Positions 1 through 64,000 of a DNA stretch of 64,000 nucleotides are shown here, piece after piece. The notes beneath the pieces were generated by a model. It searched no databases. It was given only the letters and a program-made list of their open reading frames with translations, and was not told the DNA's origin. The DNA is from Muriicola jejuensis (GTDB lineage Bacteria; Bacteroidota; Bacteroidia; Flavobacteriales; Flavobacteriaceae): positions 62,001 through 126,000 of the forward strand of contig NZ_JAABOP010000005.1 in the NCBI RefSeq assembly GCF_010671595.1, in the 5' to 3' direction. The translations under genes were made by a program, and so were the position numbers. Each line of letters opens with the position of its first letter. The stretch's first letter is position 1.

Positions 1-1001
1 TTGTCACCGGCAGCAGGCATTACATATAAGTCCTTGAATTTGCTTTCCCGTACGATCCTGCCGTTCATGACGCTATTCAGGGATACTCCCCCTGAAATTA
101 CCAGATATTCTGCTTTGGTTTTTTGATATAAGATATCGCAGATCTCTAATACCCTGTCTTCCAATACGCGCTGGAAGGCTGCGGCCATATCTTTGTGGCG
201 GGCCTCAAACTCCCCATTTGGTTTTCTGGCCTCACCGAAACGCTTATAGAATTTGCGGGATAACCTCTGCCAGTGCATATTTTGGAAGTTGAACCAGCTC
301 AGGTCGAGGGTTAGTTTTCCGTTTTTGTCCACCTCCACCATGCTGGCCACCTCCTCGTAATAGGTATCGGGATTGCCCATGGGGGCTAACCCCATGGTTT
401 TGCCTTCATCATATGAGGTTTTAAAACCACAGAACTGGGTGACCGCTTCATAAAATGAACCTAAAGAATGAGGAAAAAAGCTCTCCCCCAGACATTGTAT
501 CTTATTGCCCTTTCCCTTGCCCAGCCAGGTAGTGGCCCATTCCCCGGATCCGTCTATCCCCAGCAGGGCCGCTTCCTCATAGGGGGAAACAAAGAACGAT
601 CCGGGCGCGTGGCTGTAGTGGTGAGGTATAAAATGTACCTCAGGACCCTTTTTCTGGTCACCAAATTGATATTTATACCACCCCCAAAAACCCTTCTGCT
701 TGTTATATGCATGAACAAACTCGTGATTGATAAATGTTTTCAAGGTACCCGGCCGGTTGATACCATACCAGAGTTTCTTGCCCAGGTTATGGGTGGGCTT
801 AATGGATACCGCGATATGATCGATGTCCTTATATCCAATATTTGCCATTTTTAAACAGCGGTCTATAGCCTTGTGCGGAAATACACGAGTGTGTTTGTCC
901 CTGTTTAGTCTTTCTTCTTCGATGGCCGCCACTAACCGCCCATCTACCAGGATGCAGGCCGTGGAATCGTGAAAGTAATAGTTGAGTCCTAAGATCACCA
1001 T
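1..1001 (-). CDS. NodU/CmcH-family carbamoyltransferase, 3' end cut by window edge
   Basis: The gene starts at an ATG (999-1001) and stays open for 333 codons to the left window edge, so its C-terminal part is missing. The protein begins MVILGLNYYFHDSTAC, the opening of the ASKHA-fold domain of the NodU/CmcH/TobZ family. The family's HHYSHAPGSF histidine cluster and a late SGGVSLNSVMNGRI motif are also visible. Known members transfer a carbamoyl group from carbamoyl phosphate to a hydroxyl of a sugar or antibiotic. The gene is divergent from the sulfate-activation operon, with 229 bp between the start codons. I infer that it decorates a surface polysaccharide. The family is clear, but the substrate cannot be read from the sequence. 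Confidence 0.85.
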   Translation of the reverse strand, partial: MVILGLNYYFHDSTACILVDGRLVAAIEEERLNRDKHTRVFPHKAIDRCLKMANIGYKDIDHIAVSIKPTHNLGKKLWYGINRPGTLKTFINHEFVHAYNKQKGFWGWYKYQFGDQKKGPEVHFIPHHYSHAPGSFFVSPYEEAALLGIDGSGEWATTWLGKGKGNKIQCLGESFFPHSLGSFYEAVTQFCGFKTSYDEGKTMGLAPMGNPDTYYEEVASMVEVDKNGKLTLDLSWFNFQNMHWQRLSRKFYKRFGEARKPNGEFEARHKDMAAAFQRVLEDRVLEICDILYQKTKAEYLVISGGVSLNSVMNGRIVRESKFKDLYVMPAAGD

Positions 1002-1165
1002 ATGCTTACCAAAATGAAAAAAAGTAAGATGCCCCCAGGCTTTACTTTTTTTGAACAAATTGCTAAATGTACTCTTTTATCCCATTTGAGGGAACTAATT
1101 GCCTTGAATTGCTCAATAAGTCGACAGAGAACGAGTACATGGGAATTACTAAAGGGAAGCCCGGG

Positions 1166-1195
1166 TTTGTATTTCAAAAAATCTAACCATCTTTG
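1166..1195 (+). promoter_or_regulatory. Candidate promoter of the cysQ-DUF2061-cysCDN operon
   Basis: TTTG at 1166-1169 and CATCTTTG at 1188-1195 (7 of 8 to TAnnTTTG) are 18 bp apart. This is close to the Bacteroidota -33/-7 layout and would give a leader of about 30 nt before the cysQ ATG. It is the only good match in the gap between the divergent genes. The assignment is by motif only. Confidence 0.4.
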
Positions 1196-1230
1196 TATCT
1201 ATCTGAAATTGCCAACTAAACCATCCAACC

Positions 1231-2037
1231 ATGAAAATACCAATAGAACTAACCGTTTCGATACTCGATTGCGCGCTTCAGGCCGGGGAGGAGATCCTCA
1301 AGGTCTATGATCTGCCGGATTTCCAGACGGCCTTTAAGAATGATCGATCCCCTTTAACCCTAGCCGATCTCGCCTCTAACAAGGTAATCAACGAATTCCT
1401 AAGAAAAACCCCTTACCCCATCATCAGTGAGGAAAACAAACAGATCGATTATGCTACTCGCAAAACCTGGGAGACCTGCTGGTTGGTCGACCCTTTGGAC
1501 GGAACAAAAGAATTCATCAAAAAAAATGGTGAGTTTACCGTAAATATTGCGCTATGCAAGAAAGGGAAACCTATTTTAGGCGTTATTTATGTCCCAGCAG
1601 TAAAAGAGCTCTATTTTGGAAATGTAACCAATCAAAAAGCTTACAAAATCAAAATAAAGGATAATCACATAACCACAGCAGATTTGTTTTCCGAGCGTAA
1701 TCGTATCTATCCGAAAATTAGTATAAGTCCAAGAATAAGAGTAGTAGGAAGTAGATCTCACATGACTCAAGAGACTATTACTTATGTAGAGTCCCTTAAA
1801 AAGAATGGGGAAGATATTGAAGTTGTATCTAAAGGAAGTTCCCTGAAATTCTGTCTTGTGGCGGAAGGCAAGGCGGATGTATATCCCAGGTTTGCCCCTA
1901 CCATGGAATGGGATACGGCTGCAGGGCATGCCATTTGTAAGGCAGTCGGATTGAAGGTCACCGATCAGGAAACCGGACAGGAACTTAGGTACAATAAAGA
2001 GAACCTTCTGAATCCTCACTTTCTGGTTACCATATAA
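1231..2037 (+). CDS. cysQ: 3'(2'),5'-bisphosphate nucleotidase CysQ
   Basis: This inositol-monophosphatase-fold enzyme removes a phosphate from PAP (3'-phosphoadenosine 5'-phosphate), the by-product of PAPS-dependent sulfation or sulfate reduction. The metal-binding motifs are visible: the acidic SEE around residues 66-68, WLVDPLDGT at 84-92 and WDTAAGHA at about 227-234. At 268 aa the length is normal. It is the first gene of the sulfate-activation operon, and its TAA overlaps the ATG of the next gene by one base (TAATG), suggesting translational coupling. One oddity is that nt 1570-1850 (about residues 115-205) is distinctly more AT-rich than both ends of the gene. Confidence 0.93.
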   Translation: MKIPIELTVSILDCALQAGEEILKVYDLPDFQTAFKNDRSPLTLADLASNKVINEFLRKTPYPIISEENKQIDYATRKTWETCWLVDPLDGTKEFIKKNGEFTVNIALCKKGKPILGVIYVPAVKELYFGNVTNQKAYKIKIKDNHITTADLFSERNRIYPKISISPRIRVVGSRSHMTQETITYVESLKKNGEDIEVVSKGSSLKFCLVAEGKADVYPRFAPTMEWDTAAGHAICKAVGLKVTDQETGQELRYNKENLLNPHFLVTI

Positions 2038-2465
2038 TGGTCACTTCCCACTATAAAAGGCACCTGGCCAAAACCGTAACCTGGCGTATCGTGGGTACCC
2101 TGGATACCATCCTCCTGTCATGGATCATCACGGGAAACCCCGTGACCGGACTGAAGATCGGGGGAGCAGAAATAATAACCAAAATGGTGCTCTACTACCT
2201 GCATGAGCGCATCTGGTTCAACAGAGGGATCAGGGATAGCAGGAAAAGGCATCTTTTCAAGACCTTAACCTGGAGGGCCGTCGGGACCCTGGATACTGTT
2301 TTGTTGTCCTGGTTCATTTCAGGAAATCCGCTGACAGGACTCAAGATCGGATTCGCCGAAGTAGTCACTAAGATGATTTTGTATTACCTTCACGAAAGGG
2401 TTTGGTACCGTATCAACTTCGGACTCGAACAGCACAGAGAAAGCAGATCATGGCGAAAAACATAG
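2037..2465 (+). CDS. Tandem DUF2061 membrane protein in the sulfate operon
   Basis: The 142-aa protein consists of two copies of the same ~60-residue unit: one at residues 5-62 and one at 70-127. Each has a KxxTWRxxGTLDT start, a hydrophobic LLSWxIxGNPxTGLKIG stretch and a TKMxLYYLHERxW end. This is the DUF2061 pattern, here duplicated, and it probably forms about four short membrane segments. The biochemical function is unknown. Its start overlaps the cysQ stop by one base and its end overlaps cysC by 16 bases, so it is tightly embedded in the PAPS operon. This suggests a membrane role linked to sulfate activation, for example transport or anchoring, which is inference only. Confidence 0.85.
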   Translation: MVTSHYKRHLAKTVTWRIVGTLDTILLSWIITGNPVTGLKIGGAEIITKMVLYYLHERIWFNRGIRDSRKRHLFKTLTWRAVGTLDTVLLSWFISGNPLTGLKIGFAEVVTKMILYYLHERVWYRINFGLEQHRESRSWRKT

Positions 2466-3040
2466 TTAAGCACGAATATAAGATATCCCCGGAGGACCGC
2501 CGCTTGAAAAACGGCCATAATTCATTTATGGTATTCTTTACAGGCCTGTCGGGCTCCGGTAAATCGACTCTGGCCAATGCACTGGAATTAAAACTGCAAT
2601 CTCAGAATATACAGACCTTTGTAATAGACGGAGACAATCTGCGGACCGGTATTAATAAAGACCTGAGTTTCAGTCCGGAAGACCGCTCTGAGAACATTCG
2701 AAGGATTGGGGAAATAGGGAAGCTGTTCATCGATGCGGGTATCGTCATTCTCGCCGCCTTCGTAGCTCCCTATGAAAGAGACCGTAATCATATTCGTAGC
2801 ACTATCGGGGCGGAGCGCTTTGTGGAGGTCTTTGTCAATACCTCCTTGAAAGTATGTGAGGAAAGGGATGTAAAAGGCCTGTACAAGTTGGCCAGAACCG
2901 GAAAGATCAAGAATATGACCGGGATTTCAGCACCGTATGAGATCCCTTCCTCCCCGGCTGTGAAAGTATCCGATAAAAACAGCGTGGATGAGGCCATTGA
3001 ACTGATTTACAAAACGATCCGACCAAAATTAAAGTTGTGA
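2450..3040 (+). CDS. cysC: Adenylyl-sulfate kinase (APS kinase)
   Basis: The enzyme phosphorylates APS to PAPS, the activated sulfate donor. The 196-aa protein has a Walker A GLSGSGKS at about 32-39, the IDGDN motif near residue 60 and FVAPYERDR at about 104-112, all typical of CysC. I start it at the ATG at 2450 (MAKNIVKHEY), because the reading frame upstream lies inside the DUF2061 gene and codes for nothing family-like. cysD begins four bases after its stop. A dedicated APS kinase next to cysD/cysN shows that the operon makes PAPS, not only APS, which fits sulfation of polysaccharides or PAPS-dependent reduction. Confidence 0.95.
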   Translation: MAKNIVKHEYKISPEDRRLKNGHNSFMVFFTGLSGSGKSTLANALELKLQSQNIQTFVIDGDNLRTGINKDLSFSPEDRSENIRRIGEIGKLFIDAGIVILAAFVAPYERDRNHIRSTIGAERFVEVFVNTSLKVCEERDVKGLYKLARTGKIKNMTGISAPYEIPSSPAVKVSDKNSVDEAIELIYKTIRPKLKL

Positions 3041-3044
3041 ACCC

Positions 3045-3950
3045 ATGAGCAAGTACTACCTGAGTTACCTTGAAGAGCTGGAATCTGAAGCCATTTTTGT
3101 CCTCAGAGAGGTTTGGGCACAGTTCCAGAACCCGGTTATCCTGTTTTCCGGGGGCAAGGATTCCATAGTAGTGACCCACCTGGCCAAAAAGGCCTTTTAC
3201 CCAAGCAAGATCCCCTTTGCCCTCATGCACGTGGATACCGGTCATAACTTTCCCGAGACCATCGCTTTCCGGGATAAACTCATAAATGAGCTGGGGGTTC
3301 AGCTTATCGTGGGTTCCGTTCAGGATTCCATAGATCAGGGAAGGGTGGCAGAGGAAAAAGGTAAAAGTGCCACCCGCAACGCACTACAGATCACTACCCT
3401 GCTGGACGCCATTGAAGAACACAAGATCGATTGCGCCATCGGAGGTGGCAGGAGGGACGAAGAAAAGGCCCGGGCCAAGGAACGTTTCTTTTCTCACAGG
3501 GACGACTTCGGGCAGTGGGACCCCAAAAACCAGAGGCCTGAATTGTGGAATCTCTTTAATGGAAAATACTTCGAAGGAGAGCACTTCCGGGTCTTTCCGA
3601 TCAGCAACTGGACCGAAATGGACGTGTGGAACTACATACTCCAGGAGCAGATCGAGATCCCTTCCCTCTACCTCGCCCATGAAAGGGAGGTGGTCTGGCG
3701 CAACCATTCCTGGATCCCCAATTCCGAATTCCTGACCCTTGACCCCAGGGAAAAGATCGTAACCAAAAAGATCCGGTTCCGTACCCTGGGAGATATCACC
3801 ATCACCGGGGGAATAGAATCCGAGGCAGATACCCTGGAAAAGATCGTACAGGAGGTTTCGGCCATGCGGCAGACAGAAAGGGGCAATCGCTCAGACGACA
3901 AGCGTTCGGAAAATGCCATGGAGGACCGCAAGAAAATGGGATATTTTTAA
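3045..3950 (+). CDS. cysD: Sulfate adenylyltransferase subunit 2 (CysD)
   Basis: This is the catalytic subunit of the two-subunit ATP sulfurylase that makes APS from ATP and sulfate. The PP-loop SGGKDS lies at about residues 35-40, followed by HVDTGHNFPET and the GGGRRDEEKARAKER stretch typical of CysD. The 301-aa length is normal. It works with the GTPase subunit CysN, encoded 14 bp downstream. The end of the protein (RSENAMEDRKKMGYF) matches the family's usual C-terminus. Confidence 0.96.
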   Translation: MSKYYLSYLEELESEAIFVLREVWAQFQNPVILFSGGKDSIVVTHLAKKAFYPSKIPFALMHVDTGHNFPETIAFRDKLINELGVQLIVGSVQDSIDQGRVAEEKGKSATRNALQITTLLDAIEEHKIDCAIGGGRRDEEKARAKERFFSHRDDFGQWDPKNQRPELWNLFNGKYFEGEHFRVFPISNWTEMDVWNYILQEQIEIPSLYLAHEREVVWRNHSWIPNSEFLTLDPREKIVTKKIRFRTLGDITITGGIESEADTLEKIVQEVSAMRQTERGNRSDDKRSENAMEDRKKMGYF

Positions 3951-3964
3951 AAGAAACAGATCGT

Positions 3965-5221
3965 ATGGAAATAGAACGGAACGAATTACTTAGGTTTTCA
4001 ACTGCCGGAAGCGTAGATGACGGAAAAAGCACATTGATAGGAAGGCTTTTGTACGATTCCAAATCCATCTTTGAAGACCAACTGGAGGCCATCGAAAATA
4101 CCAGCAGAAAAAGGGGGCATGAGGGAGTTGACCTGGCCCTGTTCACGGATGGCCTGAGGGATGAGCGCGAACAGGGGATCACCATCGATGTGGCTTACCG
4201 ATACTTCACAACCCCAAAACGGAAATTCATTATCGCCGATACCCCCGGGCACGTGCAGTATACGCGGAACATGGTTACGGGCGCCTCAACGGCGAATGCC
4301 GCCATTATTTTAATAGATGCAAGGCACGGAGTTATTGAACAGACCAAAAGACACGCCTTTATAGCCTCCTTATTACATATTCCCCATGTGATCGTCTGTG
4401 TGAATAAGATGGATCTGGTCGATTTTTCAGAGTCAATATTTAATAAGATAGTGGATGAATTTCAAGAATTTGTTGCAAAATTGCTTATTCAGGATTTTCG
4501 TTTTATCCCAATTAGTGCTCTTCTGGGAGACAATGTGGTGAATAGATCTGAAAACATGCCCTGGTATCAGGACGCTCCTTTGCTACACACTTTAGAGACC
4601 ATGCATATAAGCAGTGATTATAATAAGGTTGACGCCCGTTTTCCCGTCCAAACCGTATTACGACCCCAACGTGAGGGGTTTATTGATTTCCGAGGGTACG
4701 CGGGAAGGATAGCCAGTGGTTTTTACAGGGTCGGGGACAAGGTATCAGTTTTACCTTCCGGCTTTTCCTCGAAGATCAAATCGATCACAGGGCCGAACGG
4801 AAAACTGGAAGAGGCCTTTGCACCCATGTCAGTGGCCATTGAACTTGAGGACGACATTGACGTGAGCAGGGGTGATATGATCGTGCGGTCTAATAATGTT
4901 CCGGAATCTTCCCAGGATGTGGAGGTTATGCTCTGCTGGCTGAACAACCGGCCGGCCCAGCCGAGGGCCAAATACACCCTGATGCACACTTCTAATGAGC
5001 AAAAGGCCATGATCAAGGAGGTGATGTACAAATACGACATCAATACCATGGAAAGGATCACGGACGATGTGCAATTAAAGATGAACGACATCAGCAAGGT
5101 AAAAATAAGGACCACCAAACCTCTGCTCATCGATGCCTATAAGGACAATCGTTTTACCGGTAGCCTTATCCTGATCGATGACCAGACCAATGAAACGGTA
5201 GCCGCGGGGATGGTTATCTAA
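3965..5221 (+). CDS. cysN: Sulfate adenylyltransferase subunit 1, GTPase (CysN)
   Basis: This translation-factor-like GTPase couples GTP hydrolysis to APS synthesis by CysD. G-domain motifs are in order: GSVDDGKST at about 15-23, DTPGH at 92-96 and NKMD at 147-150, followed by EF-Tu-like beta-barrel domains. There is no fused C-terminal APS kinase domain, consistent with the separate cysC. The 418-aa length is typical of stand-alone CysN. Bases about 4360-4640, from the end of the G domain into the next domain, are noticeably more AT-rich than the flanks, as in cysQ. It is the last gene of the operon; a T8 run lies in the 30-bp gap to the convergent OmpA gene, but I see no strong hairpin. Confidence 0.96.
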   Translation: MEIERNELLRFSTAGSVDDGKSTLIGRLLYDSKSIFEDQLEAIENTSRKRGHEGVDLALFTDGLRDEREQGITIDVAYRYFTTPKRKFIIADTPGHVQYTRNMVTGASTANAAIILIDARHGVIEQTKRHAFIASLLHIPHVIVCVNKMDLVDFSESIFNKIVDEFQEFVAKLLIQDFRFIPISALLGDNVVNRSENMPWYQDAPLLHTLETMHISSDYNKVDARFPVQTVLRPQREGFIDFRGYAGRIASGFYRVGDKVSVLPSGFSSKIKSITGPNGKLEEAFAPMSVAIELEDDIDVSRGDMIVRSNNVPESSQDVEVMLCWLNNRPAQPRAKYTLMHTSNEQKAMIKEVMYKYDINTMERITDDVQLKMNDISKVKIRTTKPLLIDAYKDNRFTGSLILIDDQTNETVAAGMVI

Positions 5222-5251
5222 ATAAGCTTCCCAGCCTGATTACTGTTTTTT

Positions 5252-6436
5252 TTATTTGGCCAATACCTCGGCGATGCGAATCACTGTGACTTCGGAACGC
5301 CTGTTCTGTTGATGCTCTTCCCTGGTGCATCTCACCCCATCTGAACAGCCATTACTCAACAGGGATTCCCCATGGCCTATACCCTTCATCCTGTGCTCTC
5401 CTATCCCTTTAGATATGAGATATTCCAAGGTTCGCCCTGCCCTTCGCTCAGAGAGCCACTGGTTATAATCTGCTGGACCCCTTGAATCGGTGTAGGCGTG
5501 GATCTCAAAACTGATTTCCGGATAGGCATTCATCAACTCAGAAACCGCATCCAGGGTCTCTTTTGAAGATTCATTTAAGTAAGAGGAGTCAAAGGCAAAA
5601 TACACGGCTCCCAGGCTGTCCAGGGCCTGACGCAGGTTATTTATACGATCATTCTTGGCCTTTTCCAAAGCTGCCAGTCGGGCTGCCTCCCGCTCTTCCT
5701 CCAATCGTTCGGCCAATAGGCGGGCTTCTTCTTTCGCCAGACGGGCTGCTAGCAAGGAATCCTGAATCCTTTGCTGCTCTTTTTCCATTTCCTCCAGCAT
5801 GGCCAGTTTCTCCTCACCTTTTTTGGAGAGTTCTTTCTTAATATTGAATTGGTAAATTACTGCAACCGCGTGCTGTATGTGGTTGGAAGCTTCATTCCCA
5901 AAGGACCATTTCCCGCTGGAACTGAAATCGAGTCCCCATCGTTCTGAGAACCAGGTCCTGAACCCGATAATGGCATTGTACGTGCCCCGGCCCAGGTTGT
6001 TCGCATCGGAATAGCCGAGACCCACTCCGACATAAGGATCAAAGAATCCGGTCTCCCCTACCAGCTTATTGAGGTCATAGCTGAGACGGGTATCGATCCC
6101 CCAGTATGGGATATCTTCAGGAATGGTGATCCCGTCAATGGTATTGCCCGCTTTGTAATTGTTGTAAGTACCTATCAATTCCAGGCCCAGGCCACTTTTC
6201 CAATAGCGGCCCACATTGATCCGGGAGGGGAAGGCCACCCCGTTCCACTGGTCTCTGATGGTCGTAAAATCGTTAAAGGCATCCCCGGAATCATCTATGA
6301 AATTCCATCCGACGCCCACCATCCAGGAGCTTTGGATAATACTATCCTTTGAAGTTAGGGCTGGTATTTCCTGGGCATACAGGCTAAAACTGCCAACCAA
6401 TAAAATAAACGTGGGAAACGCAAAGTATTTTTTCAT
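5252..6436 (-). CDS. OmpA-family outer-membrane protein
   Basis: The protein starts with a Sec signal (MKKYFAFPTFILLVGSFSLYAQ). It continues with an N-terminal region of about 180 residues resembling an eight-strand porin-like barrel. A charged Ala/Glu/Arg-rich coiled coil covers about residues 200-275, and a C-terminal OmpA peptidoglycan-binding domain covers about 280-394. The last domain has YFAFDSSYLN, the AYTDSRG motif and LSERRAGRTLEYLISKGI. The probable role is to tie the outer membrane to peptidoglycan. It is transcribed alone from a well-formed promoter at 6465-6499. The long coiled-coil linker is the only unusual part. Confidence 0.9.
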   Translation of the reverse strand: MKKYFAFPTFILLVGSFSLYAQEIPALTSKDSIIQSSWMVGVGWNFIDDSGDAFNDFTTIRDQWNGVAFPSRINVGRYWKSGLGLELIGTYNNYKAGNTIDGITIPEDIPYWGIDTRLSYDLNKLVGETGFFDPYVGVGLGYSDANNLGRGTYNAIIGFRTWFSERWGLDFSSSGKWSFGNEASNHIQHAVAVIYQFNIKKELSKKGEEKLAMLEEMEKEQQRIQDSLLAARLAKEEARLLAERLEEEREAARLAALEKAKNDRINNLRQALDSLGAVYFAFDSSYLNESSKETLDAVSELMNAYPEISFEIHAYTDSRGPADYNQWLSERRAGRTLEYLISKGIGEHRMKGIGHGESLLSNGCSDGVRCTREEHQQNRRSEVTVIRIAEVLAK

Positions 6437-6464
6437 TACAGTAAGATTTTGGGATCTCGTACTG

Positions 6465-6499
6465 CAAAATTACATCAGGCTGTTACCGAAAGCCAAAAA
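6465..6499 (-). promoter_or_regulatory. Promoter of the OmpA-family gene
   Basis: On the minus strand, TTTTTG (6494-6499) and a perfect TAATTTTG (6465-6472) are 21 bp apart, matching the Bacteroidota -33/-7 pattern. The ATG lies 28 bp downstream of the -7 box. This is the best two-part promoter in the window. Confidence 0.6.
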
Positions 6500-6657
6500 G
6501 GACTACGATCTGCCTATAACATCGGTGAAGAGAAAGACAAAAAAGAACCTATAGAAGAGTGGGATTTTAAACGCTGAAAAAAATCGGCAACCTGTAAAAT
6601 TTCAGGATTATCCGCAATCTCTATATAACTTGGATTCAATCCTTAACAGGCCTGTTT

Positions 6658-7806
6658 TCAATTTATTGAGATACTTCGGTAATGCTCCTGATATGCCTTT
6701 TTATACAGGTTCTCATACAGCGGCAGGATATGGTGTATATCAAATTTCAGGGCCGCTTTGTAGGCATTTAACTTGAAAGTCTCGAGGATTTTCGAGTCCT
6801 TGAGGATGTACAGGGCATTTTTAACCATGTCGTCCACGTCCCCTACATCGCTCAGGAATCCGGTTACACCGTGTATATTGACCTCGGGGATACCCCCCGT
6901 ATTGCTCGAGATTACAGGCACCTTGTTGATCATGGCCTCCAACGCGGCCAATCCGAAACTCTCCGACTTGGAGGGCAGCAAAAACAGATCTGAAAAGCAC
7001 AAAATACGGTCTATCTCTGAGCTCTGACCCAGGAAGACCACCTTTTGGGTGATCCCCAGTTCATCACAGAGCATCTCTGCCTTTTCCTTTTCAGGGCCCT
7101 CCCCTACCATGATCAGCTTTGCAGGGATCTCCTTCTGAATCCCATAGAAAACCTTAATGACGTCCGGGATGTGTTTGACCTTCCTGAAATTACTGATGTG
7201 CGTAATGATCTTTTCGTCCTCCCCGGCCATGAGAGATCGCTGGCAATCTGTAAATTCTGCGCTGTACTTCCGCTTGTCTATGAAGTTCGGTATGACCTCG
7301 ATCTCTTTTTCGATCTCAAAGAAATCCAGGGTCTTCTGTTTCAGGTCTTCGGATACACTGGTCACCACCTCTGACTTGTTGATGCTAAAGGTCACCGCGG
7401 GCTTGTAAAAGGGGTGATTGCCCACCAGGGTAATGTCCGTTCCGTGAAGGGTGGTGATCATCGGGATGTAAATCCCTTCCTCTTCCAGTATCTTTTTTGC
7501 CATATATCCCGCATAGGCATGGGGAATGGCGTAGTGCACATGGAGGAGCTCAATTCCGTGGAGTTTGATGGTATCCACCAACTTGCTGGACAAGGCCAGT
7601 TCATAGGGCTGGTAGTGAAACAGAGGATATTCCGGTACGTGTACTTCGTGGAAGTGGATATTGTTACCCAGCAATTCGAGTCGGACCGGCTGCCTGTAGG
7701 TGACGAAATGGATCTCGTGCCCCCTGCCGGCCAGGGCGATGCCGAGTTCTGTGGCGACCACGCCACTCCCGCCGAAGGTGGGATAACAAACAATGGCGAT
7801 CTTCAT
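6658..7806 (-). CDS. bshA: N-acetyl-alpha-D-glucosaminyl L-malate synthase BshA
   Basis: This GT-B fold, GT4-type glycosyltransferase joins UDP-GlcNAc and L-malate in the first step of bacillithiol synthesis. The start [22 protein letters not shown] and the stretch [12 protein letters not shown] are characteristic of BshA rather than of general GT4 enzymes. The GT4 donor-site motif [12 protein letters not shown] lies at about 285-295. The 382-aa length is normal. It sits 28 bp behind the GH3/beta-lactamase gene and is probably co-transcribed with it. No other bacillithiol gene (bshB, bshC) is in the window. Confidence 0.92.
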
Positions 7807-7834
7807 GATGTAAAATTACGCTTAATTTCCTTTT

Positions 7835-10750
7835 TTACTTGATAATGGAGTCATAAATCGCCTGCTGTATACGCGTGCGCAATTCCGATTTGATAAGGAG
7901 GTTGTTGGTGGATGAGGGGTAGGTCCTATTCGACAAAAAGACATAGACGATCTCCTCCTCGGGATCAGCCCAGGTATACGTACCCGTGAACCCGCTGTGC
8001 CCGAAGCTCTTGCGGGAGACACAGCCACAGGTTGGACCATGGGGCTCCAGTTGGGGCTTATCAAAACCCACCCCACGCCTTACATCCTCATTACAGAAAT
8101 AGCACTTGTTGAATTTTTCTATGGTCCTCGACTGAAGCAGGCGGTCACCCCCGTAATAGCCTCCCTGCAGGTACATCTGCATGATCTTGGCCACATCATT
8201 CGCATTGCTGAAAAGGCCGGCATGGCCTCCCACCCCACCCTGCATGGCCGCGCCCATGTCGTGCACGTAGCCCTGTACGGTCTGATACCTGTAATAATTG
8301 TCGATCTCTGAGGGTACGATGCGCTCCCTTTCGAAATAGTCCAGGGGCCTGAATCGGGTGTGATCGGCCCCCAGGGGCTTGTAAAACTTCTCTGTGACCA
8401 GATTATCAAGGGGTTCTCCCAGTTTTTCTTCTATGTACTTCTTGATCACGTAGTAGGGCACATCGCTGTACCTGTACCGATTCGATTTCAGGGACTGTCT
8501 CCCAATGCGGTTGTAGATGGAATCCCGGTAAGCATCGCTGAGATAAAGGTTATCGGTTACCTCTATGGAATACCCTGGCCCTGGACGGGACCGGTAGAAC
8601 TCAGGGGATGGCTTTCTATTCTTGTCGAGGGTTGCCAGATAAAATGCGATCCACGAAGGGAGGCGCCCATAGTGACTCAAAGCCTTAAGTACTGTGACAT
8701 CTTTGAGATTGGTAGTATCATAGGCGGGGATCAATTCCCCAAAAGTATCATTCAGGGAGATCTTCCCTTCCTCCTCCATAGACATAACAATGGGCAAGGT
8801 CGCCAGGATCTTTGTAAGGGAAGCCAGGTCATAGAGGTGTTCCGAATTGATGGAATCCTTCCCATCATAGGTGGGTTTCCCGAAATTCCGATCGTAAATA
8901 ACCTTCCCCTTCCTCGCCACGAGCACCTGAGCTCCGGGGAACATCATGGAGTCAATCCCGTTCTGGACCAGCGTATCTACCCTTTTGAGTAGCTTTCGAT
9001 CCATTCCTACCCGTTCCGGGATACTGTAGCCTAGCCGACCCAGTGACTTCCCTAGGATCCCGCTTCCTGCCTTGATACCTGATCCAAGGGAAACCGGAAG
9101 CTTTCCCCTGGCCGGAATGGCCCCGAAAATGATCTCTGCGGTCTTTTCCTGGGCTATTTCACTGTTCTGATAGCTGAGGACCAGGCCATCCAGATCGTCG
9201 TAATTTACCAGATCGAGCAGCGCATAGGGTTTAGCGAACACGGATAGGACGAGATTGAAACTCCGCTGCCTGCCCAGTTCCGCCAGCCAGAACAATTCCT
9301 TTTCCGAAAACTTATAAGGCTTCCAGGGACTCTCATTGCTTCTGTGGAAACCGACGATCACCAAATTGTAAGGCTCCAGGTTCTTCTTCAGCGCACCTAT
9401 GTCCTTTCCTGTTATCTGAGTCACCTTTGTATATTTCTGAAGGGCCTTTAAAAAAGCGTCTCCGGAGTCGTCTCCCATTGAAACATAGGCGATCTTCTTG
9501 TTTTCGAGATTCTTGATTGGCAACAGGTCCACTTCGTTCTTCACGAGCGTGATCGCCTCTTCAAATGCCCGCTCATAGAGAAGGGAGTCTTCTATCGTAT
9601 TGAGATCTTCGTAAAGGTTATCCAGGGGGATGGGCCTGTAGGCCTGTAATCCCGCCTTGTATTTGGCCATCAGGATCTTTTTTACAGACGTTTCCAGGCG
9701 GGATTCTGAAATCGCGCCTTCACTAAAGGCTTTTTCTATGGCCGCCCTTGCGCCTTGCAAATTCCTGGGCATAAGAAGGATGTCATTCCCGGCTAGAAAT
9801 GCCTCCAAAGCGGCCTGGTCCTCTCCGGCAAAGCTGGTCACTCCATTCATATTCAAAGCGTCTGTGAGTATCAGCCCCCTGAAACCCAGGTCCTCTTTCA
9901 ACGTCTTGGAAATGATGTTCTTCGAAAGGGAAGAGGGGCGTTTCTCATCCGGTTCCAGAGCTGGTACATTGAGGTGGGCCACCATGACCCCTGTCACGCC
10001 TTCCCTGATCAAATTCTTATAAGGATAGATCTCTATACTGTCTAGCCGCTCTTTCTCAAAAGGGATTACCGGAAGGTCCTTGTGTGAATCCACCTCCGTA
10101 TCGCCGTGGCCGGGGAAATGCTTGGCACTGGTGAGAACCCCTGCCCTGCTCATACCACGTACAAAGGCAGCACCCTTCCGGGCGACGTTCTCCCGTTCTT
10201 CCCCGAAAGACCTGTTGCCTATGATGGGGTTCCGCGGGTTGATATTGATATCGACGTCAGGAGCGAAGTTGATATGGACCCCCAGGCGCTTTGCATGCGT
10301 CCCTATGCGGTATCCTATACTTTCGACCAGACTGGAATCGCGGATGGCCCCGAGGGTCATGTTCCAGGGATACGCAAAGGTGGAATCGAGCCGCATGGCC
10401 AGGCCCCATTCCGCGTCCATCCCAATCAAAAGTGGAATTTTGGAAACAGACTGGTATTCATTCGTAAGTCTTGCCTGGCGAACCGGGCCTCCTGTGGAAA
10501 AGATGATCCCGCCCAGATGCTCTTGCCGTATAAGGTCCCTGATCCTGTCTGTAGATTCCTTGCTCTGATCCGAGGCTACCAGGACCATGAACAACTGCCC
10601 AATCTTTTCCTGCAGGCTCATCTCCTTGTAGGTGTCTTCCACCCATACCCTCTGCTCCAGACTGTCAACCGTTTGTAAAGGGTCGCGCTGTGCCTGGGTC
10701 AACAGGGTAAAGGTCAGGATGAATACAAAGGAGCTATATATTTTCCGCAT
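7835..10750 (-). CDS. Secreted GH3 (NagZ-like) / serine beta-lactamase-like fusion
   Basis: The 971-aa two-domain envelope enzyme has a Sec signal (residues 1-20). The GH3 beta-N-acetylhexosaminidase-type part has KHFPGHGDT at 210-218 and the probable nucleophile Asp297 in LTDALNM. A second alpha/beta domain follows at about 400-560. The C-terminal part (about 580-971) is a serine beta-lactamase/penicillin-binding-like domain with SLTK at 644-647, YSD at 761-763 and HSG at 918-920 replacing the usual KTG. GH3 NagZ enzymes cleave GlcNAc from peptidoglycan fragments, so a role in wall turnover is likely. The fused architecture is known in Bacteroidota. The actual activity of the C-terminal domain cannot be told from the sequence. 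Confidence 0.9.
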   Translation of the reverse strand: MRKIYSSFVFILTFTLLTQAQRDPLQTVDSLEQRVWVEDTYKEMSLQEKIGQLFMVLVASDQSKESTDRIRDLIRQEHLGGIIFSTGGPVRQARLTNEYQSVSKIPLLIGMDAEWGLAMRLDSTFAYPWNMTLGAIRDSSLVESIGYRIGTHAKRLGVHINFAPDVDININPRNPIIGNRSFGEERENVARKGAAFVRGMSRAGVLTSAKHFPGHGDTEVDSHKDLPVIPFEKERLDSIEIYPYKNLIREGVTGVMVAHLNVPALEPDEKRPSSLSKNIISKTLKEDLGFRGLILTDALNMNGVTSFAGEDQAALEAFLAGNDILLMPRNLQGARAAIEKAFSEGAISESRLETSVKKILMAKYKAGLQAYRPIPLDNLYEDLNTIEDSLLYERAFEEAITLVKNEVDLLPIKNLENKKIAYVSMGDDSGDAFLKALQKYTKVTQITGKDIGALKKNLEPYNLVIVGFHRSNESPWKPYKFSEKELFWLAELGRQRSFNLVLSVFAKPYALLDLVNYDDLDGLVLSYQNSEIAQEKTAEIIFGAIPARGKLPVSLGSGIKAGSGILGKSLGRLGYSIPERVGMDRKLLKRVDTLVQNGIDSMMFPGAQVLVARKGKVIYDRNFGKPTYDGKDSINSEHLYDLASLTKILATLPIVMSMEEEGKISLNDTFGELIPAYDTTNLKDVTVLKALSHYGRLPSWIAFYLATLDKNRKPSPEFYRSRPGPGYSIEVTDNLYLSDAYRDSIYNRIGRQSLKSNRYRYSDVPYYVIKKYIEEKLGEPLDNLVTEKFYKPLGADHTRFRPLDYFERERIVPSEIDNYYRYQTVQGYVHDMGAAMQGGVGGHAGLFSNANDVAKIMQMYLQGGYYGGDRLLQSRTIEKFNKCYFCNEDVRRGVGFDKPQLEPHGPTCGCVSRKSFGHSGFTGTYTWADPEEEIVYVFLSNRTYPSSTNNLLIKSELRTRIQQAIYDSIIK

Positions 10751-10837
10751 AGGCCTGTCTGGACATTGAATCTAACTAAGATGCATGAGAAATATTGCGT
10801 TTTTACAGGATAACACCCTGAAATGGCGGTAAATGGG

Positions 10838-11320
10838 CTAAATAAAACGGCCGTGCCAACTTTCAGAGGCAGGGACCTCCCAGTGTTCGAGGTATTCCTG
10901 CTTATTGGCCACCAGATTGTTGAAGACGATGGTGTTTTTCGAGATAGACTTTGCCTTTGCCATCTTCTTGAAATCCGACATGGATTTATAGGTAATGTAG
11001 TCGCCCTGCTTAAAGGAGACATTCATCCTGTCGAGAAGTTGTACACCAAAGCGTTTCTCCAGTCCCTGGATGAAATGGACCGAAGCGTCAATACTACATC
11101 CTGAGGCAGAGGCCAGAGACTGATCCAGCCCGATAATGATGAACCGGTTGTATTTGATCTCGTACCCCGCGTGCAGGGACGCCCCGTGTGCCGTCCATTG
11201 GGTCAGGAATTGGGGGATGAGTTCATCGAGTTCCTTCAACTCTTCTTCGGAAAAATTCCTGTCGGCCTGATAGACCCAGATCCGCGAAGTGTCGGGTAAT
11301 TCTTCAAATGCCACTAACAT
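10838..11320 (-). CDS. Conserved hypothetical protein, 160 aa, upstream of the GH3 fusion
   Basis: The protein begins MLVAFEELPDTSRIWVYQA and has no signal peptide, membrane segment or nucleotide-binding motif. I recall relatives in Bacteroidota labelled 'ABC transporter ATPase', but no Walker A, signature LSGGQ or Walker B motif is present, so that label is not supported. It contains HAGYEIKYNRFIIIGLDQS and a DASVHFIQGLEKRFGV segment. It lies 87 bp upstream of the GH3 gene on the same strand and may be co-transcribed. Function unknown. Confidence 0.8.
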   Translation of the reverse strand: MLVAFEELPDTSRIWVYQADRNFSEEELKELDELIPQFLTQWTAHGASLHAGYEIKYNRFIIIGLDQSLASASGCSIDASVHFIQGLEKRFGVQLLDRMNVSFKQGDYITYKSMSDFKKMAKAKSISKNTIVFNNLVANKQEYLEHWEVPASESWHGRFI

Positions 11321-11374
11321 AGTCTTGCTTTATTCATTTTCAATAGGCTCCAAAATCGTACCAAAATCACTCCA

Positions 11375-12154
11375 TCAGAGATCTTCTGCTTTCGCCAACA
11401 ATTCGGCTATATCCAACACCGCTATGGTGCCTTCCTTTTCCTTATTCTTTACCCCGTCTGTCATCATGGTATTGCAGAAAGGACAGGCCGCAGCGATGAT
11501 TTCAGGTTGTGTTTCAAGGGCCTGTTCGGTGCGTTCGATATTCACCTCCTTATCGCCCTTTTCCGCTTCTTTGAACATCTGTGCTCCTCCGGCGCCACAG
11601 CACAAACCCCTTTGCTTGCAATTCTTCATCTCCACCAGCTCTGCATCGAGTTTGCGGATCAATTCTCTGGGGGCTTCATAGACGTTATTGGCCCTTCCCA
11701 GGTAACAGGGATCGTGAAAGGTGATCCTCTTTCCCCTGAAAGCGCCTCCCTGAAGGGTGAGTCGGCCTTCCTCCAGCAATTGTTTTAAAAATTGGGTATG
11801 GTGCACCACTTCGTAATCTCCCCCCAAGCCGGGATATTCGTTCTTCAGGGTATTGAAGCAATGCGGACAGGCTGTGACCACCTTCTTTACCCCATATCCG
11901 TTCATCACCTCTATATTCGTAACCGCCTGCATCTGGAAAAGGAATTCATTTCCGGCCCTTTTGGCTGGATCTCCGGAACAACTCTCTTCGGTTCCAAGGA
12001 CCGCAAAGGAGACCCCGGCTTTATCCAGGAGCTTTACAAAGGCCTTGGTGATCTTTTTAGCCCGGTCGTCAAAACTTCCTGCACATCCGACCCAAAATAA
12101 AACTTCTGGTTCTTTGCCCTGGGCGAAGAGGGATGCCATAGTGGGTACATTCAT
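11375..12154 (-). CDS. (Fe-S)-binding protein with two CCG domains (HdrB/GlpC-like)
   Basis: The 259-aa soluble protein has two cysteine-rich CCG-type motifs. The first runs from FWVGCAG through ESCSGDP to ACPHCFNTL. The second has HDPCYLGR, GLCCGAGG and ACPFCNTMM. Such domains bind an unusual Fe-S cluster and occur in heterodisulfide reductase HdrB/HdrD, GlpC and LutA. The gene follows the membrane ferredoxin-type protein by 18 bp, so the pair probably forms an HdrDE/DsrMK-like electron-transfer complex at the membrane. The physiological donor and acceptor are unknown. Confidence 0.88.
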   Translation of the reverse strand: MNVPTMASLFAQGKEPEVLFWVGCAGSFDDRAKKITKAFVKLLDKAGVSFAVLGTEESCSGDPAKRAGNEFLFQMQAVTNIEVMNGYGVKKVVTACPHCFNTLKNEYPGLGGDYEVVHHTQFLKQLLEEGRLTLQGGAFRGKRITFHDPCYLGRANNVYEAPRELIRKLDAELVEMKNCKQRGLCCGAGGAQMFKEAEKGDKEVNIERTEQALETQPEIIAAACPFCNTMMTDGVKNKEKEGTIAVLDIAELLAKAEDL

Positions 12155-12172
12155 TTTCTGCGTATTCTTTCG

Positions 12173-13501
12173 TTAAGCTGTTTCGTTAGCCCAGTTGAGC
12201 CGGTCCATCTGGTTGAACGGCCATGGAGCTCCGTTGTTTTCGATATTTCCCATCATGACATTCAGTTCGGCTGGAGCGGCCGATTGTTCCATGACCAGGT
12301 ACTGCCTCATGTTCATAATGATGGACAGGGGGTCTATGCTCACCGGGCAGGCTTCCACACAAGCGTTGCAGGAGGTACAGGCCCACAGTTCCTCCCGGGT
12401 TATGTAGTCATCCAGCAACTGCTTCCCATCGTCCACAAAAGTACCTCCATTCTTGTCCAAGTTCCTTCCCACTTCTTCCAGGCGGTCACGTGTATCCATC
12501 ATGATCTTCCTGGGGGAGAGTTTCTTACCCGTCTGGTTGGCCGGGCACTCACTGGTGCACCTGCCACATTCCGTGCAGGTGTAGGCACTGAGCAACTGTA
12601 CCCAATTCAGATCCTTTACATCCGAAGCCCCGAATTTTTCCGGTGGCGGGGCATCTTCCGCCGGAGCGGCGAAGGGATCGGCATTTGGATCCATCATCAG
12701 GCGTACCTCCTTAGTTACTGCCTCGTTATTACTGAACTGCCCTTTGGGCTTGAGGTTCCCGTAGAATGTGTTGGGAAATGCCAATAAGATATGGAGGTGC
12801 TTGGAATAATACAGGTAATTCAAAAAGAACAAAATACCTGCTATGTGCAGCCACCAGGCTGTCCTTTCGATCAGGACCACAGTAGAGGCCGACATTCCCT
12901 CAAAGAGCGGTGTGATCCACTGGCTAACAGGGAAGGAACCCGCCTCTGTATAATGGGCCACTTCCATCCGTTGCAAGTGCAGGTCTGAAGCATTCATGGT
13001 CAGGAAAAGAGTCATGAGGATAAGCTCGATATAGAGGATCCAGTTGGCATCATTCTTAGGCCAGCCCTTCATTTCCGGTTTCACAAACCTGGCCAGGCGG
13101 AGCGCATTCCTCCTGAGCCAGAAAACCACCACCGCGACGATCACCAGCAGGGCCAGGATCTCAAAGGAGGCGATCAGGAAATCATAGAACCCACCCATGA
13201 AGGCGAATACCCTGTGGGTGCCGAGAAGACCATCGATCACGATCTCAAGCACCTCTAAGTTGATGATGATGAATCCCAGGTAGACTATAATGTGCATCAG
13301 CCCGGCGACAGGCCTAACGACCATCTTACTCTGTCCCAGGGCGATCCTCGCCATGTTCTTCCAGCGCTGCGGCCGGTTGTCGGAGAGGTCTGCCTTCCTG
13401 CCCAGCAGGATATTCCGCCTGAGTTTCTTTACATTTTTTGTAAAATAGCCAATACCAGCGATCAAAAGGGCGGCAAAGAGGATATTGGGAAGGTAGTCCA
13501 T
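12173..13501 (-). CDS. Membrane 4Fe-4S ferredoxin-domain protein (HdrE/NarI-like N-terminus)
   Basis: The 442-aa protein has about five or six hydrophobic segments in its first 260 residues, with histidines that could ligate heme b. Two [4Fe-4S] motifs follow: CTECGRCTSECP at about 310-321 and CTSCNACVEACP at about 375-386. I use the ATG at 13499-13501; a TTG three bases upstream is possible. It is the partner of the CCG-domain protein encoded just downstream. Together they look like a quinone-linked electron-transfer module. The gene follows the MCE-family gene by three bases. Confidence 0.87.
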   Translation of the reverse strand: MDYLPNILFAALLIAGIGYFTKNVKKLRRNILLGRKADLSDNRPQRWKNMARIALGQSKMVVRPVAGLMHIIVYLGFIIINLEVLEIVIDGLLGTHRVFAFMGGFYDFLIASFEILALLVIVAVVVFWLRRNALRLARFVKPEMKGWPKNDANWILYIELILMTLFLTMNASDLHLQRMEVAHYTEAGSFPVSQWITPLFEGMSASTVVLIERTAWWLHIAGILFFLNYLYYSKHLHILLAFPNTFYGNLKPKGQFSNNEAVTKEVRLMMDPNADPFAAPAEDAPPPEKFGASDVKDLNWVQLLSAYTCTECGRCTSECPANQTGKKLSPRKIMMDTRDRLEEVGRNLDKNGGTFVDDGKQLLDDYITREELWACTSCNACVEACPVSIDPLSIIMNMRQYLVMEQSAAPAELNVMMGNIENNGAPWPFNQMDRLNWANETA

Positions 13502-13504
13502 CAA

Positions 13505-14470
13505 TTATTGCTTGTTGATTAAGGCAGGGTCGTTCTCAGGAAGGGAGTAATCGATCTGCTTTTTCCCGAAGACCGATACATTGACATAGCGTTTTGGATT
13601 GAGGCGGAAGTCCTGCAGGAGAAGGTCGAGTTCCCTGGAAGCCTCCGTTAGATTGTTGTAAAGTGCCTCGTCCTGCATCAGCTTGCCCATGGTACCTTCC
13701 CCCTTTTCGATCTTGGAGAGTATCCCATTGAGGTTCTTCATGGTAGCCTCCAGGTTGCGAACTGTCTCGCCGAGGTTGGCCGCTACCAGGGAATCGGATA
13801 CCTTGGCAAAATTGGAGGTGAGTCGGTCTATATTGCCCATAGAGCTGTCTATGTGCATTTTGTTCTTGTTCAACATTTCATTCAGCGTGCCGGCGCTTTG
13901 CTGGAAGCTTTCCAACACGGCGGTCAGACCCCGAATACTTTCCCGAAGGTTCTTTTTGGTCTGGTCATCCAGAACGTCGTTGAAATTCATCAAAAGCGTA
14001 TCTGCATTAGACACAGCCCCTTCCACCTTTAACTGGAGGGGGGTGAGTTTCTGCTGTACCAGTTCGGTAAGGCCGGGACGGGTGCTGGTCACCAGCGTAT
14101 CCCCTGACCGGGCTAAAGGAGCATCGTCGAACACAGGGATGATCTGAATCCCCTTACCTCCAATGATTCCCGTATCGTAGAGTTCGGCCTTGCTGTTCTT
14201 TGAAAATTCAAAACTGCTGGCAACCGAAAAAGTCACGACCAGTTTCCCACTGTTGTCTTTGAACTGGATGTCGTTCACCTTGCCCACACTAAACCCGTTG
14301 ATAGACACCTGGGTCCCCGTCTGGAGTCCGCCTACATTATCATAAACCGCGTAGAAGATCTTGCTGTCATCGAAGAGGGGGGACGATTTGAGATAGCTGA
14401 AACCGAGGATAAAGAGCAGAATGCCTCCAATAACGATGATGCCTGTCTTGATTTCCCTGGATAGTTTCAA
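13505..14470 (-). CDS. MlaD/MCE-family lipid transport protein
   Basis: The protein has an N-terminal membrane anchor (GIIVIGGILLFILGFSYL) followed by one MCE domain (about residues 35-110, with SINGFSVGKVNDIQF). A long alpha-helical tail ends in a conserved region with KRYVNVSVFGKK. MCE proteins form hexameric rings that move phospholipids between the membranes. I choose the TTG at 14468-14470 (MKLSREIKTG), because the perfect -7 box at 14493-14500 would place the transcript start at or downstream of the other TTG (14489-14491), and because relatives begin with this Lys-rich stretch. The permease and ATPase partners are not in the window. Confidence 0.87.
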   Translation of the reverse strand: MKLSREIKTGIIVIGGILLFILGFSYLKSSPLFDDSKIFYAVYDNVGGLQTGTQVSINGFSVGKVNDIQFKDNSGKLVVTFSVASSFEFSKNSKAELYDTGIIGGKGIQIIPVFDDAPLARSGDTLVTSTRPGLTELVQQKLTPLQLKVEGAVSNADTLLMNFNDVLDDQTKKNLRESIRGLTAVLESFQQSAGTLNEMLNKNKMHIDSSMGNIDRLTSNFAKVSDSLVAANLGETVRNLEATMKNLNGILSKIEKGEGTMGKLMQDEALYNNLTEASRELDLLLQDFRLNPKRYVNVSVFGKKQIDYSLPENDPALINKQ

Positions 14471-14492
14471 CTGAGCGATTTTAGGTTCCAAA

Positions 14493-14500
14493 CAAAATTA
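14493..14500 (-). promoter_or_regulatory. -7 box upstream of the MCE-family gene
   Basis: There is a perfect TAATTTTG on the minus strand in the 33-bp gap after the amidase gene. No clear -33 element is visible. If used, the transcript would start at about 14486, which argues for the TTG at 14470 as the start codon. Confidence 0.4.
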
Positions 14501-14524
14501 GAAATAAATTCGGAAGGCAGGCCA

Positions 14525-15778
14525 TTATTCATCTTCGTATTTCAGGGCGTCGTCCAGAGGTATGCGTTTCCCGTCCTTGTAAGCCACTATATAAGAGGTC
14601 GTAAAGCCTTTCATGTCGGCATTGTTCTTCAATAATTTGGCCCCCATATAAGTATCCGTTTCTCCGTACAGGTAGCGAAAGAGGTTGTTCACCGGTTCTT
14701 TGGAGATCTTGTTCAATCCTTTGAATTCGGGAGAACCCGGAGGTAGATTCTTGGAACTGGCCATGAGTTGTACCTTGAAGGTCACGCCTTCACGAGCAAC
14801 CTGCATCCTGACTGAAGATGCTTCTTTCTCCCCTTCCTTCTTTGAACTCCCATCGACCTGAGGATCAACAGGTGTGGAAACTTCTTTGGAGGCTTGCAAG
14901 GTCTGCTCCGACTTGAGATCAGGGTCGACCTTTTTCGGGACCTCCTTTACTTCGGCCGGGGTTTGCCTGGGAGCGCCGTTTGAGATCACGGTCTGTTCAT
15001 CCGGAATACTACCGCGGTATTTTACAATAGCTTCCGCAATGGCCTTGCCCATTTCGGCCTGTCCTTTGGCCGAATTGAGGTACTTCCCCTCTTCCTTATT
15101 AGTCAAAAAGCCCGTCTCTATGAGGACACTTGGCATAAATGTTTGGTGGAGGACGATAAAACCCGCCTGCTTCACTTTACGATCGTTTCGCTTCAGTTTG
15201 CCCGTAAAGTTGTCCTGTATGAGCTTTGCCAGGAGGATGCTCTGATCCAGGAATTCCTCCTGCATGATGGTAAGGCCTATGACGGATTCAGGGGAGTTAA
15301 TATCGTAAGCGGCATACTTGGCTTCGTAATTGTCCTCCAGGTAGATAACCGAGTTTTCCTTTTTCGCGATCTCAAAATTCTGTTTATTGGCGTGCAGTCC
15401 CAGTACAAAAGTACCGGCCCCATGGGCATTGGAGGTGTGAGAATCGCAATGTACGGAAACAAACAGGTCGGCATCGGCCTTGTTGGCGATCTCCCCCCTG
15501 ACGAAGAGGTCCACAAAGGAGTCGTCATCCCGGGTATAGATCACCTTGATCCCCGGTATTTTCTTGAGTTCCTCCCCTACTTTCAGGACGATATTCAGAG
15601 CAATGTTCTTCTCCATATAGCCATTGCCGAGGTTCCCGGGGTCGTGCCCTCCGTGGCCCGCATCGAGTACCACGACAAATCCCTCATCCCCTCTGTTCGC
15701 CGGAACCGGGTCTGCTGCCATGGCGTAAAAACATAAAATGAGGTAAAAACAGGCGAAAAAATGCAATTTTTTATTCAT
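14525..15778 (-). CDS. N-acetylmuramoyl-L-alanine amidase (Amidase_3) with C-terminal SPOR-like domain
   Basis: This zinc amidase splits the bond between MurNAc and the stem peptide of peptidoglycan. A signal peptide (about 1-21) precedes the Amidase_3 domain (about 32-245), which holds DAGHGGHDPG, the glutamate in GYMEKN and SVHCDSH, the metal ligands of the family. A low-complexity Lys/Pro/Glu linker (about 250-325) leads to a C-terminal domain with FKVQLMASS and YIVAYKDGKRI. This resembles a SPOR-type peptidoglycan-binding fold, as seen in other Bacteroidota amidases. It probably acts in the periplasm in cell separation. The gene is divergent from lptD. Confidence 0.92.
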   Translation of the reverse strand: MNKKLHFFACFYLILCFYAMAADPVPANRGDEGFVVVLDAGHGGHDPGNLGNGYMEKNIALNIVLKVGEELKKIPGIKVIYTRDDDSFVDLFVRGEIANKADADLFVSVHCDSHTSNAHGAGTFVLGLHANKQNFEIAKKENSVIYLEDNYEAKYAAYDINSPESVIGLTIMQEEFLDQSILLAKLIQDNFTGKLKRNDRKVKQAGFIVLHQTFMPSVLIETGFLTNKEEGKYLNSAKGQAEMGKAIAEAIVKYRGSIPDEQTVISNGAPRQTPAEVKEVPKKVDPDLKSEQTLQASKEVSTPVDPQVDGSSKKEGEKEASSVRMQVAREGVTFKVQLMASSKNLPPGSPEFKGLNKISKEPVNNLFRYLYGETDTYMGAKLLKNNADMKGFTTSYIVAYKDGKRIPLDDALKYEDE

Positions 15779-15853
15779 GGTAGTTCGCGAAATTACGCTA
15801 CTAATCTTAGGTTAAAAATATCGTTCTCCGCCACGGGCAGAAGAAAAATATAT

Positions 15854-15861
15854 GTAAGTTT
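15854..15861 (+). promoter_or_regulatory. -7 box for lptD
   Basis: A perfect TAAGTTTG at 15854-15861 would give a leader of about 42 nt to the TTG start of lptD. A second perfect box, TAGCTTTG at 15905-15912, overlaps that start codon and would remove it from the transcript. I therefore prefer the upstream one. No clear -33 element supports either. Confidence 0.4.
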
Positions 15862-15909
15862 GGCTTACAAAAATCAAGCCACATCACTACAAAAATAGGA
15901 TATATAGCT

Positions 15910-18618
15910 TTGCAATCAAATAAACGGCTTTTTCTTTTCGCGGGTTTGTTTTTCTCGGTTGTGGCCCTGGTTTTTGCACAGGAGGACAAGATCAGGCCTC
16001 TGCCGATCAAGGCTGTGGAAGACAGCATACAGGCCCCTGCCCTGCCCCCTTCCCTCTCACAGGATACCGTCCGTACCGATTCCATCAGGGCAGATTCCGT
16101 CCCTAAAAAGCCTGCCCTCCTCCTAGACAAGATCAAGTACAAGGCCAAGGATTACGTGAAGCTCAGCCAAAAAGATCAGAAGGTCTACCTCTACAACGAG
16201 GCGGAGATCTACTACCAGGATACCGAGCTCAAGGCCGGGATCATCATCCTGGATTACATCAAAAACGAGGTGTATGCAGGGCGTTTAAAGGATACCCTGG
16301 GTAATTATTCCCAACTCCCCTATTTTAAACAGGGGGAGAATGTGGTCATCCCGGATTCCATCCGCTTTAACTTCGATACCCAAAAGGCAGTGATCTGGAA
16401 TTCCAGGACCGAGCAACAGGCCGGTCTGGGTCAGCTGGGGAGCGATGCCATGAAGGTCTATGCGGAACGCACCAAGAAGGAGAATGATTCGGTGTACTTC
16501 CTGAGCGAGGGGAAACTCACCACTTCCAAAGATACCATAGATCCTGACTATTACATACGGGTGCGCAAGGCCAAGTTCGTCCCCAAAAAAAAGGTAATCG
16601 CAGGGTTCAGCAACCTCTATATCGTGGATGTCCCTACTCCCATTGCCCTGCCTTTTGCCTATTTCCCACTGACCGTAGGGCGGACTGCAGGGATCATGAT
16701 GCCGACCTTTGGAAATGATCCGGACCGGGGCTACTTCCTGCAGAACGCGGGATACTACCTCCCTATCAATGACTATGTGGACCTGACCCTTACGGGCGAC
16801 CTCTATACGAACGGGAGTTACGGGATCAGGGCGCAATCCGTCTATGCCAAACGATACCGGTACAGGGGGAATTTCAACTTCCGGTACGAAAACCAGATCG
16901 TAAGCCAGAAGGGGTTTGATGATTACAGCCGGGGGACGATCTACAACATACAGATCTCCCACTCGCAGGATCAGAAGGCCAATCCCAACAGTCGGCTTTC
17001 AGCCTCCGTAAACCTGGGAAGCAGCCAGTATTACAGGAATTCCCTCCTGCAGCAGAACCTGGCCCTCACACAGACCAACAACCTGTCATCCTCCATCTCC
17101 TATTCCAAGACCTTTCCGGCCTACCCTTCCGTGAATATGAGCCTGACAGCCACCCACAACCAGAACACCAATACCAACGTGGTGGATGTGACCCTCCCAA
17201 CCCTTCAGGCAGCCATGGAGCGTGTTTTCCCGTTTGCCAAGAGGGATGGGATCAAGAAAGGGGCGATACAGAATATCAACTTTCAGTACGACCTCAATGC
17301 CAGAAACAGCATACGCACCAATGACGAAGATTTCCTGACGGCAAAAATGTTCGACGATGCCAAGGTAGGGGCTCGACACCGGATCCCGATCAGTACGAAC
17401 TTCAAAGTGGCCAAATATTTTAGCGTCACCATGGGTGGAAACTACGAGGACATTTGGACCCTCCAAACCTTCAACCAGAGGTTCGATCCGGATACGCAAA
17501 CCGTGGTGACCGATACGATCAGCGGCTTTGACCGCTACAACACCTATAATTTCAGCGCCAGTGTGGGAACTACCCTCTATGGTACGTTCACCTTCGGGGA
17601 GGATAAGAAATTCCAGGCCATACGACATGTGATGAGGCCCACGGTAAGTTATGGATACGCCCCCTCATTTGAACAGTACTACGACGAATACCTGAACGAG
17701 GTATCCGGGAACATCGTACAGTACTCCCGCTTTCAGAATACGATCTACGGGGCACCCAGCCTGGGGAAGTCGAATGCACTCACCTTTTCCCTCCAAAACA
17801 CCCTGGAAGCCAAGGTAAAGGATAAGGACAGTACGGCCACTGAACCCAAAAAGATCCAACTGCTAAACAGCCTGAACTTTTCCACGGGCTACAACTTTGA
17901 GGCCGACTCCCTCAAGATCAGCCCGGTAAGTATGAGCGGGGGTACCAACCTCTTTAAGAACAAGATGTCCGTGAACTTCGGAGCCAGTCTGGACCCCTAC
18001 GCCATAGACAACAACGGCCGGCGGATCAACACCTTTAACATCGATAACGGCGGAAGCCTGTTCAGGCTAACAACGGCCAGGGCCAATATCAGCTATAATT
18101 TGAGCAGTAAGGATTTTGGGAAGGACAGGGACAAAGAGGAGGAAGAGCAAGACCCTTACAATGGACAGAACTATGTGGCTGCCAGCGGTGGGCGGACGGA
18201 CGACCTCTTTGGAACAGCCGACAATTTCAATGACAGCAGTTTTAAGAACCGGGATCCCGACGACATCGAGAATCCCAGGTATGGGGCCAAGATCCCATGG
18301 GACCTGCGTTTGCAATATGCGGCTACCTACAGCAACAGCAACCGGCAGAATGAGTTTTCCAATCACTCCCTGATGTTCTCCGGGAACATCGAACTCTCCC
18401 CTCGCTGGAGGGTGGGGGCATCCTCTGGCTACGACATCAGGAGGAAAGGATTTACGGTCACACAGTTGAGGTTTGAGCGCGACCTCAAAAGCTTTGTCAT
18501 GCGCTTCAACTGGACGCCTTTCGGGGATTTCAAGAGATGGTATTTCTTTATCGGGATCAAGAGTTCCATCCTACAGGACCTGAAATGGGAAAACCGAAGT
18601 CAACCTGTAAGAAGATAA
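15910..18618 (+). CDS. lptD: LPS-assembly protein LptD (OstA-like)
   Basis: The 902-aa outer-membrane protein inserts lipopolysaccharide into the outer leaflet. A signal peptide (LFLFAGLFFSVVALVFAQ) is followed by an OstA-type jellyroll domain (about 75-240). This has repeated short beta strands such as KDYVKLSQKDQKVYLYNEA and the FPLTVGRTAGIMMPTFG transition. A large beta-barrel region runs to the C-terminus. The start is TTG (15910-15912), since no in-frame ATG precedes the signal peptide. It ends with a terminal strand (WYFFIGIKSSILQDLKWENR). ridA follows 18 bp later, probably in the same transcript. Confidence 0.88.
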   Translation: MQSNKRLFLFAGLFFSVVALVFAQEDKIRPLPIKAVEDSIQAPALPPSLSQDTVRTDSIRADSVPKKPALLLDKIKYKAKDYVKLSQKDQKVYLYNEAEIYYQDTELKAGIIILDYIKNEVYAGRLKDTLGNYSQLPYFKQGENVVIPDSIRFNFDTQKAVIWNSRTEQQAGLGQLGSDAMKVYAERTKKENDSVYFLSEGKLTTSKDTIDPDYYIRVRKAKFVPKKKVIAGFSNLYIVDVPTPIALPFAYFPLTVGRTAGIMMPTFGNDPDRGYFLQNAGYYLPINDYVDLTLTGDLYTNGSYGIRAQSVYAKRYRYRGNFNFRYENQIVSQKGFDDYSRGTIYNIQISHSQDQKANPNSRLSASVNLGSSQYYRNSLLQQNLALTQTNNLSSSISYSKTFPAYPSVNMSLTATHNQNTNTNVVDVTLPTLQAAMERVFPFAKRDGIKKGAIQNINFQYDLNARNSIRTNDEDFLTAKMFDDAKVGARHRIPISTNFKVAKYFSVTMGGNYEDIWTLQTFNQRFDPDTQTVVTDTISGFDRYNTYNFSASVGTTLYGTFTFGEDKKFQAIRHVMRPTVSYGYAPSFEQYYDEYLNEVSGNIVQYSRFQNTIYGAPSLGKSNALTFSLQNTLEAKVKDKDSTATEPKKIQLLNSLNFSTGYNFEADSLKISPVSMSGGTNLFKNKMSVNFGASLDPYAIDNNGRRINTFNIDNGGSLFRLTTARANISYNLSSKDFGKDRDKEEEEQDPYNGQNYVAASGGRTDDLFGTADNFNDSSFKNRDPDDIENPRYGAKIPWDLRLQYAATYSNSNRQNEFSNHSLMFSGNIELSPRWRVGASSGYDIRRKGFTVTQLRFERDLKSFVMRFNWTPFGDFKRWYFFIGIKSSILQDLKWENRSQPVRR

Positions 18619-18636
18619 TCACTAACAACCAAATAC

Positions 18637-19023
18637 ATGAGTAGCAGAAAGATCATCCACACCTCAAAAGCCCCTTCGCCCATCGGGCCTTACAGTCAGG
18701 CCGTGTTGGCCGGTAACACCTTATTCATCTCGGGTCAGATTGCCATGGATCCCAACAGCGGGGAGCTGATCTCGGGGGATATCAAGGCTGAGACCCGGCA
18801 GTGTATGGAAAACCTCAAGGCCATTCTCACCAAGGCGAGTATGGGGTTTGAACAGGTGGCCAAAGCCTCCATCTTTGTAAAGGACATGAAGCAATTTGCG
18901 GAGATCAACGAGGTATACGGGTCTTACTTTGACCCTGCTACTGCACCTGCCAGAGAAACGGTAGAGGTGTCTAATCTCCCCAAATTCGTGAATGTGGAGA
19001 TCTCCATGATCGCCATCAGATAG
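18637..19023 (+). CDS. ridA: RidA-family reactive enamine/imine deaminase
   Basis: The 128-aa protein hydrolyses reactive enamine/imine intermediates such as 2-aminoacrylate, released by PLP enzymes. Family motifs are all present: IGPYSQAVLAGNTLFISGQI near the start, and PARETVEVSNLPK near residues 107-119 carrying the substrate-binding arginine. It is 18 bp behind lptD. Its last eight bases overlap the tail of the convergent sugar-kinase gene. Confidence 0.95.
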   Translation: MSSRKIIHTSKAPSPIGPYSQAVLAGNTLFISGQIAMDPNSGELISGDIKAETRQCMENLKAILTKASMGFEQVAKASIFVKDMKQFAEINEVYGSYFDPATAPARETVEVSNLPKFVNVEISMIAIR

Positions 19024-19867
19024 TCTGTTTGTGGAATTCCACTAGTCCGTCTATAGGCCGTTGCCGGATCACCCCGGTGATAAGATCGTTCCTCTCCAGG
19101 ACCATCTTTAATTCCTCTCTCAGGAACCAGGCGATACTTCCCACGAAGTGCACAGGTACCTTGGTGGCCAGTTCGAACTGCATGATGTAGTTGTTCACGA
19201 ATTGCTGTAACCCCTTATCTATGACTCCTTTACAATAAGGGTGGTCCTTATTTTCGATGAGGAAGCGGGCAAAGGTAGCCAGGTAAGTATTGGGGTTGGG
19301 TTGTTTGTACAGATTCTCCTTGATCACATCGGGGTCCAGGTTGTATTCACTGGCGAATTTCAACCCAAGAGCCTGGGGCATCTTGTGGAAATAGTAATCC
19401 CGGATCAGTTTACGGCCAAAGAAGTTCCCGCTGCCGTCATCCATGGGAATATATCCCAGGGAGATCACTTTTTGGAACAACTGGTGCCCGTCGTAATAAC
19501 TGCAATTGGATCCGGTCCCCAGAATACAGACGATTCCCTGATGACCTATTTTGGTGGTTGAATAGATGGCGGCATAGGTATCTTCCTTTACCTCTATCTT
19601 GGCCTTGTTAAAAAAAGCCTTGAAGATGTTCCTGAGGAATTTCTTCATCCGTTCCGTGCCACAACCGGCCCCATAGAAATACAATCGGCTTACCTTGTTT
19701 CTGTTCTTGGAGAGCTCAAAATTGTTTGCGAGCCTGTCCTCGATGACCTCGCGAGTAAGCACTTCCGGGCTCAGGCCGAGGGTCTGGGTCATAAAGACCT
19801 CATTCCCTTTCTCGTCAAGGGCGATCCAGTCTGCCTTGGTCGCTCCACTGTCTACAATTAGTATCAT
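19016..19867 (-). CDS. BadF/BadG-family ATPase, probable N-acetylglucosamine kinase-like
   Basis: The 283-aa ASKHA-fold protein opens with the phosphate-1 motif DSGATKADW. It has YGAGCGTERMKKFL and the phosphate-2 loop ILGTGSNCSYYDG, followed by GYIPMDDGSGNFFGRKLI. This matches the BadF/BadG/BcrA/BcrD ATPase family that includes eukaryotic-type GlcNAc kinase. A role in amino-sugar phosphorylation is likely but not proven. It begins 12 bp after a strong terminator that closes the pfkA-gapA unit, so it either has its own start signal inside a few bases or depends on read-through. Confidence 0.85.
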   Translation of the reverse strand: MILIVDSGATKADWIALDEKGNEVFMTQTLGLSPEVLTREVIEDRLANNFELSKNRNKVSRLYFYGAGCGTERMKKFLRNIFKAFFNKAKIEVKEDTYAAIYSTTKIGHQGIVCILGTGSNCSYYDGHQLFQKVISLGYIPMDDGSGNFFGRKLIRDYYFHKMPQALGLKFASEYNLDPDVIKENLYKQPNPNTYLATFARFLIENKDHPYCKGVIDKGLQQFVNNYIMQFELATKVPVHFVGSIAWFLREELKMVLERNDLITGVIRQRPIDGLVEFHKQTI

Positions 19868-19879
19868 AGGTTATGGTGT

Positions 19880-19929
19880 AAAAAAGGAATCCTTAAAATA
19901 AGCAATATTTACCTATTCTAAGGATTCCT
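19880..19929 (-). terminator. Rho-independent terminator after gapA
   Basis: A perfect 11-bp inverted repeat (19885-19895 with 19919-19929) encloses a 23-nt loop. Read on the minus strand it is followed by a T-run (A's at 19880-19885). It lies 19 bp after the gapA stop and only 12 bp before the next gene on the same strand. Confidence 0.75.
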
Positions 19930-19948
19930 CAACTTCTGTTTTATAATC

Positions 19949-20962
<1,014 letters not shown>

Positions 20963-21952
20963 TTAAGTGGACATTATATCGGATACTCTGATGAGCTCCT
21001 TATCTATTTTTGTTTTTCCTTTGATCGCCTCGCTTAGGGGGGTAAATGCGATATCATCGTCGAGTATACCTACCATAAGGTTGGATTTCCCTTCAAGCAG
21101 GGCTTCCACGGCTTTCACACCCATTCTGCTGGCCAGGACCCTGTCAAAGCAGGTAGGCGCTCCTCCCCTCTGCATATGGCCCAGAACACATACCCTCACA
21201 TCGTAGATCGGGAGGTGCTCCTCCACGTATTCCTTGAGCTGGAAGACGTTCTTACCAGTGGTCTTATCCCCTTCTGCGACCACTACGATACTCGATGATT
21301 TTCCGGTAAGCTTACTTCGCTTCAGGGATTCCAGCAGCCTCTCGAGGCCGAGGTTCTCCTCGGGGATCAGGATCTCTTCCGCTCCTGCACCTACGCCGGC
21401 ATTCAGGGCGATATGGCCCACGTCCCTTCCCATGACCTCCACGAAGAAGAGTCGGTGGTGTGAACTGGCCGTGTCCCGTATCTTGTCAATGACCTCCATG
21501 GCCGTATTGATGGCCGTATCGAAGCCCAGGGTATACCGGGTGCCAAAGATATCGTTGTCGATCGTTCCGGGGATGCCGATGACCGGCATGCCGAATTCCT
21601 CGTTAAAGAGGAGGGCCCCGGTAAAGCTTCCGTCGCCCCCGATGACCACCATGGCATCCACGCCTTCGGACTTCAGCTGGTCATAGGCCTTTTGCCTTCC
21701 TTCCCTGGTTTTGAATTCTTCACACCGGGCCGATTTAAGGATGGTTCCGCCCTTGTTGATAATATTATTCACACTTCGGGCATTCATCGGGAGAAAATCG
21801 CCTTCTATCATCCCTTCATACCCCCTGTAGATACCTACGCACTCTATCTTCATGAATGCGCAGGTCCTCACAACAGAACGTATGGCGGCGTTCATTCCCG
21901 GAGAGTCGCCCCCGGAGGTAAAGACCGCTATCTTCTTAATTTTTGTATCCAT
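20963..21952 (-). CDS. pfkA: ATP-dependent 6-phosphofructokinase
   Basis: This enzyme commits fructose-6-phosphate to glycolysis. TSGGDSPGMNAAIR is at the start, GGDGSFTGA in the ATP site, IPGTIDNDIFGT carries the catalytic aspartate, and EVMGRDVGHIA is further on. I start at the ATG at 21950-21952 (MDTKIKKIAVF). The extra in-frame residues upstream would lie across the -7 box at 21969-21976. At 329 aa the length is normal. It heads the pfkA-gapA pair. Confidence 0.96.
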   Translation of the reverse strand: MDTKIKKIAVFTSGGDSPGMNAAIRSVVRTCAFMKIECVGIYRGYEGMIEGDFLPMNARSVNNIINKGGTILKSARCEEFKTREGRQKAYDQLKSEGVDAMVVIGGDGSFTGALLFNEEFGMPVIGIPGTIDNDIFGTRYTLGFDTAINTAMEVIDKIRDTASSHHRLFFVEVMGRDVGHIALNAGVGAGAEEILIPEENLGLERLLESLKRSKLTGKSSSIVVVAEGDKTTGKNVFQLKEYVEEHLPIYDVRVCVLGHMQRGGAPTCFDRVLASRMGVKAVEALLEGKSNLMVGILDDDIAFTPLSEAIKGKTKIDKELIRVSDIMST

Positions 21953-21968
21953 AAAAATTATCGAATCC

Positions 21969-21976
21969 CAAAAATA
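21969..21976 (-). promoter_or_regulatory. -7 box of the pfkA-gapA operon
   Basis: A perfect TATTTTTG on the minus strand ends 16 bp before the pfkA ATG. TTTG motifs upstream are at non-ideal spacing (about 12 bp), so only the -7 element is supported. Confidence 0.4.
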
Positions 21977-22048
21977 ACAAACAAATATCAAATCAGCACC
22001 TTAGCTCGGGCTTAATTGCCTGTTTATGCCTAATCAAACGATGTAGTT

Positions 22049-22071
22049 TAAAAAAAAATCAGGAATCCCTG
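22049..22071 (-). terminator. Weak terminator after tamB
   Basis: On the minus strand a 4-bp GC-containing stem (CAGG-GATT-CCTG) is followed by a run of nine T's, 30-50 bp beyond the tamB stop. The stem is short, so efficiency is uncertain. Confidence 0.4.
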
Positions 22072-22100
22072 TATGGTTTTGCGAAGTGACTAAACTGCTC

Positions 22101-25100
22101 TCAATCCTTGATGGGGTTGGTATTGGTTTTCTGATAGAACCTGACCACGCTGTCCCTCCCCATGGTCCCCTGTTCTTTTTTGAGCCTTGAATTTGATTTT
22201 CCGGCTTCTTCCTTGGGCTGAAACACCTTCCTGAGCAATTCGTTAAAAGTGCTGAAATCGACCTCATAGGACAGACCGATCCCCTGGGTATACCCGGTCT
22301 GGTTGGCCAGGAATTGCTGGATCTCATTCTCCCGGTTAAAGATCTTTGCCCTTAAGGTACCTTCCTCATTCAAAAGCACCTGCACCTCTACATCCCCAGC
22401 GACAACGGTCTCACTAACCCCACCAACAGGTACTCCAAACCGGCCATTAAGCAGCACCCGGTCGCTGAGACGGGTGGATACGGTCACCCCAAGCCTATTT
22501 TCAGTTTGTACCTGACTGGGATCCAGGGTTCCCTGTTCCAGGGAAAAACCGAAGTCGAATTTATCGTTACCACCTCCCAGCAAAGAGTTGACGAGTCCGG
22601 AGGCCGTCTGTATCAGGTTCCCCGTCACCGCCTGTTGGTTGAGTCCGCTGCCCTCATCCACAAAGGTACCCTGGGCGAGCAGGAAAAAGGCATTGCGCTC
22701 TTCTACGGTAGGATCCTGAAGTTTGTATTCCAGTTCGGACTGGACGATGGAACTCGTGCCTGGAAATTCAATATTAAAGTCGATCGTCGGCCGCTCCAGT
22801 TCCCCTGTTAGTAGTACCACCACGTTGGTGGGGATACGCCGGGTGACCCCTGAATTGTCGAGCAAGGGCGCAGGGTTGGCATTGAGGGAATACACCGCTT
22901 CCATGTTAAGCTGGGCTGCCAGAGGGGTTCCATCCCAAACGATACTACCTCCGGGCTTCACAGTAAAGGATTTGTCGATCACCCCGCCAAATCTGTAGTT
23001 ATAGGTTCCGGTCACCACCACAAAATCCCCGAACATATTGAATTTGCCGTTGGTATTGATCTCGATAAGGAGGATACCTTCCCCGGTTCCTCTCAGGGAA
23101 GAGCCCGTTTTCTGGTCTACCACGATCTCTACTTCCGCTTCGGGTGTAACGTCCAGGTCAAAATTCAGTTCCAGACCTTCGTATTCCTTAAGAGTTCTTT
23201 CGAGCTCAAAGGTCCGTTCGTCCTTTTTCTCAATAAAATTGATAAAGGAATAATCGCCCACGGAGGCCACATCGCTCAGCGGGATTTTCAGGGAAGTGCC
23301 CGCGGCCGTTTCCCCCTCAACCTTGATGGTCAGCGCCCTGGTAGGACCGAAGATCCTCCCGGTACCCCGGAGGAAGCCCGTACCGTAGTAAAGGACCTCT
23401 TCTTCATAGGGAGTGTTCAGGATCAATAATCGATCTCCCCTTGTGTCGACAGCGAGATCGAGACTCCAATCGTCCCAGTACTGATGTCTGATGGTCCCGT
23501 CCAGGGTGGCAGTAGTATTCATGGCCACATCCGTGAGCTGGATGTTCTCGAAATCAAAGGTCTGGTTATAAAGCCTGACGGATGAATTCGGGCCAAAACC
23601 GTAATCGACATTGAGGTAGGGAATGGCGATCCCCGCCCGATCCAGCGTGAGCTGCCCACTGATGTTCGGGTTCCGTATGTCTCCTCTGATCTGGGCAGAC
23701 CCGTTGACGAGTCCGCGTATGTTCGTGATGACCCCTTCGCCAAGCGGACTGAAAGGTTCCAGGGTAAAATTCGTAAAATTTGCCATCAGGTCGGCATCAG
23801 GCACTTCATCCTTATTGGTGAAATTCCCCAGCAGGCTGAACTTTTCCCTTCCATTGTCCGTGATCTGGGTATTGACGACGTATTCCGTAAGGTCGCGGTT
23901 CCCCACGATCCCAATGCTGAGCTCGCCCAGGAGTATATCATTAATCCCAAAATCCGTGATCTGCAAGTTACAGGACGGAAGATAGATGTCGTCCTTCTGG
24001 AGGATGTTCAGGGTTCCGTCTATCTCACCCTGCAGGCGGAGACTGTCAATTGCCGGGGCGATCTTGTTGAGGGAAACCAGCCTGAAATCGAGTTGCAGGT
24101 CCTTGTAGGTCGAGTCTGCGAGTTCGCCCCTGAGCCGGATCTGTTCCCGGTTGTTGTTATTCATCACGATCTCTTCGATCTGAATACTGTCGAGAGACCG
24201 GTTGATGATCACCTTGTTCTTCTGGTCTCCATCCTTGTTCAGGACCCAGGTGTTGCCCTTAAAATTGACATCCGACCTCTTGAGGCCGATCACCGAACGG
24301 TTCTGAGCGTTGAAGGTGTGATAGAAGTTCAGATTATAACTGTCATTGTATTCGCTCCCCCCTTTGAACTCCGTCCTGAAGAACAGAGTATCCGCCAGGG
24401 TCGTATTGATGAGGTTGAAGTCCTTGAGATCATAGTAGACCGACTTCACCTCTGAGACGGAGATGTAGGTATTGAATAGAGGATTTTTATTATCGATCTT
24501 GACGTCTATGCTGTCAAAAACGTTGTCGAAGGCAGAGATCCGTGGGGATTTGAAATTGAGTTTGAAATCCCCTTCATCAGCGACAATATTCCCCCGTATA
24601 AAAGTATTGGGATCAAAGGCCACCTGGGGGAAGAAAACATCCACGATCTTGTTGTAGATCTTGAAATTGAAATCCAGGACCTGCCCTTGAGAGATCTCAA
24701 AGGGCTTGTAATTTGTGTAAATACTTCCGATGGAGTTCCTCAGGAGTTTATCGAGTTCGTTCACCCTGAACTTCCCCCTCATAAATCCCGTGATGATATC
24801 CGGGGAATTGATCTCAATGGTCCGTACGCTGTCTGTGTCAAAGGAGGAAACGACATTGAAATCCTCGAAATAATAGGTGTTGTTGACGTTCTTGTAATTC
24901 GTGTTGGAAAAAGAAATATTACCCACCACGTCGTCCAGGCTACTCCCTGAGATATCCATGTTCACATTGCCCTTGAAGATGGAAATACTGTCTTTGATAA
25001 AATTCAGGAGCTTCAGGTCTGCATAGGCGACCGAAGCGTCGAAGTTGAAGTTGTTGACCGTTCCCCCAAAATCTGCCAGCCCTTTGAACGTAAAGTCAAA

Positions 25101-26564
25101 ATTGGGGTCCTTGGATACCAGGGAACCGTCAAAGAGCTGGTCCTTGAGGATACCCGACACCGAAATATCCCGGTAGTCGTAATTGTTGAATCCCAGGTTG
25201 TACACCTGCCCGATGATCTCTGTATTCAATTTTTCCTGAACAAAACCCTGGCCTTCGACGTTCACGTCCATGGATGCCCGACCGAGATTGTCATCCCCTG
25301 CAAATTTGCCCAGATCAAAATCGATCAGGGAAACAAAACCCTTGTATTTGGCATCGTTAATATTATCCACGTCCGTCAGGGACAAGTCCACATAACTGTT
25401 CCCGAGATAGCTGTTGATATTGACTCTGGCCTCGACAGAGGAAAGGGTGATAGTGGCATCGCCTCGCACGGTAAATTGCCCGAACCTGGAGAATGCCGGT
25501 GGAATGGAGGTCCCCAATACATCAGGCATGAGCGAACGCATTTCATAATAGCTGGTGGTGATATTCTTTATCCCGGCCTTGAGCACAAAGGGCTTTTCGC
25601 TCTCAAACAAGTGCTTAAAGTTGAAATCGCCCCGGATCCCGGTATTCTCGGTGGTGAGCAATAGATCATTGACATTGAGGTCGTTCAGCACACCGTTCAG
25701 GGAGGCGGAAAAGAGCACTTCCTTTCCGGTACCGAACTGGTTGCTCAGGGCGTTTACCTCATCCAGGGAAATCTGAGAATCCACAAAGTTGGCCGTCAGG
25801 TTCACTTTGTTGAGGAAATCTGCAAAGTCCTCCCGGTTGTAGTCGAATACCAGGTTTCCGGCAAGGAGGGATTTAGGAGTTTGGAGCTGAAGGGAATCGA
25901 ACCTCATCTGCTGCTTAGTGTATTTAAAAGAGGTGTCGAGCTTGTTGAGTTCAATACCGGTCCTGCTGACGAATTTGAGGTTCCTGATCTCGGAAGTCAC
26001 TTCCGGGCCGAGGATCTGAAATGTCTCCGCATCCAGATTAAGGTCCCTGAAATTCAGAATTTCCTCACTCTCCAGGTTTTCATCGATCAGCCGGAACCTG
26101 CTATTGATGATATGGATGTCCGATGAGGAGAGGAAGAAGGGAGGGCTTCCGGGGTCCCTGGGTTTGTTGTCGTCCAGCTTGGCGACAAAGACGTCGAGGT
26201 TGGTGTTGGTCTCCCCTTTGTAGGTTCGCAGTTTGAAGTTTAGCCCCTCAAGATCGATCTCACCAAACTCTAGACGCCCGCTGATCAGGTTCCTGATGCT
26301 GAGGATAGAGGTATTGAGCTCCTGGATATAGATCAGGGTGTCCTGACGGTAATCCTGGATAAAGATCCCTTTGAGGGCCGTGTCCCAGGAGATCAGGGAG
26401 ACCCGTAAGCGGTCTATGTTGATATTGGTCCCGAATTCGTCGTTTATGGATTTGGTGGCGTATTTAGCAAGGCGGGTCTGAACCGCAGGTAAGGAGAGAA
26501 TGATGGAACTAAGGACCAAGACCAGCAATACTGCCAGCAGTACTCTAATCCCTATTTTTCTCAA
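22101..26564 (-). CDS. tamB: TamB-like translocation/assembly module (DUF490), AsmA-type
   Basis: The 1487-aa inner-membrane-anchored protein has one N-terminal transmembrane helix (VLLAVLLVLVLSSIILSLP). A very long series of beta strands follows that would form a hydrophobic-groove 'bridge' across the periplasm. The conserved C-terminal DUF490 domain (about residues 1050-1450) includes GRFGVPVGGVSETVVAGDVEVQVLL and LSYEVDFSTFNELLRK. TamB-type proteins transport phospholipids to the outer membrane and help barrel assembly. The start is TTG (26562-26564): no ATG exists in frame between it and the upstream stop, and the -7 box at 26614-26621 fits it. It is divergent from tsaD with 58 bp between. 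Confidence 0.9.
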   Translation of the reverse strand: MRKIGIRVLLAVLLVLVLSSIILSLPAVQTRLAKYATKSINDEFGTNINIDRLRVSLISWDTALKGIFIQDYRQDTLIYIQELNTSILSIRNLISGRLEFGEIDLEGLNFKLRTYKGETNTNLDVFVAKLDDNKPRDPGSPPFFLSSSDIHIINSRFRLIDENLESEEILNFRDLNLDAETFQILGPEVTSEIRNLKFVSRTGIELNKLDTSFKYTKQQMRFDSLQLQTPKSLLAGNLVFDYNREDFADFLNKVNLTANFVDSQISLDEVNALSNQFGTGKEVLFSASLNGVLNDLNVNDLLLTTENTGIRGDFNFKHLFESEKPFVLKAGIKNITTSYYEMRSLMPDVLGTSIPPAFSRFGQFTVRGDATITLSSVEARVNINSYLGNSYVDLSLTDVDNINDAKYKGFVSLIDFDLGKFAGDDNLGRASMDVNVEGQGFVQEKLNTEIIGQVYNLGFNNYDYRDISVSGILKDQLFDGSLVSKDPNFDFTFKGLADFGGTVNNFNFDASVAYADLKLLNFIKDSISIFKGNVNMDISGSSLDDVVGNISFSNTNYKNVNNTYYFEDFNVVSSFDTDSVRTIEINSPDIITGFMRGKFRVNELDKLLRNSIGSIYTNYKPFEISQGQVLDFNFKIYNKIVDVFFPQVAFDPNTFIRGNIVADEGDFKLNFKSPRISAFDNVFDSIDVKIDNKNPLFNTYISVSEVKSVYYDLKDFNLINTTLADTLFFRTEFKGGSEYNDSYNLNFYHTFNAQNRSVIGLKRSDVNFKGNTWVLNKDGDQKNKVIINRSLDSIQIEEIVMNNNNREQIRLRGELADSTYKDLQLDFRLVSLNKIAPAIDSLRLQGEIDGTLNILQKDDIYLPSCNLQITDFGINDILLGELSIGIVGNRDLTEYVVNTQITDNGREKFSLLGNFTNKDEVPDADLMANFTNFTLEPFSPLGEGVITNIRGLVNGSAQIRGDIRNPNISGQLTLDRAGIAIPYLNVDYGFGPNSSVRLYNQTFDFENIQLTDVAMNTTATLDGTIRHQYWDDWSLDLAVDTRGDRLLILNTPYEEEVLYYGTGFLRGTGRIFGPTRALTIKVEGETAAGTSLKIPLSDVASVGDYSFINFIEKKDERTFELERTLKEYEGLELNFDLDVTPEAEVEIVVDQKTGSSLRGTGEGILLIEINTNGKFNMFGDFVVVTGTYNYRFGGVIDKSFTVKPGGSIVWDGTPLAAQLNMEAVYSLNANPAPLLDNSGVTRRIPTNVVVLLTGELERPTIDFNIEFPGTSSIVQSELEYKLQDPTVEERNAFFLLAQGTFVDEGSGLNQQAVTGNLIQTASGLVNSLLGGGNDKFDFGFSLEQGTLDPSQVQTENRLGVTVSTRLSDRVLLNGRFGVPVGGVSETVVAGDVEVQVLLNEEGTLRAKIFNRENEIQQFLANQTGYTQGIGLSYEVDFSTFNELLRKVFQPKEEAGKSNSRLKKEQGTMGRDSVVRFYQKTNTNPIKD

Positions 26565-26587
26565 TTTTTTGATAGGACGATATGATT

Positions 26588-26595
26588 TACCTTTG
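26588..26595 (+). promoter_or_regulatory. -7 box for tsaD
   Basis: A perfect TACCTTTG lies 27 bp before the GTG of tsaD. A TTTTTTG (26565-26571) 16 bp upstream could be a slightly close -33 element; it touches the start codon of tamB. Confidence 0.45.
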
Positions 26596-26613
26596 TGCGA
26601 CCAATAATTATTC

Positions 26614-26621
26614 CAAAGCTA
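26614..26621 (-). promoter_or_regulatory. -7 box for tamB
   Basis: A perfect TAGCTTTG on the minus strand would give a leader of about 43 nt to the TTG start of tamB. It ends one base before the tsaD GTG, so the two promoters face each other and overlap. Confidence 0.4.
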
Positions 26622-26622
26622 G

Positions 26623-27648
26623 GTGAAAAATCAAAATATATACATACTGGCTATCGAATCTTCTTGTGACGACACCTCGGCGGCTGTGATGCAAAACGAC
26701 ACCACCCTGAGTAATGTTGTAGCTACACAAAAGATACACGAGGAATACGGGGGTGTGGTCCCGGAGCTCGCTTCGAGGGCGCACCAGCAACATATAGTCC
26801 CTGTGATACACCAGGCCCTGGCAAAAGCAAAGATCGACAAAAATCAGCTCTCAGCCATAGCTTTTACCCGGGGTCCCGGACTTCTGGGCTCCCTCCTGGT
26901 GGGCACCTCCTTTGCAAAATCCCTTTCCCTGGGTCTGGGAATCCCCCTCATTGAGGTGAACCATATGCAAGCCCATATCCTCGCTCATTTTATAAAGGAA
27001 GAAGGAAGCAGGAACCCTGTATTTCCCTTTCTCGCGATGACGATCAGCGGGGGACACACCCAGATCGTGCTGGTAAGGGATTACTTCGAGATGGAGATCC
27101 TGGGAGAGACCCTGGATGATGCGGTGGGTGAAGCTTTTGACAAAACCGCCAAGATCATTGGCCTGCCTTATCCGGGTGGCCCCCTTGTAGACGAACTGGC
27201 GCAAAAGGGAAACCCCAGGGCGTTTCCCTTCCCCAAACCCAAGGTTAAAGGACTGGATTTCAGTTTCAGCGGTCTCAAGACCAGCATCCTGTACTTTATC
27301 CAGAGGGAAACCGCCCAGAACCCCGACTTTATCGAACAGAACAAGGAGGATATCTGTGCCTCCATACAGTATACCATCGTCTCCATCCTCATGGACAAAC
27401 TCAAAAAGGCGGTCAAACAGACCGGCATAAAGAGGGTCGCCATAGGAGGGGGCGTATCCGCAAATTCAGGGATAAGGGCGGCCCTGAAAAAGGCCGAAAA
27501 AGATTCGGGCTGGCAAACCTATATCCCCAAATTTGAATACTGCACAGACAATGCCGCCATGATCGGGATCGTGGGGTACCTGAAATACAGGGAGGCTACT
27601 TTTGCGGATCAGGGCATATCAGCCAAAGCGAGGTATGACATCCCGTAA
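26623..27648 (+). CDS. tsaD: tRNA N6-adenosine threonylcarbamoyltransferase TsaD
   Basis: TsaD transfers the threonylcarbamoyl group to A37 of ANN-decoding tRNAs. The 341-aa protein starts at GTG (26623-26625) with ILAIESSCDDTSAAV. It has the metal-binding VNHMQAHILAH, SGGHTQIV, DDAVGEAFDKTAK and the late GGGVSANSGIR and CTDNAAMI motifs. No in-frame ATG gives a better start. The next gene begins 74 bp later on the same strand. Confidence 0.96.
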   Translation: MKNQNIYILAIESSCDDTSAAVMQNDTTLSNVVATQKIHEEYGGVVPELASRAHQQHIVPVIHQALAKAKIDKNQLSAIAFTRGPGLLGSLLVGTSFAKSLSLGLGIPLIEVNHMQAHILAHFIKEEGSRNPVFPFLAMTISGGHTQIVLVRDYFEMEILGETLDDAVGEAFDKTAKIIGLPYPGGPLVDELAQKGNPRAFPFPKPKVKGLDFSFSGLKTSILYFIQRETAQNPDFIEQNKEDICASIQYTIVSILMDKLKKAVKQTGIKRVAIGGGVSANSGIRAALKKAEKDSGWQTYIPKFEYCTDNAAMIGIVGYLKYREATFADQGISAKARYDIP

Positions 27649-27722
27649 CATTGAAAATACCCGGGAACCCCATTTGGGAAAAAGAGCTATATTTATTTTT
27701 CTTTGATCACAAGTTTTTGTCT

Positions 27723-28067
27723 ATGCCGTTTGACACTGTCCTCGCAGAAAGGATTCGAAACAGTTTACAGGCCTTTCCGGGCCCCATCCGAAATGACATG
27801 AGCGAGAAAAGAATGTTTGGCGGCCTTGCCTTTCTCCTCCGCGGGAAGATGACCGTGGGAGTTATCGGGAAGGAAATGGTGGTCAGGATCGTCGGGGAAA
27901 AAATGGAGGGTATCCTTGGGATGGAAGGCGTCAGACCCATGGATTTCAACAAAAAACCCATGAAGGAATTCGTCTTTGTTTCTTCGGAAGCGATGGAGCA
28001 TGAGGAAGAACTCTCAGGGTGGATTTCCCTGGGTATCGAACACGCCCGTCGTACATTAAACCTTTGA
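27723..28067 (+). CDS. TfoX/Sxy N-terminal-domain protein
   Basis: The 114-aa protein matches the TfoX N-terminal domain: ERIRNSLQAF, then a KRMFGGLAFLLRGKMTVGV core and a RPMDFNKKPMKEFVFV stretch. Stand-alone copies are common in Bacteroidota, and their function is not established; the name comes from the competence regulator Sxy. I start at the ATG at 27723 (MPFDTVLAER), because the upstream in-frame residues (from 27651) look like non-coding leader. It precedes rsmE by 12 bp. Confidence 0.85.
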   Translation: MPFDTVLAERIRNSLQAFPGPIRNDMSEKRMFGGLAFLLRGKMTVGVIGKEMVVRIVGEKMEGILGMEGVRPMDFNKKPMKEFVFVSSEAMEHEEELSGWISLGIEHARRTLNL

Positions 28068-28079
28068 ATACCACATAGC

Positions 28080-28787
28080 ATGCAACTATTTTACAATCCG
28101 GAGATCTCCGAGGAGACCAAAGAGTTCGATCTCGGCCCAGAGGAAAGCAAACACCTTCAGAAAGTCTTGAGAAAAAAAGAAGGGGATACTTTCCATATCA
28201 CCAATGGTAAAGGCTGGCTGTTCGAGGCCAGGCTGGAAAAGATAAGCCCGAAAAGCATTCGGGCCATGGTCCTCTCTTCCGAAAAAAGGCACCGCAAGAT
28301 GCATTCCCTCCATATGGCCGTTGCACCTACAAAAAGCAATGATCGTTTTGAATGGTTCCTCGAGAAGGCTACGGAAATCGGGATTGACGAGATTACGCCT
28401 ATCATTTGCAAGCGTTCAGAACGCAAGACCTTGAAAATAGAGAGGCTTCAGAAGGTGATTCAGGAGGCCATGAAGCAATCGCTCAGGACCTATCTCCCCG
28501 TGCTGCACCCTCCCGTTTCCCTGGAGGAGTTCCTGCAGACCCCACACCCCAGTCTGCGCTTTATCGCCCATTGCCATGAAGAGGAAAAAATGGAACTCAA
28601 ACGACGTATTGCGCCGGATAAACGGATCACGGTCCTGGTAGGTCCCGAAGGGGATTTTACGGAAGAGGAGGTAGACATGGCCTATGATAAAGGATTCCTG
28701 CCGGTATCCCTGGGCGAAAGCAGGCTGCGGACGGAGACCGCTGCTATTTACGCCTGTACCGCTGTTGCCGTTTTTAATAGCAGATAG
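28080..28787 (+). CDS. rsmE: 16S rRNA (uracil-1498-N3)-methyltransferase RsmE
   Basis: This SPOUT-fold methyltransferase modifies U1498 of 16S rRNA. The 235-aa protein has an N-terminal PUA-like domain (ESKHLQKVLRKKEGD). The knot region carries KSNDRFEWFLEKATEIGIDEI, VGPEGDFTEEEV and LGESRLRTETAA, the AdoMet-binding signature of the family. It starts at the ATG at 28080. Confidence 0.95.
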   Translation: MQLFYNPEISEETKEFDLGPEESKHLQKVLRKKEGDTFHITNGKGWLFEARLEKISPKSIRAMVLSSEKRHRKMHSLHMAVAPTKSNDRFEWFLEKATEIGIDEITPIICKRSERKTLKIERLQKVIQEAMKQSLRTYLPVLHPPVSLEEFLQTPHPSLRFIAHCHEEEKMELKRRIAPDKRITVLVGPEGDFTEEEVDMAYDKGFLPVSLGESRLRTETAAIYACTAVAVFNSR

Positions 28788-28850
28788 AGAACCCGGGCTT
28801 TAAAGATATGAGGATACGTGCGGCCTGTCCGCGTTGAAACACATATTGAT

Positions 28851-28858
28851 TACCTTTG
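28851..28858 (+). promoter_or_regulatory. -7 box upstream of the DUF4159 gene
   Basis: A perfect TACCTTTG ends 21 bp before the ATG at 28880. A TTG 14 bp upstream is too close to be a normal -33 element. Confidence 0.35.
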
Positions 28859-28879
28859 AGACTTAGATACATACGTCCT

Positions 28880-29530
28880 ATGCGCACCTTTTACATACTT
28901 GTCCTGCTCCTGTTTTCACTGGTTCCAGTTTCGGGGACATCACAGGAAATTGCGGTATTGAAGTATAATGGAGGGGGCGACTGGTATGCCAATCCCACCG
29001 CCCTGCCTAACCTGATCCGTTTTTGTAACCAGGCCATCAAGACCAGGATCAACCCCAAGCCTCAGACCGTAGAGCCGGGCAGCCCTTTGCTATACCAGTA
29101 TCCCTTTGTCCATATGACCGGGCACGGAAATGTCTATTTCAGCGATGAGGAAGCAAGGAACCTCAGGACCTACCTGCTGGCAGGGGGATTCCTGCACATA
29201 GACGACAACTACGGGATGGAGCCCTACCTGAGGAAGGAACTAAAAAAGGTATTCCCGGACAAGGAACTTGAGGAACTCAGCCCGGAACATCCCATTTTCA
29301 GCCAGGAATTTCTATTTCCTGAAGGGTTGCCCAAGATCCATGAGCACGACGGGAAAAGGCCCCAGGCACTCGGCATCTTTGACGAAAACCGGCTCGTCCT
29401 GCTTTTTACCTTTGAGAGCGACCTGGGGGATGGATGGGAAGACCCTCAGGTCCACAACGACCCTGAAGAGGTTAGGTTAAAGGCACTCAGGATGGGCGCG
29501 AACATTATCCAATACGCATTTAAGAACTGA
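28880..29530 (+). CDS. DUF4159-domain secreted protein
   Basis: The 216-aa protein has a signal peptide (MRTFYILVLLLFSLVPVSG). A DUF4159 domain follows with LKYNGGGDWYANPTALPNL, PFVHMTGHGNVYFSDEEA and LAGGFLHIDDNYGMEPY, a flavodoxin/GATase-like pattern. The function is unknown. Relatives are widespread in Bacteroidota and are often near MoxR/DUF58 genes, which are absent here. The start at 28880 is chosen because it gives a clean signal peptide; an in-frame start at 28856 would fall inside the -7 box. A permease gene follows after three bases. Confidence 0.85.
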   Translation: MRTFYILVLLLFSLVPVSGTSQEIAVLKYNGGGDWYANPTALPNLIRFCNQAIKTRINPKPQTVEPGSPLLYQYPFVHMTGHGNVYFSDEEARNLRTYLLAGGFLHIDDNYGMEPYLRKELKKVFPDKELEELSPEHPIFSQEFLFPEGLPKIHEHDGKRPQALGIFDENRLVLLFTFESDLGDGWEDPQVHNDPEEVRLKALRMGANIIQYAFKN

Positions 29531-29533
29531 TCT

Positions 29534-30634
29534 ATGAATTCCAGAACTATCTCAAATGGTATTTTACAGGCCACGGGTATCCTCCTGGGCCTGGGAGTCT
29601 TATTGTATTTCCTGTATCAGATCCGGTCTGTTCTGGCCTACCTCGCCATGGCAGCCGTGGTGGCCCTGATAGGCAGGCCGGTGGTGCTTTTCCTCCGTAG
29701 AAAACTGAAATTTCCCAATACCCTGGCCGTGATCTTTACCATGGTCCTGATGATCGGTGTGCTGGCAGGGATCATCGCCCTCTTTTTTCCCTTAGTGGCA
29801 GAACAGGCTGCAAATCTCTCCCTGCTCAACATCGAGGAACTAAAGAGCAACCTGGCGACCCTCTACCAGGAGGTCATCCTTTATTTCGGTGCCTCTCCGG
29901 ACCAGGTCAATGACCTCATCAAGGGCACTGACCTTGAAAAAAGTATTTTCAGCGGACTCGACATAGGCTTTATCCCCAACTTCCTTAATTCCTTTCTTAA
30001 CACCCTGAGCGCAGCCAGCATTGGTCTGTTCTCCGTTCTTTTCATTTCCTTTTTCTTCCTTAAGGACAGTTCCCTCTTTCAAAGGGGATTGCTCACCTTT
30101 GTACCGGACAACAAGGAATCCGGTATGTCTAATTCCATCCAGAAGATCAACGGGCTCTTATCCCGCTATTTCGTAGGCCTTCTCTTTCAGATCCTGATCC
30201 TCTTTGTCATCTATACCGTTACCCTATTGTGGGTGGGCATACCCAATGCCATCGTCATCGCATTTTTATGCGCCCTCTTCAATATCATTCCTTACGTTGG
30301 ACCCATCATAGGAGCTGTGCTGATGGTCACCCTTACCATGACCTCCAACCTGGGTGCCGATTTTACCGAATTCATATTGCCGAATACAGGGAAGGTTATG
30401 ATCGGATTTGTCATAGGCCAGCTGGTCGACAACTTCTTTTCTCAGCCCTTCATTTTTTCTAACAGCGTCCGATCTCATCCCCTGGAGATCTTCCTGGTCA
30501 TCATCATCGCCGGACTGCTTTTCGGGGTCGTGGGTATGATCATAGCAGTGCCGGGATACACCGCCATCAAGGTGGTTTTAAAGGAGTTTCTCTCTGATAA
30601 CAAGATTGTGAAGAGGCTTACCCAAAACTTATAG
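29534..30634 (+). CDS. AI-2E family (PerM/TqsA-like) transporter
   Basis: The 366-aa membrane protein has about eight hydrophobic segments in the family's pattern. A pair is at the N-terminus, a soluble region lies at about 85-150, and a C-terminal group contains FNIIPYVGPIIGAVLMVTLT and LEIFLVIIIAGLLFGVVGMI. The GxxGxxxAVPG-type motif near the end (GVVGMIIAVPGYTAIK) is diagnostic. Substrates of the family vary (quorum signals, ions, unknown). Three bases separate it from the DUF4159 gene and seven from the methyltransferase gene, so the three form one operon. Confidence 0.9.
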   Translation: MNSRTISNGILQATGILLGLGVLLYFLYQIRSVLAYLAMAAVVALIGRPVVLFLRRKLKFPNTLAVIFTMVLMIGVLAGIIALFFPLVAEQAANLSLLNIEELKSNLATLYQEVILYFGASPDQVNDLIKGTDLEKSIFSGLDIGFIPNFLNSFLNTLSAASIGLFSVLFISFFFLKDSSLFQRGLLTFVPDNKESGMSNSIQKINGLLSRYFVGLLFQILILFVIYTVTLLWVGIPNAIVIAFLCALFNIIPYVGPIIGAVLMVTLTMTSNLGADFTEFILPNTGKVMIGFVIGQLVDNFFSQPFIFSNSVRSHPLEIFLVIIIAGLLFGVVGMIIAVPGYTAIKVVLKEFLSDNKIVKRLTQNL

Positions 30635-30641
30635 TTTCAGT

Positions 30642-31844
30642 TTGAATAAAAACATTTTAAAAACTGGTGTACAGGAGTTTATAGAAAATAATTACGGTAC
30701 TGACATCATGTCAGTTCTCCTTTCTAAGCCCGTTTTTCCGGATATCTCACCCCAGGAACTCGCCCAGCAACTCTCGGGAAAGAACAAGGCAAAAAATAAG
30801 CTGCCTACCTGGTTCCAAAAACCGGGAATCTACTACCCTCCCAATGTAAACCTGGAACAGACCTCTTCGGAAATCACAGGACGCTATAAGGCCGAGCTGG
30901 TTAGAGGGGAAACCATGGCCGACCTTACCGGTGGGTTCGGGGTGGACACCTATTTTTTCAGCAAGGCCGTACCCCTACTGATCCATTGTGAATTGGACGA
31001 GGAATTGCATGAGATCGCCCAACACAACGCCAAGGTATTGGGTGTCTCGCAAGTGCAATTCCACCATGGAGACGGTATTGCGTTTCTAAAGCAAACCGAT
31101 AAGACCTTTGACTGGATCTTTCTCGATCCCGGCCGGAGGACTTCTTCCAACAAAAAGGTCTTCCTGTTGTCGGACTGCGAACCGGACGTTATCCTGCATC
31201 GGGACCTGCTGCTGCACAAGGGAGCACAAGTAATGGTCAAGACCTCCCCTATGCTCGACCTGAAGGCCGGTATCGAGCAGTTCGGGTCCGTTGCGGAAAT
31301 TCATGTGGTGGCGGTGGAGAATGAGGTAAAAGAACTCCTGTGGATCCTCCAAAAGGACGCGACACAGGAAAAAATCGAGATCACGGCAGTGAACCTCACA
31401 AAAGGAAGAAAAGAAAGCCTGGAGTTTCGTTGGATAGACGAAAGGTCCGCAGCCTGTTCCTTTGGCCCACCCCTGGATTACCTGTATGAACCTCATAGCG
31501 CCCTCCTTAAAGCAGGGGCGTTTAAAACCGTGTGTAAAACCTATGCCGTTGACAAGCTCCACGAGCACAGCCACCTGTACACTTCACGCGAACACCTGTC
31601 TTTCCCGGGTCGCAGCTTCAGAATTGACCAGGTGATCCCCTTCAATAAAAAGAATCTGCGTCGGCTCAAAGGGGAAAAAGCGAATGTAAGTGCCCGCAAT
31701 TTTCCCTTAAGTGTGGCCGGGATCAGGAAGAAATTCGGGATAAAGGACGGAGGAGAGGTCTATTTATTTTTTACTACAAATAATATAGGCGAAAATATTG
31801 TCATTCAATCTTCTAAGATTTCATCCCCGGACATTCCCACTTAA
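30642..31844 (+). CDS. Class I SAM-dependent methyltransferase with THUMP-like domain
   Basis: The 400-aa protein has an N-terminal helical part and an AdoMet-binding Rossmann core starting at ADLTGGFGVDTYFF (about residue 90). It carries IFLDPGRR near residue 165 and a C-terminal THUMP-like domain (about 330-395). It is probably an RNA methyltransferase; the target is not known. The start is TTG (30642-30644), matching the MNKNIL... beginning I recall for relatives, and no ATG is available upstream in frame. Its last 32 bases overlap the end of the convergent dipeptidase gene. Confidence 0.83.
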   Translation: MNKNILKTGVQEFIENNYGTDIMSVLLSKPVFPDISPQELAQQLSGKNKAKNKLPTWFQKPGIYYPPNVNLEQTSSEITGRYKAELVRGETMADLTGGFGVDTYFFSKAVPLLIHCELDEELHEIAQHNAKVLGVSQVQFHHGDGIAFLKQTDKTFDWIFLDPGRRTSSNKKVFLLSDCEPDVILHRDLLLHKGAQVMVKTSPMLDLKAGIEQFGSVAEIHVVAVENEVKELLWILQKDATQEKIEITAVNLTKGRKESLEFRWIDERSAACSFGPPLDYLYEPHSALLKAGAFKTVCKTYAVDKLHEHSHLYTSREHLSFPGRSFRIDQVIPFNKKNLRRLKGEKANVSARNFPLSVAGIRKKFGIKDGGEVYLFFTTNNIGENIVIQSSKISSPDIPT

Positions 31845-32538
31845 AATTCGCCACCTGATCCCTGGAAGCCGCACCCAGGTTGTAATGCCACCATTCCGTG
31901 CGGACCGACCAGAATCCGTGCTTTTCCATAACACCCTTTAACAGTGTTCTGTTTTCGATTATCTCTTTGGGTAGTTGAAGGTAATCATGGTGAGCCTCCC
32001 TCCCGAAAAAATCGAACTCGGTTCCCATGTCCAGCACCTTCCCGTCGAGCGTTTCCAATGTGATGTCGACCGCGCCTCCCCTGTTGTGAATCGAACCCTT
32101 CACCGGGTTCGCCACATACTGAGGGTTGGGAAAGATCTCCCACATTTTAAACTGTACCGAATTGGGCCGGTAACAGTCGAAGAATCGAATGCGATACCCT
32201 TTTTGCATCAACTCTTTGTTTGCCTCTATCAATGCTTCAGCCGTCTTTTTGCGCGTATAGCATTCCGCACAATCATACACCTGGGTCTTGAGGAAATTGT
32301 TATCTGTGGCATACCTCAGGTCATATGAAAATTCAGAGGAATAGTCGGCCAGGCGCACAAAGGTGGTATCTGTCAGAGACTCCAGAGGAGGCGGAGGTTC
32401 TTTGGTATCCGGCACCGGTATGGTATCCGAAGAGATCATCGGGGAGATCTCTGAAGACTTATCTGTGATCTTAGGTGCTTTCTCTATGCAACCCAAAAAC
32501 AGTAGGAGCAAGATCAATCGGAAGATAACGGATTTCAT
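31813..32538 (-). CDS. D-alanyl-D-alanine dipeptidase (VanX/DdpX-like, M15D), lipoprotein
   Basis: The 241-aa protein has a lipobox-type signal (LLLLFLGC) and a Pro-rich linker. The M15 zinc-peptidase domain carries FFDCYRP, SIHNRGGAVDI (SxHxxGxAxD) and TEWWHY (ExxWWH), the complete metal and catalytic set. It cleaves D-Ala-D-Ala in the family's known members, here probably for peptidoglycan recycling rather than vancomycin resistance, since no vanA/vanH neighbours exist. The gene is convergent with the THUMP-like methyltransferase gene, with a 32-bp overlap. Confidence 0.9.
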   Translation of the reverse strand: MKSVIFRLILLLLFLGCIEKAPKITDKSSEISPMISSDTIPVPDTKEPPPPLESLTDTTFVRLADYSSEFSYDLRYATDNNFLKTQVYDCAECYTRKKTAEALIEANKELMQKGYRIRFFDCYRPNSVQFKMWEIFPNPQYVANPVKGSIHNRGGAVDITLETLDGKVLDMGTEFDFFGREAHHDYLQLPKEIIENRTLLKGVMEKHGFWSVRTEWWHYNLGAASRDQVANFKWECPGMKS

Positions 32539-32569
32539 GGTTTTTCTATGATCGCAAGGTACTCGGTCA

Positions 32570-32598
32570 CAAAGATACGACCGAAAACCGTATCTTTC
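32570..32598. promoter_or_regulatory. Overlapping divergent promoters within a perfect inverted repeat
   Basis: AAAGATACG (32571-32579) and CGTATCTTT (32589-32597) form a perfect 9-bp inverted repeat around a 9-bp centre. The minus strand reads a perfect -7 box TATCTTTG (32570-32577) toward the dipeptidase gene. The plus strand reads TATCTTTC (32591-32598, 7 of 8) toward the GH130-like gene. The repeat may also bind a regulator. Confidence 0.45.
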
Positions 32599-32600
32599 CT

Positions 32601-33716
32601 ATGATGAAAAAATGGCCCATGACCAAGACCTGGATTATCGTTCCCTCATTGACGTTCTTCCTTTTACAGATGGCTATGGGGCAGGACCCCTGGCTCCTGG
32701 GCTTTGAAAAACCTCCCTTCAACCCCATTCTGGCGGCAGACAGTACTGCGCAATTCACAGATCCGTTGAGCGGTGCTACCGTACACTGGCAGAAGGCGGA
32801 TGTTTTCAACCCCGGGGCCATCGTCAGGAACGATACCGTTTTTCTTCTCTTCAGGGCCGAGGACGATCCGGATGCAATCCTGGGAGGGCGGACCTCCAGG
32901 ATAGGCCTTGCCTACAGTACTGACGGCCTGCAATTCGAGAAATATGCCCATCCTGTGCTTTTCCCGAGCAAAGATGGCTTTGGGATCTGGGACCAGCCGG
33001 GAGGGGTTGAGGATCCCAGGGTCGTAGAACTGCCCGATGGCACCTATCTCATGCTCTACACCAGCTGGAACAGGAAGGTAGCCAGGCTCTCGGCAGCTAT
33101 CTCCAACGATCTCAGGGAGTGGGAAAAGAAAGGTCCTGTATTTAATGCGGCCTACGGCGGCAGATTCATGAATGCCTGGAGCAAGTCGGGTTCCGTGGTC
33201 ACAGAACTGGTTGATGGCCGGTTGGTCGCAAAAAAGATCCTGGACAGGTACTGGATGTACTGGGGGGAGCTCTTTATGAATCTGGCAAGTTCCGAAGACG
33301 GCATACACTGGGAGCCTCTGCTCGATGAACATGGAGACTTGCTCCGCGTATTCGAACCCACGCTCAATGATTTTGACAGTCACCTGGTAGAACCCGGACC
33401 ACCTGCCCTGTATACAGAAAATGGTATACTGGTGCTTTACAACGGCAAAAACCTCAGCGGGGAGGGAGCCGGAAGCACCGTCCCTGAGAATACGTACTGC
33501 GGCGGGCAGGTGCTTTTCGGAAAGGAAAATCCGGCACGCTTCTTAAGACGGCTGGAAGAACCTTTTATCTGCCCCAGCCTGCCCCATGAGGTGAGTGGGC
33601 AGTACGAGGCCGGCACGACCTTTATAGAAGGGCTGGTGTACTTCAGGGACCAATGGTTCCTCTATTACGGCACGGCTGATTCCATGGTAGGCGTGGCCGT
33701 AGCCCGGGATGATTAA
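32601..33716 (+). CDS. Secreted GH130-like glycoside hydrolase/phosphorylase
   Basis: The 371-aa protein has a signal peptide and a five-bladed-propeller pattern. NPGAIVRNDTVFLLFRAED, GRTSRIGLAYSTDG, GGVEDPRVVELPDGTYLM and YYGTADSMVGVAVA together match family GH130, which acts on beta-mannosides by phosphorolysis or hydrolysis. GH43-like enzymes share the fold, so the family call is probable rather than certain. A secreted location favours hydrolysis. Two starts are possible: 32601, or the ATG at 32619 (MTKTWIIVPSL), which also gives a good signal peptide and would suit a promoter at 32591. It neighbours the sugar locus to the right. Confidence 0.75.
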   Translation: MMKKWPMTKTWIIVPSLTFFLLQMAMGQDPWLLGFEKPPFNPILAADSTAQFTDPLSGATVHWQKADVFNPGAIVRNDTVFLLFRAEDDPDAILGGRTSRIGLAYSTDGLQFEKYAHPVLFPSKDGFGIWDQPGGVEDPRVVELPDGTYLMLYTSWNRKVARLSAAISNDLREWEKKGPVFNAAYGGRFMNAWSKSGSVVTELVDGRLVAKKILDRYWMYWGELFMNLASSEDGIHWEPLLDEHGDLLRVFEPTLNDFDSHLVEPGPPALYTENGILVLYNGKNLSGEGAGSTVPENTYCGGQVLFGKENPARFLRRLEEPFICPSLPHEVSGQYEAGTTFIEGLVYFRDQWFLYYGTADSMVGVAVARDD

Positions 33717-33733
33717 TGCCTTGTGCGTTACTC

Positions 33734-34570
33734 TTACTCTGTCTTGAAGGATCTGAGAAACGCGAGGCTTTGGGGGACCTGCTGGAGCACCCGGGATGAT
33801 TCGTCCTCGATGAACATATATTCTATCCCCACCTCTTTTGCCTTCACCACGATGTCATAGATCGGTATCTGCCCCTTTCCCAGTACCACATTGGTCTCCA
33901 CGTCTTCATGCCCTGTATCGTTCCCTTTCAGACCTATTTCCATATCCTTCAGGTGAAGCAATACGAACTGGTCTGTGTACTTGTCCAGAAGCGCCAGCGG
34001 ATCTGCACCCCCGTGCTGAGCCCAGTACACATCCAATTCAAAGTAGAATTCCTCGGCATTCTCTGCCATATAATCAAACAGGGTACCGCCTTCATAAGGC
34101 CTGAACTCATATCCGTGAGGGTGATAGGCCAGCGTGAGGTTTTGTTTGTATAGAACTTCCCCTGCCCTGTTGAAGACTTCCACAGCCTTTTTGGTATCCT
34201 CGATCGTGAAATCGTCTCCATCGTGGGGTATCCATGCGCACATGACGTATTTTGCCCCAAAGGCTTTGGCCTTTTCTGACACACCTTCCGGGTCGTTGGC
34301 CAGCTCTTCAAAGGAGGCTCCCACACTAACCACTTCCAGGTCGTATTTCTCGAGTAATTTTTTAAAATCTTCGAGGGGCAATCCATAGGTATCCCCACCT
34401 TCCACCTTGCTGATCCCCCAATCGTGAATGGTCTTTAGTGTCCCTTCCACATCGGTCTTGAACTGGTTCCTGAGGCTGTAGAATTGCAGTCCGACCTCCT
34501 GTGCCTGTATATTCTGAAGGCAGAGGCCCGCCATAAGGGATAGAGTGATTATTTTCTTGATTCGCTTCAT
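33734..34570 (-). CDS. Secreted TIM-barrel sugar isomerase/epimerase-like protein (AP_endonuc_2)
   Basis: The 278-aa protein has a signal peptide (MKRIKKIITLSLMAGLCLQNIQAQ). A xylose-isomerase-like TIM barrel follows with VGLQFYSLRNQF, LAYHPHGYEF, FELDVYWAQHGGADP and MFIEDE, including the acidic/His positions that bind a metal in this family. I use the ATG at 34570; a GTG at 34588 would add six Lys-rich residues. It is 42 bp behind the gluconate-dehydrogenase-like subunit and GMC genes. In related loci such barrels act on 3-keto-sugars made by the oxidoreductase; that link is inference here. Confidence 0.83.
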   Translation of the reverse strand: MKRIKKIITLSLMAGLCLQNIQAQEVGLQFYSLRNQFKTDVEGTLKTIHDWGISKVEGGDTYGLPLEDFKKLLEKYDLEVVSVGASFEELANDPEGVSEKAKAFGAKYVMCAWIPHDGDDFTIEDTKKAVEVFNRAGEVLYKQNLTLAYHPHGYEFRPYEGGTLFDYMAENAEEFYFELDVYWAQHGGADPLALLDKYTDQFVLLHLKDMEIGLKGNDTGHEDVETNVVLGKGQIPIYDIVVKAKEVGIEYMFIEDESSRVLQQVPQSLAFLRSFKTE

Positions 34571-34612
34571 GTTCTTTAGTTTTTTCACGGTTTTACGTAT
34601 TCACGATAGTAC

Positions 34613-35326
34613 TCAGGTGAGGAGGTTGCCGTTTTCATCCCATTCCGCGATGACACCCCTTTTGCTCTGATCCACGCATTTTGCAAGCCATTCCTCATCA
34701 TAGGCCACCCCGTGCTGCTCCAGCACATCCTCAGGCACCCCGTCCCAGATGTTAGGCATATTGCCTTTGTACCCGAGGTCCTGAATCCCGACTTTTGAGG
34801 TGTAATATCCCGTGAGGGTGAGGTTCCGCATCAGGTTGAAGAACTGTATCTCCAGAGGGTGCTCATCCATGGGGATTTTCGGGTCGTAAAATGCGATCGC
34901 ATCAAGGATCTTCTTTTGGGACTCTTCAACGGTCGACTTGAATTCTGTGCCGTAATCCGTGTTGCTTTTGTGGTCTAACCACATGAGTCCGCCCCTCAAC
35001 GTGGTCTGTAGGTCCGGAATATCCTTAGCCATGAATTCTATGAATTCAGGTACGCCTGCATCTGTAGGACCCCCATTCTCATTGGGGGGCAGGATCAGGT
35101 TGCTCAAAACCTCTATGGTCTGCAATTCGTGCTCGTTGAAGAACTGCTCCGCATTGAGTTTGGCAATTTCCTCCAGCTCTTCCGGGGTTCTTCCAAAGTA
35201 CTTGTCGTCCTTGGCCAGTTCCCGGGCCAGGGCCTCCTGCTCTTCTCCCGGTTTGCAGCCGTGTATGGCGAGTCCCCCCGCTACGGTCCCCAGCAGGATG
35301 GATTTTATACTTTTTCTTCTGTCCAT
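34613..35326 (-). CDS. Gluconate 2-dehydrogenase subunit 3 family protein
   Basis: The 237-aa protein has a Tat-like signal with a lipobox (MDRRKSIKSILLGTVAGGLA, then IHGC). A domain follows with FFNEHELQTIEVLSNLILPP, FIEFMAKDIP, EIQFFNLMRNLTLTGYYTS and GYKGN, the usual pattern of the small subunit that pairs with GMC dehydrogenases. It probably escorts or stabilises the flavoprotein for Tat export. It is encoded three bases after the GMC gene, so the two are surely co-expressed. Confidence 0.9.
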   Translation of the reverse strand: MDRRKSIKSILLGTVAGGLAIHGCKPGEEQEALARELAKDDKYFGRTPEELEEIAKLNAEQFFNEHELQTIEVLSNLILPPNENGGPTDAGVPEFIEFMAKDIPDLQTTLRGGLMWLDHKSNTDYGTEFKSTVEESQKKILDAIAFYDPKIPMDEHPLEIQFFNLMRNLTLTGYYTSKVGIQDLGYKGNMPNIWDGVPEDVLEQHGVAYDEEWLAKCVDQSKRGVIAEWDENGNLLT

Positions 35327-35329
35327 GGC

Positions 35330-37048
35330 TTAAATATTTTGTTTCTTCAGTTGATCCACTATATAATCGGACGCTCTCCAGGAGAGGGCGAGGATGGTCC
35401 AGGTACAGTTTTTGTCGGCCTGGGAGACAAAGGGTCCGGCGTCCGTGATGAACACATTGTCTGCATCGTGCAATTGCTGGAACTTGTTGACGACCGATCG
35501 CTTTGGATCGTCTCCCATGCGGGTAGTTCCTACCTCGTGGATGATCATTCCGGGAGCCAAAAGACCGTAGTCCTGCTCCTTGGTAGGAGTATCCCCAAGC
35601 GGTTCCCCTCCCATGGCATGAATGAGTTCTTCAAAGGTCTGCTGCATGTGCTTTGCCTGTTTTTTCTCAAAATCGGACCATTTGTACTTGAAGCGAAGCA
35701 CCGGAATACCGAATTCATCCACCGTGGTCGGATCGATCTCACAGTAGTTGTCTTCCCTCGCAATGGCCTCACCCCTGCCTCCAAACCCGATCACGGACCC
35801 GTAATACTTTTTGACGTCCTTTCTGAGGGAGGGACCGTACCCGCCCGTTGGCAGGCCGAAAAATTTGTTGAAGTCGTTCGGATTAAAGCCGAAACCGTAG
35901 TTGGGCATTCCGATACCTCCCCAAACCTCGATGTGGTAGCCTCGGGGAAAATCCAGATTCTTGTTGTCTAACCACCAGGGGGTATACACGTGCATGCCTC
36001 CCACTCCGTCTTCATTGTACATCTTTCGGTTCATAAGGCCCGGAATAAAACCGGCCCTGCTGCTCCCCGTAGAATCATGGAGGTACTTGCCCACCAGGTT
36101 GCTGCTGTTACCCAGGCCGTTGGGATGCTGGGCGCTTTTGGAATTCAGCAGGATACGCGCCGAACTACAGGCAGATGCGGCCAGCACGACCACCTTACCC
36201 CTCAGTTTGTATTCCTTCCGGTCTTCCTTATTGATATAGGATACCCCTGTGGCCTTACCTTCCTCGTTGGTGGTCACTTCCCGTACCACCGAATTCACGT
36301 ACAGGTCTACCTGGCCCCCGCTTTTCTGAGCCGGAAAGATCAGGCAGGAACCCGAGGAGAAATCTGCATAGACCTGGCAGGCTCTGGAACACTGTCCGCA
36401 GTAGAAACAAACACCCCTTTCCTCGTTGATCTTCTTCGTGAGCATGGACATGCGGGAGGGGATGACGGGAATGTTCATTTTCCTGGCCCCCTTGATATAA
36501 AAGAGCTCGTGCAGCCTGGGTTTGGGCGGTGGAAGGAAAAAGCCGTCCGGGTCGTTGGGCAGGCCCTCATTGGTGCCAAACACCCCGATCAGTTTATCGA
36601 CCTTGTCGTAATAGGGTTTCACATCCTCGTACCCTATTGGCCAGTTCTCTCCGAGACCGTCTACATCCTTGTGTTTAAAGTCCTTGGGGCCAAAACGCAG
36701 GGAGATACGACCCCAGTGATTGGTCCGGCCTCCCAGCATATGGGAGCGGAACCACCAGAAATTCGTATCGTCCTTTTGGGTATAGGGTTCGCCCTCAATC
36801 TCCCAGCCTCCATAGGCCATATCGAATTCCCCGAAGACCCTGGAAGTGCCTGCCCCCCTGCGGGGTGATTCATAGGGCCATTTCAGCTGGGTCATTTGCT
36901 TGGGGTCTTTCGGGTCGAAATAAGGGCCGGCCTCAACGACCGCGATCTTGAGTCCCGCATCCGCCAGGACCTTGGCAGACATACCGCCTCCCGCTCCAGA
37001 TCCGACAATGATGGCATCGTACTGAACAGCGGTCTCTTTGATTTGCAT
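35330..37048 (-). CDS. GMC-family FAD oxidoreductase
   Basis: The 572-aa flavoprotein has the FAD-binding VGSGAGGGMSAKVLADAG at about 14-31 and a GGRTNHWGRISLR motif. A four-cysteine stretch CFYCGQCSRAC may hold an Fe-S-like or structural site. C-terminal GTTRMGDDPKRSVVNKFQQ and ITDAGPFV with the catalytic histidine region are also seen. Together with the downstream subunit it resembles membrane/periplasmic sugar dehydrogenases of the gluconate/fructose type. I start at the ATG at 37046-37048 (MQIKETAVQYDAIIVG); earlier in-frame residues lie in the AT-rich intergenic region. Confidence 0.9.
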   Translation of the reverse strand: MQIKETAVQYDAIIVGSGAGGGMSAKVLADAGLKIAVVEAGPYFDPKDPKQMTQLKWPYESPRRGAGTSRVFGEFDMAYGGWEIEGEPYTQKDDTNFWWFRSHMLGGRTNHWGRISLRFGPKDFKHKDVDGLGENWPIGYEDVKPYYDKVDKLIGVFGTNEGLPNDPDGFFLPPPKPRLHELFYIKGARKMNIPVIPSRMSMLTKKINEERGVCFYCGQCSRACQVYADFSSGSCLIFPAQKSGGQVDLYVNSVVREVTTNEEGKATGVSYINKEDRKEYKLRGKVVVLAASACSSARILLNSKSAQHPNGLGNSSNLVGKYLHDSTGSSRAGFIPGLMNRKMYNEDGVGGMHVYTPWWLDNKNLDFPRGYHIEVWGGIGMPNYGFGFNPNDFNKFFGLPTGGYGPSLRKDVKKYYGSVIGFGGRGEAIAREDNYCEIDPTTVDEFGIPVLRFKYKWSDFEKKQAKHMQQTFEELIHAMGGEPLGDTPTKEQDYGLLAPGMIIHEVGTTRMGDDPKRSVVNKFQQLHDADNVFITDAGPFVSQADKNCTWTILALSWRASDYIVDQLKKQNI

Positions 37049-37363
37049 AGGGAATGAATTAAGGAACTGAAGCCAAGTTAAAAAAATTAATAAGACAAAA
37101 ATGGAATTCTGATTTTCGGACCTGAACCAACTCATCCTATTAAGCATCAACCAGGCCTCCAATATTTTAAATCAGGGTGAATGAAAAGGCCCGTCATTTC
37201 TTGTGAAGCCAAAAATTTTTTAAACATACTGTAGAGGCTTTCACATAATTTTATTAATATTATACTTAATTTATAATTTCTTTAACATTCCTGCGAAATC
37301 GATATAGCAGGTTCAGAGACTGAATTAACACGAAATCATTAACTAACTAAACGAGACACGATT
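37049..37363. other. Intergenic region between the GMC operon and susC
   Basis: This is a 315-bp AT-rich gap between divergent genes and must hold both promoters. I find no perfect TAnnTTTG box with a matching -33 element on either strand. CCTGC (37290-37294) and GCAGG (37307-37311) form a short inverted repeat about 55 bp before susC, too short to call an operator. No gene is seen in it. Confidence 0.5.
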
Positions 37364-40300
37364 ATGATTCGAAGACTTAACCAACACGGGGTGAAGCCCG
37401 GTATGTGGAGGTCTGTATGCAACTCCACCGCAGCAGGGGTATTTTCTCTGCTTTTATTTTTTTCGGTATCTGCGGCCGTTGCCAACCCGGCCTATCCCAC
37501 AGATGACAAAGCAGAGAGTGTACAGCAAACCATCACAGGTACGGTTACAGACGACCTGGGGGCACCCCTGCCCGGAGCCAATGTGCTGGTAAAGGGCACG
37601 ACCAACGGAACACAAACCGATTTTGATGGAAACTATACCATCACGGCCAATGCAAACGATGTGCTAGTTTTTAGTTATATCGGATTTGCACGTCAGGAAG
37701 TTCCTATCAATGGCAGGAGCAGGATCGACGTACAAATGGCGGAAGATGCGAGTCAGCTTTCCGAAGTGGTCGTTACCGGATATGCCACCCAGACCCGGGG
37801 AGATATTACAGGGTCCGTTGCCTCCGTCGATATTTCGGAAGCTACCAAGGTTCCATTGGTGAATGCCGCCGAAGCCCTTGAAGGTAGGGTGACAGGGGTT
37901 ACGGTTACCAATGCAGGTACACCAGGAGCCTCTCCCAAGATTGTGATTCGTGGTTTTGGTACAAGCAACAATACCAACCCCCTCTATATTATTGACGGGG
38001 TCCAAACGGATAACCCATCTATCCTAAACAGTATCAATCCCGGGGACATCGAACAGATGAACGTCCTCAAGGATGGTGCTGCAGCGATCTACGGTGCCAG
38101 GGCATCCAACGGGGTTGTGATCATTACGACGAAAAGCGGGAAATACAATCAGGCAGAACCTACCGTAACCTTCAATGCCTATACCGGTGTTTCGAGGGCT
38201 ACCAATCTGCCAGACCTGCTCAATGTACAGCAACACGGGGAGATGATCTTCCAGAGTCTCTCCAATGACGGAGCCCCGGTTTCTCACCCACAATACGGCA
38301 GTGGAGCATCTCCTGTGGTTCCGAGCACTGTTCAGGGATATACCCGAGTGGTCTCTTACGACCCTATTACCCGGGCACCCAGGACCGCATCGGTAAATCA
38401 GCCCAATGGTACAAACTGGTTTGATGAAATCACCCAGAATGCACCCACACAGAATTTTGACCTGTCCATTTCAAATGGTAACGAAACAGGCAGGTATTTC
38501 CTCTCTGCCAATTACCTGAATCGGGAAGGTATCCTGAATGATACAGGATTCAAGCAGGGGATCACCAGGCTGAATTCAGAATTCAAAATAGGAGAAAGAA
38601 TCACCATAGGAGAACACCTCAATGCCTCCTTCTCCCGCCAGCAGGAAGGAACTCTGGAAGCCATCAACATGGCATACCGCTTTACTCCTCTGGTTCCTGT
38701 CTTCGATGACGAAGGGGATTTTGCAGGATCCGGCGGACCCGGGTTGAGCAATACCCGTAACCCTGTGGCCCTGCTGTCACGAGGATCGGACAATTACAAC
38801 AAGATCTTTAGGGTCTTCGGAGATGTATATCTGCAGGCTGAACTTTACGAAGGGCTGAGTTTTAAAACTACCTTGAGTGGAAACATCGAGAATTTCGCTC
38901 AGAGAAGGTTCCAGGCCCTGGATCCTGAATTCATTGAGCCATTGTCTACCAACACCCTTTTCGAACAGGATATCAATAATTATTCCTGGACATGGAACAA
39001 CATCCTTTCTTATAACACCGTGATCGGAGACCACAACATCAACGCCCTCGCCGGTGTGGAGGCCGTGGAAGAAAGCAGCAAGGGGAAAGGACTCAGCAGG
39101 AATGGTTACCTGTTTGAAACCCCTGATTTCTATTTGCTGAGCAATGGTAGCGGCACTCCTAATGTGGATTTTGCTTATGATGGAGGAAACACCTTGTTCT
39201 CCATCTTCGGAACCGCGAATTATTCCTATAAAGGAAAGTACTTTGCTACTGTGACACTGAGGAACGATAAGTCCTCCCGATTCCTGGGAGATAACCAGAG
39301 CCAGACCTTCCCTTCATTCAGTGCCGGATGGCTGGTCAGTGATGAGGACTTTTTCCCTCAGGACGGGTTTGTCAACAGGTTAAGGGTTAAAGCCTCCTAC
39401 GGACAACTGGGGAACCAAACCTTGCCGGTGAGTAACCCCACGATCAATATCTCCAACCTGAACGAGTCCCTGGCCAACTACAGTTTAAACGGGAGCAGCA
39501 TTGCTACCGGGGCAATCCTGAGCCAGGTAGGTAACCCCAACCTGAAATGGGAGACCAGTGTGACTACCAACTTCGGTGTGGAAATGGTAATGTGGGACAA
39601 TGCCCTCACCTTCTCCCTGGAAGTATTCGATATCGATACACAGGATCTCATTACCAGGGATTTCAGCCTGATCAGTACCACAGCCATTGACGCTACGGCT
39701 CCTCTGGTAAACCTGGGAGATATTCAGAACACAGGTTTTGATCTCTCTATCGGATATAACCATGAAACTGATTATGGACTCAATTACGCGATCAATGCCA
39801 ATATCTCACATTATAAAAACGAGGTGAAGGACCTGATCAGCGACTTCCAGGTAGGACGTACTGACCTTCGAGGCGGGGCTGTGACTCGTACAGAAGTAGG
39901 CCGGGCCATCTCCGAGTACTACGGAAGGAAGGTAACAGGCTTTGACAGCAACGGGCGCTTTACCTATGAGGATGTGAACGGGGACGGCACTATCAATGAT
40001 GAGGACAGGACCTATATAGGTTCTCCTCACCCTGATTTCACCTATGGTGTGAACCTGAGCGCAGGCTATAAAGGGTTTGATGTATCTGCCTTCTTCTCCG
40101 GTTCCAAGGGGAACGATGCCTATAACTATCAGAAGATCTTTACCGACTTCCCTACTTTCTTTGACGGGAACAGGAGCACCAGGGTACTGGATTCATGGAC
40201 ACCGTCCAATACCAATGCATCCCTTCCGGCTCTGAGTCAGACCATTCAGAACGCCGAGACCCAGCCAAACTCCTATTTTGTGGAGGATGCCTCCTTCCTG

Positions 40301-40534
40301 AGGATGAAAAACCTTCAGGTCGGTTATACCTTCGACCAGAATATTACGGAGAGCCTGCGCCTGGATATGCTGAGACTGTACGTGCAGGGTACCAACCTGT
40401 TCACCATTACGGATTACGAAGGACTCAACCCTGAAGTTATTTCAACAGATAACTTATCTTTGGGTGTCGATGGACCTAACCCTGTCTTCCCATTGGCCCA
40501 GATACTCACTATAGGTATTAACGTAAAATTCTAA
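37364..40534 (+). CDS. SusC/RagA-family TonB-linked outer-membrane protein
   Basis: The 1056-aa outer-membrane transporter has a long N-terminus with a signal segment (about 25-42). A carboxypeptidase-regulatory-like domain (ITGTVTDDLGAPLPGANVLV, about 57-130) is followed by the TonB-box region (SQLSEVVVTGYATQ). The plug holds IVIRGFGTSNNTNPLYIIDG and NVLKDGAAAIYGARASNG, and the 22-strand barrel ends at LTIGINVKF. With SusD it imports oligosaccharides or other large ligands. The substrate cannot be read, but GH130-like, GMC and isomerase neighbours point to a sugar. There is no extra N-terminal STN (anti-sigma signalling) domain. Confidence 0.95.
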   Translation: MIRRLNQHGVKPGMWRSVCNSTAAGVFSLLLFFSVSAAVANPAYPTDDKAESVQQTITGTVTDDLGAPLPGANVLVKGTTNGTQTDFDGNYTITANANDVLVFSYIGFARQEVPINGRSRIDVQMAEDASQLSEVVVTGYATQTRGDITGSVASVDISEATKVPLVNAAEALEGRVTGVTVTNAGTPGASPKIVIRGFGTSNNTNPLYIIDGVQTDNPSILNSINPGDIEQMNVLKDGAAAIYGARASNGVVIITTKSGKYNQAEPTVTFNAYTGVSRATNLPDLLNVQQHGEMIFQSLSNDGAPVSHPQYGSGASPVVPSTVQGYTRVVSYDPITRAPRTASVNQPNGTNWFDEITQNAPTQNFDLSISNGNETGRYFLSANYLNREGILNDTGFKQGITRLNSEFKIGERITIGEHLNASFSRQQEGTLEAINMAYRFTPLVPVFDDEGDFAGSGGPGLSNTRNPVALLSRGSDNYNKIFRVFGDVYLQAELYEGLSFKTTLSGNIENFAQRRFQALDPEFIEPLSTNTLFEQDINNYSWTWNNILSYNTVIGDHNINALAGVEAVEESSKGKGLSRNGYLFETPDFYLLSNGSGTPNVDFAYDGGNTLFSIFGTANYSYKGKYFATVTLRNDKSSRFLGDNQSQTFPSFSAGWLVSDEDFFPQDGFVNRLRVKASYGQLGNQTLPVSNPTINISNLNESLANYSLNGSSIATGAILSQVGNPNLKWETSVTTNFGVEMVMWDNALTFSLEVFDIDTQDLITRDFSLISTTAIDATAPLVNLGDIQNTGFDLSIGYNHETDYGLNYAINANISHYKNEVKDLISDFQVGRTDLRGGAVTRTEVGRAISEYYGRKVTGFDSNGRFTYEDVNGDGTINDEDRTYIGSPHPDFTYGVNLSAGYKGFDVSAFFSGSKGNDAYNYQKIFTDFPTFFDGNRSTRVLDSWTPSNTNASLPALSQTIQNAETQPNSYFVEDASFLRMKNLQVGYTFDQNITESLRLDMLRLYVQGTNLFTITDYEGLNPEVISTDNLSLGVDGPNPVFPLAQILTIGINVKF

Positions 40535-40539
40535 AAAAA

Positions 40540-42225
40540 ATGAAAAAGAGATTCTTTGTTTATTTCACCCTATTCGCTGTAATATTTGCTTGTAGCGATG
40601 ACTTTACCGATGTCCCGGCTATTGGGGCACTCAGTGACCAGACCCTTCAGAATGAACAGGGGGTAAATCTCCTGTTGGTGGGCGCCTATTCTGCCCTTGA
40701 CGGGATTCGGAACAACCAGCCCGGTGCAGACTGGGCCGTGAGTGGTGACAACTGGTGGTTTGACGTCCTTGCGGATGATGCCCATAAGGGTAGTACGGAT
40801 GGGGACCAGGCCGACCTCTATTTATTAGAGATCTATGACTGGACCTCAGGTAACCCATACCTCACCGTTTGGGACGGGCGTTTTGCCGGTGTAAACCGAG
40901 CCAATGCAGTGATAAGCCTGATCAATAAGATCCCAGAAGGCGATTTTACCGCTCAACTGGCTGAGGCCAGATTCCTGAGAGGACACTTCAATTTCGAACT
41001 CCAAAAGATGTTTGGGAACATACCCTTTATCTCCGTGGAGAATTATGACGCGACCGAGTTCAACCAACCGAACTCCGGGCCAATTTGGGATCAGATTGAG
41101 GCCGACTTCCAGTTTGCGGTAGACAACCTGCCAGCATCCCAGTCTGACGTGGGAAGACCTTCTTCCTGGGCCGCCAAGGCATACCTCGGGAAGGTTCATA
41201 TGTTCCAGTCCGAGTACGCGGCAGCTGCCACCTTGTTCACAGATGTGATCAACAATGGACCCTATTCCCTCCTGCCTGAGTTCGTGGATAACTTCCGACT
41301 GGCCGGGGACAACAGTGTGGAAGCTATCTTCTCCATACAGTTTACCACGGATGGTGGACAATCCCTGAACGGCAACAGAGGTGGTACGCTCAACTTCCCC
41401 AACCCTGGACCTTTCGGTTCATGTTGCGGGTTCTACCAGCCTACCATCGACCTGTCTAACGCCTATAAGACAGATGGAACAGGTCTTCCTTTGTTAGATA
41501 CCTTTAACGACAGTGATATCGCCAACGATTATGGTGTGGAGAGTGCAGATCCTTTTGTTCCTGAAGCAGGACCCCTGGATCCCAGACTCGATTATACCGT
41601 GGGTAGGAGAGGAATCGACTACAACGGTTACGGTACACATATCGGTAAGGATTGGATCCGCGCCAGCTTTGCGGATATCTCCGGACCCTACCTTCCCAAG
41701 AAGAACGTGTACTATGCCGGAGAGGATGGCAACGCTGGTACAGGTGCCTGGGGGCAACAGCACTCGGGGATCAACTACCACATCATCCGCTATGCCGATG
41801 TACTGCTGATGGCTGCCGAAGCCGCTGTGGAGGCCAACGACCTGGCCACAGCCCTGGATTATGTGAACCAGGTGCGCAACAGGGCCAAGAACAGCTCTTA
41901 CGTACAGAACGATACCGGTACAGGGCCAGCAGCCAATTACCAGATCGAGCCCTACGCGAGCTTTCCTTCCCAGGACGTTGCCCGTCAGGCCGTGAGGTTT
42001 GAGCGCCGTCTGGAATTGGCCATGGAAGGGCATCGTTACTTCGACCTGACCCGCTGGGGCGTAGCTGAAAGTGTGATCAACGAATACACTCAGAACGAAG
42101 CCAGGGCAATCCCTAATTTTGGTACCAAAGTGGGCACGTTCATGTCTAATATGAATATCCTTCCTATCCCGATCAACGCGATCGACCTTAGTGGAGGAGC
42201 ACTGTCACAGAATCCGGGATACTAA
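40540..42225 (+). CDS. SusD/RagB-family substrate-binding lipoprotein
   Basis: The 561-aa surface lipoprotein has a lipobox (FAVIFAC at about 12-18) and the SusD TPR-like helical scaffold. ARFLRGHFNFELQKMFGNIP and SWAAKAYLGKVHMFQ lie in the first half. YADVLLMAAEAAVEAND, LDYVNQVRNRA and RRLELAMEGHRYFDLTRWG lie in the second. It caps the SusC channel. Five bases separate it from susC, and a strong terminator follows at 42245-42280, closing a two-gene unit. Confidence 0.95.
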   Translation: MKKRFFVYFTLFAVIFACSDDFTDVPAIGALSDQTLQNEQGVNLLLVGAYSALDGIRNNQPGADWAVSGDNWWFDVLADDAHKGSTDGDQADLYLLEIYDWTSGNPYLTVWDGRFAGVNRANAVISLINKIPEGDFTAQLAEARFLRGHFNFELQKMFGNIPFISVENYDATEFNQPNSGPIWDQIEADFQFAVDNLPASQSDVGRPSSWAAKAYLGKVHMFQSEYAAAATLFTDVINNGPYSLLPEFVDNFRLAGDNSVEAIFSIQFTTDGGQSLNGNRGGTLNFPNPGPFGSCCGFYQPTIDLSNAYKTDGTGLPLLDTFNDSDIANDYGVESADPFVPEAGPLDPRLDYTVGRRGIDYNGYGTHIGKDWIRASFADISGPYLPKKNVYYAGEDGNAGTGAWGQQHSGINYHIIRYADVLLMAAEAAVEANDLATALDYVNQVRNRAKNSSYVQNDTGTGPAANYQIEPYASFPSQDVARQAVRFERRLELAMEGHRYFDLTRWGVAESVINEYTQNEARAIPNFGTKVGTFMSNMNILPIPINAIDLSGGALSQNPGY

Positions 42226-42244
42226 CAACAAACCGACCGGTGTT

Positions 42245-42280
42245 AAAAGCAGGGCATGTTAAATGCCCTGCTTTTTGTTT
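42245..42280 (+). terminator. Rho-independent terminator after susD
   Basis: A perfect 13-bp stem (42245-42257 with 42263-42275) has a 5-nt loop (GTTAA) and is followed by a T-rich tail. It is 20 bp after the susD stop and is the strongest terminator in the window. It excludes in-frame starts of the next gene upstream of about 42290. Confidence 0.9.
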
Positions 42281-42330
42281 TATGTACCCCCTGCTTTCTA
42301 TATATTTATGGGATGAGAATATGTGACCCT

Positions 42331-45300
42331 ATGCGCTGCTTTACCTTGACTCTTTCTGCCCTAATCTTGTTGCAGGGCTGTACCGAATCCCCGGAAAAAA
42401 AGAACACAGTTTTCAGGCCTCTCGATGCCAAGAACACCGGAATCGCCTTTGAGAACCGACTTACCGAAAGCGATACCCTGAACTATTTTACCTACGCCTA
42501 TATCTACATGGGAGGCGGGGTCTCGGCCGGAGACATCAATAATGACGGGCTGGTCGACCTGTTCTTTACCGGCAATATGGTACCCAACAAACTCTATCTC
42601 AACAAAGGAAATATGCAGTTCGAGGACATATCCGAGGCTGCTGGGATTTCCGGGGATCAGCGCTGGTACACCGGGACTACCATGACCGATGTGAACCACG
42701 ACGGACTCCTCGACATCTACTGTTCCGTGGGCGGGCAAAGCGGGAACAGAAGGAATCAGCTCTTTATCAACAACGGGGACCTGACCTTCACGGAAAGAGC
42801 CGCCGAATACGGTCTGGCAGACGCCGGTAACAGCGTTCAGGCCACATTTTTTGATTATGACAGGGACGGCGACCTGGATATGTATCTGGCCAACTATCCC
42901 CCTACCCGATTCGATGCCCCCAATAGCTTTTACCTCTTCAAACAACAGTACCCCAAGCCCATCGAAACCGATAAACTCTATCGCAATGATGGGGATACCT
43001 TTACCGACGTCACCCGGGAGGCAGGGCTTTCAACCTTTGGGCTTTCCCTGAGCGCCACCATAGGCGACCTCAACCAGGACGGCTGGCCAGACATCTATGT
43101 TTCAGACGATTTCTCCACTCCCGATTACCTCTTTATAAACAACCAGGACGGAACGTTTTCCGAAGTAGTGAAACAAGTCACCAAGAACACCGCCTTTTAT
43201 GGCATGGGTGTGGATATTGCCGATTTTAACAATGACGCCCTTCTGGACATCCTGCAGGTAGACATGACCGCCAATGTAAACAGGCGGTCCAAAGCCAATA
43301 TGGCCAGCATGAATCCGGATCTGTTCTGGAGCACGGTGAATTCCGGCTTTCACTACCAGTACATGCAGAATGCCCTCCAGCTCAATAATGGCCTGCTTCA
43401 CGATACCCTGCCTGATTTCAGCAATATTTCGAGGCTGGCCGGGGTAAGCTCAACCGACTGGAGCTGGGGTCCTCTCTTCGCAGATCTCGACAATGACGGG
43501 TGGAAGGATATCTTTATTTCCAACGGAACCCGCAGAGAGATCAACAACCGGGACTTTTTCCTTAACTGGGAAAAGGAAGGGCGACCTATGGACAACCTCC
43601 TGGCACGTTCCCAGACCATCCCTTCAGAGCCTATAGACAATTTCGTGTTCAGGAACAACAAGGACCTCACCTTCTCACAGGTCAACAAGGACTGGGGCAT
43701 TTCTTTCGAAGGGTTTTCAAACGGTTCGGTCTATGCCGACCTCGACAATGACGGAGACCTGGAGATCATTACCAATAACATCGATGACAAGGCCTCGGTC
43801 TTCGAGAACCTGGGTACGCCCGGTAATAAAACACTTACCCTGAGATTTAAGGGCCCCGAATTGAATCCTTTTGGCCTAGGCGTGCAGGTAAGGACTATGA
43901 ACCAGGGGGAACAGCAGTTCCAGGAAATGACCCTCAGCAGGGGTTTTCAATCCTCTGTAGCCCCTGAACTCCACTTTGGCCTGGGGCCTGTAGAAAAATT
44001 GGAAAGCCTACAGGTGCGCTGGCCGGACGGAAAAGAACAGGTACTTACGGAGGTCTCCCTGAATACGATCCTGAATATTTCCTACGCAGATGCAAAACCT
44101 GCCGAAGTGAATGAAGTAAGGGAGAAAGCCACACTTTTCTCCATGGAAGATCCCTCCGAAATGGGGATCGACCTCAGGCATGAAGAGAATTATTACAACG
44201 ACTTCCTCAAAGAGATCCTCCTCCCCCACCAGACCTCTATGTTCGGACCTGGGATTGCCGTTGGAGACCTCAACGGGGACGGACAGGACGATTTTGTGGT
44301 GGGCGGAGCGTCCAACCAACCTACAGGGATATACTTTAAAACACCACAGGGATTTATCAGACAGCCCTTCCCCTCAGTGGCTCGCGACAGTGTGTACGAA
44401 GATCTTGGAGCACTCATCTTCGACGCCGATGGGGACGGAGACAACGACCTCTATATGGTGAGCGGGGGAAATGAATTTCCCGCCGGATCAGAATTGTTAC
44501 AAGACCGGCTATACGTAAACAATGGCTCAGGCTATCTGGAGAGGGCACCAAAATCCCTGCCCGGGATGTTCAGCAGCGGTTCCAGGGTAAAAGCCGCAGA
44601 TTTCGACGGGGATGGGGACCTGGACCTTTTCGTGGGTGGCAGGCTGGTGCCGGGCCAGTACCCATTACCGGCCAGGAGCTACATCATGGAGAACGTGAGC
44701 ACACCCCAGGGAGGAGCACTGTTTCAGGACATCACTAATTCCGTAGCCCCTATGCTCGGGGATCTGGGTATGGTCACGGATGCCATCTGGACGGATTACG
44801 ACCGGGACGGCTTGTTGGACCTGCTCGTCACCGGGGAATGGATGCCCCTGACGGTGTTAAAGAACGAAGGTGGGAGTTTTAAAAATGTAACTGTGGAGAC
44901 CGGACTGGAAGACAGTACAGGATGGTGGTTCAGTATTCAGGAAGGGGATTTTGACGGGGATGGCGACCCGGATTATATTGCGGGCAACCTCGGCCTTAAT
45001 TACAAGTACAAGGCCAGTGAACAGGAGACCTTTGATATTTACTATCACGATTTTGACAAAAGTGGTACCTCAGACATCGTCCTGAGCTATTTCAACGGAG
45101 GGAAAAAATACCCCCTGAGGGGAAGAGAATGTTCTTCTCAGCAAATGCCAGGCATTAAAAAGAAATTTGAGGATTACGCCTCCTTTTCAACGGCTACCCT
45201 TGAAGACGTCTATACAGAGGAATACCTGGAAGATGCCCTCCATTACCAGGTCACCTCCTTCGCCAGTGTATACCTTGAAAATACGGGGAAAGGCTTTGTA

Positions 45301-45657
45301 ACTCACAAATTACCTAACCTGGCCCAGGTCTCCAGTATCAACCAGATCCTAGTAGATGACTTCGACGAAGACTCACATCTTGACGTGGTCATCGCCGGCA
45401 ATCTGTACAGTTCGGAAGTAGAAACCCCACGCAACGATGCCAGCAACGGATTATTCCTCAAAGGAAATGGAAAGGGTGTATTTAAAGCCGTAGCGAACCG
45501 GGAAAGTGGCTGGTTTACGCCAGGCGATGTCAAGGATATGGTAGAGATCACCATTGAAGGGAACCGGTACGTGCTCGTGGCGAGGAACAGTGACACCCTC
45601 CGGCTGGTAAAGGTCAATAAGCCCGGAAGTCCCGCAATTGCTGCAAGGCTTCCGTAA
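42331..45657 (+). CDS. Lipoprotein with two FG-GAP propellers around an ASPIC/UnbV domain
   Basis: The 1108-aa protein has a lipobox signal ([12 protein letters not shown]). At least seven FG-GAP/VCBS calcium-loop repeats of the DxDxDGxxD type follow, for example [14 protein letters not shown] and [15 protein letters not shown]. Then comes an ASPIC/UnbV domain ([25 protein letters not shown]) and a second set of about seven repeats, such as [14 protein letters not shown]. Such proteins are common next to SusC/D pairs in marine Bacteroidota; their function is unknown, perhaps glycan or protein binding at the surface. I start at 42331; 42313 is also possible. It needs its own promoter because of the terminator before it. 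Its last 44 bases overlap the convergent DUF255 gene. Confidence 0.87.
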
Positions 45658-47731
45658 CCGTCTTCACTGGCAGTTTACAGGTGTTGTTGCTGCAGACATA
45701 GATAAAGGTTTCCCCTTCAAAATACCGGTCGTCAAAAAGGGCGATCTCACTGGGTGTAAAGCTGCCCGCCACAAGGGCATTCGGAAGGAATAGTTTCTGG
45801 AATTCCAGAGAAAGGAGGGCTGCCTCCGGACCTACCGTCACGATCTCATAATAGGGATAGACCCTGCTTAACATCAACCGGGCCCAATAGGAGTAATTAG
45901 GGATGGCCTCCCCTACTCTGGGTTCCATCGTCTTCAGGAGTCGCCCTGCCTTTCCCATAGCCTCCTTGTCGTATTGGAGGTGCCCCAGAAGAATGAGGTT
46001 TTCGCAGACCATAGCATTGGGAGAGGGTATCACCCCGTCGTCTACCTTCAGGATGTCCGAGATGAGATCCGTATCCTGGTTATAGCGGTATAGACCTGAA
46101 TTTGCTTCGTAAAAACGTTTTTCGACCTCCTTCATAAGGCGATTGGCCATCTCTAGGTATGCGGTATCCAGCGTGGCCTGGTAAAGGGAAAAAGCCGCCC
46201 TGGCCATGAAGGCATAGTCTTCCAGGAAACCCTCCTCCCGGGTACTACCCGGCTTGTAGGAATGGATCAACCTCCCTTTTTCGAATGCCGTATCCATCAC
46301 GGCCTCGTACACCCGACGGGCCCTGTCGAGGAATTCCTGCTCCCCCGTTGCAGCATAGGCATCTACGAAGCCCGTGATCAGCAAGGCATTCCAGGAGGTA
46401 ATGATCTTATCGTCCTTCCTGGGAGCCACGCGTGACTTCCTGGCAGACAAGAGTTTATGGTGCCAGGATTCCAGACGGTTCCTAAAATCTGTCATTGACA
46501 TTCCATGCGACTGAGCAAATTCGCCTTCTTCCCCTGACCTGTACAGGACAAACCGGCCCCCTTCCCAGGCAGACGAAGGGCGAATGGAATAAAACTCGGC
46601 AAAGAGTTCAAATTCACCTCCCAGCACCTCCTTTAATTCCTTCTCTGTCCATGTGTAATAAGCCCCTTCAATACCTTCACTGTCTGCATCCATGGCGGCG
46701 AAATAACTCCCATCCGGTCCTTTCATTTCCCGATCTAGGTAGGCCGCGGTTTCAGTGATCACCCTCCTGTATGAGGGGTCTTTGTAAATGGCATAGGCCT
46801 TGGAAAAGAGGCTGAGGAGTTGTGCATTGTCATAAAGCATCTTCTCGAAGTGGGGCACTTTCCACTGAGGATCCGTGCTGTATCTGAAAAAGCCTCCTCC
46901 TACGTGATCGTAAATCCCCCCCTGAAGGATTTTGTCCAGGGTGTTTTTCGCAAATACATCTGCTTCCAGGTCCCCGGTTAGCCGGGCATAGTCCAGCAGG
47001 AAGCTGAGGTTTGCCGGCATGATGAACTTCTCCCTGCCAAGGTTGCCGCCCATTTCCATGTCCCACTGCGGTTTCCATCGGGCTACGGCCTCTAGGAGGT
47101 GCTCTGAGGAAAGGGGTGCTTCTGATTCGGCCCTGGGAATAAAATTGACCTCCGCCACCCCTTTGGCCACGCGGTCTGCGTAGTCTTCTGCCGCCTTTCG
47201 GTCTGCCCTGAATTTGGTGTTGACATTAGACAGAACATCCATCCATTGCCGTTTGGTGTGATAAGTACCGCCGTAAAGCGGTTTCCCGTTGGGTAGCAGG
47301 ATCACGTTCAGGGGCCAGCCTCCGCTGCCTGTCATAAGCTGTACGGCAGTCATGTAGACTTCATCCACATCGGGGCGTTCCTCCCGGTCTACCTTAATGC
47401 TGACAAAGTGCTCGTTCATGAGTTCGGCCACTTCCACGTCCTCAAAGGTCTCTTCTTCCATCACGTGGCACCAGTGGCAGGAAGAATATCCGATGCTGAC
47501 AATGATCAGTTTCTCCTCCTCACGGGCTTTCTCCAGTGCTTTTTCCCCCCAGGGCAACCAATTCACAGGATTGTGGGCGTGTTGCAGCAAATAGGGGCTG
47601 GTTTCGTGGACCAGGTCGTTGGTAAAGGGATGTTCTTCCCCCTTTGCCTCCCTGTTCTTACAGCCCAGGACGAGGCTAACAGAAATCAGAGCAGTCAGGG
47701 CATAGAAAAGTCGGTATAAGGGGACGTTCAC
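45614..47731 (-). CDS. DUF255/YyaL-type thioredoxin-domain lipoprotein
   Basis: The 705-aa protein starts at GTG (47729-47731), with a lipobox (LVLGC). The thioredoxin-like DUF255 domain has [17 protein letters not shown], the redox motif [10 protein letters not shown] and [12 protein letters not shown]-type residues ([15 protein letters not shown]). A long (alpha/alpha)6-barrel region resembling N-acylglucosamine 2-epimerases follows, with [17 protein letters not shown] and [13 protein letters not shown]. The family is widespread (SSP411/YyaL) with no settled function. Here it is predicted to be exported, which is less usual than the cytoplasmic form. It is convergent with the FG-GAP gene. 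Confidence 0.88.
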
Positions 47732-47778
47732 GTTTACATGCGGTTAGAAAGTCGAAAATACAATAATTCCGGCTATGC

Positions 47779-48513
47779 TCATTTTCTCTTCTGTTTGACC
47801 ATCCATTCGTAAAGGGCTTCAGTGGCATAGGCCTGTTCCCAAGAATTGTGACCTACCCCCTCGTAGACCGTAAAGGCGACATCGTATCCCATTTCTTTGA
47901 GGGCGGCGACCATGTCTTCTGATTCTGAAAATGGGATGGACTGGTCCTCCGTCCCGTGGAAGACCCATATGGGCAGCTCCCTGTCTATCCAGGAAGCATA
48001 GGGCACCGGAGCCATCCCGCAAACCACGGCCAGGGCAGCAAAGCGATCGGGGTACTGCACCGCCAGGTCCCAGGCGGCACTTCCTCCCCGGCTAAGGCCC
48101 GAGAGATAGATGCGTTTGGGATCCACCCTATGGTGGGCGATCACGGTATCTAGGAGTTGCATAACCGAGTGGACATTCCACCACTTTTTTTTGTGGGGGT
48201 TTTGGGGGGCCAGCACCATAAAGGGAAAGGGGTAGCCTTCGGCCAGCATTTTTGGGGGGCCGTTCTTCTTGAGTTCCCCCAGGGTTTCCCCGGATTCCCC
48301 TCCCCCGTGGAGGAAGAGCAGCAGGGGAAACAACTTCGAATCCTCCTTCTCATACTCCTTTGGGAAATACAGGTAGTATTGCAGGTTTTCCTTCAAGACG
48401 GTCTCCTCTTCCCCTTCGATAAGCTGTTTTTGGGCGGAGCAGGAATACAAAAAAAACAAGGTCCAAAATAACAACAATATTTTCTTACTCGTTATTGACA
48501 ACACATCTATCAT
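47779..48513 (-). CDS. Secreted alpha/beta-hydrolase (esterase/prolyl-oligopeptidase-like)
   Basis: The 244-aa protein has a lipobox-like signal (FFLYSC). The alpha/beta-hydrolase core has LLLFLHGGGESGET (oxyanion region) and the nucleophile elbow GLSRGGSAAW. GTEDQSIPF and GVGHNSWEQ complete the Ser-Asp-His triad. It resembles phospholipase/carboxylesterase and feruloyl-esterase-like enzymes that deacylate plant or algal glycans. It follows the DUF255 gene's start by 47 bp on the same strand. The substrate is unknown. Confidence 0.87.
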   Translation of the reverse strand: MIDVLSITSKKILLLFWTLFFLYSCSAQKQLIEGEEETVLKENLQYYLYFPKEYEKEDSKLFPLLLFLHGGGESGETLGELKKNGPPKMLAEGYPFPFMVLAPQNPHKKKWWNVHSVMQLLDTVIAHHRVDPKRIYLSGLSRGGSAAWDLAVQYPDRFAALAVVCGMAPVPYASWIDRELPIWVFHGTEDQSIPFSESEDMVAALKEMGYDVAFTVYEGVGHNSWEQAYATEALYEWMVKQKRK

Positions 48514-48659
48514 TATTCAATCTTATCAAACAGTGTGAGTACCTTATCCTTAAAATGTAATGGCGTCACAAGAATATGAACTATTACGGAAGTTTATCGA
48601 GACTTCTGTTGAAATTACCTAAAAATGATTAATCTGCTAAAATCTTTTATGCGCTTTTC

Positions 48660-48667
48660 TATATTTG
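48660..48667 (+). promoter_or_regulatory. -7 box of the TPR-MORN/DUF3857 operon
   Basis: A perfect TATATTTG ends four bases before the ATG at 48672. If used, the transcript would be leaderless or nearly so. No matching -33 element is visible, so it may be chance. Confidence 0.3.
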
Positions 48668-48671
48668 CTTA

Positions 48672-51600
48672 ATGACCAAAAAAGTACTTTTTTTCGCCCT
48701 CTTCTCCTCACTTATATGTTTTTCTCAGGAAAAAATTCCTTTCGTTGATCTGGATGTGATCTCAAGTCTGGCAACTGAAAGCTCCAGCCAAGGAGATTAT
48801 GAGAAAACACTGGAAATTCTGAACAGAATACATAAAAATGACTCGGCCTATTGTTCCGTCTTAATTTCCAAGACTTATTATCTCATGACTTTGAAAAGAT
48901 ATGAGGAAGCTATTGAAGTGGCTGACCTAGGATTGAAGGATTCTTGTGGGGACAATGACCGGTCTTTTTTCGTAAATAAAGGAGTGGCGTTATTGAATCA
49001 AAACAATACCTCTGCTGCTTTGGAAGTTTTCAACGAAGGTATTATTAGATTTCCTAAAAACAAGCTCCTTTGGTATAACAAGGGTGTGTGTCTTGAGAAA
49101 TTAGACCTGATTAACGAAGCAGTAGAAGCCTATGAGATGGCTATGACTTTGGATCCTTTCTATAAAAATACATACCTCCAGCTCGGGAATTTATGTTATA
49201 AACAAGAGTTAATTAGTCAGGCAATGATGGCGTATAATCTTTATGTGCTTTTAGAACCTGACGCGGAAAATGGATTAAGTGTCTTACAATCATTAGACAA
49301 TCTGGTTAAATCGAAGAATTCCAATCAGAAAGATCCGAAAATTGAGATTTCACCTGATGATGAAATATTTGAAGAATCGGATTTAATTATCAATAATAGA
49401 ATTGCTCTGAATGAAAAATATCAAACGGGAAATGAAATAACCATTGCGCTTGTCAAGCAGAATCATGTTCTTCTTCAAACGTTAAAAGACCTTAAGGGTG
49501 AAGGAGGTATTTGGATTTCAAAATTCGTTCCTTTCTACAATTGGATTACCGAAAGTGAAAAATTCGATCCATTCATTTACACATTGTGCAACGCAATTGA
49601 GAATGAAAATTTTAAAAAGGTCGTAGAAAAAAATGAAAAGGAGATTAAGAGTTTTATTGATTCATTTAGGGCTAAATGGCTTTCTATTGCACAAAGAGAA
49701 AAGATCGCTCGCAATGGTAAGGACTTGGTGGTTACCAATTATTATTCAGATGGATATGTAAGTGGGATTGGCCAAATGTCAGGTGAGGTACCTATAGGAA
49801 ATTGGGAATTCTATAATTCAGACGGCAGACAAACGGCATATGGAAAATTCGATGAATCAGGAAATCGCGAAGGGCAATGGGTTTGGTTCAATCAAAAGTC
49901 GGACACTAGCGAGGTCGCATTTTATTCTTCTGGTAAGTTAAATGGTCCTAACAGACAATTCTATGAAAATGGACGTATAAAAATTTCAACTTCCTACAAA
50001 AATGATGAATTAGAAGGTGAATATCTCTATTACAACGAACTCGGTGCTCTGCTGCAGGAAAAGTCATATAAAGAGGGGAAATTGGAGGGAAATTTTGTGG
50101 CCTATTTCAATGTGGGGAAAATTATACCTGAATTCAAGAGGACGTATAAAGCGGGAAACATAGATGGAATAGCCTATGAGTATTTTGCTGACGGGAACGT
50201 TTATTCAGAGATATATTTTGACAATGGCCAGAGAAATGGACCAGAAAAGACCTATTATATAAATGGAAATTTATCCATGGAATTTATGAATGTCAATGGA
50301 GTATCGAATGGTCCGTATAAAACTTATTACTTCAGCGGCACGATCAAAGAAGAAGGCAATTTAGTAGAGGGCAACTACCACGGTAATTGGCGAACCTATT
50401 ATCAAGATGGCACCGTGCAGAGTATTTATAAATATGATAATGGATTAATCGATGGGCTTTATCAATACTTCGATGCGGATGGTAAACCCTACTATGAATA
50501 TGAGTATAGGAAAGGAGAAGTAATCGCTTACAGATATTTTGATAAAAAAGCCCGTATCCTTACTGAAAATCGCAAAAAAGGAGGGGAGTTTTACTATAAA
50601 GGGTACTCACCCCAGGGCGTTCTGACGTCTGAAGGTCTTTATGACATAAAAGGCGGTAAAACAGGTGAGTGGAAGTACTACTCAAATAATGGTACAATTT
50701 CCGCCCTAGGTATTTACCAAGAAAACAAGTTGGAAGGAAATTACACGAGCTACTATAAAAACGGGACAGTCGAATCTATCACTCCTTATAAGAATGATTC
50801 TCTAGCCGGCTATTACTCAGATTCTCATATTGATGGAAAACTAAAAACTCAAGGCTGGTATAAAGATAATGTTCAATCTGGCGAATGGAGGACCTACTTC
50901 GGAGACGGGACCTTAGAAAAAATAAATTTCTATCATAACGGACTTCTTCATGGGGAGCAAATTTTCTTTGCAGGTAACGGAAAGAAAATTAATCAAACCT
51001 ATTATCGATTTGGAAATCTATTGAAAGAAATTTTCCTTGATGCCAATGGGAAAATTTATGAAACCTTGAATTACGAGGATAAGTCCGGGAAATTTGATAT
51101 GCGAAGCAAGCATATCAATGGGGCTACCAATAAAATTATTTCCTATTTGAATGGAGTACCACATGGGCCGTACCAAAAATTTGATGCCTACGGAGTCTCA
51201 AGAATAAACGGTAATTTTCTGAATGGTTCGGAAAATGGGGAATGGAAATGGTATCATGCTAGCGGATCTATCGAACGCGAAGCTCCCCTGGTACTGGGTA
51301 CCCTGAATGGTGAAGTAAAAAATTATTACGAGAACGGGGGCATCGAGAGCACTTATTATTACGAATATGGTTCCTCTGAAAAAACATGGACCACTTACTA
51401 CGATAATGGTAACAAAAACACTTCTACTGAATATAAAAACGACCTACTCCACGGAAAGAAAGTGTTTTACAGTAGCGATGGACATACTCAACTCATCAGG
51501 TTTTATGAGCGTGGAAGGTTAATTGGTTACAGCTATCTGGATCAGAATTCAGAAGAATTACCTATGATTCCACTCGAGAATGAAACCGGTATTATTAGAG

Positions 51601-51959
51601 CCTTTTACAGCAATGGCAATCCTTCGAGAGAAATGGAATACGCAAATGGCGATATCGTCAATATCTACAGAGAATTCTATTACTCAGGCGGGCTAGCAGA
51701 GGAGATTCCGTTTCTATTGGGGGAATATCAGGGAACTAGAAAAGAGTTCTATGCTAATGGAACTCTTAAGAAAACAGAGGAATACAACTTGGGTGATTTA
51801 CATGGTGTCACAGAAGAATATTTTGAAAATGGCAGTCTGAAGAGGGTACAAAATTTTAGGAATGGAGAAAAAAATGGACCTACTATCCTCTACAACAAGG
51901 AAGGAAAAATAGAGTCGCAAGAGGAGTATTTTAACGGAGAAGTCATCTCTACCATATGA
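48672..51959 (+). CDS. Secreted TPR plus MORN-like (YwqK-type) repeat protein, 1095 aa
   Basis: A signal peptide (MTKKVLFFALFSSLICFSQ) is followed by TPR-like helical repeats (about 30-215) and a helical spacer. A very long array of ~23-residue MORN-variant/YwqK repeats then runs from about residue 350 to the end. The repeats have the form G-x-W-x-x-Y-Y-x-N-G followed by a YxNG or FxNG step. I count roughly 30. MORN repeats form long beta-sheet rods that bind membranes or proteins; the YwqK label 'antitoxin' is only a domain name. It is the first gene of a three-gene unit (seven bases to the next), clearly more AT-rich than its surroundings. Function unknown. Confidence 0.88.
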   Translation: MTKKVLFFALFSSLICFSQEKIPFVDLDVISSLATESSSQGDYEKTLEILNRIHKNDSAYCSVLISKTYYLMTLKRYEEAIEVADLGLKDSCGDNDRSFFVNKGVALLNQNNTSAALEVFNEGIIRFPKNKLLWYNKGVCLEKLDLINEAVEAYEMAMTLDPFYKNTYLQLGNLCYKQELISQAMMAYNLYVLLEPDAENGLSVLQSLDNLVKSKNSNQKDPKIEISPDDEIFEESDLIINNRIALNEKYQTGNEITIALVKQNHVLLQTLKDLKGEGGIWISKFVPFYNWITESEKFDPFIYTLCNAIENENFKKVVEKNEKEIKSFIDSFRAKWLSIAQREKIARNGKDLVVTNYYSDGYVSGIGQMSGEVPIGNWEFYNSDGRQTAYGKFDESGNREGQWVWFNQKSDTSEVAFYSSGKLNGPNRQFYENGRIKISTSYKNDELEGEYLYYNELGALLQEKSYKEGKLEGNFVAYFNVGKIIPEFKRTYKAGNIDGIAYEYFADGNVYSEIYFDNGQRNGPEKTYYINGNLSMEFMNVNGVSNGPYKTYYFSGTIKEEGNLVEGNYHGNWRTYYQDGTVQSIYKYDNGLIDGLYQYFDADGKPYYEYEYRKGEVIAYRYFDKKARILTENRKKGGEFYYKGYSPQGVLTSEGLYDIKGGKTGEWKYYSNNGTISALGIYQENKLEGNYTSYYKNGTVESITPYKNDSLAGYYSDSHIDGKLKTQGWYKDNVQSGEWRTYFGDGTLEKINFYHNGLLHGEQIFFAGNGKKINQTYYRFGNLLKEIFLDANGKIYETLNYEDKSGKFDMRSKHINGATNKIISYLNGVPHGPYQKFDAYGVSRINGNFLNGSENGEWKWYHASGSIEREAPLVLGTLNGEVKNYYENGGIESTYYYEYGSSEKTWTTYYDNGNKNTSTEYKNDLLHGKKVFYSSDGHTQLIRFYERGRLIGYSYLDQNSEELPMIPLENETGIIRAFYSNGNPSREMEYANGDIVNIYREFYYSGGLAEEIPFLLGEYQGTRKEFYANGTLKKTEEYNLGDLHGVTEEYFENGSLKRVQNFRNGEKNGPTILYNKEGKIESQEEYFNGEVISTI

Positions 51960-51966
51960 GAAAGGA

Positions 51967-53883
51967 ATGATTCGATTGTTTTTATGCCTGATTCTGCTGG
52001 GTCCGTCTCTCAATGGCCAGATTTCTTCCGAATCATTGAAGTATAGTTCTGAATATCCAAATGCCCATTCGGTCAGGCTCATTCAGGATATACAACTTAC
52101 CATCAAAGTGGTCAAAGGTGAACTGGATATAACCCAGGAAATACTGGAAGAAGACCTATTCCTGGATGAAAGTGCGACTCTTAAATCAAAAAGATCCTTA
52201 AGTTTTTCATCATTCTTTGATATTGATGAAATTGAAGCATCGTCATTTATTTCCCGGAATGGTAAAATAGAGGAGCTCAAGGTAGAAGAGTTTAAAGAAA
52301 AGGATGAACTGGACGATTCCTTTTACGATGATTCCAGGTCCATTAATTTTGTATTTCCCGCCCTGGAAAAAGGTACCAAAACCCGTTTAAAATATATCAG
52401 AAAGATAAATAATCCCAGATTCCTTACGCCCTTCTATTTTGGAAATATCTTCCCTACTATAACAAGCAGGTTTACGGTGATCGCTGATAACGAAGTAGAT
52501 TTGGTTTTCAATGACTTCAACACGGAAAATACAGCGATTGATTTCCATAAAAAAGAAGGCAGGAAGACAACTACTTACATCTGGGAAGTGCGGAATCTGG
52601 ATGAGTTCGAATTTGAAGATAATGCTCCCAATTATAGAACTGTGGTACCCCACATTCTACCCGTAATTAAGTCTTATAAATCAGGTGGTGAGATCCGGCC
52701 TTTGCTCGGGCAAGTTCAAGATCTTTATAACTGGTACTATTCTCTTATTGAAAACATAAATAATGATCCACCTGAGGAAGAACTTCAATTGTTGGTGGAT
52801 AGCATTACCAACGCTCAATCAACGGAATTTGAAAAAGTAAAAGCGCTCTACTATTGGACGCAGGAAAATATAAAATACGTGGCTTTCGAATATGCGCTTG
52901 GGGGATTTATCCCAAGGGATGCAAATGAGGTTTTTGTGAAGAAGTATGGAGATTGTAAGGATAATTCCAGTATTCTGAATAAAATGCTTCAATTGGCGGG
53001 TATCGAAAGTTACCTTACCTGGATAGGCACCAGGGAAATTCCTTATTCATATTCGGAAATGCCCACGCCGTTAGTAGACAACCATATGATCCTATCGTAT
53101 ATAATAAATGATTCGACCTATTTCCTAGACGCTACAGGCAGGTATAATCCTATTGAGTTCCCCAGTTCGTTCATACAGGGAAAAGAGGCTCTAATTGGTT
53201 TAAGCAAGGATAGATACAAGATCGCAACCGTCCCCGTGGTTGACGCTGAAAAAAACAGTTTCCAAGACCAAACCGTTCTGCATATTAATGATGGAACCAT
53301 CATTGGGAATACTCAAGTAAAGATGGCTGGTTATGTAAAGATGGATTATCTCTATGATCTGGAAAAAGTCAAGAGTAAAGACAAATCGATAGAGTATCAT
53401 AATTCCAAATTCACTAAAGGAAATAACAGCTTTTTGATAACAGATCTCTATGCCGAATCTGCAGACCCTTATGATGAATTCCAGGATCTTACCTATGAAT
53501 TTAAAATATCCAATTATACCAAAACCCTGGGAAATGAGCTTTATATCAACTTGAACCTGAACAAAAAAGCCCTTGAATTCAAATCCGAAGAAGATCGTAA
53601 AAATCCAGTTGAGTATGAGTATAAGCATTTTTATGAATATTCAACCATCTTGGAAGTTCCGGAGGGATATTACGTTGAATATCTGCCAGAAGATATTGAA
53701 GTCAAAAGTGATCTATTTAGCGCCTCTGTTCAATATGAAAAAAATGAAAACACTTTGAAATATTACCATAAGATCAGGCTGAACTCCTTGGTGGTAGATC
53801 TCGAAGGACAGAAAGCAATAAATTCATTGATTGAGAAAGTAGAACAAGCATATATGGAAGTTGTTGTGCTTTCAAAAATTTAA
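51967..53883 (+). CDS. DUF3857 / transglutaminase-like protein with intact catalytic triad
   Basis: The 638-aa protein has a signal peptide (MIRLFLCLILLGPSLNGQ) and an N-terminal DUF3857 beta domain (about 30-215). A transglutaminase-like core follows with Cys330 in KYGDCKDNSS, His373 in VDNHMIL and Asp388 in YFLDAT, the papain-like triad. A C-terminal beta domain completes it. Relatives may act as periplasmic proteases, amidases or cross-linking enzymes, but no member's substrate is firmly known to me. It begins seven bases after the MORN gene and ends 11 bases before a second DUF3857 gene. Base composition is AT-rich like its two partners. Confidence 0.88.
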   Translation: MIRLFLCLILLGPSLNGQISSESLKYSSEYPNAHSVRLIQDIQLTIKVVKGELDITQEILEEDLFLDESATLKSKRSLSFSSFFDIDEIEASSFISRNGKIEELKVEEFKEKDELDDSFYDDSRSINFVFPALEKGTKTRLKYIRKINNPRFLTPFYFGNIFPTITSRFTVIADNEVDLVFNDFNTENTAIDFHKKEGRKTTTYIWEVRNLDEFEFEDNAPNYRTVVPHILPVIKSYKSGGEIRPLLGQVQDLYNWYYSLIENINNDPPEEELQLLVDSITNAQSTEFEKVKALYYWTQENIKYVAFEYALGGFIPRDANEVFVKKYGDCKDNSSILNKMLQLAGIESYLTWIGTREIPYSYSEMPTPLVDNHMILSYIINDSTYFLDATGRYNPIEFPSSFIQGKEALIGLSKDRYKIATVPVVDAEKNSFQDQTVLHINDGTIIGNTQVKMAGYVKMDYLYDLEKVKSKDKSIEYHNSKFTKGNNSFLITDLYAESADPYDEFQDLTYEFKISNYTKTLGNELYINLNLNKKALEFKSEEDRKNPVEYEYKHFYEYSTILEVPEGYYVEYLPEDIEVKSDLFSASVQYEKNENTLKYYHKIRLNSLVVDLEGQKAINSLIEKVEQAYMEVVVLSKI

Positions 53884-53894
53884 TCACAGTATAT

Positions 53895-55865
53895 ATGAAA
53901 ATAGCATTGAGAATTTCCATTCTATTTCTAACCGAGCTTATGCTCGGGCAAAGTGTGCCTTTTTACGAAAGTTATTCCTGGGAGGAATATCCAAAATACG
54001 AGGTTAAAGATCTCACTTCCGAAATTAAGAGCCTTAGAGAAAAATTTGTGATTGAGTTTTTTTACACAGAAGATGGTTCACTAACGGAATACTATCTGGA
54101 GCACAAGGCCCTGTGGTTGAATAGCGACGACAAAATTGAAGACTATAATAAAATCTATCTCCCCTATTCCTCAAATTCTGAGTTGATAGTAAACAAAGCC
54201 AGGGTGATCAACAGGAACGGCAAGACGATCGAACTAGACAGTTCCAAAATTTTTGTCGCAAAAGATGAGGAAACAGGAAAGAACTACAAATACTTCGCCT
54301 TTGAAGGGGTCGAAAAAGGAAGTATAATCGAATATTACTACGTCGAGAAAAAATACCCGGTATACAAGGGAACAGCTTTCAGATTACAGGGTTCATATGA
54401 TAAAGAAAATGTGATGTTTGATCTCTTATCTCCCGAAAATCTGTTTTTTGAATTTAAATCTTACAACGGTCTTCCAGAGGTTGAAAAAGATACTCTTGTG
54501 AAAGGTAAACTCAACTGGAAGCTTCGGATAAAAGAAATATCTGGCCTCGAAGAAGAGGATCAATCTCCATATCAGGCTTCAAGAGGGATGTTGGTGTATA
54601 AATTAGATAAGAACCTCAAAAATAATATGTCGGATATTTCTTCCTATGGGATAGTATCTCAAAATATTCACGAATATTATTACAAAGCTCAATCTAAAAA
54701 AGTGGATGGGTCCATCAATAAATTCATTGAACAACATATCGGTGGAGACAAAAATCTGCCAATGGATGAAATCATTAGAACTCTCGATAGAGCTATTAAA
54801 ACACAGATCTATAAATCTGTAGGCCAGGGAGAAGAACTGGAGAATCTGGAGCTCATTCTAAACAAGAATGTTGCGAATGCAACGGGGCTTATTAAACTGT
54901 ATGCAGCAATCTTCCAACACCTGGATATAGATCATGAAATCGTGATAACCTGTGATCGGTCTGAACAAAAATTTGACAAGGAATTCGAAGCCAATAATTT
55001 TTTGACAGACTTTTTATTTTATTTCCCTGCGACAAATTCCTACCTCTCCCCTACAATTACGAACTCCAGATATGGATTTCCCCCGGGAAATCTCACGGAC
55101 ACCTATGGGTTATTCATTAAGGAAATTAAGGTCGGTGATTTTACTTCCGGACTTGGAAGGATCAAATTCATAGAACCGGTAAAAGCAGAAAAAACAGTCG
55201 ATAGAATGACGATAGATGTCAAATTTGACGATTCGGATCCCGTTAAAAATACCGTGTCACTTCAGCGCTCTTTTTCTGGATACTACGGGATGTCTATTCA
55301 TCCCTACATGGGATTAATTAAGGAAATGGACAGGGATGAATTAATAGAAAATCTGGCCAAAACAATGAATAAAAATGTTGATGTGACCAAAAAAGAGGTT
55401 CACAACCAAGGACCTGAAAATTTTGGTGTGAAACCCCTTGTATTTGATATTGAACTGGAATCAAGGTCTTTTACTGAAAAGGCCGGCAAAAAATTACTTT
55501 TTAAGGTAGGAGAACTCATTGGTCAGCAAATACAGATGTATCAGGAAAAGAAAAGGGTTCTGCCTCTTGAAAATGAATTTATGAGGAGTTATTATCGAAC
55601 CATTAAAGTTCAACTTCCCGCAGGCTACAAAGTAGTAAACCTGGATGATATAAATATAAACAACGTCTATGTAGAAGGTGGACATGAAGTTTTAAGTTTT
55701 AAATCTTATTATTCATTGGATGGACAAACTCTTACCATTACCGCCGATGAACACTATAAACGCAATATTATAGATACACCGATTTTTGAAGATTTCCGAA
55801 GGGTGATTAACAGTGCTGCGGACTTCAATAAAATCACCCTCATTATTGAACCCACTGAAAAGTAA
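53895..55865 (+). CDS. DUF3857 protein with degenerate transglutaminase-like core
   Basis: The 656-aa protein has a signal peptide (about 1-19), the same domain order as the preceding gene and a recognisable DUF3857 N-terminus (YLPYSSNSELIVNKARVINR). In the core, the segment LNKNVANATGLIKLYAAIFQ aligns with the partner's GDCKDNSS region, with Ala329 at the cysteine position. The histidine and aspartate positions fall in NNFLTDF and SYLSPT, with no His or Asp in place. It therefore looks like a pseudoenzyme that may bind rather than cut. No frameshift or stop is seen, so it is under selection as a protein. It is the third gene of the AT-rich operon. Confidence 0.82.
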   Translation: MKIALRISILFLTELMLGQSVPFYESYSWEEYPKYEVKDLTSEIKSLREKFVIEFFYTEDGSLTEYYLEHKALWLNSDDKIEDYNKIYLPYSSNSELIVNKARVINRNGKTIELDSSKIFVAKDEETGKNYKYFAFEGVEKGSIIEYYYVEKKYPVYKGTAFRLQGSYDKENVMFDLLSPENLFFEFKSYNGLPEVEKDTLVKGKLNWKLRIKEISGLEEEDQSPYQASRGMLVYKLDKNLKNNMSDISSYGIVSQNIHEYYYKAQSKKVDGSINKFIEQHIGGDKNLPMDEIIRTLDRAIKTQIYKSVGQGEELENLELILNKNVANATGLIKLYAAIFQHLDIDHEIVITCDRSEQKFDKEFEANNFLTDFLFYFPATNSYLSPTITNSRYGFPPGNLTDTYGLFIKEIKVGDFTSGLGRIKFIEPVKAEKTVDRMTIDVKFDDSDPVKNTVSLQRSFSGYYGMSIHPYMGLIKEMDRDELIENLAKTMNKNVDVTKKEVHNQGPENFGVKPLVFDIELESRSFTEKAGKKLLFKVGELIGQQIQMYQEKKRVLPLENEFMRSYYRTIKVQLPAGYKVVNLDDININNVYVEGGHEVLSFKSYYSLDGQTLTITADEHYKRNIIDTPIFEDFRRVINSAADFNKITLIIEPTEK

Positions 55866-55938
55866 AACGGTTTTATAAGCTTCTACTTTTGGTTACTTCG
55901 GGATTAATCTATACCAGAATTGTAGATTGAGTAATTGA

Positions 55939-56040
55939 ATTTTGATCTTCTGCACCCCCAGGGGTGAGATCGCCCTAAAGAACAGGGGTACCATGAACAT
56001 GTATTTTGTGGAAGGCCGGAACGTACAGGCGATGGCTTGA
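55939..56040 (+). pseudogene. Relic of the C-terminus of a class III adenylate/guanylate cyclase
   Basis: The plus strand reads, without a start codon, TPRGEIALKNRGTMNMYFVE followed by a few residues and a TGA. The pattern RGEIxxKxxGxMxxYFxEG is the well-known C-terminal end of class III cyclase catalytic domains. Only about 33 codons remain and an in-frame stop lies just upstream, so the gene is a fragment. The rest of the gap (55866-56120) holds no gene I can recognise. Confidence 0.5.
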
Positions 56041-56121
56041 CACCGTAGATTAGAATACGGCCACTTTGGTATCTATACTTACGACATGCGATAAGAGACC
56101 GCTTAGATCCTTAAAAATTAC

Positions 56122-56148
56122 AAAAAAAGGGCCCGAAAATGCGGGCCC
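56122..56148 (-). terminator. Rho-independent terminator of the dab operon
   Basis: A perfect 7-bp GC-only stem (56129-56135 with 56142-56148) has a 6-nt loop. Read on the minus strand it is followed by seven T's. It lies 26 bp beyond the dabA stop. Confidence 0.85.
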
Positions 56149-56173
56149 GGATTACTCTTTTGGAGATTAAAAC

Positions 56174-58561
56174 TTAGGTAGTGATCTCCTCGTACACCCG
56201 ACGGTCTTTCTTGTCGCGGTTTTTATTTACCATAGTATCCTGTGCTTGCATAGCCTGCCACTGCATCTTCGCGCCGTAGCGCCTTACTTGGTTGCTTTGC
56301 GTAGGGTCCATGACCAGTAAGTAGATCCATTCATTTTCTAGCAGCGTTTTCAGATGGTCATTCCTATTGAGGATCTCCTCCACCCTGCTTTCCGGGGCCT
56401 GGATCAGGACCGACAGGCGGAGGGGCTGGTGGTACATCTCATCGTCTGTTTGTTTGACGGATTGAAGAGGAAGACCCATCTTCAGGTCGCCCCCGTTCCC
56501 CTGTACCACCCCGTAGCGGCCGGTGATGTTATGGGTGATCTTGGACCCTCCTCCGAATTTTTCATTGTCTACGGTGGAGAAGTAATAGTGGTTGTTGATC
56601 CACTGGGTCACTACCATGGGGCCCTGCATGATACCCTCCAGGGCTGCACCGGTAGGATCCAGCTTCCAGTCATAGGAGTGCAGGAAACAACGCCCGCCCA
56701 GGTTGCTGTCGGCAGTGAGGTGGCGCGGCCCCACCACAAATCCGGCGTTCTTGGCCAGACCCCATTCGGGTCGGGTTTCCGCCCAGTGTGTAGCATTGGT
56801 ATCCGCTTTGGTGATCCCACCTTTAAAGACCCCTAACCTGTCGAGAGTCGCTGTTTCCCTCGCCTTTTGAAGATCTGTCTTTAGCCTCCTGAGGGCATCC
56901 CTGTGAGATTCCGGTACATCGGCATCAAAGACGACGATCTCATCGGTAGTGGTGTTGTGCTCTGCCCCAATGAATACGGTGTTCTTCGGGATCTCGATAT
57001 GGTGTTCCCTGCTCAGGACCTCCCTCACTTCCGGCAGGTTGGCCAGTTTGGCCAGCATCCGGGCGTTATGCCTGCCCGGGCTCGCTGCACAGGCCCCACA
57101 GTCCAGGCTGGATCCATAAGGGTTGTTGGCCGTATGGCTGCCATGTCCTGCAAAGAGGACCAGGGGGGCAAATTTTCTCCATCCCAGGAGGTCGAAGGCA
57201 GATTTTACAATACCTACCTTTTCATTGAGGGAAATTCCGGTTTCGCAATCGTGATGTTGATGTATCTCAGGTTCACAAAAGCCCTCGTAGCTTTCCTGTT
57301 CATTGAACTTATTGCGTTTTACATAGCTGGGCGCCAGAGTCCGTCCCAGCATATAGAACCCGTAGAAGATCCCCGAACCCTCCACAAATCCAAAGGTGGA
57401 AGGGAGCATGTTCTTCATCCGCTTCAGGAAGTACGCCCAGAAATTAAGGACGGCGTTTTTGCGCTCCCAATCCTTTTTCTCTTTTCCTTTATCGGCCTGG
57501 GGCGATTCAGTTACCTGATACGCGGAATTCAGGATGGGCGGGCAGGATTTGCGGCTGAGGCCGTCATTGAGGTCCTCATAGTCCATGGCGATACCGAAGA
57601 ACCCGGCATAGCCGAAGGTCTCGTACTTCCCCTTGGATTCCACATGCCGGCGGATGAGTTCCGAACGGGTATCTATACAAAAGACGAGCTGGGCATCCGG
57701 GGTGTCTTTCCGCATGTCAGAATGGCCAACCGAGTCTTTTTTACTGACCAGTTCGTGCACCATCTTGTGCTGCCAGCTCTTTTCCCAGGCACGGAGCCAT
57801 ATCAGGCCGAGTTCTGTCACTTCCGCATTCGAGCCGATCTGATTTTCCGATGGCAATAATGGAAGTTCAAGTTGGCGTGCGAGTACAAGCCGCACTGCCA
57901 GATAATCTTCCAGGCTTATGGGATAGGCCTGCTGCCAGGAGGAGTTTGTTTCCGTCCTGTGTTTTATATATCCTACCCAACCCGGCAAGGCGCCGAAATG
58001 GTACTGGAAGATCCGGGTATACGCATCCTCTTCAACCCCGGTGAGAGCATATTCCAGGGCTTCTGAAGCCGATTTTGGAAGCGCCCTCTTTTCTATTTTG
58101 CCTACTTCCCCATCGTAATTCACCAGCGTCCTCCAGGCTCCGTAAAATCCTTGTTCCTTTCCGGGGATGTCCCATTCGGCCAGGCCTTCATCCATGAAGG
58201 CGGTCAGCCACTTTACAGTAATCCTGTCGAGTTCACCCACCTCATTCAACTTCTCTTCCTCCTTCACAGAGGCCATCAGCTGCAGGTAGTATTCGGGTGA
58301 TTTGTCATACCCCCCTTCGGCCAGCAACTGCAGGAGCTCTTCCTCCCCTATTTCCCTTGCTTCCCAAGCCTGTCGCAGCATGGATACATCCGGCAATACC
58401 CTGGCCTGCAAGAGTTCTTCAGCAGACTGTATTGCCTCCCTGAAGCTCATTTTCTCGAGCCCGGTAAGTGGGTTGGAGGTGACAAAGGAATACAGGGGCC
58501 AGGTCTTCCCGATGATTGCAGCAGCTTCTTCAACGGATCTTTTTATGGACTTTTGGCTCAT
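56174..58561 (-). CDS. dabA: Inorganic carbon transporter subunit DabA (DUF2309)
   Basis: The 795-aa protein has the carbonic-anhydrase-like zinc site of DabA: Cys295 and Asp297 in FCIDTRSE, His473 in GHGSHTANNP and Cys488 in LDCGAC. The 15-residue step from His to the second Cys matches characterised DabA. DabA with the membrane partner DabB is thought to hydrate CO2 in one direction, driven by an ion gradient, and so accumulate bicarbonate. In a heterotroph this feeds carboxylases such as PEP or acetyl-CoA carboxylase. It starts five bases after the dabB stop. Confidence 0.93.
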   Translation of the reverse strand: MSQKSIKRSVEEAAAIIGKTWPLYSFVTSNPLTGLEKMSFREAIQSAEELLQARVLPDVSMLRQAWEAREIGEEELLQLLAEGGYDKSPEYYLQLMASVKEEEKLNEVGELDRITVKWLTAFMDEGLAEWDIPGKEQGFYGAWRTLVNYDGEVGKIEKRALPKSASEALEYALTGVEEDAYTRIFQYHFGALPGWVGYIKHRTETNSSWQQAYPISLEDYLAVRLVLARQLELPLLPSENQIGSNAEVTELGLIWLRAWEKSWQHKMVHELVSKKDSVGHSDMRKDTPDAQLVFCIDTRSELIRRHVESKGKYETFGYAGFFGIAMDYEDLNDGLSRKSCPPILNSAYQVTESPQADKGKEKKDWERKNAVLNFWAYFLKRMKNMLPSTFGFVEGSGIFYGFYMLGRTLAPSYVKRNKFNEQESYEGFCEPEIHQHHDCETGISLNEKVGIVKSAFDLLGWRKFAPLVLFAGHGSHTANNPYGSSLDCGACAASPGRHNARMLAKLANLPEVREVLSREHHIEIPKNTVFIGAEHNTTTDEIVVFDADVPESHRDALRRLKTDLQKARETATLDRLGVFKGGITKADTNATHWAETRPEWGLAKNAGFVVGPRHLTADSNLGGRCFLHSYDWKLDPTGAALEGIMQGPMVVTQWINNHYYFSTVDNEKFGGGSKITHNITGRYGVVQGNGGDLKMGLPLQSVKQTDDEMYHQPLRLSVLIQAPESRVEEILNRNDHLKTLLENEWIYLLVMDPTQSNQVRRYGAKMQWQAMQAQDTMVNKNRDKKDRRVYEEITT

Positions 58562-58566
58562 TAGGT

Positions 58567-60036
58567 TTAGGATTTATAGGTTAAAATTGATTTTTTAAAC
58601 GGTTGAGACAGGTTGAGCAGTTTTACATACAACCAGGGTACCTGTCGGTAAATTCCCAATTTCATGATAAAAAACCCTATCAGGAATACGAGCCCGAAAC
58701 CGATCTCCAGTGCTGTTAATGGAGTGGGAACAGCCACCAGCGGCAGGTCAGACATCAGTTGGGTAACCCCGTTGTAGAGCAGGGCGTACAGCCCGATCCC
58801 AGATACAAACAGGATGGATGGTAGGAGGATCTTCTGCACCCCGGTTAAAATCTGTTGTTTCACGATGTTGTAAGTGATCTGACCTACGGCTATTGCCACG
58901 ATCAGGGTCAGGAAAATACTGCTGTCTGCCTGGGTGCCTTTTCCGGTGAGGAAGATAAAGAGACCGGCTCCAAGCGTCCCGAATATAAGGACCGCAATAG
59001 CCTGTATAGGTTTGATCCGGATATTTGGTGGAGATTGGGGAACGGAATAGGTAATTTCTTCCCCTGAGGACAGGAAGAGGTAGGCCTTGTAAAACCCGTG
59101 CAGGATGAGGTGGGCCACTGCGGCATTAAAGAAGCCAAGGCCACATTGCATGATCATAAAGCCCATCTGAGCGATGGTAGAACAGGCCAGTTTTTGTTTG
59201 ACGTTCACCTGTAGCAGCTTTGTGAACTGGGCGATGACTGCGGTCAGTCCACCGATCACAAAGAGCAGGTCGAGCGTATGAGAGGCGAAGATCAGGGTCG
59301 AAAAAAGGGCCAGCAGGATGCCTGATCCATTCACAAAGCCCGCGTGCATAAGGGCTGAAGCCGGTGTTGGAGCTGTCATGGAAGACAGCAGCCAGCGATG
59401 GAAGGGATAAATGGCCGATTGTATCATGGCCGCCACGATCACCAGGAGGCCTGATAGGACGAGGGTCCACATGGGCAAATCAACGAGTGCATTCATGAGC
59501 CCGCTTACGGTATTCTGACCGCTTTGATAAGCGAGCAGAGCGATCCCTAAACCGAGCAGGGCCGAACCCGACAGGAAGTAGCGCTGTGTAAATTTAAGGG
59601 CCTCCCTGGCTTCACCCCAGCTGCGGTTCACGCCAATGAGGCGGGCCATAAAAAGCCCCATGGCCGTCCAGCTCAGGACAAACACCAGGAGATGTTCCGA
59701 CAGAACCAGGGCGGTTACAGACAGGGTAAAGCCCAGACAAAGGAACATAAAGCGGTTGTGGTAGCGGAATCCTTTGAGATACCTTAGGCTGTACGTCCCT
59801 ACGATCGCGCTAAAAAATGCAACGGTAGCGCAGATCAGAGCAGTGAATCCATTGACCCGGAAAAGGGTATTGTAATTCCATTGAGGGGCCCCTGAGTAAA
59901 AGTACACCAGGCCAGCAAGGCTGCTCAAAAAAAATACCCAAAAGAAAGCGGTGATCCCTTTGGGTATGGCGGCAGAGTTTGTCTGACGCTGGATGCCGTC
60001 ACCGGCTAATCGTTCTTGATGTTTGAGTTTATTCAT
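58567..60036 (-). CDS. dabB: DabB, NADH-quinone oxidoreductase subunit L-like ion-conducting subunit
   Basis: The 489-aa membrane protein has about 13 hydrophobic segments of the proton-pumping NuoL/Mrp family. PFHRWLLSSMTAPTPASALMHAG is split across the conserved helix and lysine/histidine track, followed by KLACSTIAQMGFM. In this context it is the cation-coupled partner of DabA rather than part of complex I, since no other nuo gene is nearby. It is transcribed first in the operon, from a promoter region at 60123-60195. Confidence 0.92.
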   Translation of the reverse strand: MNKLKHQERLAGDGIQRQTNSAAIPKGITAFFWVFFLSSLAGLVYFYSGAPQWNYNTLFRVNGFTALICATVAFFSAIVGTYSLRYLKGFRYHNRFMFLCLGFTLSVTALVLSEHLLVFVLSWTAMGLFMARLIGVNRSWGEAREALKFTQRYFLSGSALLGLGIALLAYQSGQNTVSGLMNALVDLPMWTLVLSGLLVIVAAMIQSAIYPFHRWLLSSMTAPTPASALMHAGFVNGSGILLALFSTLIFASHTLDLLFVIGGLTAVIAQFTKLLQVNVKQKLACSTIAQMGFMIMQCGLGFFNAAVAHLILHGFYKAYLFLSSGEEITYSVPQSPPNIRIKPIQAIAVLIFGTLGAGLFIFLTGKGTQADSSIFLTLIVAIAVGQITYNIVKQQILTGVQKILLPSILFVSGIGLYALLYNGVTQLMSDLPLVAVPTPLTALEIGFGLVFLIGFFIMKLGIYRQVPWLYVKLLNLSQPFKKSILTYKS

Positions 60037-60122
60037 AGTTTGAGAATTGATTCATTGATTGCGACAGGGTAATTTCTTCTTGTACTCAGCCCTGCTTTCT
60101 TCACGGTGTTTCATTTCGGGTG

Positions 60123-60195
60123 CAAAGATGGAAGATAAATTCCATAAATTTTTATTTATGTTTTTTATCACTTGCATTATCATTATTTATGTTTT
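60123..60195 (-). promoter_or_regulatory. dab promoter region with a 31-bp-spaced 13-bp direct repeat
   Basis: On the minus strand CATCTTTG (60123-60130, 7 of 8 to the -7 consensus) would start transcription about 85 nt before dabB. Immediately upstream the identical 13-mer TTATTTATGTTTT occurs twice on the plus strand (60152-60164 and 60183-60195), 31 bp apart or about three helical turns. This looks like a two-site activator operator. The rest of the 318-bp gap (60037-60354) shows no gene. Confidence 0.45.
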
Positions 60196-60354
60196 AAACG
60201 AAACTTACCATGAACAGGGCGATGCTGGTAATTAAATAAAATCGATTTCCGGAGGTCTGACTGATAAAAATCATTGGAATTGACCCTGTATACCTTTAAA
60301 TTGATAGTTCAGTACATATTGCACTGTATAGTTGAACCTTTAAAACCAGGGACC

Positions 60355-60771
60355 ATGAAAAAGACAGGAATATGGGTAGACAAGGCCAAAGCTCACCTCA
60401 TCACCCTTGTCGATGAGAAGGTAGAGTTCAGGACCGTAGAATCCGAAGTGGAATTCTACAACGTAAAGGGCGGTTCCCGCTCCAAGACCCGCTGGGGACC
60501 TCAGCAGGTTGTACAGGACAGTCGGTATCTGGAAAGGGAAAAGCACCAGCTCAAGGCGTATTTCGCGGAATTGGCAAGGCTGTTGGGCAGGGCTGACAGG
60601 ATCTGTATCTTTGGCCCGGGTGAGACCAAGCTGACGTTCCATAAATTCCTGTCGGAGAATGACCCTGCTGTGGCTGAAAAAGTAGAAGCGGTCGAGACCA
60701 CAGACAGCATGACGGAAAACCAGTTGGTGGCCTGGGCGAAGGAGTTCTACGGGATGGGCAGGATGCATTAG
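60355..60771 (+). CDS. Small conserved hypothetical protein, 138 aa
   Basis: The soluble protein opens MKKTGIWVDKAKAHLITL. It has VKGGSRSKTRWGPQQVV, a YLEREKHQLKAYFAELA helix, IFGPGETKLTFHKFL and an ETTDSMTENQLVAWAKEFY end. The order suggests the eRF1/pelota-type central domain seen in small bacterial host-attachment/eRF1-like proteins, but this is a weak impression and I do not assign a function. I choose the ATG at 60355, since the in-frame residues from 60274 look like untranslated leader. It precedes the mechanosensitive channel gene, with a hairpin between. Confidence 0.75.
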   Translation: MKKTGIWVDKAKAHLITLVDEKVEFRTVESEVEFYNVKGGSRSKTRWGPQQVVQDSRYLEREKHQLKAYFAELARLLGRADRICIFGPGETKLTFHKFLSENDPAVAEKVEAVETTDSMTENQLVAWAKEFYGMGRMH

Positions 60772-60802
60772 AAAAGGCCTCGACTCCCTGTTCAGCCTTT
60801 TT
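60772..60802 (+). terminator. Possible terminator after the 138-aa gene
   Basis: AAAAGGC (60772-60778) and GCCTTTTT (60795-60802) form a 7-bp stem with a 16-nt loop and a short T-run, directly after the stop codon. The large loop makes this uncertain. The remaining gap to 60977 holds no recognised gene. Confidence 0.4.
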
Positions 60803-60977
60803 CCATGGTAAAATAGGCCCTTATCGAAATAAATCAAGTATGGAATGCAAAGGGCCCTGGGGGTCCGTTGATCTTTTTGGAGGTATCCGTATTTTTGGAT
60901 TACTTCTCCAGCTGATACTCACTTATGTGCGCCCTAGTCTTTATCTTTGCTCTGCTTTCTCTTAGAATGGTCCTGTA

Positions 60978-62231
60978 ATGTTAAACCTGGCAAAAAATCT
61001 TTCCCGCATAGTATATGATTTCCTCATTGAAGCCGGACTCAGCGAGACCCTTTCTTCTTATCTCAACCTGTTCATTCTGCTGATAGCCTCAGTGCTCTTT
61101 GTATGGGCACTCGATTTCACGATCTGGAAAGTGCTGCGTTGGGTGACGGTGGTACTGGCCAAGCGGACCAGGACGAATTTTGACAATTTCCTGGTGCTCA
61201 ACCGGGTACCCCTATACATCGCCCATATCCTCCCCCTGGTGGTCCTTTTTGAATTGATGCCAATAGCGTTCGTCGACTTTGAACTTGGGGGTTGGATAGC
61301 TGAAAAAATACTGAAGATCCTGATCGTGGTCCTGACTATCTTTACAGCCAGGGCCTTTTTAAGGGCTGTCCGGGATTACCTCAAGACCAAGGCCCGGTTC
61401 AAGGACAAGCCCATTGACAGTTTTATCCAGGTCTTTATGATCCTGGCCTGGATCGTGGGCATCCTTGCTATTATTTTCGTAATCACCGAACTGGAGATCT
61501 GGAAATTCTTTACCGCCTTGGGCGCGGGTTCGGCCATCGTCCTCCTCATCTTCAAAGATTCCATCCTGGGGCTTGTGGCCAGCATACAGGTGAGCATCAA
61601 CGACATGGTGCGCATAGGCGACTGGATCACCTTTGAGAAATACGAGGCCGATGGGAACATCATCGAGATCACCCTGGCCACGGTAAAGGTCCAGAATTTT
61701 GACCGTACCATCACCACCATCCCCACTTACTCCCTGATCTCGGATTCCTTTAAGAACTGGAGAGGGATGCAAATGTCAGACGGCCGTAGAATCAAACGGG
61801 CACTGATCATCAGCCAGAAAAGCATCCGTTTTCTCAGCACGGAGGACGTTGAGGAACTCAAACGGATACAGTTGATCACCAAATACCTCGATACCCGAAG
61901 CAGTGAGATCGACACGCACAATGCTTTGAATAAGGCAGATAAATCCCTGGCGATAAATGGCAGGAACCTCACTAATCTGGGGGTTTTTCGAAAGTACGTG
62001 CTCACCTACCTGGAGAGCCAGCCTGTGATCAACAAAAAAATGTCGTTGATGGTTCGGCAGCTCGAGCCCACCCCCCAGGGTATCCCCCTGGAGATCTACG
62101 CCTTTATCAAAGACAAGCGATGGGAAAACTACGAATACATCGTGGCAGACATTTTCGACCACCTCCTCTCCGCCCTGCCCTATTTCAAACTGGAGCTTTA
62201 CGAACTCCCTGTGGTCCTGAACAAGCGATAG
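60978..62231 (+). CDS. MscS-family mechanosensitive channel (YbdG-like)
   Basis: The 417-aa membrane protein has about five hydrophobic segments. The MscS pore helix and beta domain are seen in FFTALGAGSAIVLLIFKDSI, then LGLVASIQVSINDMVRIGDW and TITTIPTYSLISDSFKNWRGM. Its length and C-terminal extension match the YbdG subgroup rather than the short MscS. It opens on membrane tension during osmotic downshock. Confidence 0.9.
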   Translation: MLNLAKNLSRIVYDFLIEAGLSETLSSYLNLFILLIASVLFVWALDFTIWKVLRWVTVVLAKRTRTNFDNFLVLNRVPLYIAHILPLVVLFELMPIAFVDFELGGWIAEKILKILIVVLTIFTARAFLRAVRDYLKTKARFKDKPIDSFIQVFMILAWIVGILAIIFVITELEIWKFFTALGAGSAIVLLIFKDSILGLVASIQVSINDMVRIGDWITFEKYEADGNIIEITLATVKVQNFDRTITTIPTYSLISDSFKNWRGMQMSDGRRIKRALIISQKSIRFLSTEDVEELKRIQLITKYLDTRSSEIDTHNALNKADKSLAINGRNLTNLGVFRKYVLTYLESQPVINKKMSLMVRQLEPTPQGIPLEIYAFIKDKRWENYEYIVADIFDHLLSALPYFKLELYELPVVLNKR

Positions 62232-62244
62232 GTTCTGGGGGTAC

Positions 62245-62548
62245 AGGATTAATTGCGTTGATCCTAAGAACCATCCCCTTTGCAAACCTGCCGGCAGGCA
62301 GGTACAAACTCGCCAAGGCCATGAGCACTGAGGTTTTCATTTTCTGCTCCTTCGCACAAGCAAGCTTGGAGTGAAGTTTCTTCTGAGGAATCGCAGGATT
62401 AACTACGTTGAGCCTTTGTGATCCCCTTTGCAAATACTAAACCTGCACCCTCTTCGGCGTGCTGTTTTTTATTCCTTCAAACCCTTACAAAAGCAAGCAT
62501 GGCTTGGAGTTTCTTCAGAGGGATCTCAGGATTAACTGCGTTGATCCT
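62245..62548. repeat. Dispersed copies of a palindromic repeat upstream of the tandem array
   Basis: The 21-mer at 62245-62265, 62395-62415 and 62528-62548 is the same near-palindrome, with the core GGATTAAC-TGC-GTTGATCC and small changes. The second and third copies share a longer upstream block (about 62358-62394 and 62491-62527) containing AAGCAAGC, TTGGAG and GTTTCTTC. A CCTGCCGGCAGGCAGGT palindrome sits at about 62288-62304. The region looks like decayed copies of a larger interspersed unit, with no credible gene in it. Confidence 0.7.
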
Positions 62549-62856
62549 GACAGCGCTCTCCCCCAGAGGCGGACAGGCGCGCTGAAAATCAAAAAAGTCG
62601 CACTGTACATTAGGGATTAACTGCGTTGATCCTGACAGCGCTCTCCCCCAGAGGCGGACAGGCGCGCTGAAAATCAAAAAAGCCGCACTGTACATTAGGG
62701 ATTAACTGCGTTGATCCTGACAGCGCTCTCCACCAAGGGCGGACAGGCGCGCTGAAAATCAAAAAAGCCGCACTGTACATTAGGGATTAACTGCGTTGAT
62801 CCTGACAGCGCTCTCCACCAAGGGCGGACAGGCGCGCTGAAAATCAAAAAAGCCGC
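62531..62856. repeat. 85-bp tandem repeat array, three full copies and one partial
   Basis: Copies start at 62531, 62616, 62701 and 62786 and are nearly identical; copies 1-2 have CCCCCAGAGG where copies 3-4 have CCACCAAGGG. Each holds the palindrome ATTAACTGCGTTGAT and a CAGCGC...GCGCTG pair able to form a hairpin. The last copy lacks its final ~14 bp. 85 is not a multiple of three, so the array is not coding. It lies directly downstream of tRNA-Arg and its terminator. Confidence 0.9.
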
Positions 62857-62861
62857 AAAAT

Positions 62862-62895
62862 AAAAAAGCAAGCTATTCATTTTGCTTGCTTTTTT
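62862..62895 (-). terminator. Terminator of tRNA-Arg (bidirectional shape)
   Basis: A perfect 12-bp stem (62862-62873 with 62884-62895) has a 10-nt loop. It contains a six-A and six-T flank, so it can work on either strand. It lies 10 bp beyond the 3' end of the minus-strand tRNA-Arg. Confidence 0.85.
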
Positions 62896-62905
62896 GATTT
62901 ATTCG

Positions 62906-62979
62906 TGATCGCGACAGGATTCGAACCTGTGACCGTCTGCTTAGAAGGCAGATGCTCTATCCAGCTGAGCTACGCGACC
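62906..62979 (-). tRNA. tRNA-Arg, anticodon TCT
   Basis: The 74-nt cloverleaf has an acceptor stem GGTCGCG/CGCGATC (one G-U pair), D-arm GCTC/GAGC, anticodon stem TCTGC/GCAGA with loop CTTCTAA (anticodon TCT at 62943-62945), T-arm ACAGG/CCTGT with TTCGAAT, and discriminator A. CCA is not encoded. Confidence 0.97.
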
Positions 62980-63087
62980 TCTTGATTCGCCCGGCAAATA
63001 TAGTAATGTATTATAGAGTATAAAAGGCAAAGAACTCATTATTTGTTTCTTGTGGATCTCGGTATCCGGTTCATCTTAAGTAAACCT

Positions 63088-63118
63088 CCATTCGTCTACA
63101 CTTATTTTCCATTCGTCT
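63088..63118 (+). promoter_or_regulatory. LytTR-like direct repeat pair upstream of the response regulator
   Basis: CCATTCGTCT occurs at 63088-63097 and 63109-63118, 21 bp apart (two helical turns), 62 bp before the ATG of the response regulator. LytTR-type regulators bind pairs of ~9-bp direct repeats at this period. No LytTR gene is inside the window. Confidence 0.4.
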
Positions 63119-63180
63119 TCATTTCGCGAAGCGGAATCCTGTAAAACCGGATCTTAGACAATTACTTAACCCTTACAGCG

Positions 63181-63585
63181 ATGAATATACTCTTTATTGA
63201 AGATGATGCAATTGAGTCCATGAAACTCAACAGGACTATTTCGAAATGGCCCGTCAAACACAAGATCATACAGGCCAAGAACGGGGAAGAAGCCCTGGAT
63301 ATCCTGAACGGACCCGAAAAGCTCCCCGATATCATCTTACTCGACCTGAACATGCCCAGGATGAACGGGATCGAATTTTTGCGAATTCTGAAGGACGATG
63401 CGGAACTCCGGTATTTGCCTACCGTGATACTCACCACATCACAGAACCGGGCAGACCTTCTAGAATGTTATCGTATCGGGATTGCTGGTTATATTATAAA
63501 ACCGCTTAAATACGAGGATTACGAAGACAAGATCCAAAAACTGATCGCATACTGGGAGGTGAATGAACTGATCAAAGGCTCATAA
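63181..63585 (+). CDS. Single-domain response regulator (receiver only)
   Basis: The 134-aa CheY-like receiver has acidic residues EDD at 7-9, phospho-acceptor Asp55 in LLDLNMP, the Thr85/Thr86 switch in VILTTS and Lys107 in IIKPL. There is no output domain, so it must signal through partners. It lies 73 bp before an H-NOX gene on the same strand and could be the receiver of an H-NOX-linked phosphorelay whose kinase lies beyond the window. Confidence 0.93.
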   Translation: MNILFIEDDAIESMKLNRTISKWPVKHKIIQAKNGEEALDILNGPEKLPDIILLDLNMPRMNGIEFLRILKDDAELRYLPTVILTTSQNRADLLECYRIGIAGYIIKPLKYEDYEDKIQKLIAYWEVNELIKGS

Positions 63586-63658
63586 AAATCGAGGTTTCAC
63601 AACATATTTTTTTCATCAGGTGCTAATTTTCCTACATTGTGAGGCATTAGATTAAGTT

Positions 63659-64000
63659 ATGAAAGGCATTATTTTTACCGAATTCCTGGAGATGGTTGAA
63701 GAGACCTTTGGCCTCGAGGTTACCGAACAGATCATTGAGGAATCCACTCTTCCCTCCGAGGGGGTCTACACGTCTGTAGGAACCTATGATTTTAACGAAA
63801 TGGTATCCCTGCTCACACAATTGAGCGAGAACGTAGATATCCCTGCAAACAAATTGCTCCACACTTTCGGACTCTATCTGTTCGACAGCTTGGGAAAGGC
63901 CCATCCAGAAGTCATCAAAAGCTTTAATTCACCAATTGCCTTGCTCATGTCTATTGAGGACCACATCCATGTACATGTTAAGAAACTATATCCAGACGCC
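63659..64000 (+). CDS. H-NOX (heme-NO-binding) domain protein, cut by right window edge
   Basis: 114 codons are visible from the ATG at 63659. MKGIIFTEFLEMVEETFG is the classic H-NOX opening. GVYTSVGTYDFNEMVSLL and EDHIHVHVKKLYPDA follow, the latter with the histidine region expected to hold the proximal heme ligand. The YxSxR heme-propionate motif would lie past the edge. Bacterial H-NOX proteins bind nitric oxide (or oxygen) and control a histidine kinase or cyclase. Whether this one is stand-alone or fused cannot be seen. Confidence 0.87.
   Translation, partial: MKGIIFTEFLEMVEETFGLEVTEQIIEESTLPSEGVYTSVGTYDFNEMVSLLTQLSENVDIPANKLLHTFGLYLFDSLGKAHPEVIKSFNSPIALLMSIEDHIHVHVKKLYPDA

Follow-up and report, generated by a model that had tools for sequence, protein, structure and literature searches.

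Proteins that combine DUF3857 with a transglutaminase-like domain, and proteins built of MORN_2 repeats, occur widely in Bacteroidota but have hardly been studied; in the literature searched, a single paper mentions DUF3857. For the first kind, the only solved relative that was found by sequence is 3kd4 (BDI_1141 of Parabacteroides distasonis, titled "putative protease"), which has the DUF3857 plus transglutaminase-like architecture of the protein called A below and is matched by A in sequence. The second kind includes the LIC20035, MORN_2 and YwqK-type repeat proteins, which have MORN_2 repeats in common with the protein called M below. Beta-hairpin repeats as in M are also present in the eukaryotic MORN1 rods (6t69, 6t4r) and in the Rhs/teneurin shells (8qjd, 6fay). 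We analyzed a 64-kb stretch of Muriicola jejuensis DNA (hereafter the window), in which M and A are encoded together with a third protein, B. The locus differs from the systems above in several respects. 3kd4 is a single protein, and its record contains neither a dead partner nor a MORN rod. In contrast to MORN_2/YwqK-type proteins, M has TPR repeats and a conserved helical domain, a fixed length and other partner genes. At three further loci (L206-L208), TPR repeats, DUF3857 and a transglutaminase-like core are fused in one chain of about 1250-1310 aa, but these chains have no MORN rod, and their enzyme part is no more than a distant relative of A. No description of M-A-B was found in the literature searched, which covers few subscription papers, and within that literature the unit is undescribed.

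Conservation of the three-gene unit in Bacteroidia

The three genes of the window are as follows; the gaps between them measure 7 and 11 bp.

48672..51959, + strand: M, exported TPR/MORN_2 rod protein P0001, 1095 aa (ORF, Pfam, AlphaFold)
51967..53883, + strand: A, exported DUF3857 and transglutaminase-like protein P0002, 638 aa, triad intact (ORF, Pfam, alignment)
53895..55865, + strand: B, exported DUF3857 protein P0003, 656 aa, transglutaminase-like site dismantled (ORF, Pfam, alignment)

The original prediction had described three exported proteins of these lengths and spacings, and the ORFs are as it said. Since the genes on either side lie on the opposite strand, M-A-B is a single block of transcription direction. 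In the whole genome (3.31 Mb, 26 contigs) DUF3857 has two matches, A and B only, and MORN_2 was found in one place outside M, a 153-aa frame. Sigma-70-like sites numbered 30, about equal to shuffled sequences (mean 24.8, sd 5.8), and a terminator scan gave 5 sites against 5.5 in shuffles. The motif TATATTTG, similar to the Bacteroidota −7 element, TANNTTTG, was seen at 48660-48667, 4 bases 5' of the start codon of M; such a position would imply a near-leaderless transcript.

The N-termini of the three proteins, as read from the sequence, resemble signal-peptidase-I signals with Gln at +1 (FS^Q in M, NG^Q in A and LG^Q in B). No sorting-domain model, by which type IX secretion cargo would be recognized, was among the NCBIfam matches of M, A and B, and no lipobox was found in their orthologues. 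Taken together, these signals with Gln as the first mature residue and the lack of a sorting domain and of a lipobox suggest that the products are periplasmic. The rod had been suggested as a possible surface scaffold, a location that these searches do not bear out; the preference for the periplasm rests on the absence of known sorting signals.

To survey the distribution of the unit, we took the best relatives, L035 and L036, together with three A+B pairs, built profiles of B, A and M, and searched the B profile alone against genomes of the order (n=396), a phylum sample (n=395) and GTDB contigs. It matched in 29/396 genomes of the order (Flavobacteriales) and in 15/395 genomes of the phylum sample. 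The GTDB contigs yielded at least 480 relatives, and the best 80 are nearly all from Flavobacteriaceae/Flavobacteriales, with one Cytophagales record. When 112 B genes were read in their context, A was directly upstream on the same strand in 111, the gap being mostly a few bases or a short overlap; some genomes are possibly counted twice among these 112 loci, two collections overlapping (e.g. L085/L127, whose contigs are equally long). M lies upstream of A in 90 of the 103 A+B pairs that have at least 3.3 kb of DNA there, and full M is missing from the other 13 despite the room; in one of these (L106) M fragments are found in broken frames. In the survey of 396 genomes, B is present in every genome that has M (22/22, hypergeometric P 2e-30). 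The phylum sample extends M-A-B beyond the order, to five loci (L223-L226, L228) in other families of the class; at some other loci of that sample A and B occur as a pair, B occurs by itself, or A stands beside a longer B. M-A-B therefore spans Flavobacteriales and other Bacteroidia.

Several variants were observed besides. At L230, L231, L232, L039 and L040, A is accompanied by a longer B (about 724-741 aa) whose likeness to the usual B is mainly C-terminal. At L181 a complete M-A-B lies downstream of an A+B pair, with both on one strand. The copy in Aureicoccus marinus (L161:6510-10860) is apparently broken, M being a 3' remnant only and A being split over two frames.

It could be argued that the three genes came together by chance in an AT-rich region. 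However, in 21 loci compared, flanking genes are common to subsets only, while M and A are present in all and B in all except one contig that ends before B. This adjacency in unrelated surroundings, with A next to 111 of 112 B genes and B in all M genomes, leaves a chance grouping practically no probability, and it was rejected. That the three genes form a real unit, as originally predicted, is thus upheld by a trio that is kept while its neighbours vary, with M at 90 of 103 A+B pairs and recurrence beyond the order. The tree distances of M, A and B are also correlated over 89 shared loci (Mantel r 0.946-0.963; permuted maximum 0.26), a congruence that is expected under plain host descent as well.

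Composition and origin of the locus

GC across M-A-B is 0.35-0.39 (0.37 overall) versus about 0.50 in both flanks, in agreement with the AT-richness noticed originally. The GC3 values lie between 0.37 and 0.39 (M 0.368, A 0.390, B 0.379), versus a mean of 0.610 (sd 0.065) for the 37 other window genes. Over 100 loci the difference in GC3 between trio and flank has a mean of −0.011 (sd 0.042), and the value obtained here, −0.242, is the most extreme and far outside the range of the homologous units. AT-richness alone is nevertheless weak evidence of transfer, because homologous units elsewhere also lie slightly below their own flanks in GC. Third positions as AT-rich as those of M-A-B were also seen in the gene cut by the window edge (1-1058, GC3 0.361).

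The comparison covered eight congeners, of which four have a completeness of 90% or more and no more than 5% contamination. A gave no match in any of the eight in a single-protein search, and B gave none in a profile search. In congener G006 (L202) the window genes of 42.3-48.5 kb and 60.3-64 kb have homologues in the same order, and the matching site is without M-A-B and without the DabA/NdhF pair. The absence of B from all eight congeners together with this empty site makes it likely that M-A-B was recently acquired, as judged by sequence comparison. Horizontal transfer had been suggested from composition; it fits the GC3 outlier as well as the absence and the empty site. Alternatively, M-A-B may have been lost in the congeners instead of being acquired here. 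The findings are most simply read as acquisition from a low-GC relative, and the donor was probably a low-GC member of Flavobacteriaceae. The nearest locus in the M, A and B trees (89 shared loci) is L112, a Cellulophaga MAG record. A search of each edge of the unit on its own gave neither direct nor inverted repeats of 10 bp or more, and the window has a single tRNA, which lies about 7 kb from M-A-B. A DabA + NdhF-like pair (inorganic carbon transporter) with host-like GC3 adjoins M-A-B at 56174-60036; in congener G004 its homologues are on another contig.

The intact enzyme and its partner without the catalytic Cys

A matches both DUF3857 (PF12969; 58.5 bits, cut-off 24.6) and Transglut_core (PF01841; 33.0 bits, cut-off 23), and its Cys-His-Asp triad C330/H373/D388 is invariant in the alignment. 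From the core match and the triad, A is classed by sequence in the transglutaminase-like superfamily. B has DUF3857 as its only Pfam match (52.1 bits, cut-off 24.6), and a DUF3857 match was found in 61/61 B members. The catalytic positions of the two proteins are the following.

52954..52956, + strand: Cys330 codon of A, invariant 107/107
53083..53085, + strand: His373 codon of A, invariant 107/107
53128..53130, + strand: Asp388 codon of A, invariant 107/107
54879..54881, + strand: residue 329 (Ala) of B, aligned to the catalytic Cys, Cys in 0/111 orthologues
55008..55010, + strand: residue 372 (Asp) of B, aligned to the catalytic His, D or E in 99/111
55047..55049, + strand: residue 385 (Ser) of B, aligned to the catalytic Asp, S or A in 88/111, D in 12

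Instead of Cys, B proteins mostly have E, S, D, N or T, and going by its sequence B lacks the catalytic Cys of an active transglutaminase-like enzyme. One active and one inactive copy had been foreseen, and the alignments agree with it.

One possibility is that B is a decaying duplicate of A, which the lost active-site residues would suit. Against this, the loss is common to all 111 B proteins, and B has invariant residues of its own, many of them in the C-terminal part. Its predicted model is confident and full-length (pLDDT 92.4), with 3kd4 as the best solved match, and B is predicted to keep the transglutaminase-like fold. Purifying selection across lineages was also looked for and found: in close pairs the dN/dS of B is 0.03-0.11, like that of A, and B is under purifying selection as A is. 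Decay is therefore rejected as highly improbable.

A similar arrangement was observed outside the trio. In ten distant tandem DUF3857 pairs (L041-L049, L053), adjacent and on the same strand as A+B are, Cys, His and Asp/Glu are all present in the first protein. In the second, Cys is missing, His is replaced by Tyr (once by Phe), and Asp is mostly retained. Unlike in M-A-B, no M rod was detected alongside them. The like pattern in these ten pairs, a small sample, suggests that active/dead pairing is older than the trio. Such DUF3857 pairing may be phylum-wide.

The rod protein and a proposed function for the module

M matches MORN_2 (PF07661; 118 bits, cut-off 29.6, E 1e-35) and TPR models, and its AlphaFold model (pLDDT 92.1) has the TPR part followed by an unbroken hairpin rod. 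Three parts can be distinguished.

48750..49310, + strand: TPR superhelix of M, aa 27-213 (Pfam TPR matches, AlphaFold helices)
49359..49694, + strand: conserved helical domain of M, about aa 230-341, linking the TPR and MORN parts; Y250 and Q263 are invariant in it
49695..51953, + strand: uninterrupted MORN_2 beta-hairpin rod of M, made of 63 strands in about 31-32 hairpins (Pfam, model)

Over 89 loci full-length M has 1084-1124 aa. The rod segment has 745-760 aa in 89/89, although over this segment the orthologues are on average about 40% identical to the window protein. That rod length is kept despite such divergence suggests, in a comparison confined to M orthologues, that length itself is under selection.

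Known types of repeat protein were considered for M and rejected. As a LIC20035 family adhesin (NF033566) it scores 114.6 bits, under the curated cut-off of 250. Membership of a YwqJ/YwqK toxin-antitoxin system was discarded, no deaminase toxin gene being adjacent; the neighbours are DUF3857 genes, an alpha/beta hydrolase gene and DabA. With MORN1 and Rhs/teneurin structures the query-length TM-scores are 0.07-0.14, which indicates that the overall shape of M is unlike theirs, and a cocoon of the Rhs/teneurin type was dismissed on these very low scores.

We propose that M-A-B is an operon-like module making a three-protein periplasmic machine, in which the rod positions the enzyme/pseudoenzyme pair; we give this proposal an even chance of being right. 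It draws on features of the sequences, namely co-inheritance, gene order, the triad of A, the Cys loss and purifying selection in B, and the fixed rod length, from which the complex, its substrate and its chemistry are putative. A and B would form a heteromer, in which A would act as a thiol peptidase or acyl-transferase, and B as a pseudoenzyme may bind or present the substrate or regulate A. M would bind the A/B pair, perhaps via its TPR part and conserved helical domain. Its rod, roughly 30 nm long if each of the 31-32 hairpins adds about 1 nm, may be a ruler or scaffold that sets the distance of the enzyme in the cell envelope.

A co-transcribed unit need not form a complex, and M and A/B may be only co-regulated, acting in the same condition and never touching. 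A+B pairs do occur alone, and among the relatives sampled, distant tandem DUF3857 pairs are often seen with no M detected. Indeed, the 13 A+B pairs with no full M despite room indicate that M is dispensable for whatever A+B do alone. However, in 22 genomes M always occurred together with B, and gene order and close spacing are conserved across several families and orders; we consider co-regulation only to be rather unlikely.

M may instead be the substrate, as was also suggested originally, with A cross-linking or processing the rod and B binding it. The three genes together in the order M-A-B, the intact thiol triad in A and a few nearly invariant Gln of M (Q19 and Q263, with Q183 and Q940 conserved in >85%) would agree with this. 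The possibility is weakened by the M orthologue alignment, in which no Lys position is conserved in >85%, and Q19 is the expected first mature residue. In addition, the solved relative 3kd4 is named a putative protease, and A+B pairs occur without M. We consider M as substrate unlikely, even more so than co-regulation. Of the original interpretation, the conserved unit and the active/inactive pair stand and the transfer is likely, while the surface location, cross-linking and the rod as substrate are conjectural.

As a conserved three-gene unit, M-A-B provides each of the orphan families with a partner and with a role that experiments can test. The fixed length of so long a repeat protein calls for a mechanical reason. 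In its widest form, which is possible but doubtful, M-A-B would be an undescribed machine of the Bacteroidia envelope, its fixed-length rod acting as the ruler for an obligate thiol-enzyme/pseudoenzyme pair, and active/dead pairing would be general for the DUF3857 proteins of the phylum. The systematic pairing of enzyme and pseudoenzyme, if true, would be a general rule for the DUF3857 family.

Follow-up and report, generated by a model that had tools for sequence, protein, structure and literature searches.

What is the array of 85-bp repeats that lies directly 3' of a tRNA-Arg(TCT) gene in Muriicola jejuensis, and how did it come to be there? We analyzed a 64,000-nucleotide stretch of this genome (the window). 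An earlier note, made from the sequence alone, had described the array and suggested a remnant of repeated integration, a REP-like element, or a structured RNA.

The array adjoining tRNA-Arg(TCT)

TRF detected a single array in the whole window (Table 1), with 98% matches and 0 indels, in agreement with the strict period and the three full copies plus one partial copy that had been described. The array touches the edge of a terminator-like inverted repeat (62857-62873/62884-62900) and so abuts the tRNA terminator, as had also been noted. Copies 1 and 2 differed at 1 of 85 bases and copies 3 and 4 at 0 of 74. Because these differences are small within pairs and amount to 3 to 4 bases between pairs, we regard the two subtypes as real, and the stepwise duplication deduced from them stands. 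The description of the array as noncoding also held: the largest ORFs across it encode 72 and 61 aa, no integrase gene was found in it, and a nuclease ORF was absent at the locus. Other than tRNA, nothing in the window reached the threshold of an Rfam search.

Table 1 Features at the tRNA-Arg(TCT) locus (window positions)
Feature	Position	Strand	Basis
tRNA-Arg(TCT), host gene	62905-62979	-	ARAGORN; Rfam tRNA, E 7.9e-14
Inverted-repeat/terminator-like block directly after tRNA-Arg(TCT)	62841-62900	-	RNA fold and inverted-repeat search
Tandem array, period 85 bp, 3.9 copies	62529-62857	-	TRF
Second hairpin, proximal unit	62806-62839	-	RNA fold
Split T-arm copy 1, closest to tRNA, GGATCAACGCAGTTAATCC in the tRNA's direction	62784-62802	-	Motif search and RNA fold
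Split T-arm copy 2	62699-62717	-	Motif search
Split T-arm copy 3	62614-62632	-	Motif search
Split T-arm copy 4, final copy of the regular 85-bp array	62529-62547	-	TRF and motif search
Degenerate split T-arm copy, 2 mismatches	62396-62414	-	Motif search
Degenerate split T-arm copy, 1 mismatch	62246-62264	-	Motif search

Folded as RNA in the tRNA's direction, the proximal unit was unusually stable (z, -4.6; 0 of 200 shuffles equally stable). This fold contained the two hairpins that had been claimed for each copy (the second hairpin and split T-arm copy 1 of Table 1), together with a 13-bp helix between 62888-62900 and 62841-62853, which are the arms of the block following the tRNA. Folded alone as + strand DNA, a single 85-base copy was unremarkable (z, -1.2; 29 of 200 shuffles equally stable).

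The core of the repeat, GGATTAACTGCGTTGATCC on the + strand, had 6 matches near tRNA-Arg(TCT) at ≤3 mismatches, where 0.03 were expected. Two of these are degenerate copies, and the one at 62396-62414 belongs to a 61-nt repeat (62355-62415) that is 84% alike to 62488-62548. The earlier note, otherwise right in its description, had missed the copies at 62246 and 62396 and the T-arm nature of the core (see below).

In the M. jejuensis genome, the full 85-bp body occurred at this locus only. The core (≤3 mismatches) had 10 matches, all at two tRNA loci; the second cluster, of 4 copies, lies immediately 3' of tRNA-Ser(TGA) and is oriented relative to its tRNA as in the array, but the surrounding sequence is different. 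We therefore rejected a REP-like (REP/REPIN) origin, since all 10 matches lie at these two loci rather than being dispersed among intergenic regions. A unit unique to this place and absent from relatives had been named as evidence against a repeat family; instead, the core was found again at a second tRNA and in other members of the family. Elsewhere in the window, two neighboring minus-strand ORFs (795 and 489 aa; 56174-60036) presumably resemble the DabA/DabB inorganic-carbon uptake pair.

Distribution of the core across Flavobacteriaceae and the phylum

At ≤2 mismatches, the 19-mer matched 114 times in 49 of 199 Flavobacteriaceae genomes, compared with 3 matches in 3 of the same 199 genomes for a reversed control pattern. 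The stretch around every match was examined, which gave 70 motif loci after exclusion of L088, a repeat of L024. A tRNA lay within 600 nt at 45 of the 70 loci, and in all 45 the motif ran in the tRNA's direction, as at the window locus. It was positioned 3' of the nearest tRNA in 43 of these, and in the other two (L039 and L082) it was 3' of tRNA-Pro, just before the next tRNA. Distances between motif and tRNA ranged from 83 to 522 nt (most were 83 to 149 nt), and the host tRNAs were Arg, Ser, Pro, Tyr, Val, His, Met, and Ala. Array periods were locus specific (e.g., 97, 108, 117, and 135 bp).

The 25 loci with no tRNA within 600 nt were heterogeneous. One (L050; G107:C9) contains two tandem units with copies of the tmRNA 3' end and lies 3' of the tmRNA gene, and three (L054, L055, and L061) run off the contig on the tRNA side. 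Seven end in what by eye appears to be a truncated tRNA end (L027, L037, L060, L067, L069, L076, and L078, with L069 the least clear), and 14 are single 2-mismatch matches with no tRNA seen. Draft contigs end in or near arrays at several loci (L033/L054 in G013, L036/L055 in G181, and L060/L061 in G053), and copy numbers there are therefore lower bounds.

Across 296 genomes of the phylum, 7 genomes matched at ≤1 mismatch. Among the places examined outside the family, two in G358 and one in G245 adjoin tRNAs and one in G219 does not. When the window locus was compared with a phage collection, most of the 20 matches listed carried a tRNA-Arg annotation. A 74-nt stretch in another genome of the genus (L163; G199:C24:884-957) matched the window's terminator-like block at 96%, with no tRNA found there by ARAGORN; it is either a block away from a tRNA or an effect of draft assembly.

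The core as a split T arm

A modified copy of a tRNA T arm, with a palindrome interrupting its loop, makes up the core. In the orientation of the tRNA, the core consists of the T-stem 5' strand, (A)TC, the palindrome, AAT, and the T-stem 3' strand, with (A)TC and AAT as the two loop halves. The window repeats resemble the T arm of their host tRNA-Arg(TCT), GGTTCGAATCC. Of the tRNA end, the window copies retain just AATCC, followed by TG in 3 of 6; the acceptor copy is gone from these units, which contain no exact tRNA 3' end.

The bases flanking the core follow the local tRNA. Over the 45 loci with a nearby tRNA, the 3 bases to the left of the core matched the local T stem at 1.70 positions per locus, against 0.92 (SD, 0.10) for permuted tRNAs, and the 3 bases to the right matched at 1.66, against 1.00 (SD, 0.10). 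On neither side did any of 20,000 permutations reach the observed value; for L039 and L082, the comparison was with the closest tRNA (Arg) instead of the tRNA-Pro upstream. Matches at the next 7 acceptor bases over the same 45 loci were mildly above chance (2.35 versus 1.89 permuted; 111 of 20,000 permutations). In 9 of the 45 loci, one copy each (9 copies) matched the tRNA end at ≥8 of 10 bases, and 6 of these copies matched at 10 of 10. The repeat at L039 extends past the tRNA end into a further stretch, and at L071 both the tRNA end and the terminator are repeated.

Stem pairs were counted over 56 loci with 109 copies, excluding the 14 tRNA-less loci with single 2-mismatch matches; the SegB motif (see below) was counted over the same set. 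Pair 7-13 occurred as A-T, G-C, C-G, or T-A and was paired in 45 of 45 distinct 19-mers, and pair 2-18 was G-C or A-T in 44 of 45; as the 109 copies were picked with ≤3 mismatches, this selection favored pairing, although A/G at position 7 and C/T at position 13 were independently free in the pattern. Pair 5-15 was standard in the tRNA's direction in just 2 of 45 distinct 19-mers. Its usual bases are C and A, which we take as T-loop heritage. An RNA-only reading that started from the conserved T.G pair 5-15 on the + strand was dropped, since these positions, read in the tRNA's direction, hold the T-loop bases C and A. An integron attC site, considered because of AAC...GTT, was dropped once the arms were found to follow the local T stem.

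tRNA 3' flanks of the M. jejuensis genome

The M. jejuensis genome has 37 tRNA genes, and we read 34 of their 3' flanks. By eye, many of these shared one layout, namely, the tRNA, a terminator, an inverted second half, a TTTGCAG- or TTTTCA-like word, and a split T arm with its own palindrome. A loose split-T-arm pattern matched 18 of 37 3' flanks in the tRNA's direction, some of which share an array with a neighboring tRNA and a few of which (Cys and His) look like chance, and 0 of 37 on the opposite strand. The corresponding counts for the 5' flanks were 4 of 37 and 2 of 37, and 200 base shuffles gave a mean of 1.34 and a maximum of 6. At least 3 terminal base pairs were present in the inserted part of 12 of 22 distinct matched strings (5.5% for shuffled strings). 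Matches to tRNA ends in these flanks totaled 318, versus 292.5 (SD, 5.1) with permuted tRNAs (0 of 10,000), a score to which a tandem tRNA-Glu pair adds a few points and in which many single flanks are close to chance.

Short palindromes recurred as or near inserted hairpins at different tRNAs, namely, CCTGCCGGCAGGCAGG (in the window at 62287-62302) and CCCGATAGCTATCGGG with near forms (L113, L126, and L177). These may be small repeats in their own right.

GIY-YIG nuclease genes nested at tRNA genes

A longer unit in the array at L071 contains an 87-aa ORF that matched the Pfam GIY-YIG domain (4e-17); NCBIfam gave no name for this nuclease. All five small GIY-YIG ORFs of the M. jejuensis genome (frames of 79 to 107 aa) lie ≤0.5 kb from a tRNA; of its 4 longer GIY-YIG matches, the two that were checked had no tRNA nearby. 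In relatives, 15 of 30 GIY-YIG loci among the matches listed, which include two M. jejuensis places already counted (L100 and L122), lay no more than 1.5 kb from a tRNA or tmRNA. The expected share was about 3%, since about 2.9% of the M. jejuensis genome falls within this distance of a tRNA. Partial tRNA copies of ≥15 nt were present in 14 of the 19 GIY-YIG loci with a tRNA nearby (L093 and L094 among the 19 are one locus); examples of exact copies are Val 46-76 and Met 41-75. In the three clearest units, a tRNA arm is replaced by a palindrome at the far end: the anticodon arm for Met and Val and the D-arm region for Arg(CCT). Conversely, a GIY-YIG ORF was found within the 1.5 to 2 kb around 6 of the 70 motif loci, one of them a fragment and one broken, and the tandem at the single tRNA-Pro of L070 combines a GIY-YIG unit with a nuclease-less T-arm unit. 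In PHROG, 2 of 5 proteins matched, one an endonuclease (8e-5) and the other a homing endonuclease (7e-4).

A mirror-image type was also seen, in which GIY-YIG cassettes lie 5' of tRNAs together with 5' tRNA fragments such as Pro 1-27, Arg-CCT 1-22, and Arg-ACG 1-15 (L092, L093/L094, L113, L089, and L121). Pieces of tRNA-Pro are repeated at 97-bp steps at L092 and L101, and at L092 the anticodon arm is replaced by CCCGCAGGGCGGG. An Rfam search of 15 GIY-YIG loci without an ARAGORN tRNA returned one tRNA (L119) and one Flavo-1 RNA, the latter near a tRNA-less GIY-YIG gene (L109, 2657-2769).

A phage nuclease with this domain, SegB, is reported to cut inside tRNA genes, to co-localize with tRNAs in phages, and to be needed for a tRNA segment to be amplified in tandem (Chihara et al. 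2026, PMC13096335). Its reported preference for RAWTSGAAC (23 of 83 sites) is not absolute; substrates lacking the motif were also cut, less well (PMC13096335). RAWTSGAAC corresponds to the T arm on the opposite strand. It is present in 16 of the 37 intact M. jejuensis tRNAs, is lacking in exact form from 21, and occurs in 0 of the 109 split copies; the motif scored is that of SegB and may not be that of the cassette proteins. Motif-bearing tRNAs of the genome stand unprotected, so something else must explain how self-cutting is avoided. We extend the behavior of SegB to the chromosomal GIY-YIG proteins by inference.

Allelic states and turnover of the units

Within the genus of the window, the 3' flank of tRNA-Arg(TCT) varies by species. 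One genome (G182) has the same unit twice, another (G200) has a different palindrome, and two (G199 and G202) have a different unit body. Turnover of units, but no empty site, was seen at this flank in the genus. In G182, the split arm recurs at about 24-bp spacing past the regular units (L063), as if the hairpin alone had been copied.

A tRNA-Met(CAT) locus in another genus showed a wider range of states in the 10 of 23 genomes that were read, which were chosen by their matches. The partial tRNA copy was absent in 2 of the 10 (G502 and G508); these empty alleles have the tRNA and a like terminator in common with the filled ones. One nuclease-less unit was present in G505 and G506 and two in G512 and G516; one GIY-YIG unit was present in G510 and G518 and two in G010; and G523 carries both kinds. 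The same downstream gene is kept within about 2 kb of tRNA-Met in five filled alleles (G010, G523, G505, G506, and G512), the only ones in which downstream synteny was seen. The order of the terminators is swapped between two alleles: G505 has one kind after the tRNA and the other beyond the tRNA-end copy, and G506 has the reverse. The units therefore seem to bring their own terminators, and the varied states suggest that they behave as inserts that leave the tRNA whole.

Origin of the array

We consider it about evenly balanced whether the window array is, mechanism included, a tandemly amplified, nuclease-less insert nested at a tRNA gene, with the anatomy of the E. coli rtT repeats and movement through a GIY-YIG nuclease. 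The parts of this reading differ in strength. Support for the split-T-arm anatomy is good, the reading of the array as an insert draws on other loci of the same kind, and a GIY-YIG mechanism for these units is likely by analogy with SegB. Each unit would have been inserted as a small segment at a tRNA gene's 3' end, supplying a replacement tRNA end (T-loop half, acceptor strand, and terminator) and leaving, on its far side, a T arm whose loop is interrupted by a palindrome. The window array would be a nuclease-less unit that was amplified in tandem and whose tRNA-end copies were worn down to the T stem. A SegB-type GIY-YIG nuclease, supplied in cis or in trans, would cut tRNA genes in the T arm or the anticodon arm, repair after the cut would copy or amplify the unit, and the palindrome would remove the preferred site from the copy. 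Points against this mechanism are that the window locus has no nuclease ORF, that just 6 of 70 motif loci have one nearby, and that none is annotated in the 1.5 kb viewed at E. coli tyrV. Of the three suggestions in the earlier note, a remnant of repeated integration thus came closest: the units are nested at tRNAs and occur with copies of tRNA 3' ends. They do not appear to be remnants of large integrative elements, as each unit of about 85 to 180 bp seems to be the insert itself.

An origin of the units from tyrosine-recombinase integrative elements, as minimal or decayed products in which the tRNA was restored, an attR containing the 3' end left behind, and most of the element lost, is unlikely in our judgment. 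Such integration typically leaves a partial tRNA copy next to an intact tRNA (PMC9897764), and the seven motif loci with apparent truncated tRNA ends (by eye) look like element junctions. Yet units of 85 to 180 bp are too small for an integrase, fixed-length tandem units recur at many loci, and the same tRNA-Met is filled by either GIY-YIG or nuclease-less units. Nor would an attR be expected to contain a palindrome that splits the T loop and that is constant across tRNA types within a set and different between sets. Plain slippage or unequal recombination of tRNA-end sequence, with neither a mobile nor a selected role, would account for the stepwise duplication recorded in the two subtypes; we regard it as very unlikely, since it would not make the same T-loop split at many tRNAs in 49 genomes or swap terminators between alleles.

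A selected RNA or DNA device, either an rtT-like tRNA trailer RNA or a terminator/insulator that acts both ways and whose T-arm mimic is bound by enzymes of tRNA maturation, is an unlikely alternative that draws on several of the observations above: the high stability of the proximal unit when folded in the tRNA's direction (z, -4.6), the like architecture with unlike sequences at many tRNAs of the genome, the occurrence of stem pair 7-13 as all four pairs, paired in 45 of 45 distinct 19-mers, and the annotation of the E. coli unit as the RNA rttR. The earlier suggestion of a structured RNA is compatible with that fold and with the rttR annotation of rtT, the system closest in anatomy. The fast turnover between congeners and the roughly half of the genome's own tRNA flanks that are without the pattern argue against a selected device, and pair 5-15, standard in just 2 of 45, is more simply leftover T-loop bases. 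The terminator-like block, moreover, precedes the split arm, so that the arm may be little transcribed.

If the insert reading is right, tRNA genes serve as homing sites for very small elements, with the tRNA kept whole. Such elements would also explain the strong differences in tRNA 3' flanks between related species and the draft contigs that end inside arrays. A wider proposal, which we put forward tentatively as possible but doubtful, is that tRNA-nested mobile units with and without a GIY-YIG nuclease form one class that spreads into tRNA and tmRNA genes of Bacteroidota and other groups, that a T-arm-reading nuclease moves the nuclease-less ones in trans and amplifies them, and that rtT is a relic of the same process. 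This would join three things, E. coli rtT, phage SegB, and the small chromosomal GIY-YIG genes of Flavobacteriaceae and relatives, and would give rtT a testable origin in T-arm cleavage followed by amplification. In the open-licence PubMed Central literature, we found neither a description of such repeats nor one of tRNA-nested chromosomal GIY-YIG genes, and no link among the three.

Comparison with known systems

The closest counterpart in anatomy is rtT, the repeats 3' of tyrT and tyrV in E. coli (rttR/tpr), which is released as RNA and whose unit is annotated as the small RNA rttR. At tyrV of E. coli K-12, the one rtT locus examined, tRNA nt 67-85 occur in 3 exact copies at 178-nt steps. 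Part of the T stem (nt 59-67 or 59-66) stands ahead of each copy, followed by an imperfect hairpin of about 67 nt, and the T loop is therefore split. Folded as DNA, the rtT palindrome was mildly better than shuffles (z, -1.9; 12 of 200 equally stable). The annotation of the 1.5 kb viewed at tyrV contains no GIY-YIG gene. Like the window array, rtT consists of tandem units directly 3' of a tRNA gene; as in the window and family units, a hairpin interrupts the T loop, and the T-stem strands on either side of it correspond to those of the local tRNA. The rtT units differ in being longer, with a much longer palindrome, and in carrying an exact tRNA 3' end in each unit, whereas the window units have only AATCC and other family loci have exact copies. 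Because it lacks an exact tRNA-end copy and an Rfam match, we do not file the array as a member of rtT, alike as the anatomy is.

In fungal mitochondria, homing elements that duplicate gene ends consist of a nuclease insert with a replacement gene end, and double-hairpin elements are mobile hairpins. Both differ from the units described here in the type of genome and in the genes concerned.

With attR scars, the units share the partial tRNA copy beside an intact gene (PMC9897764). They differ in their size of 85 to 180 bp, which leaves no room for an integrase, and in the palindrome in the T loop.

SegB, a freestanding homing endonuclease of T-even phages, resembles the cassette proteins in its GIY-YIG domain and its link to tRNA genes. 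SegB amplifies whole tRNA segments, whereas the cassette proteins are short and chromosomal; the connection between them is by domain (the Pfam and PHROG matches above), and T-loop-split copies were not seen in the available portion of the SegB account (PMC13096335). The array itself contains no nuclease gene, and we therefore do not class it among homing elements; in trans, it may still function as one.
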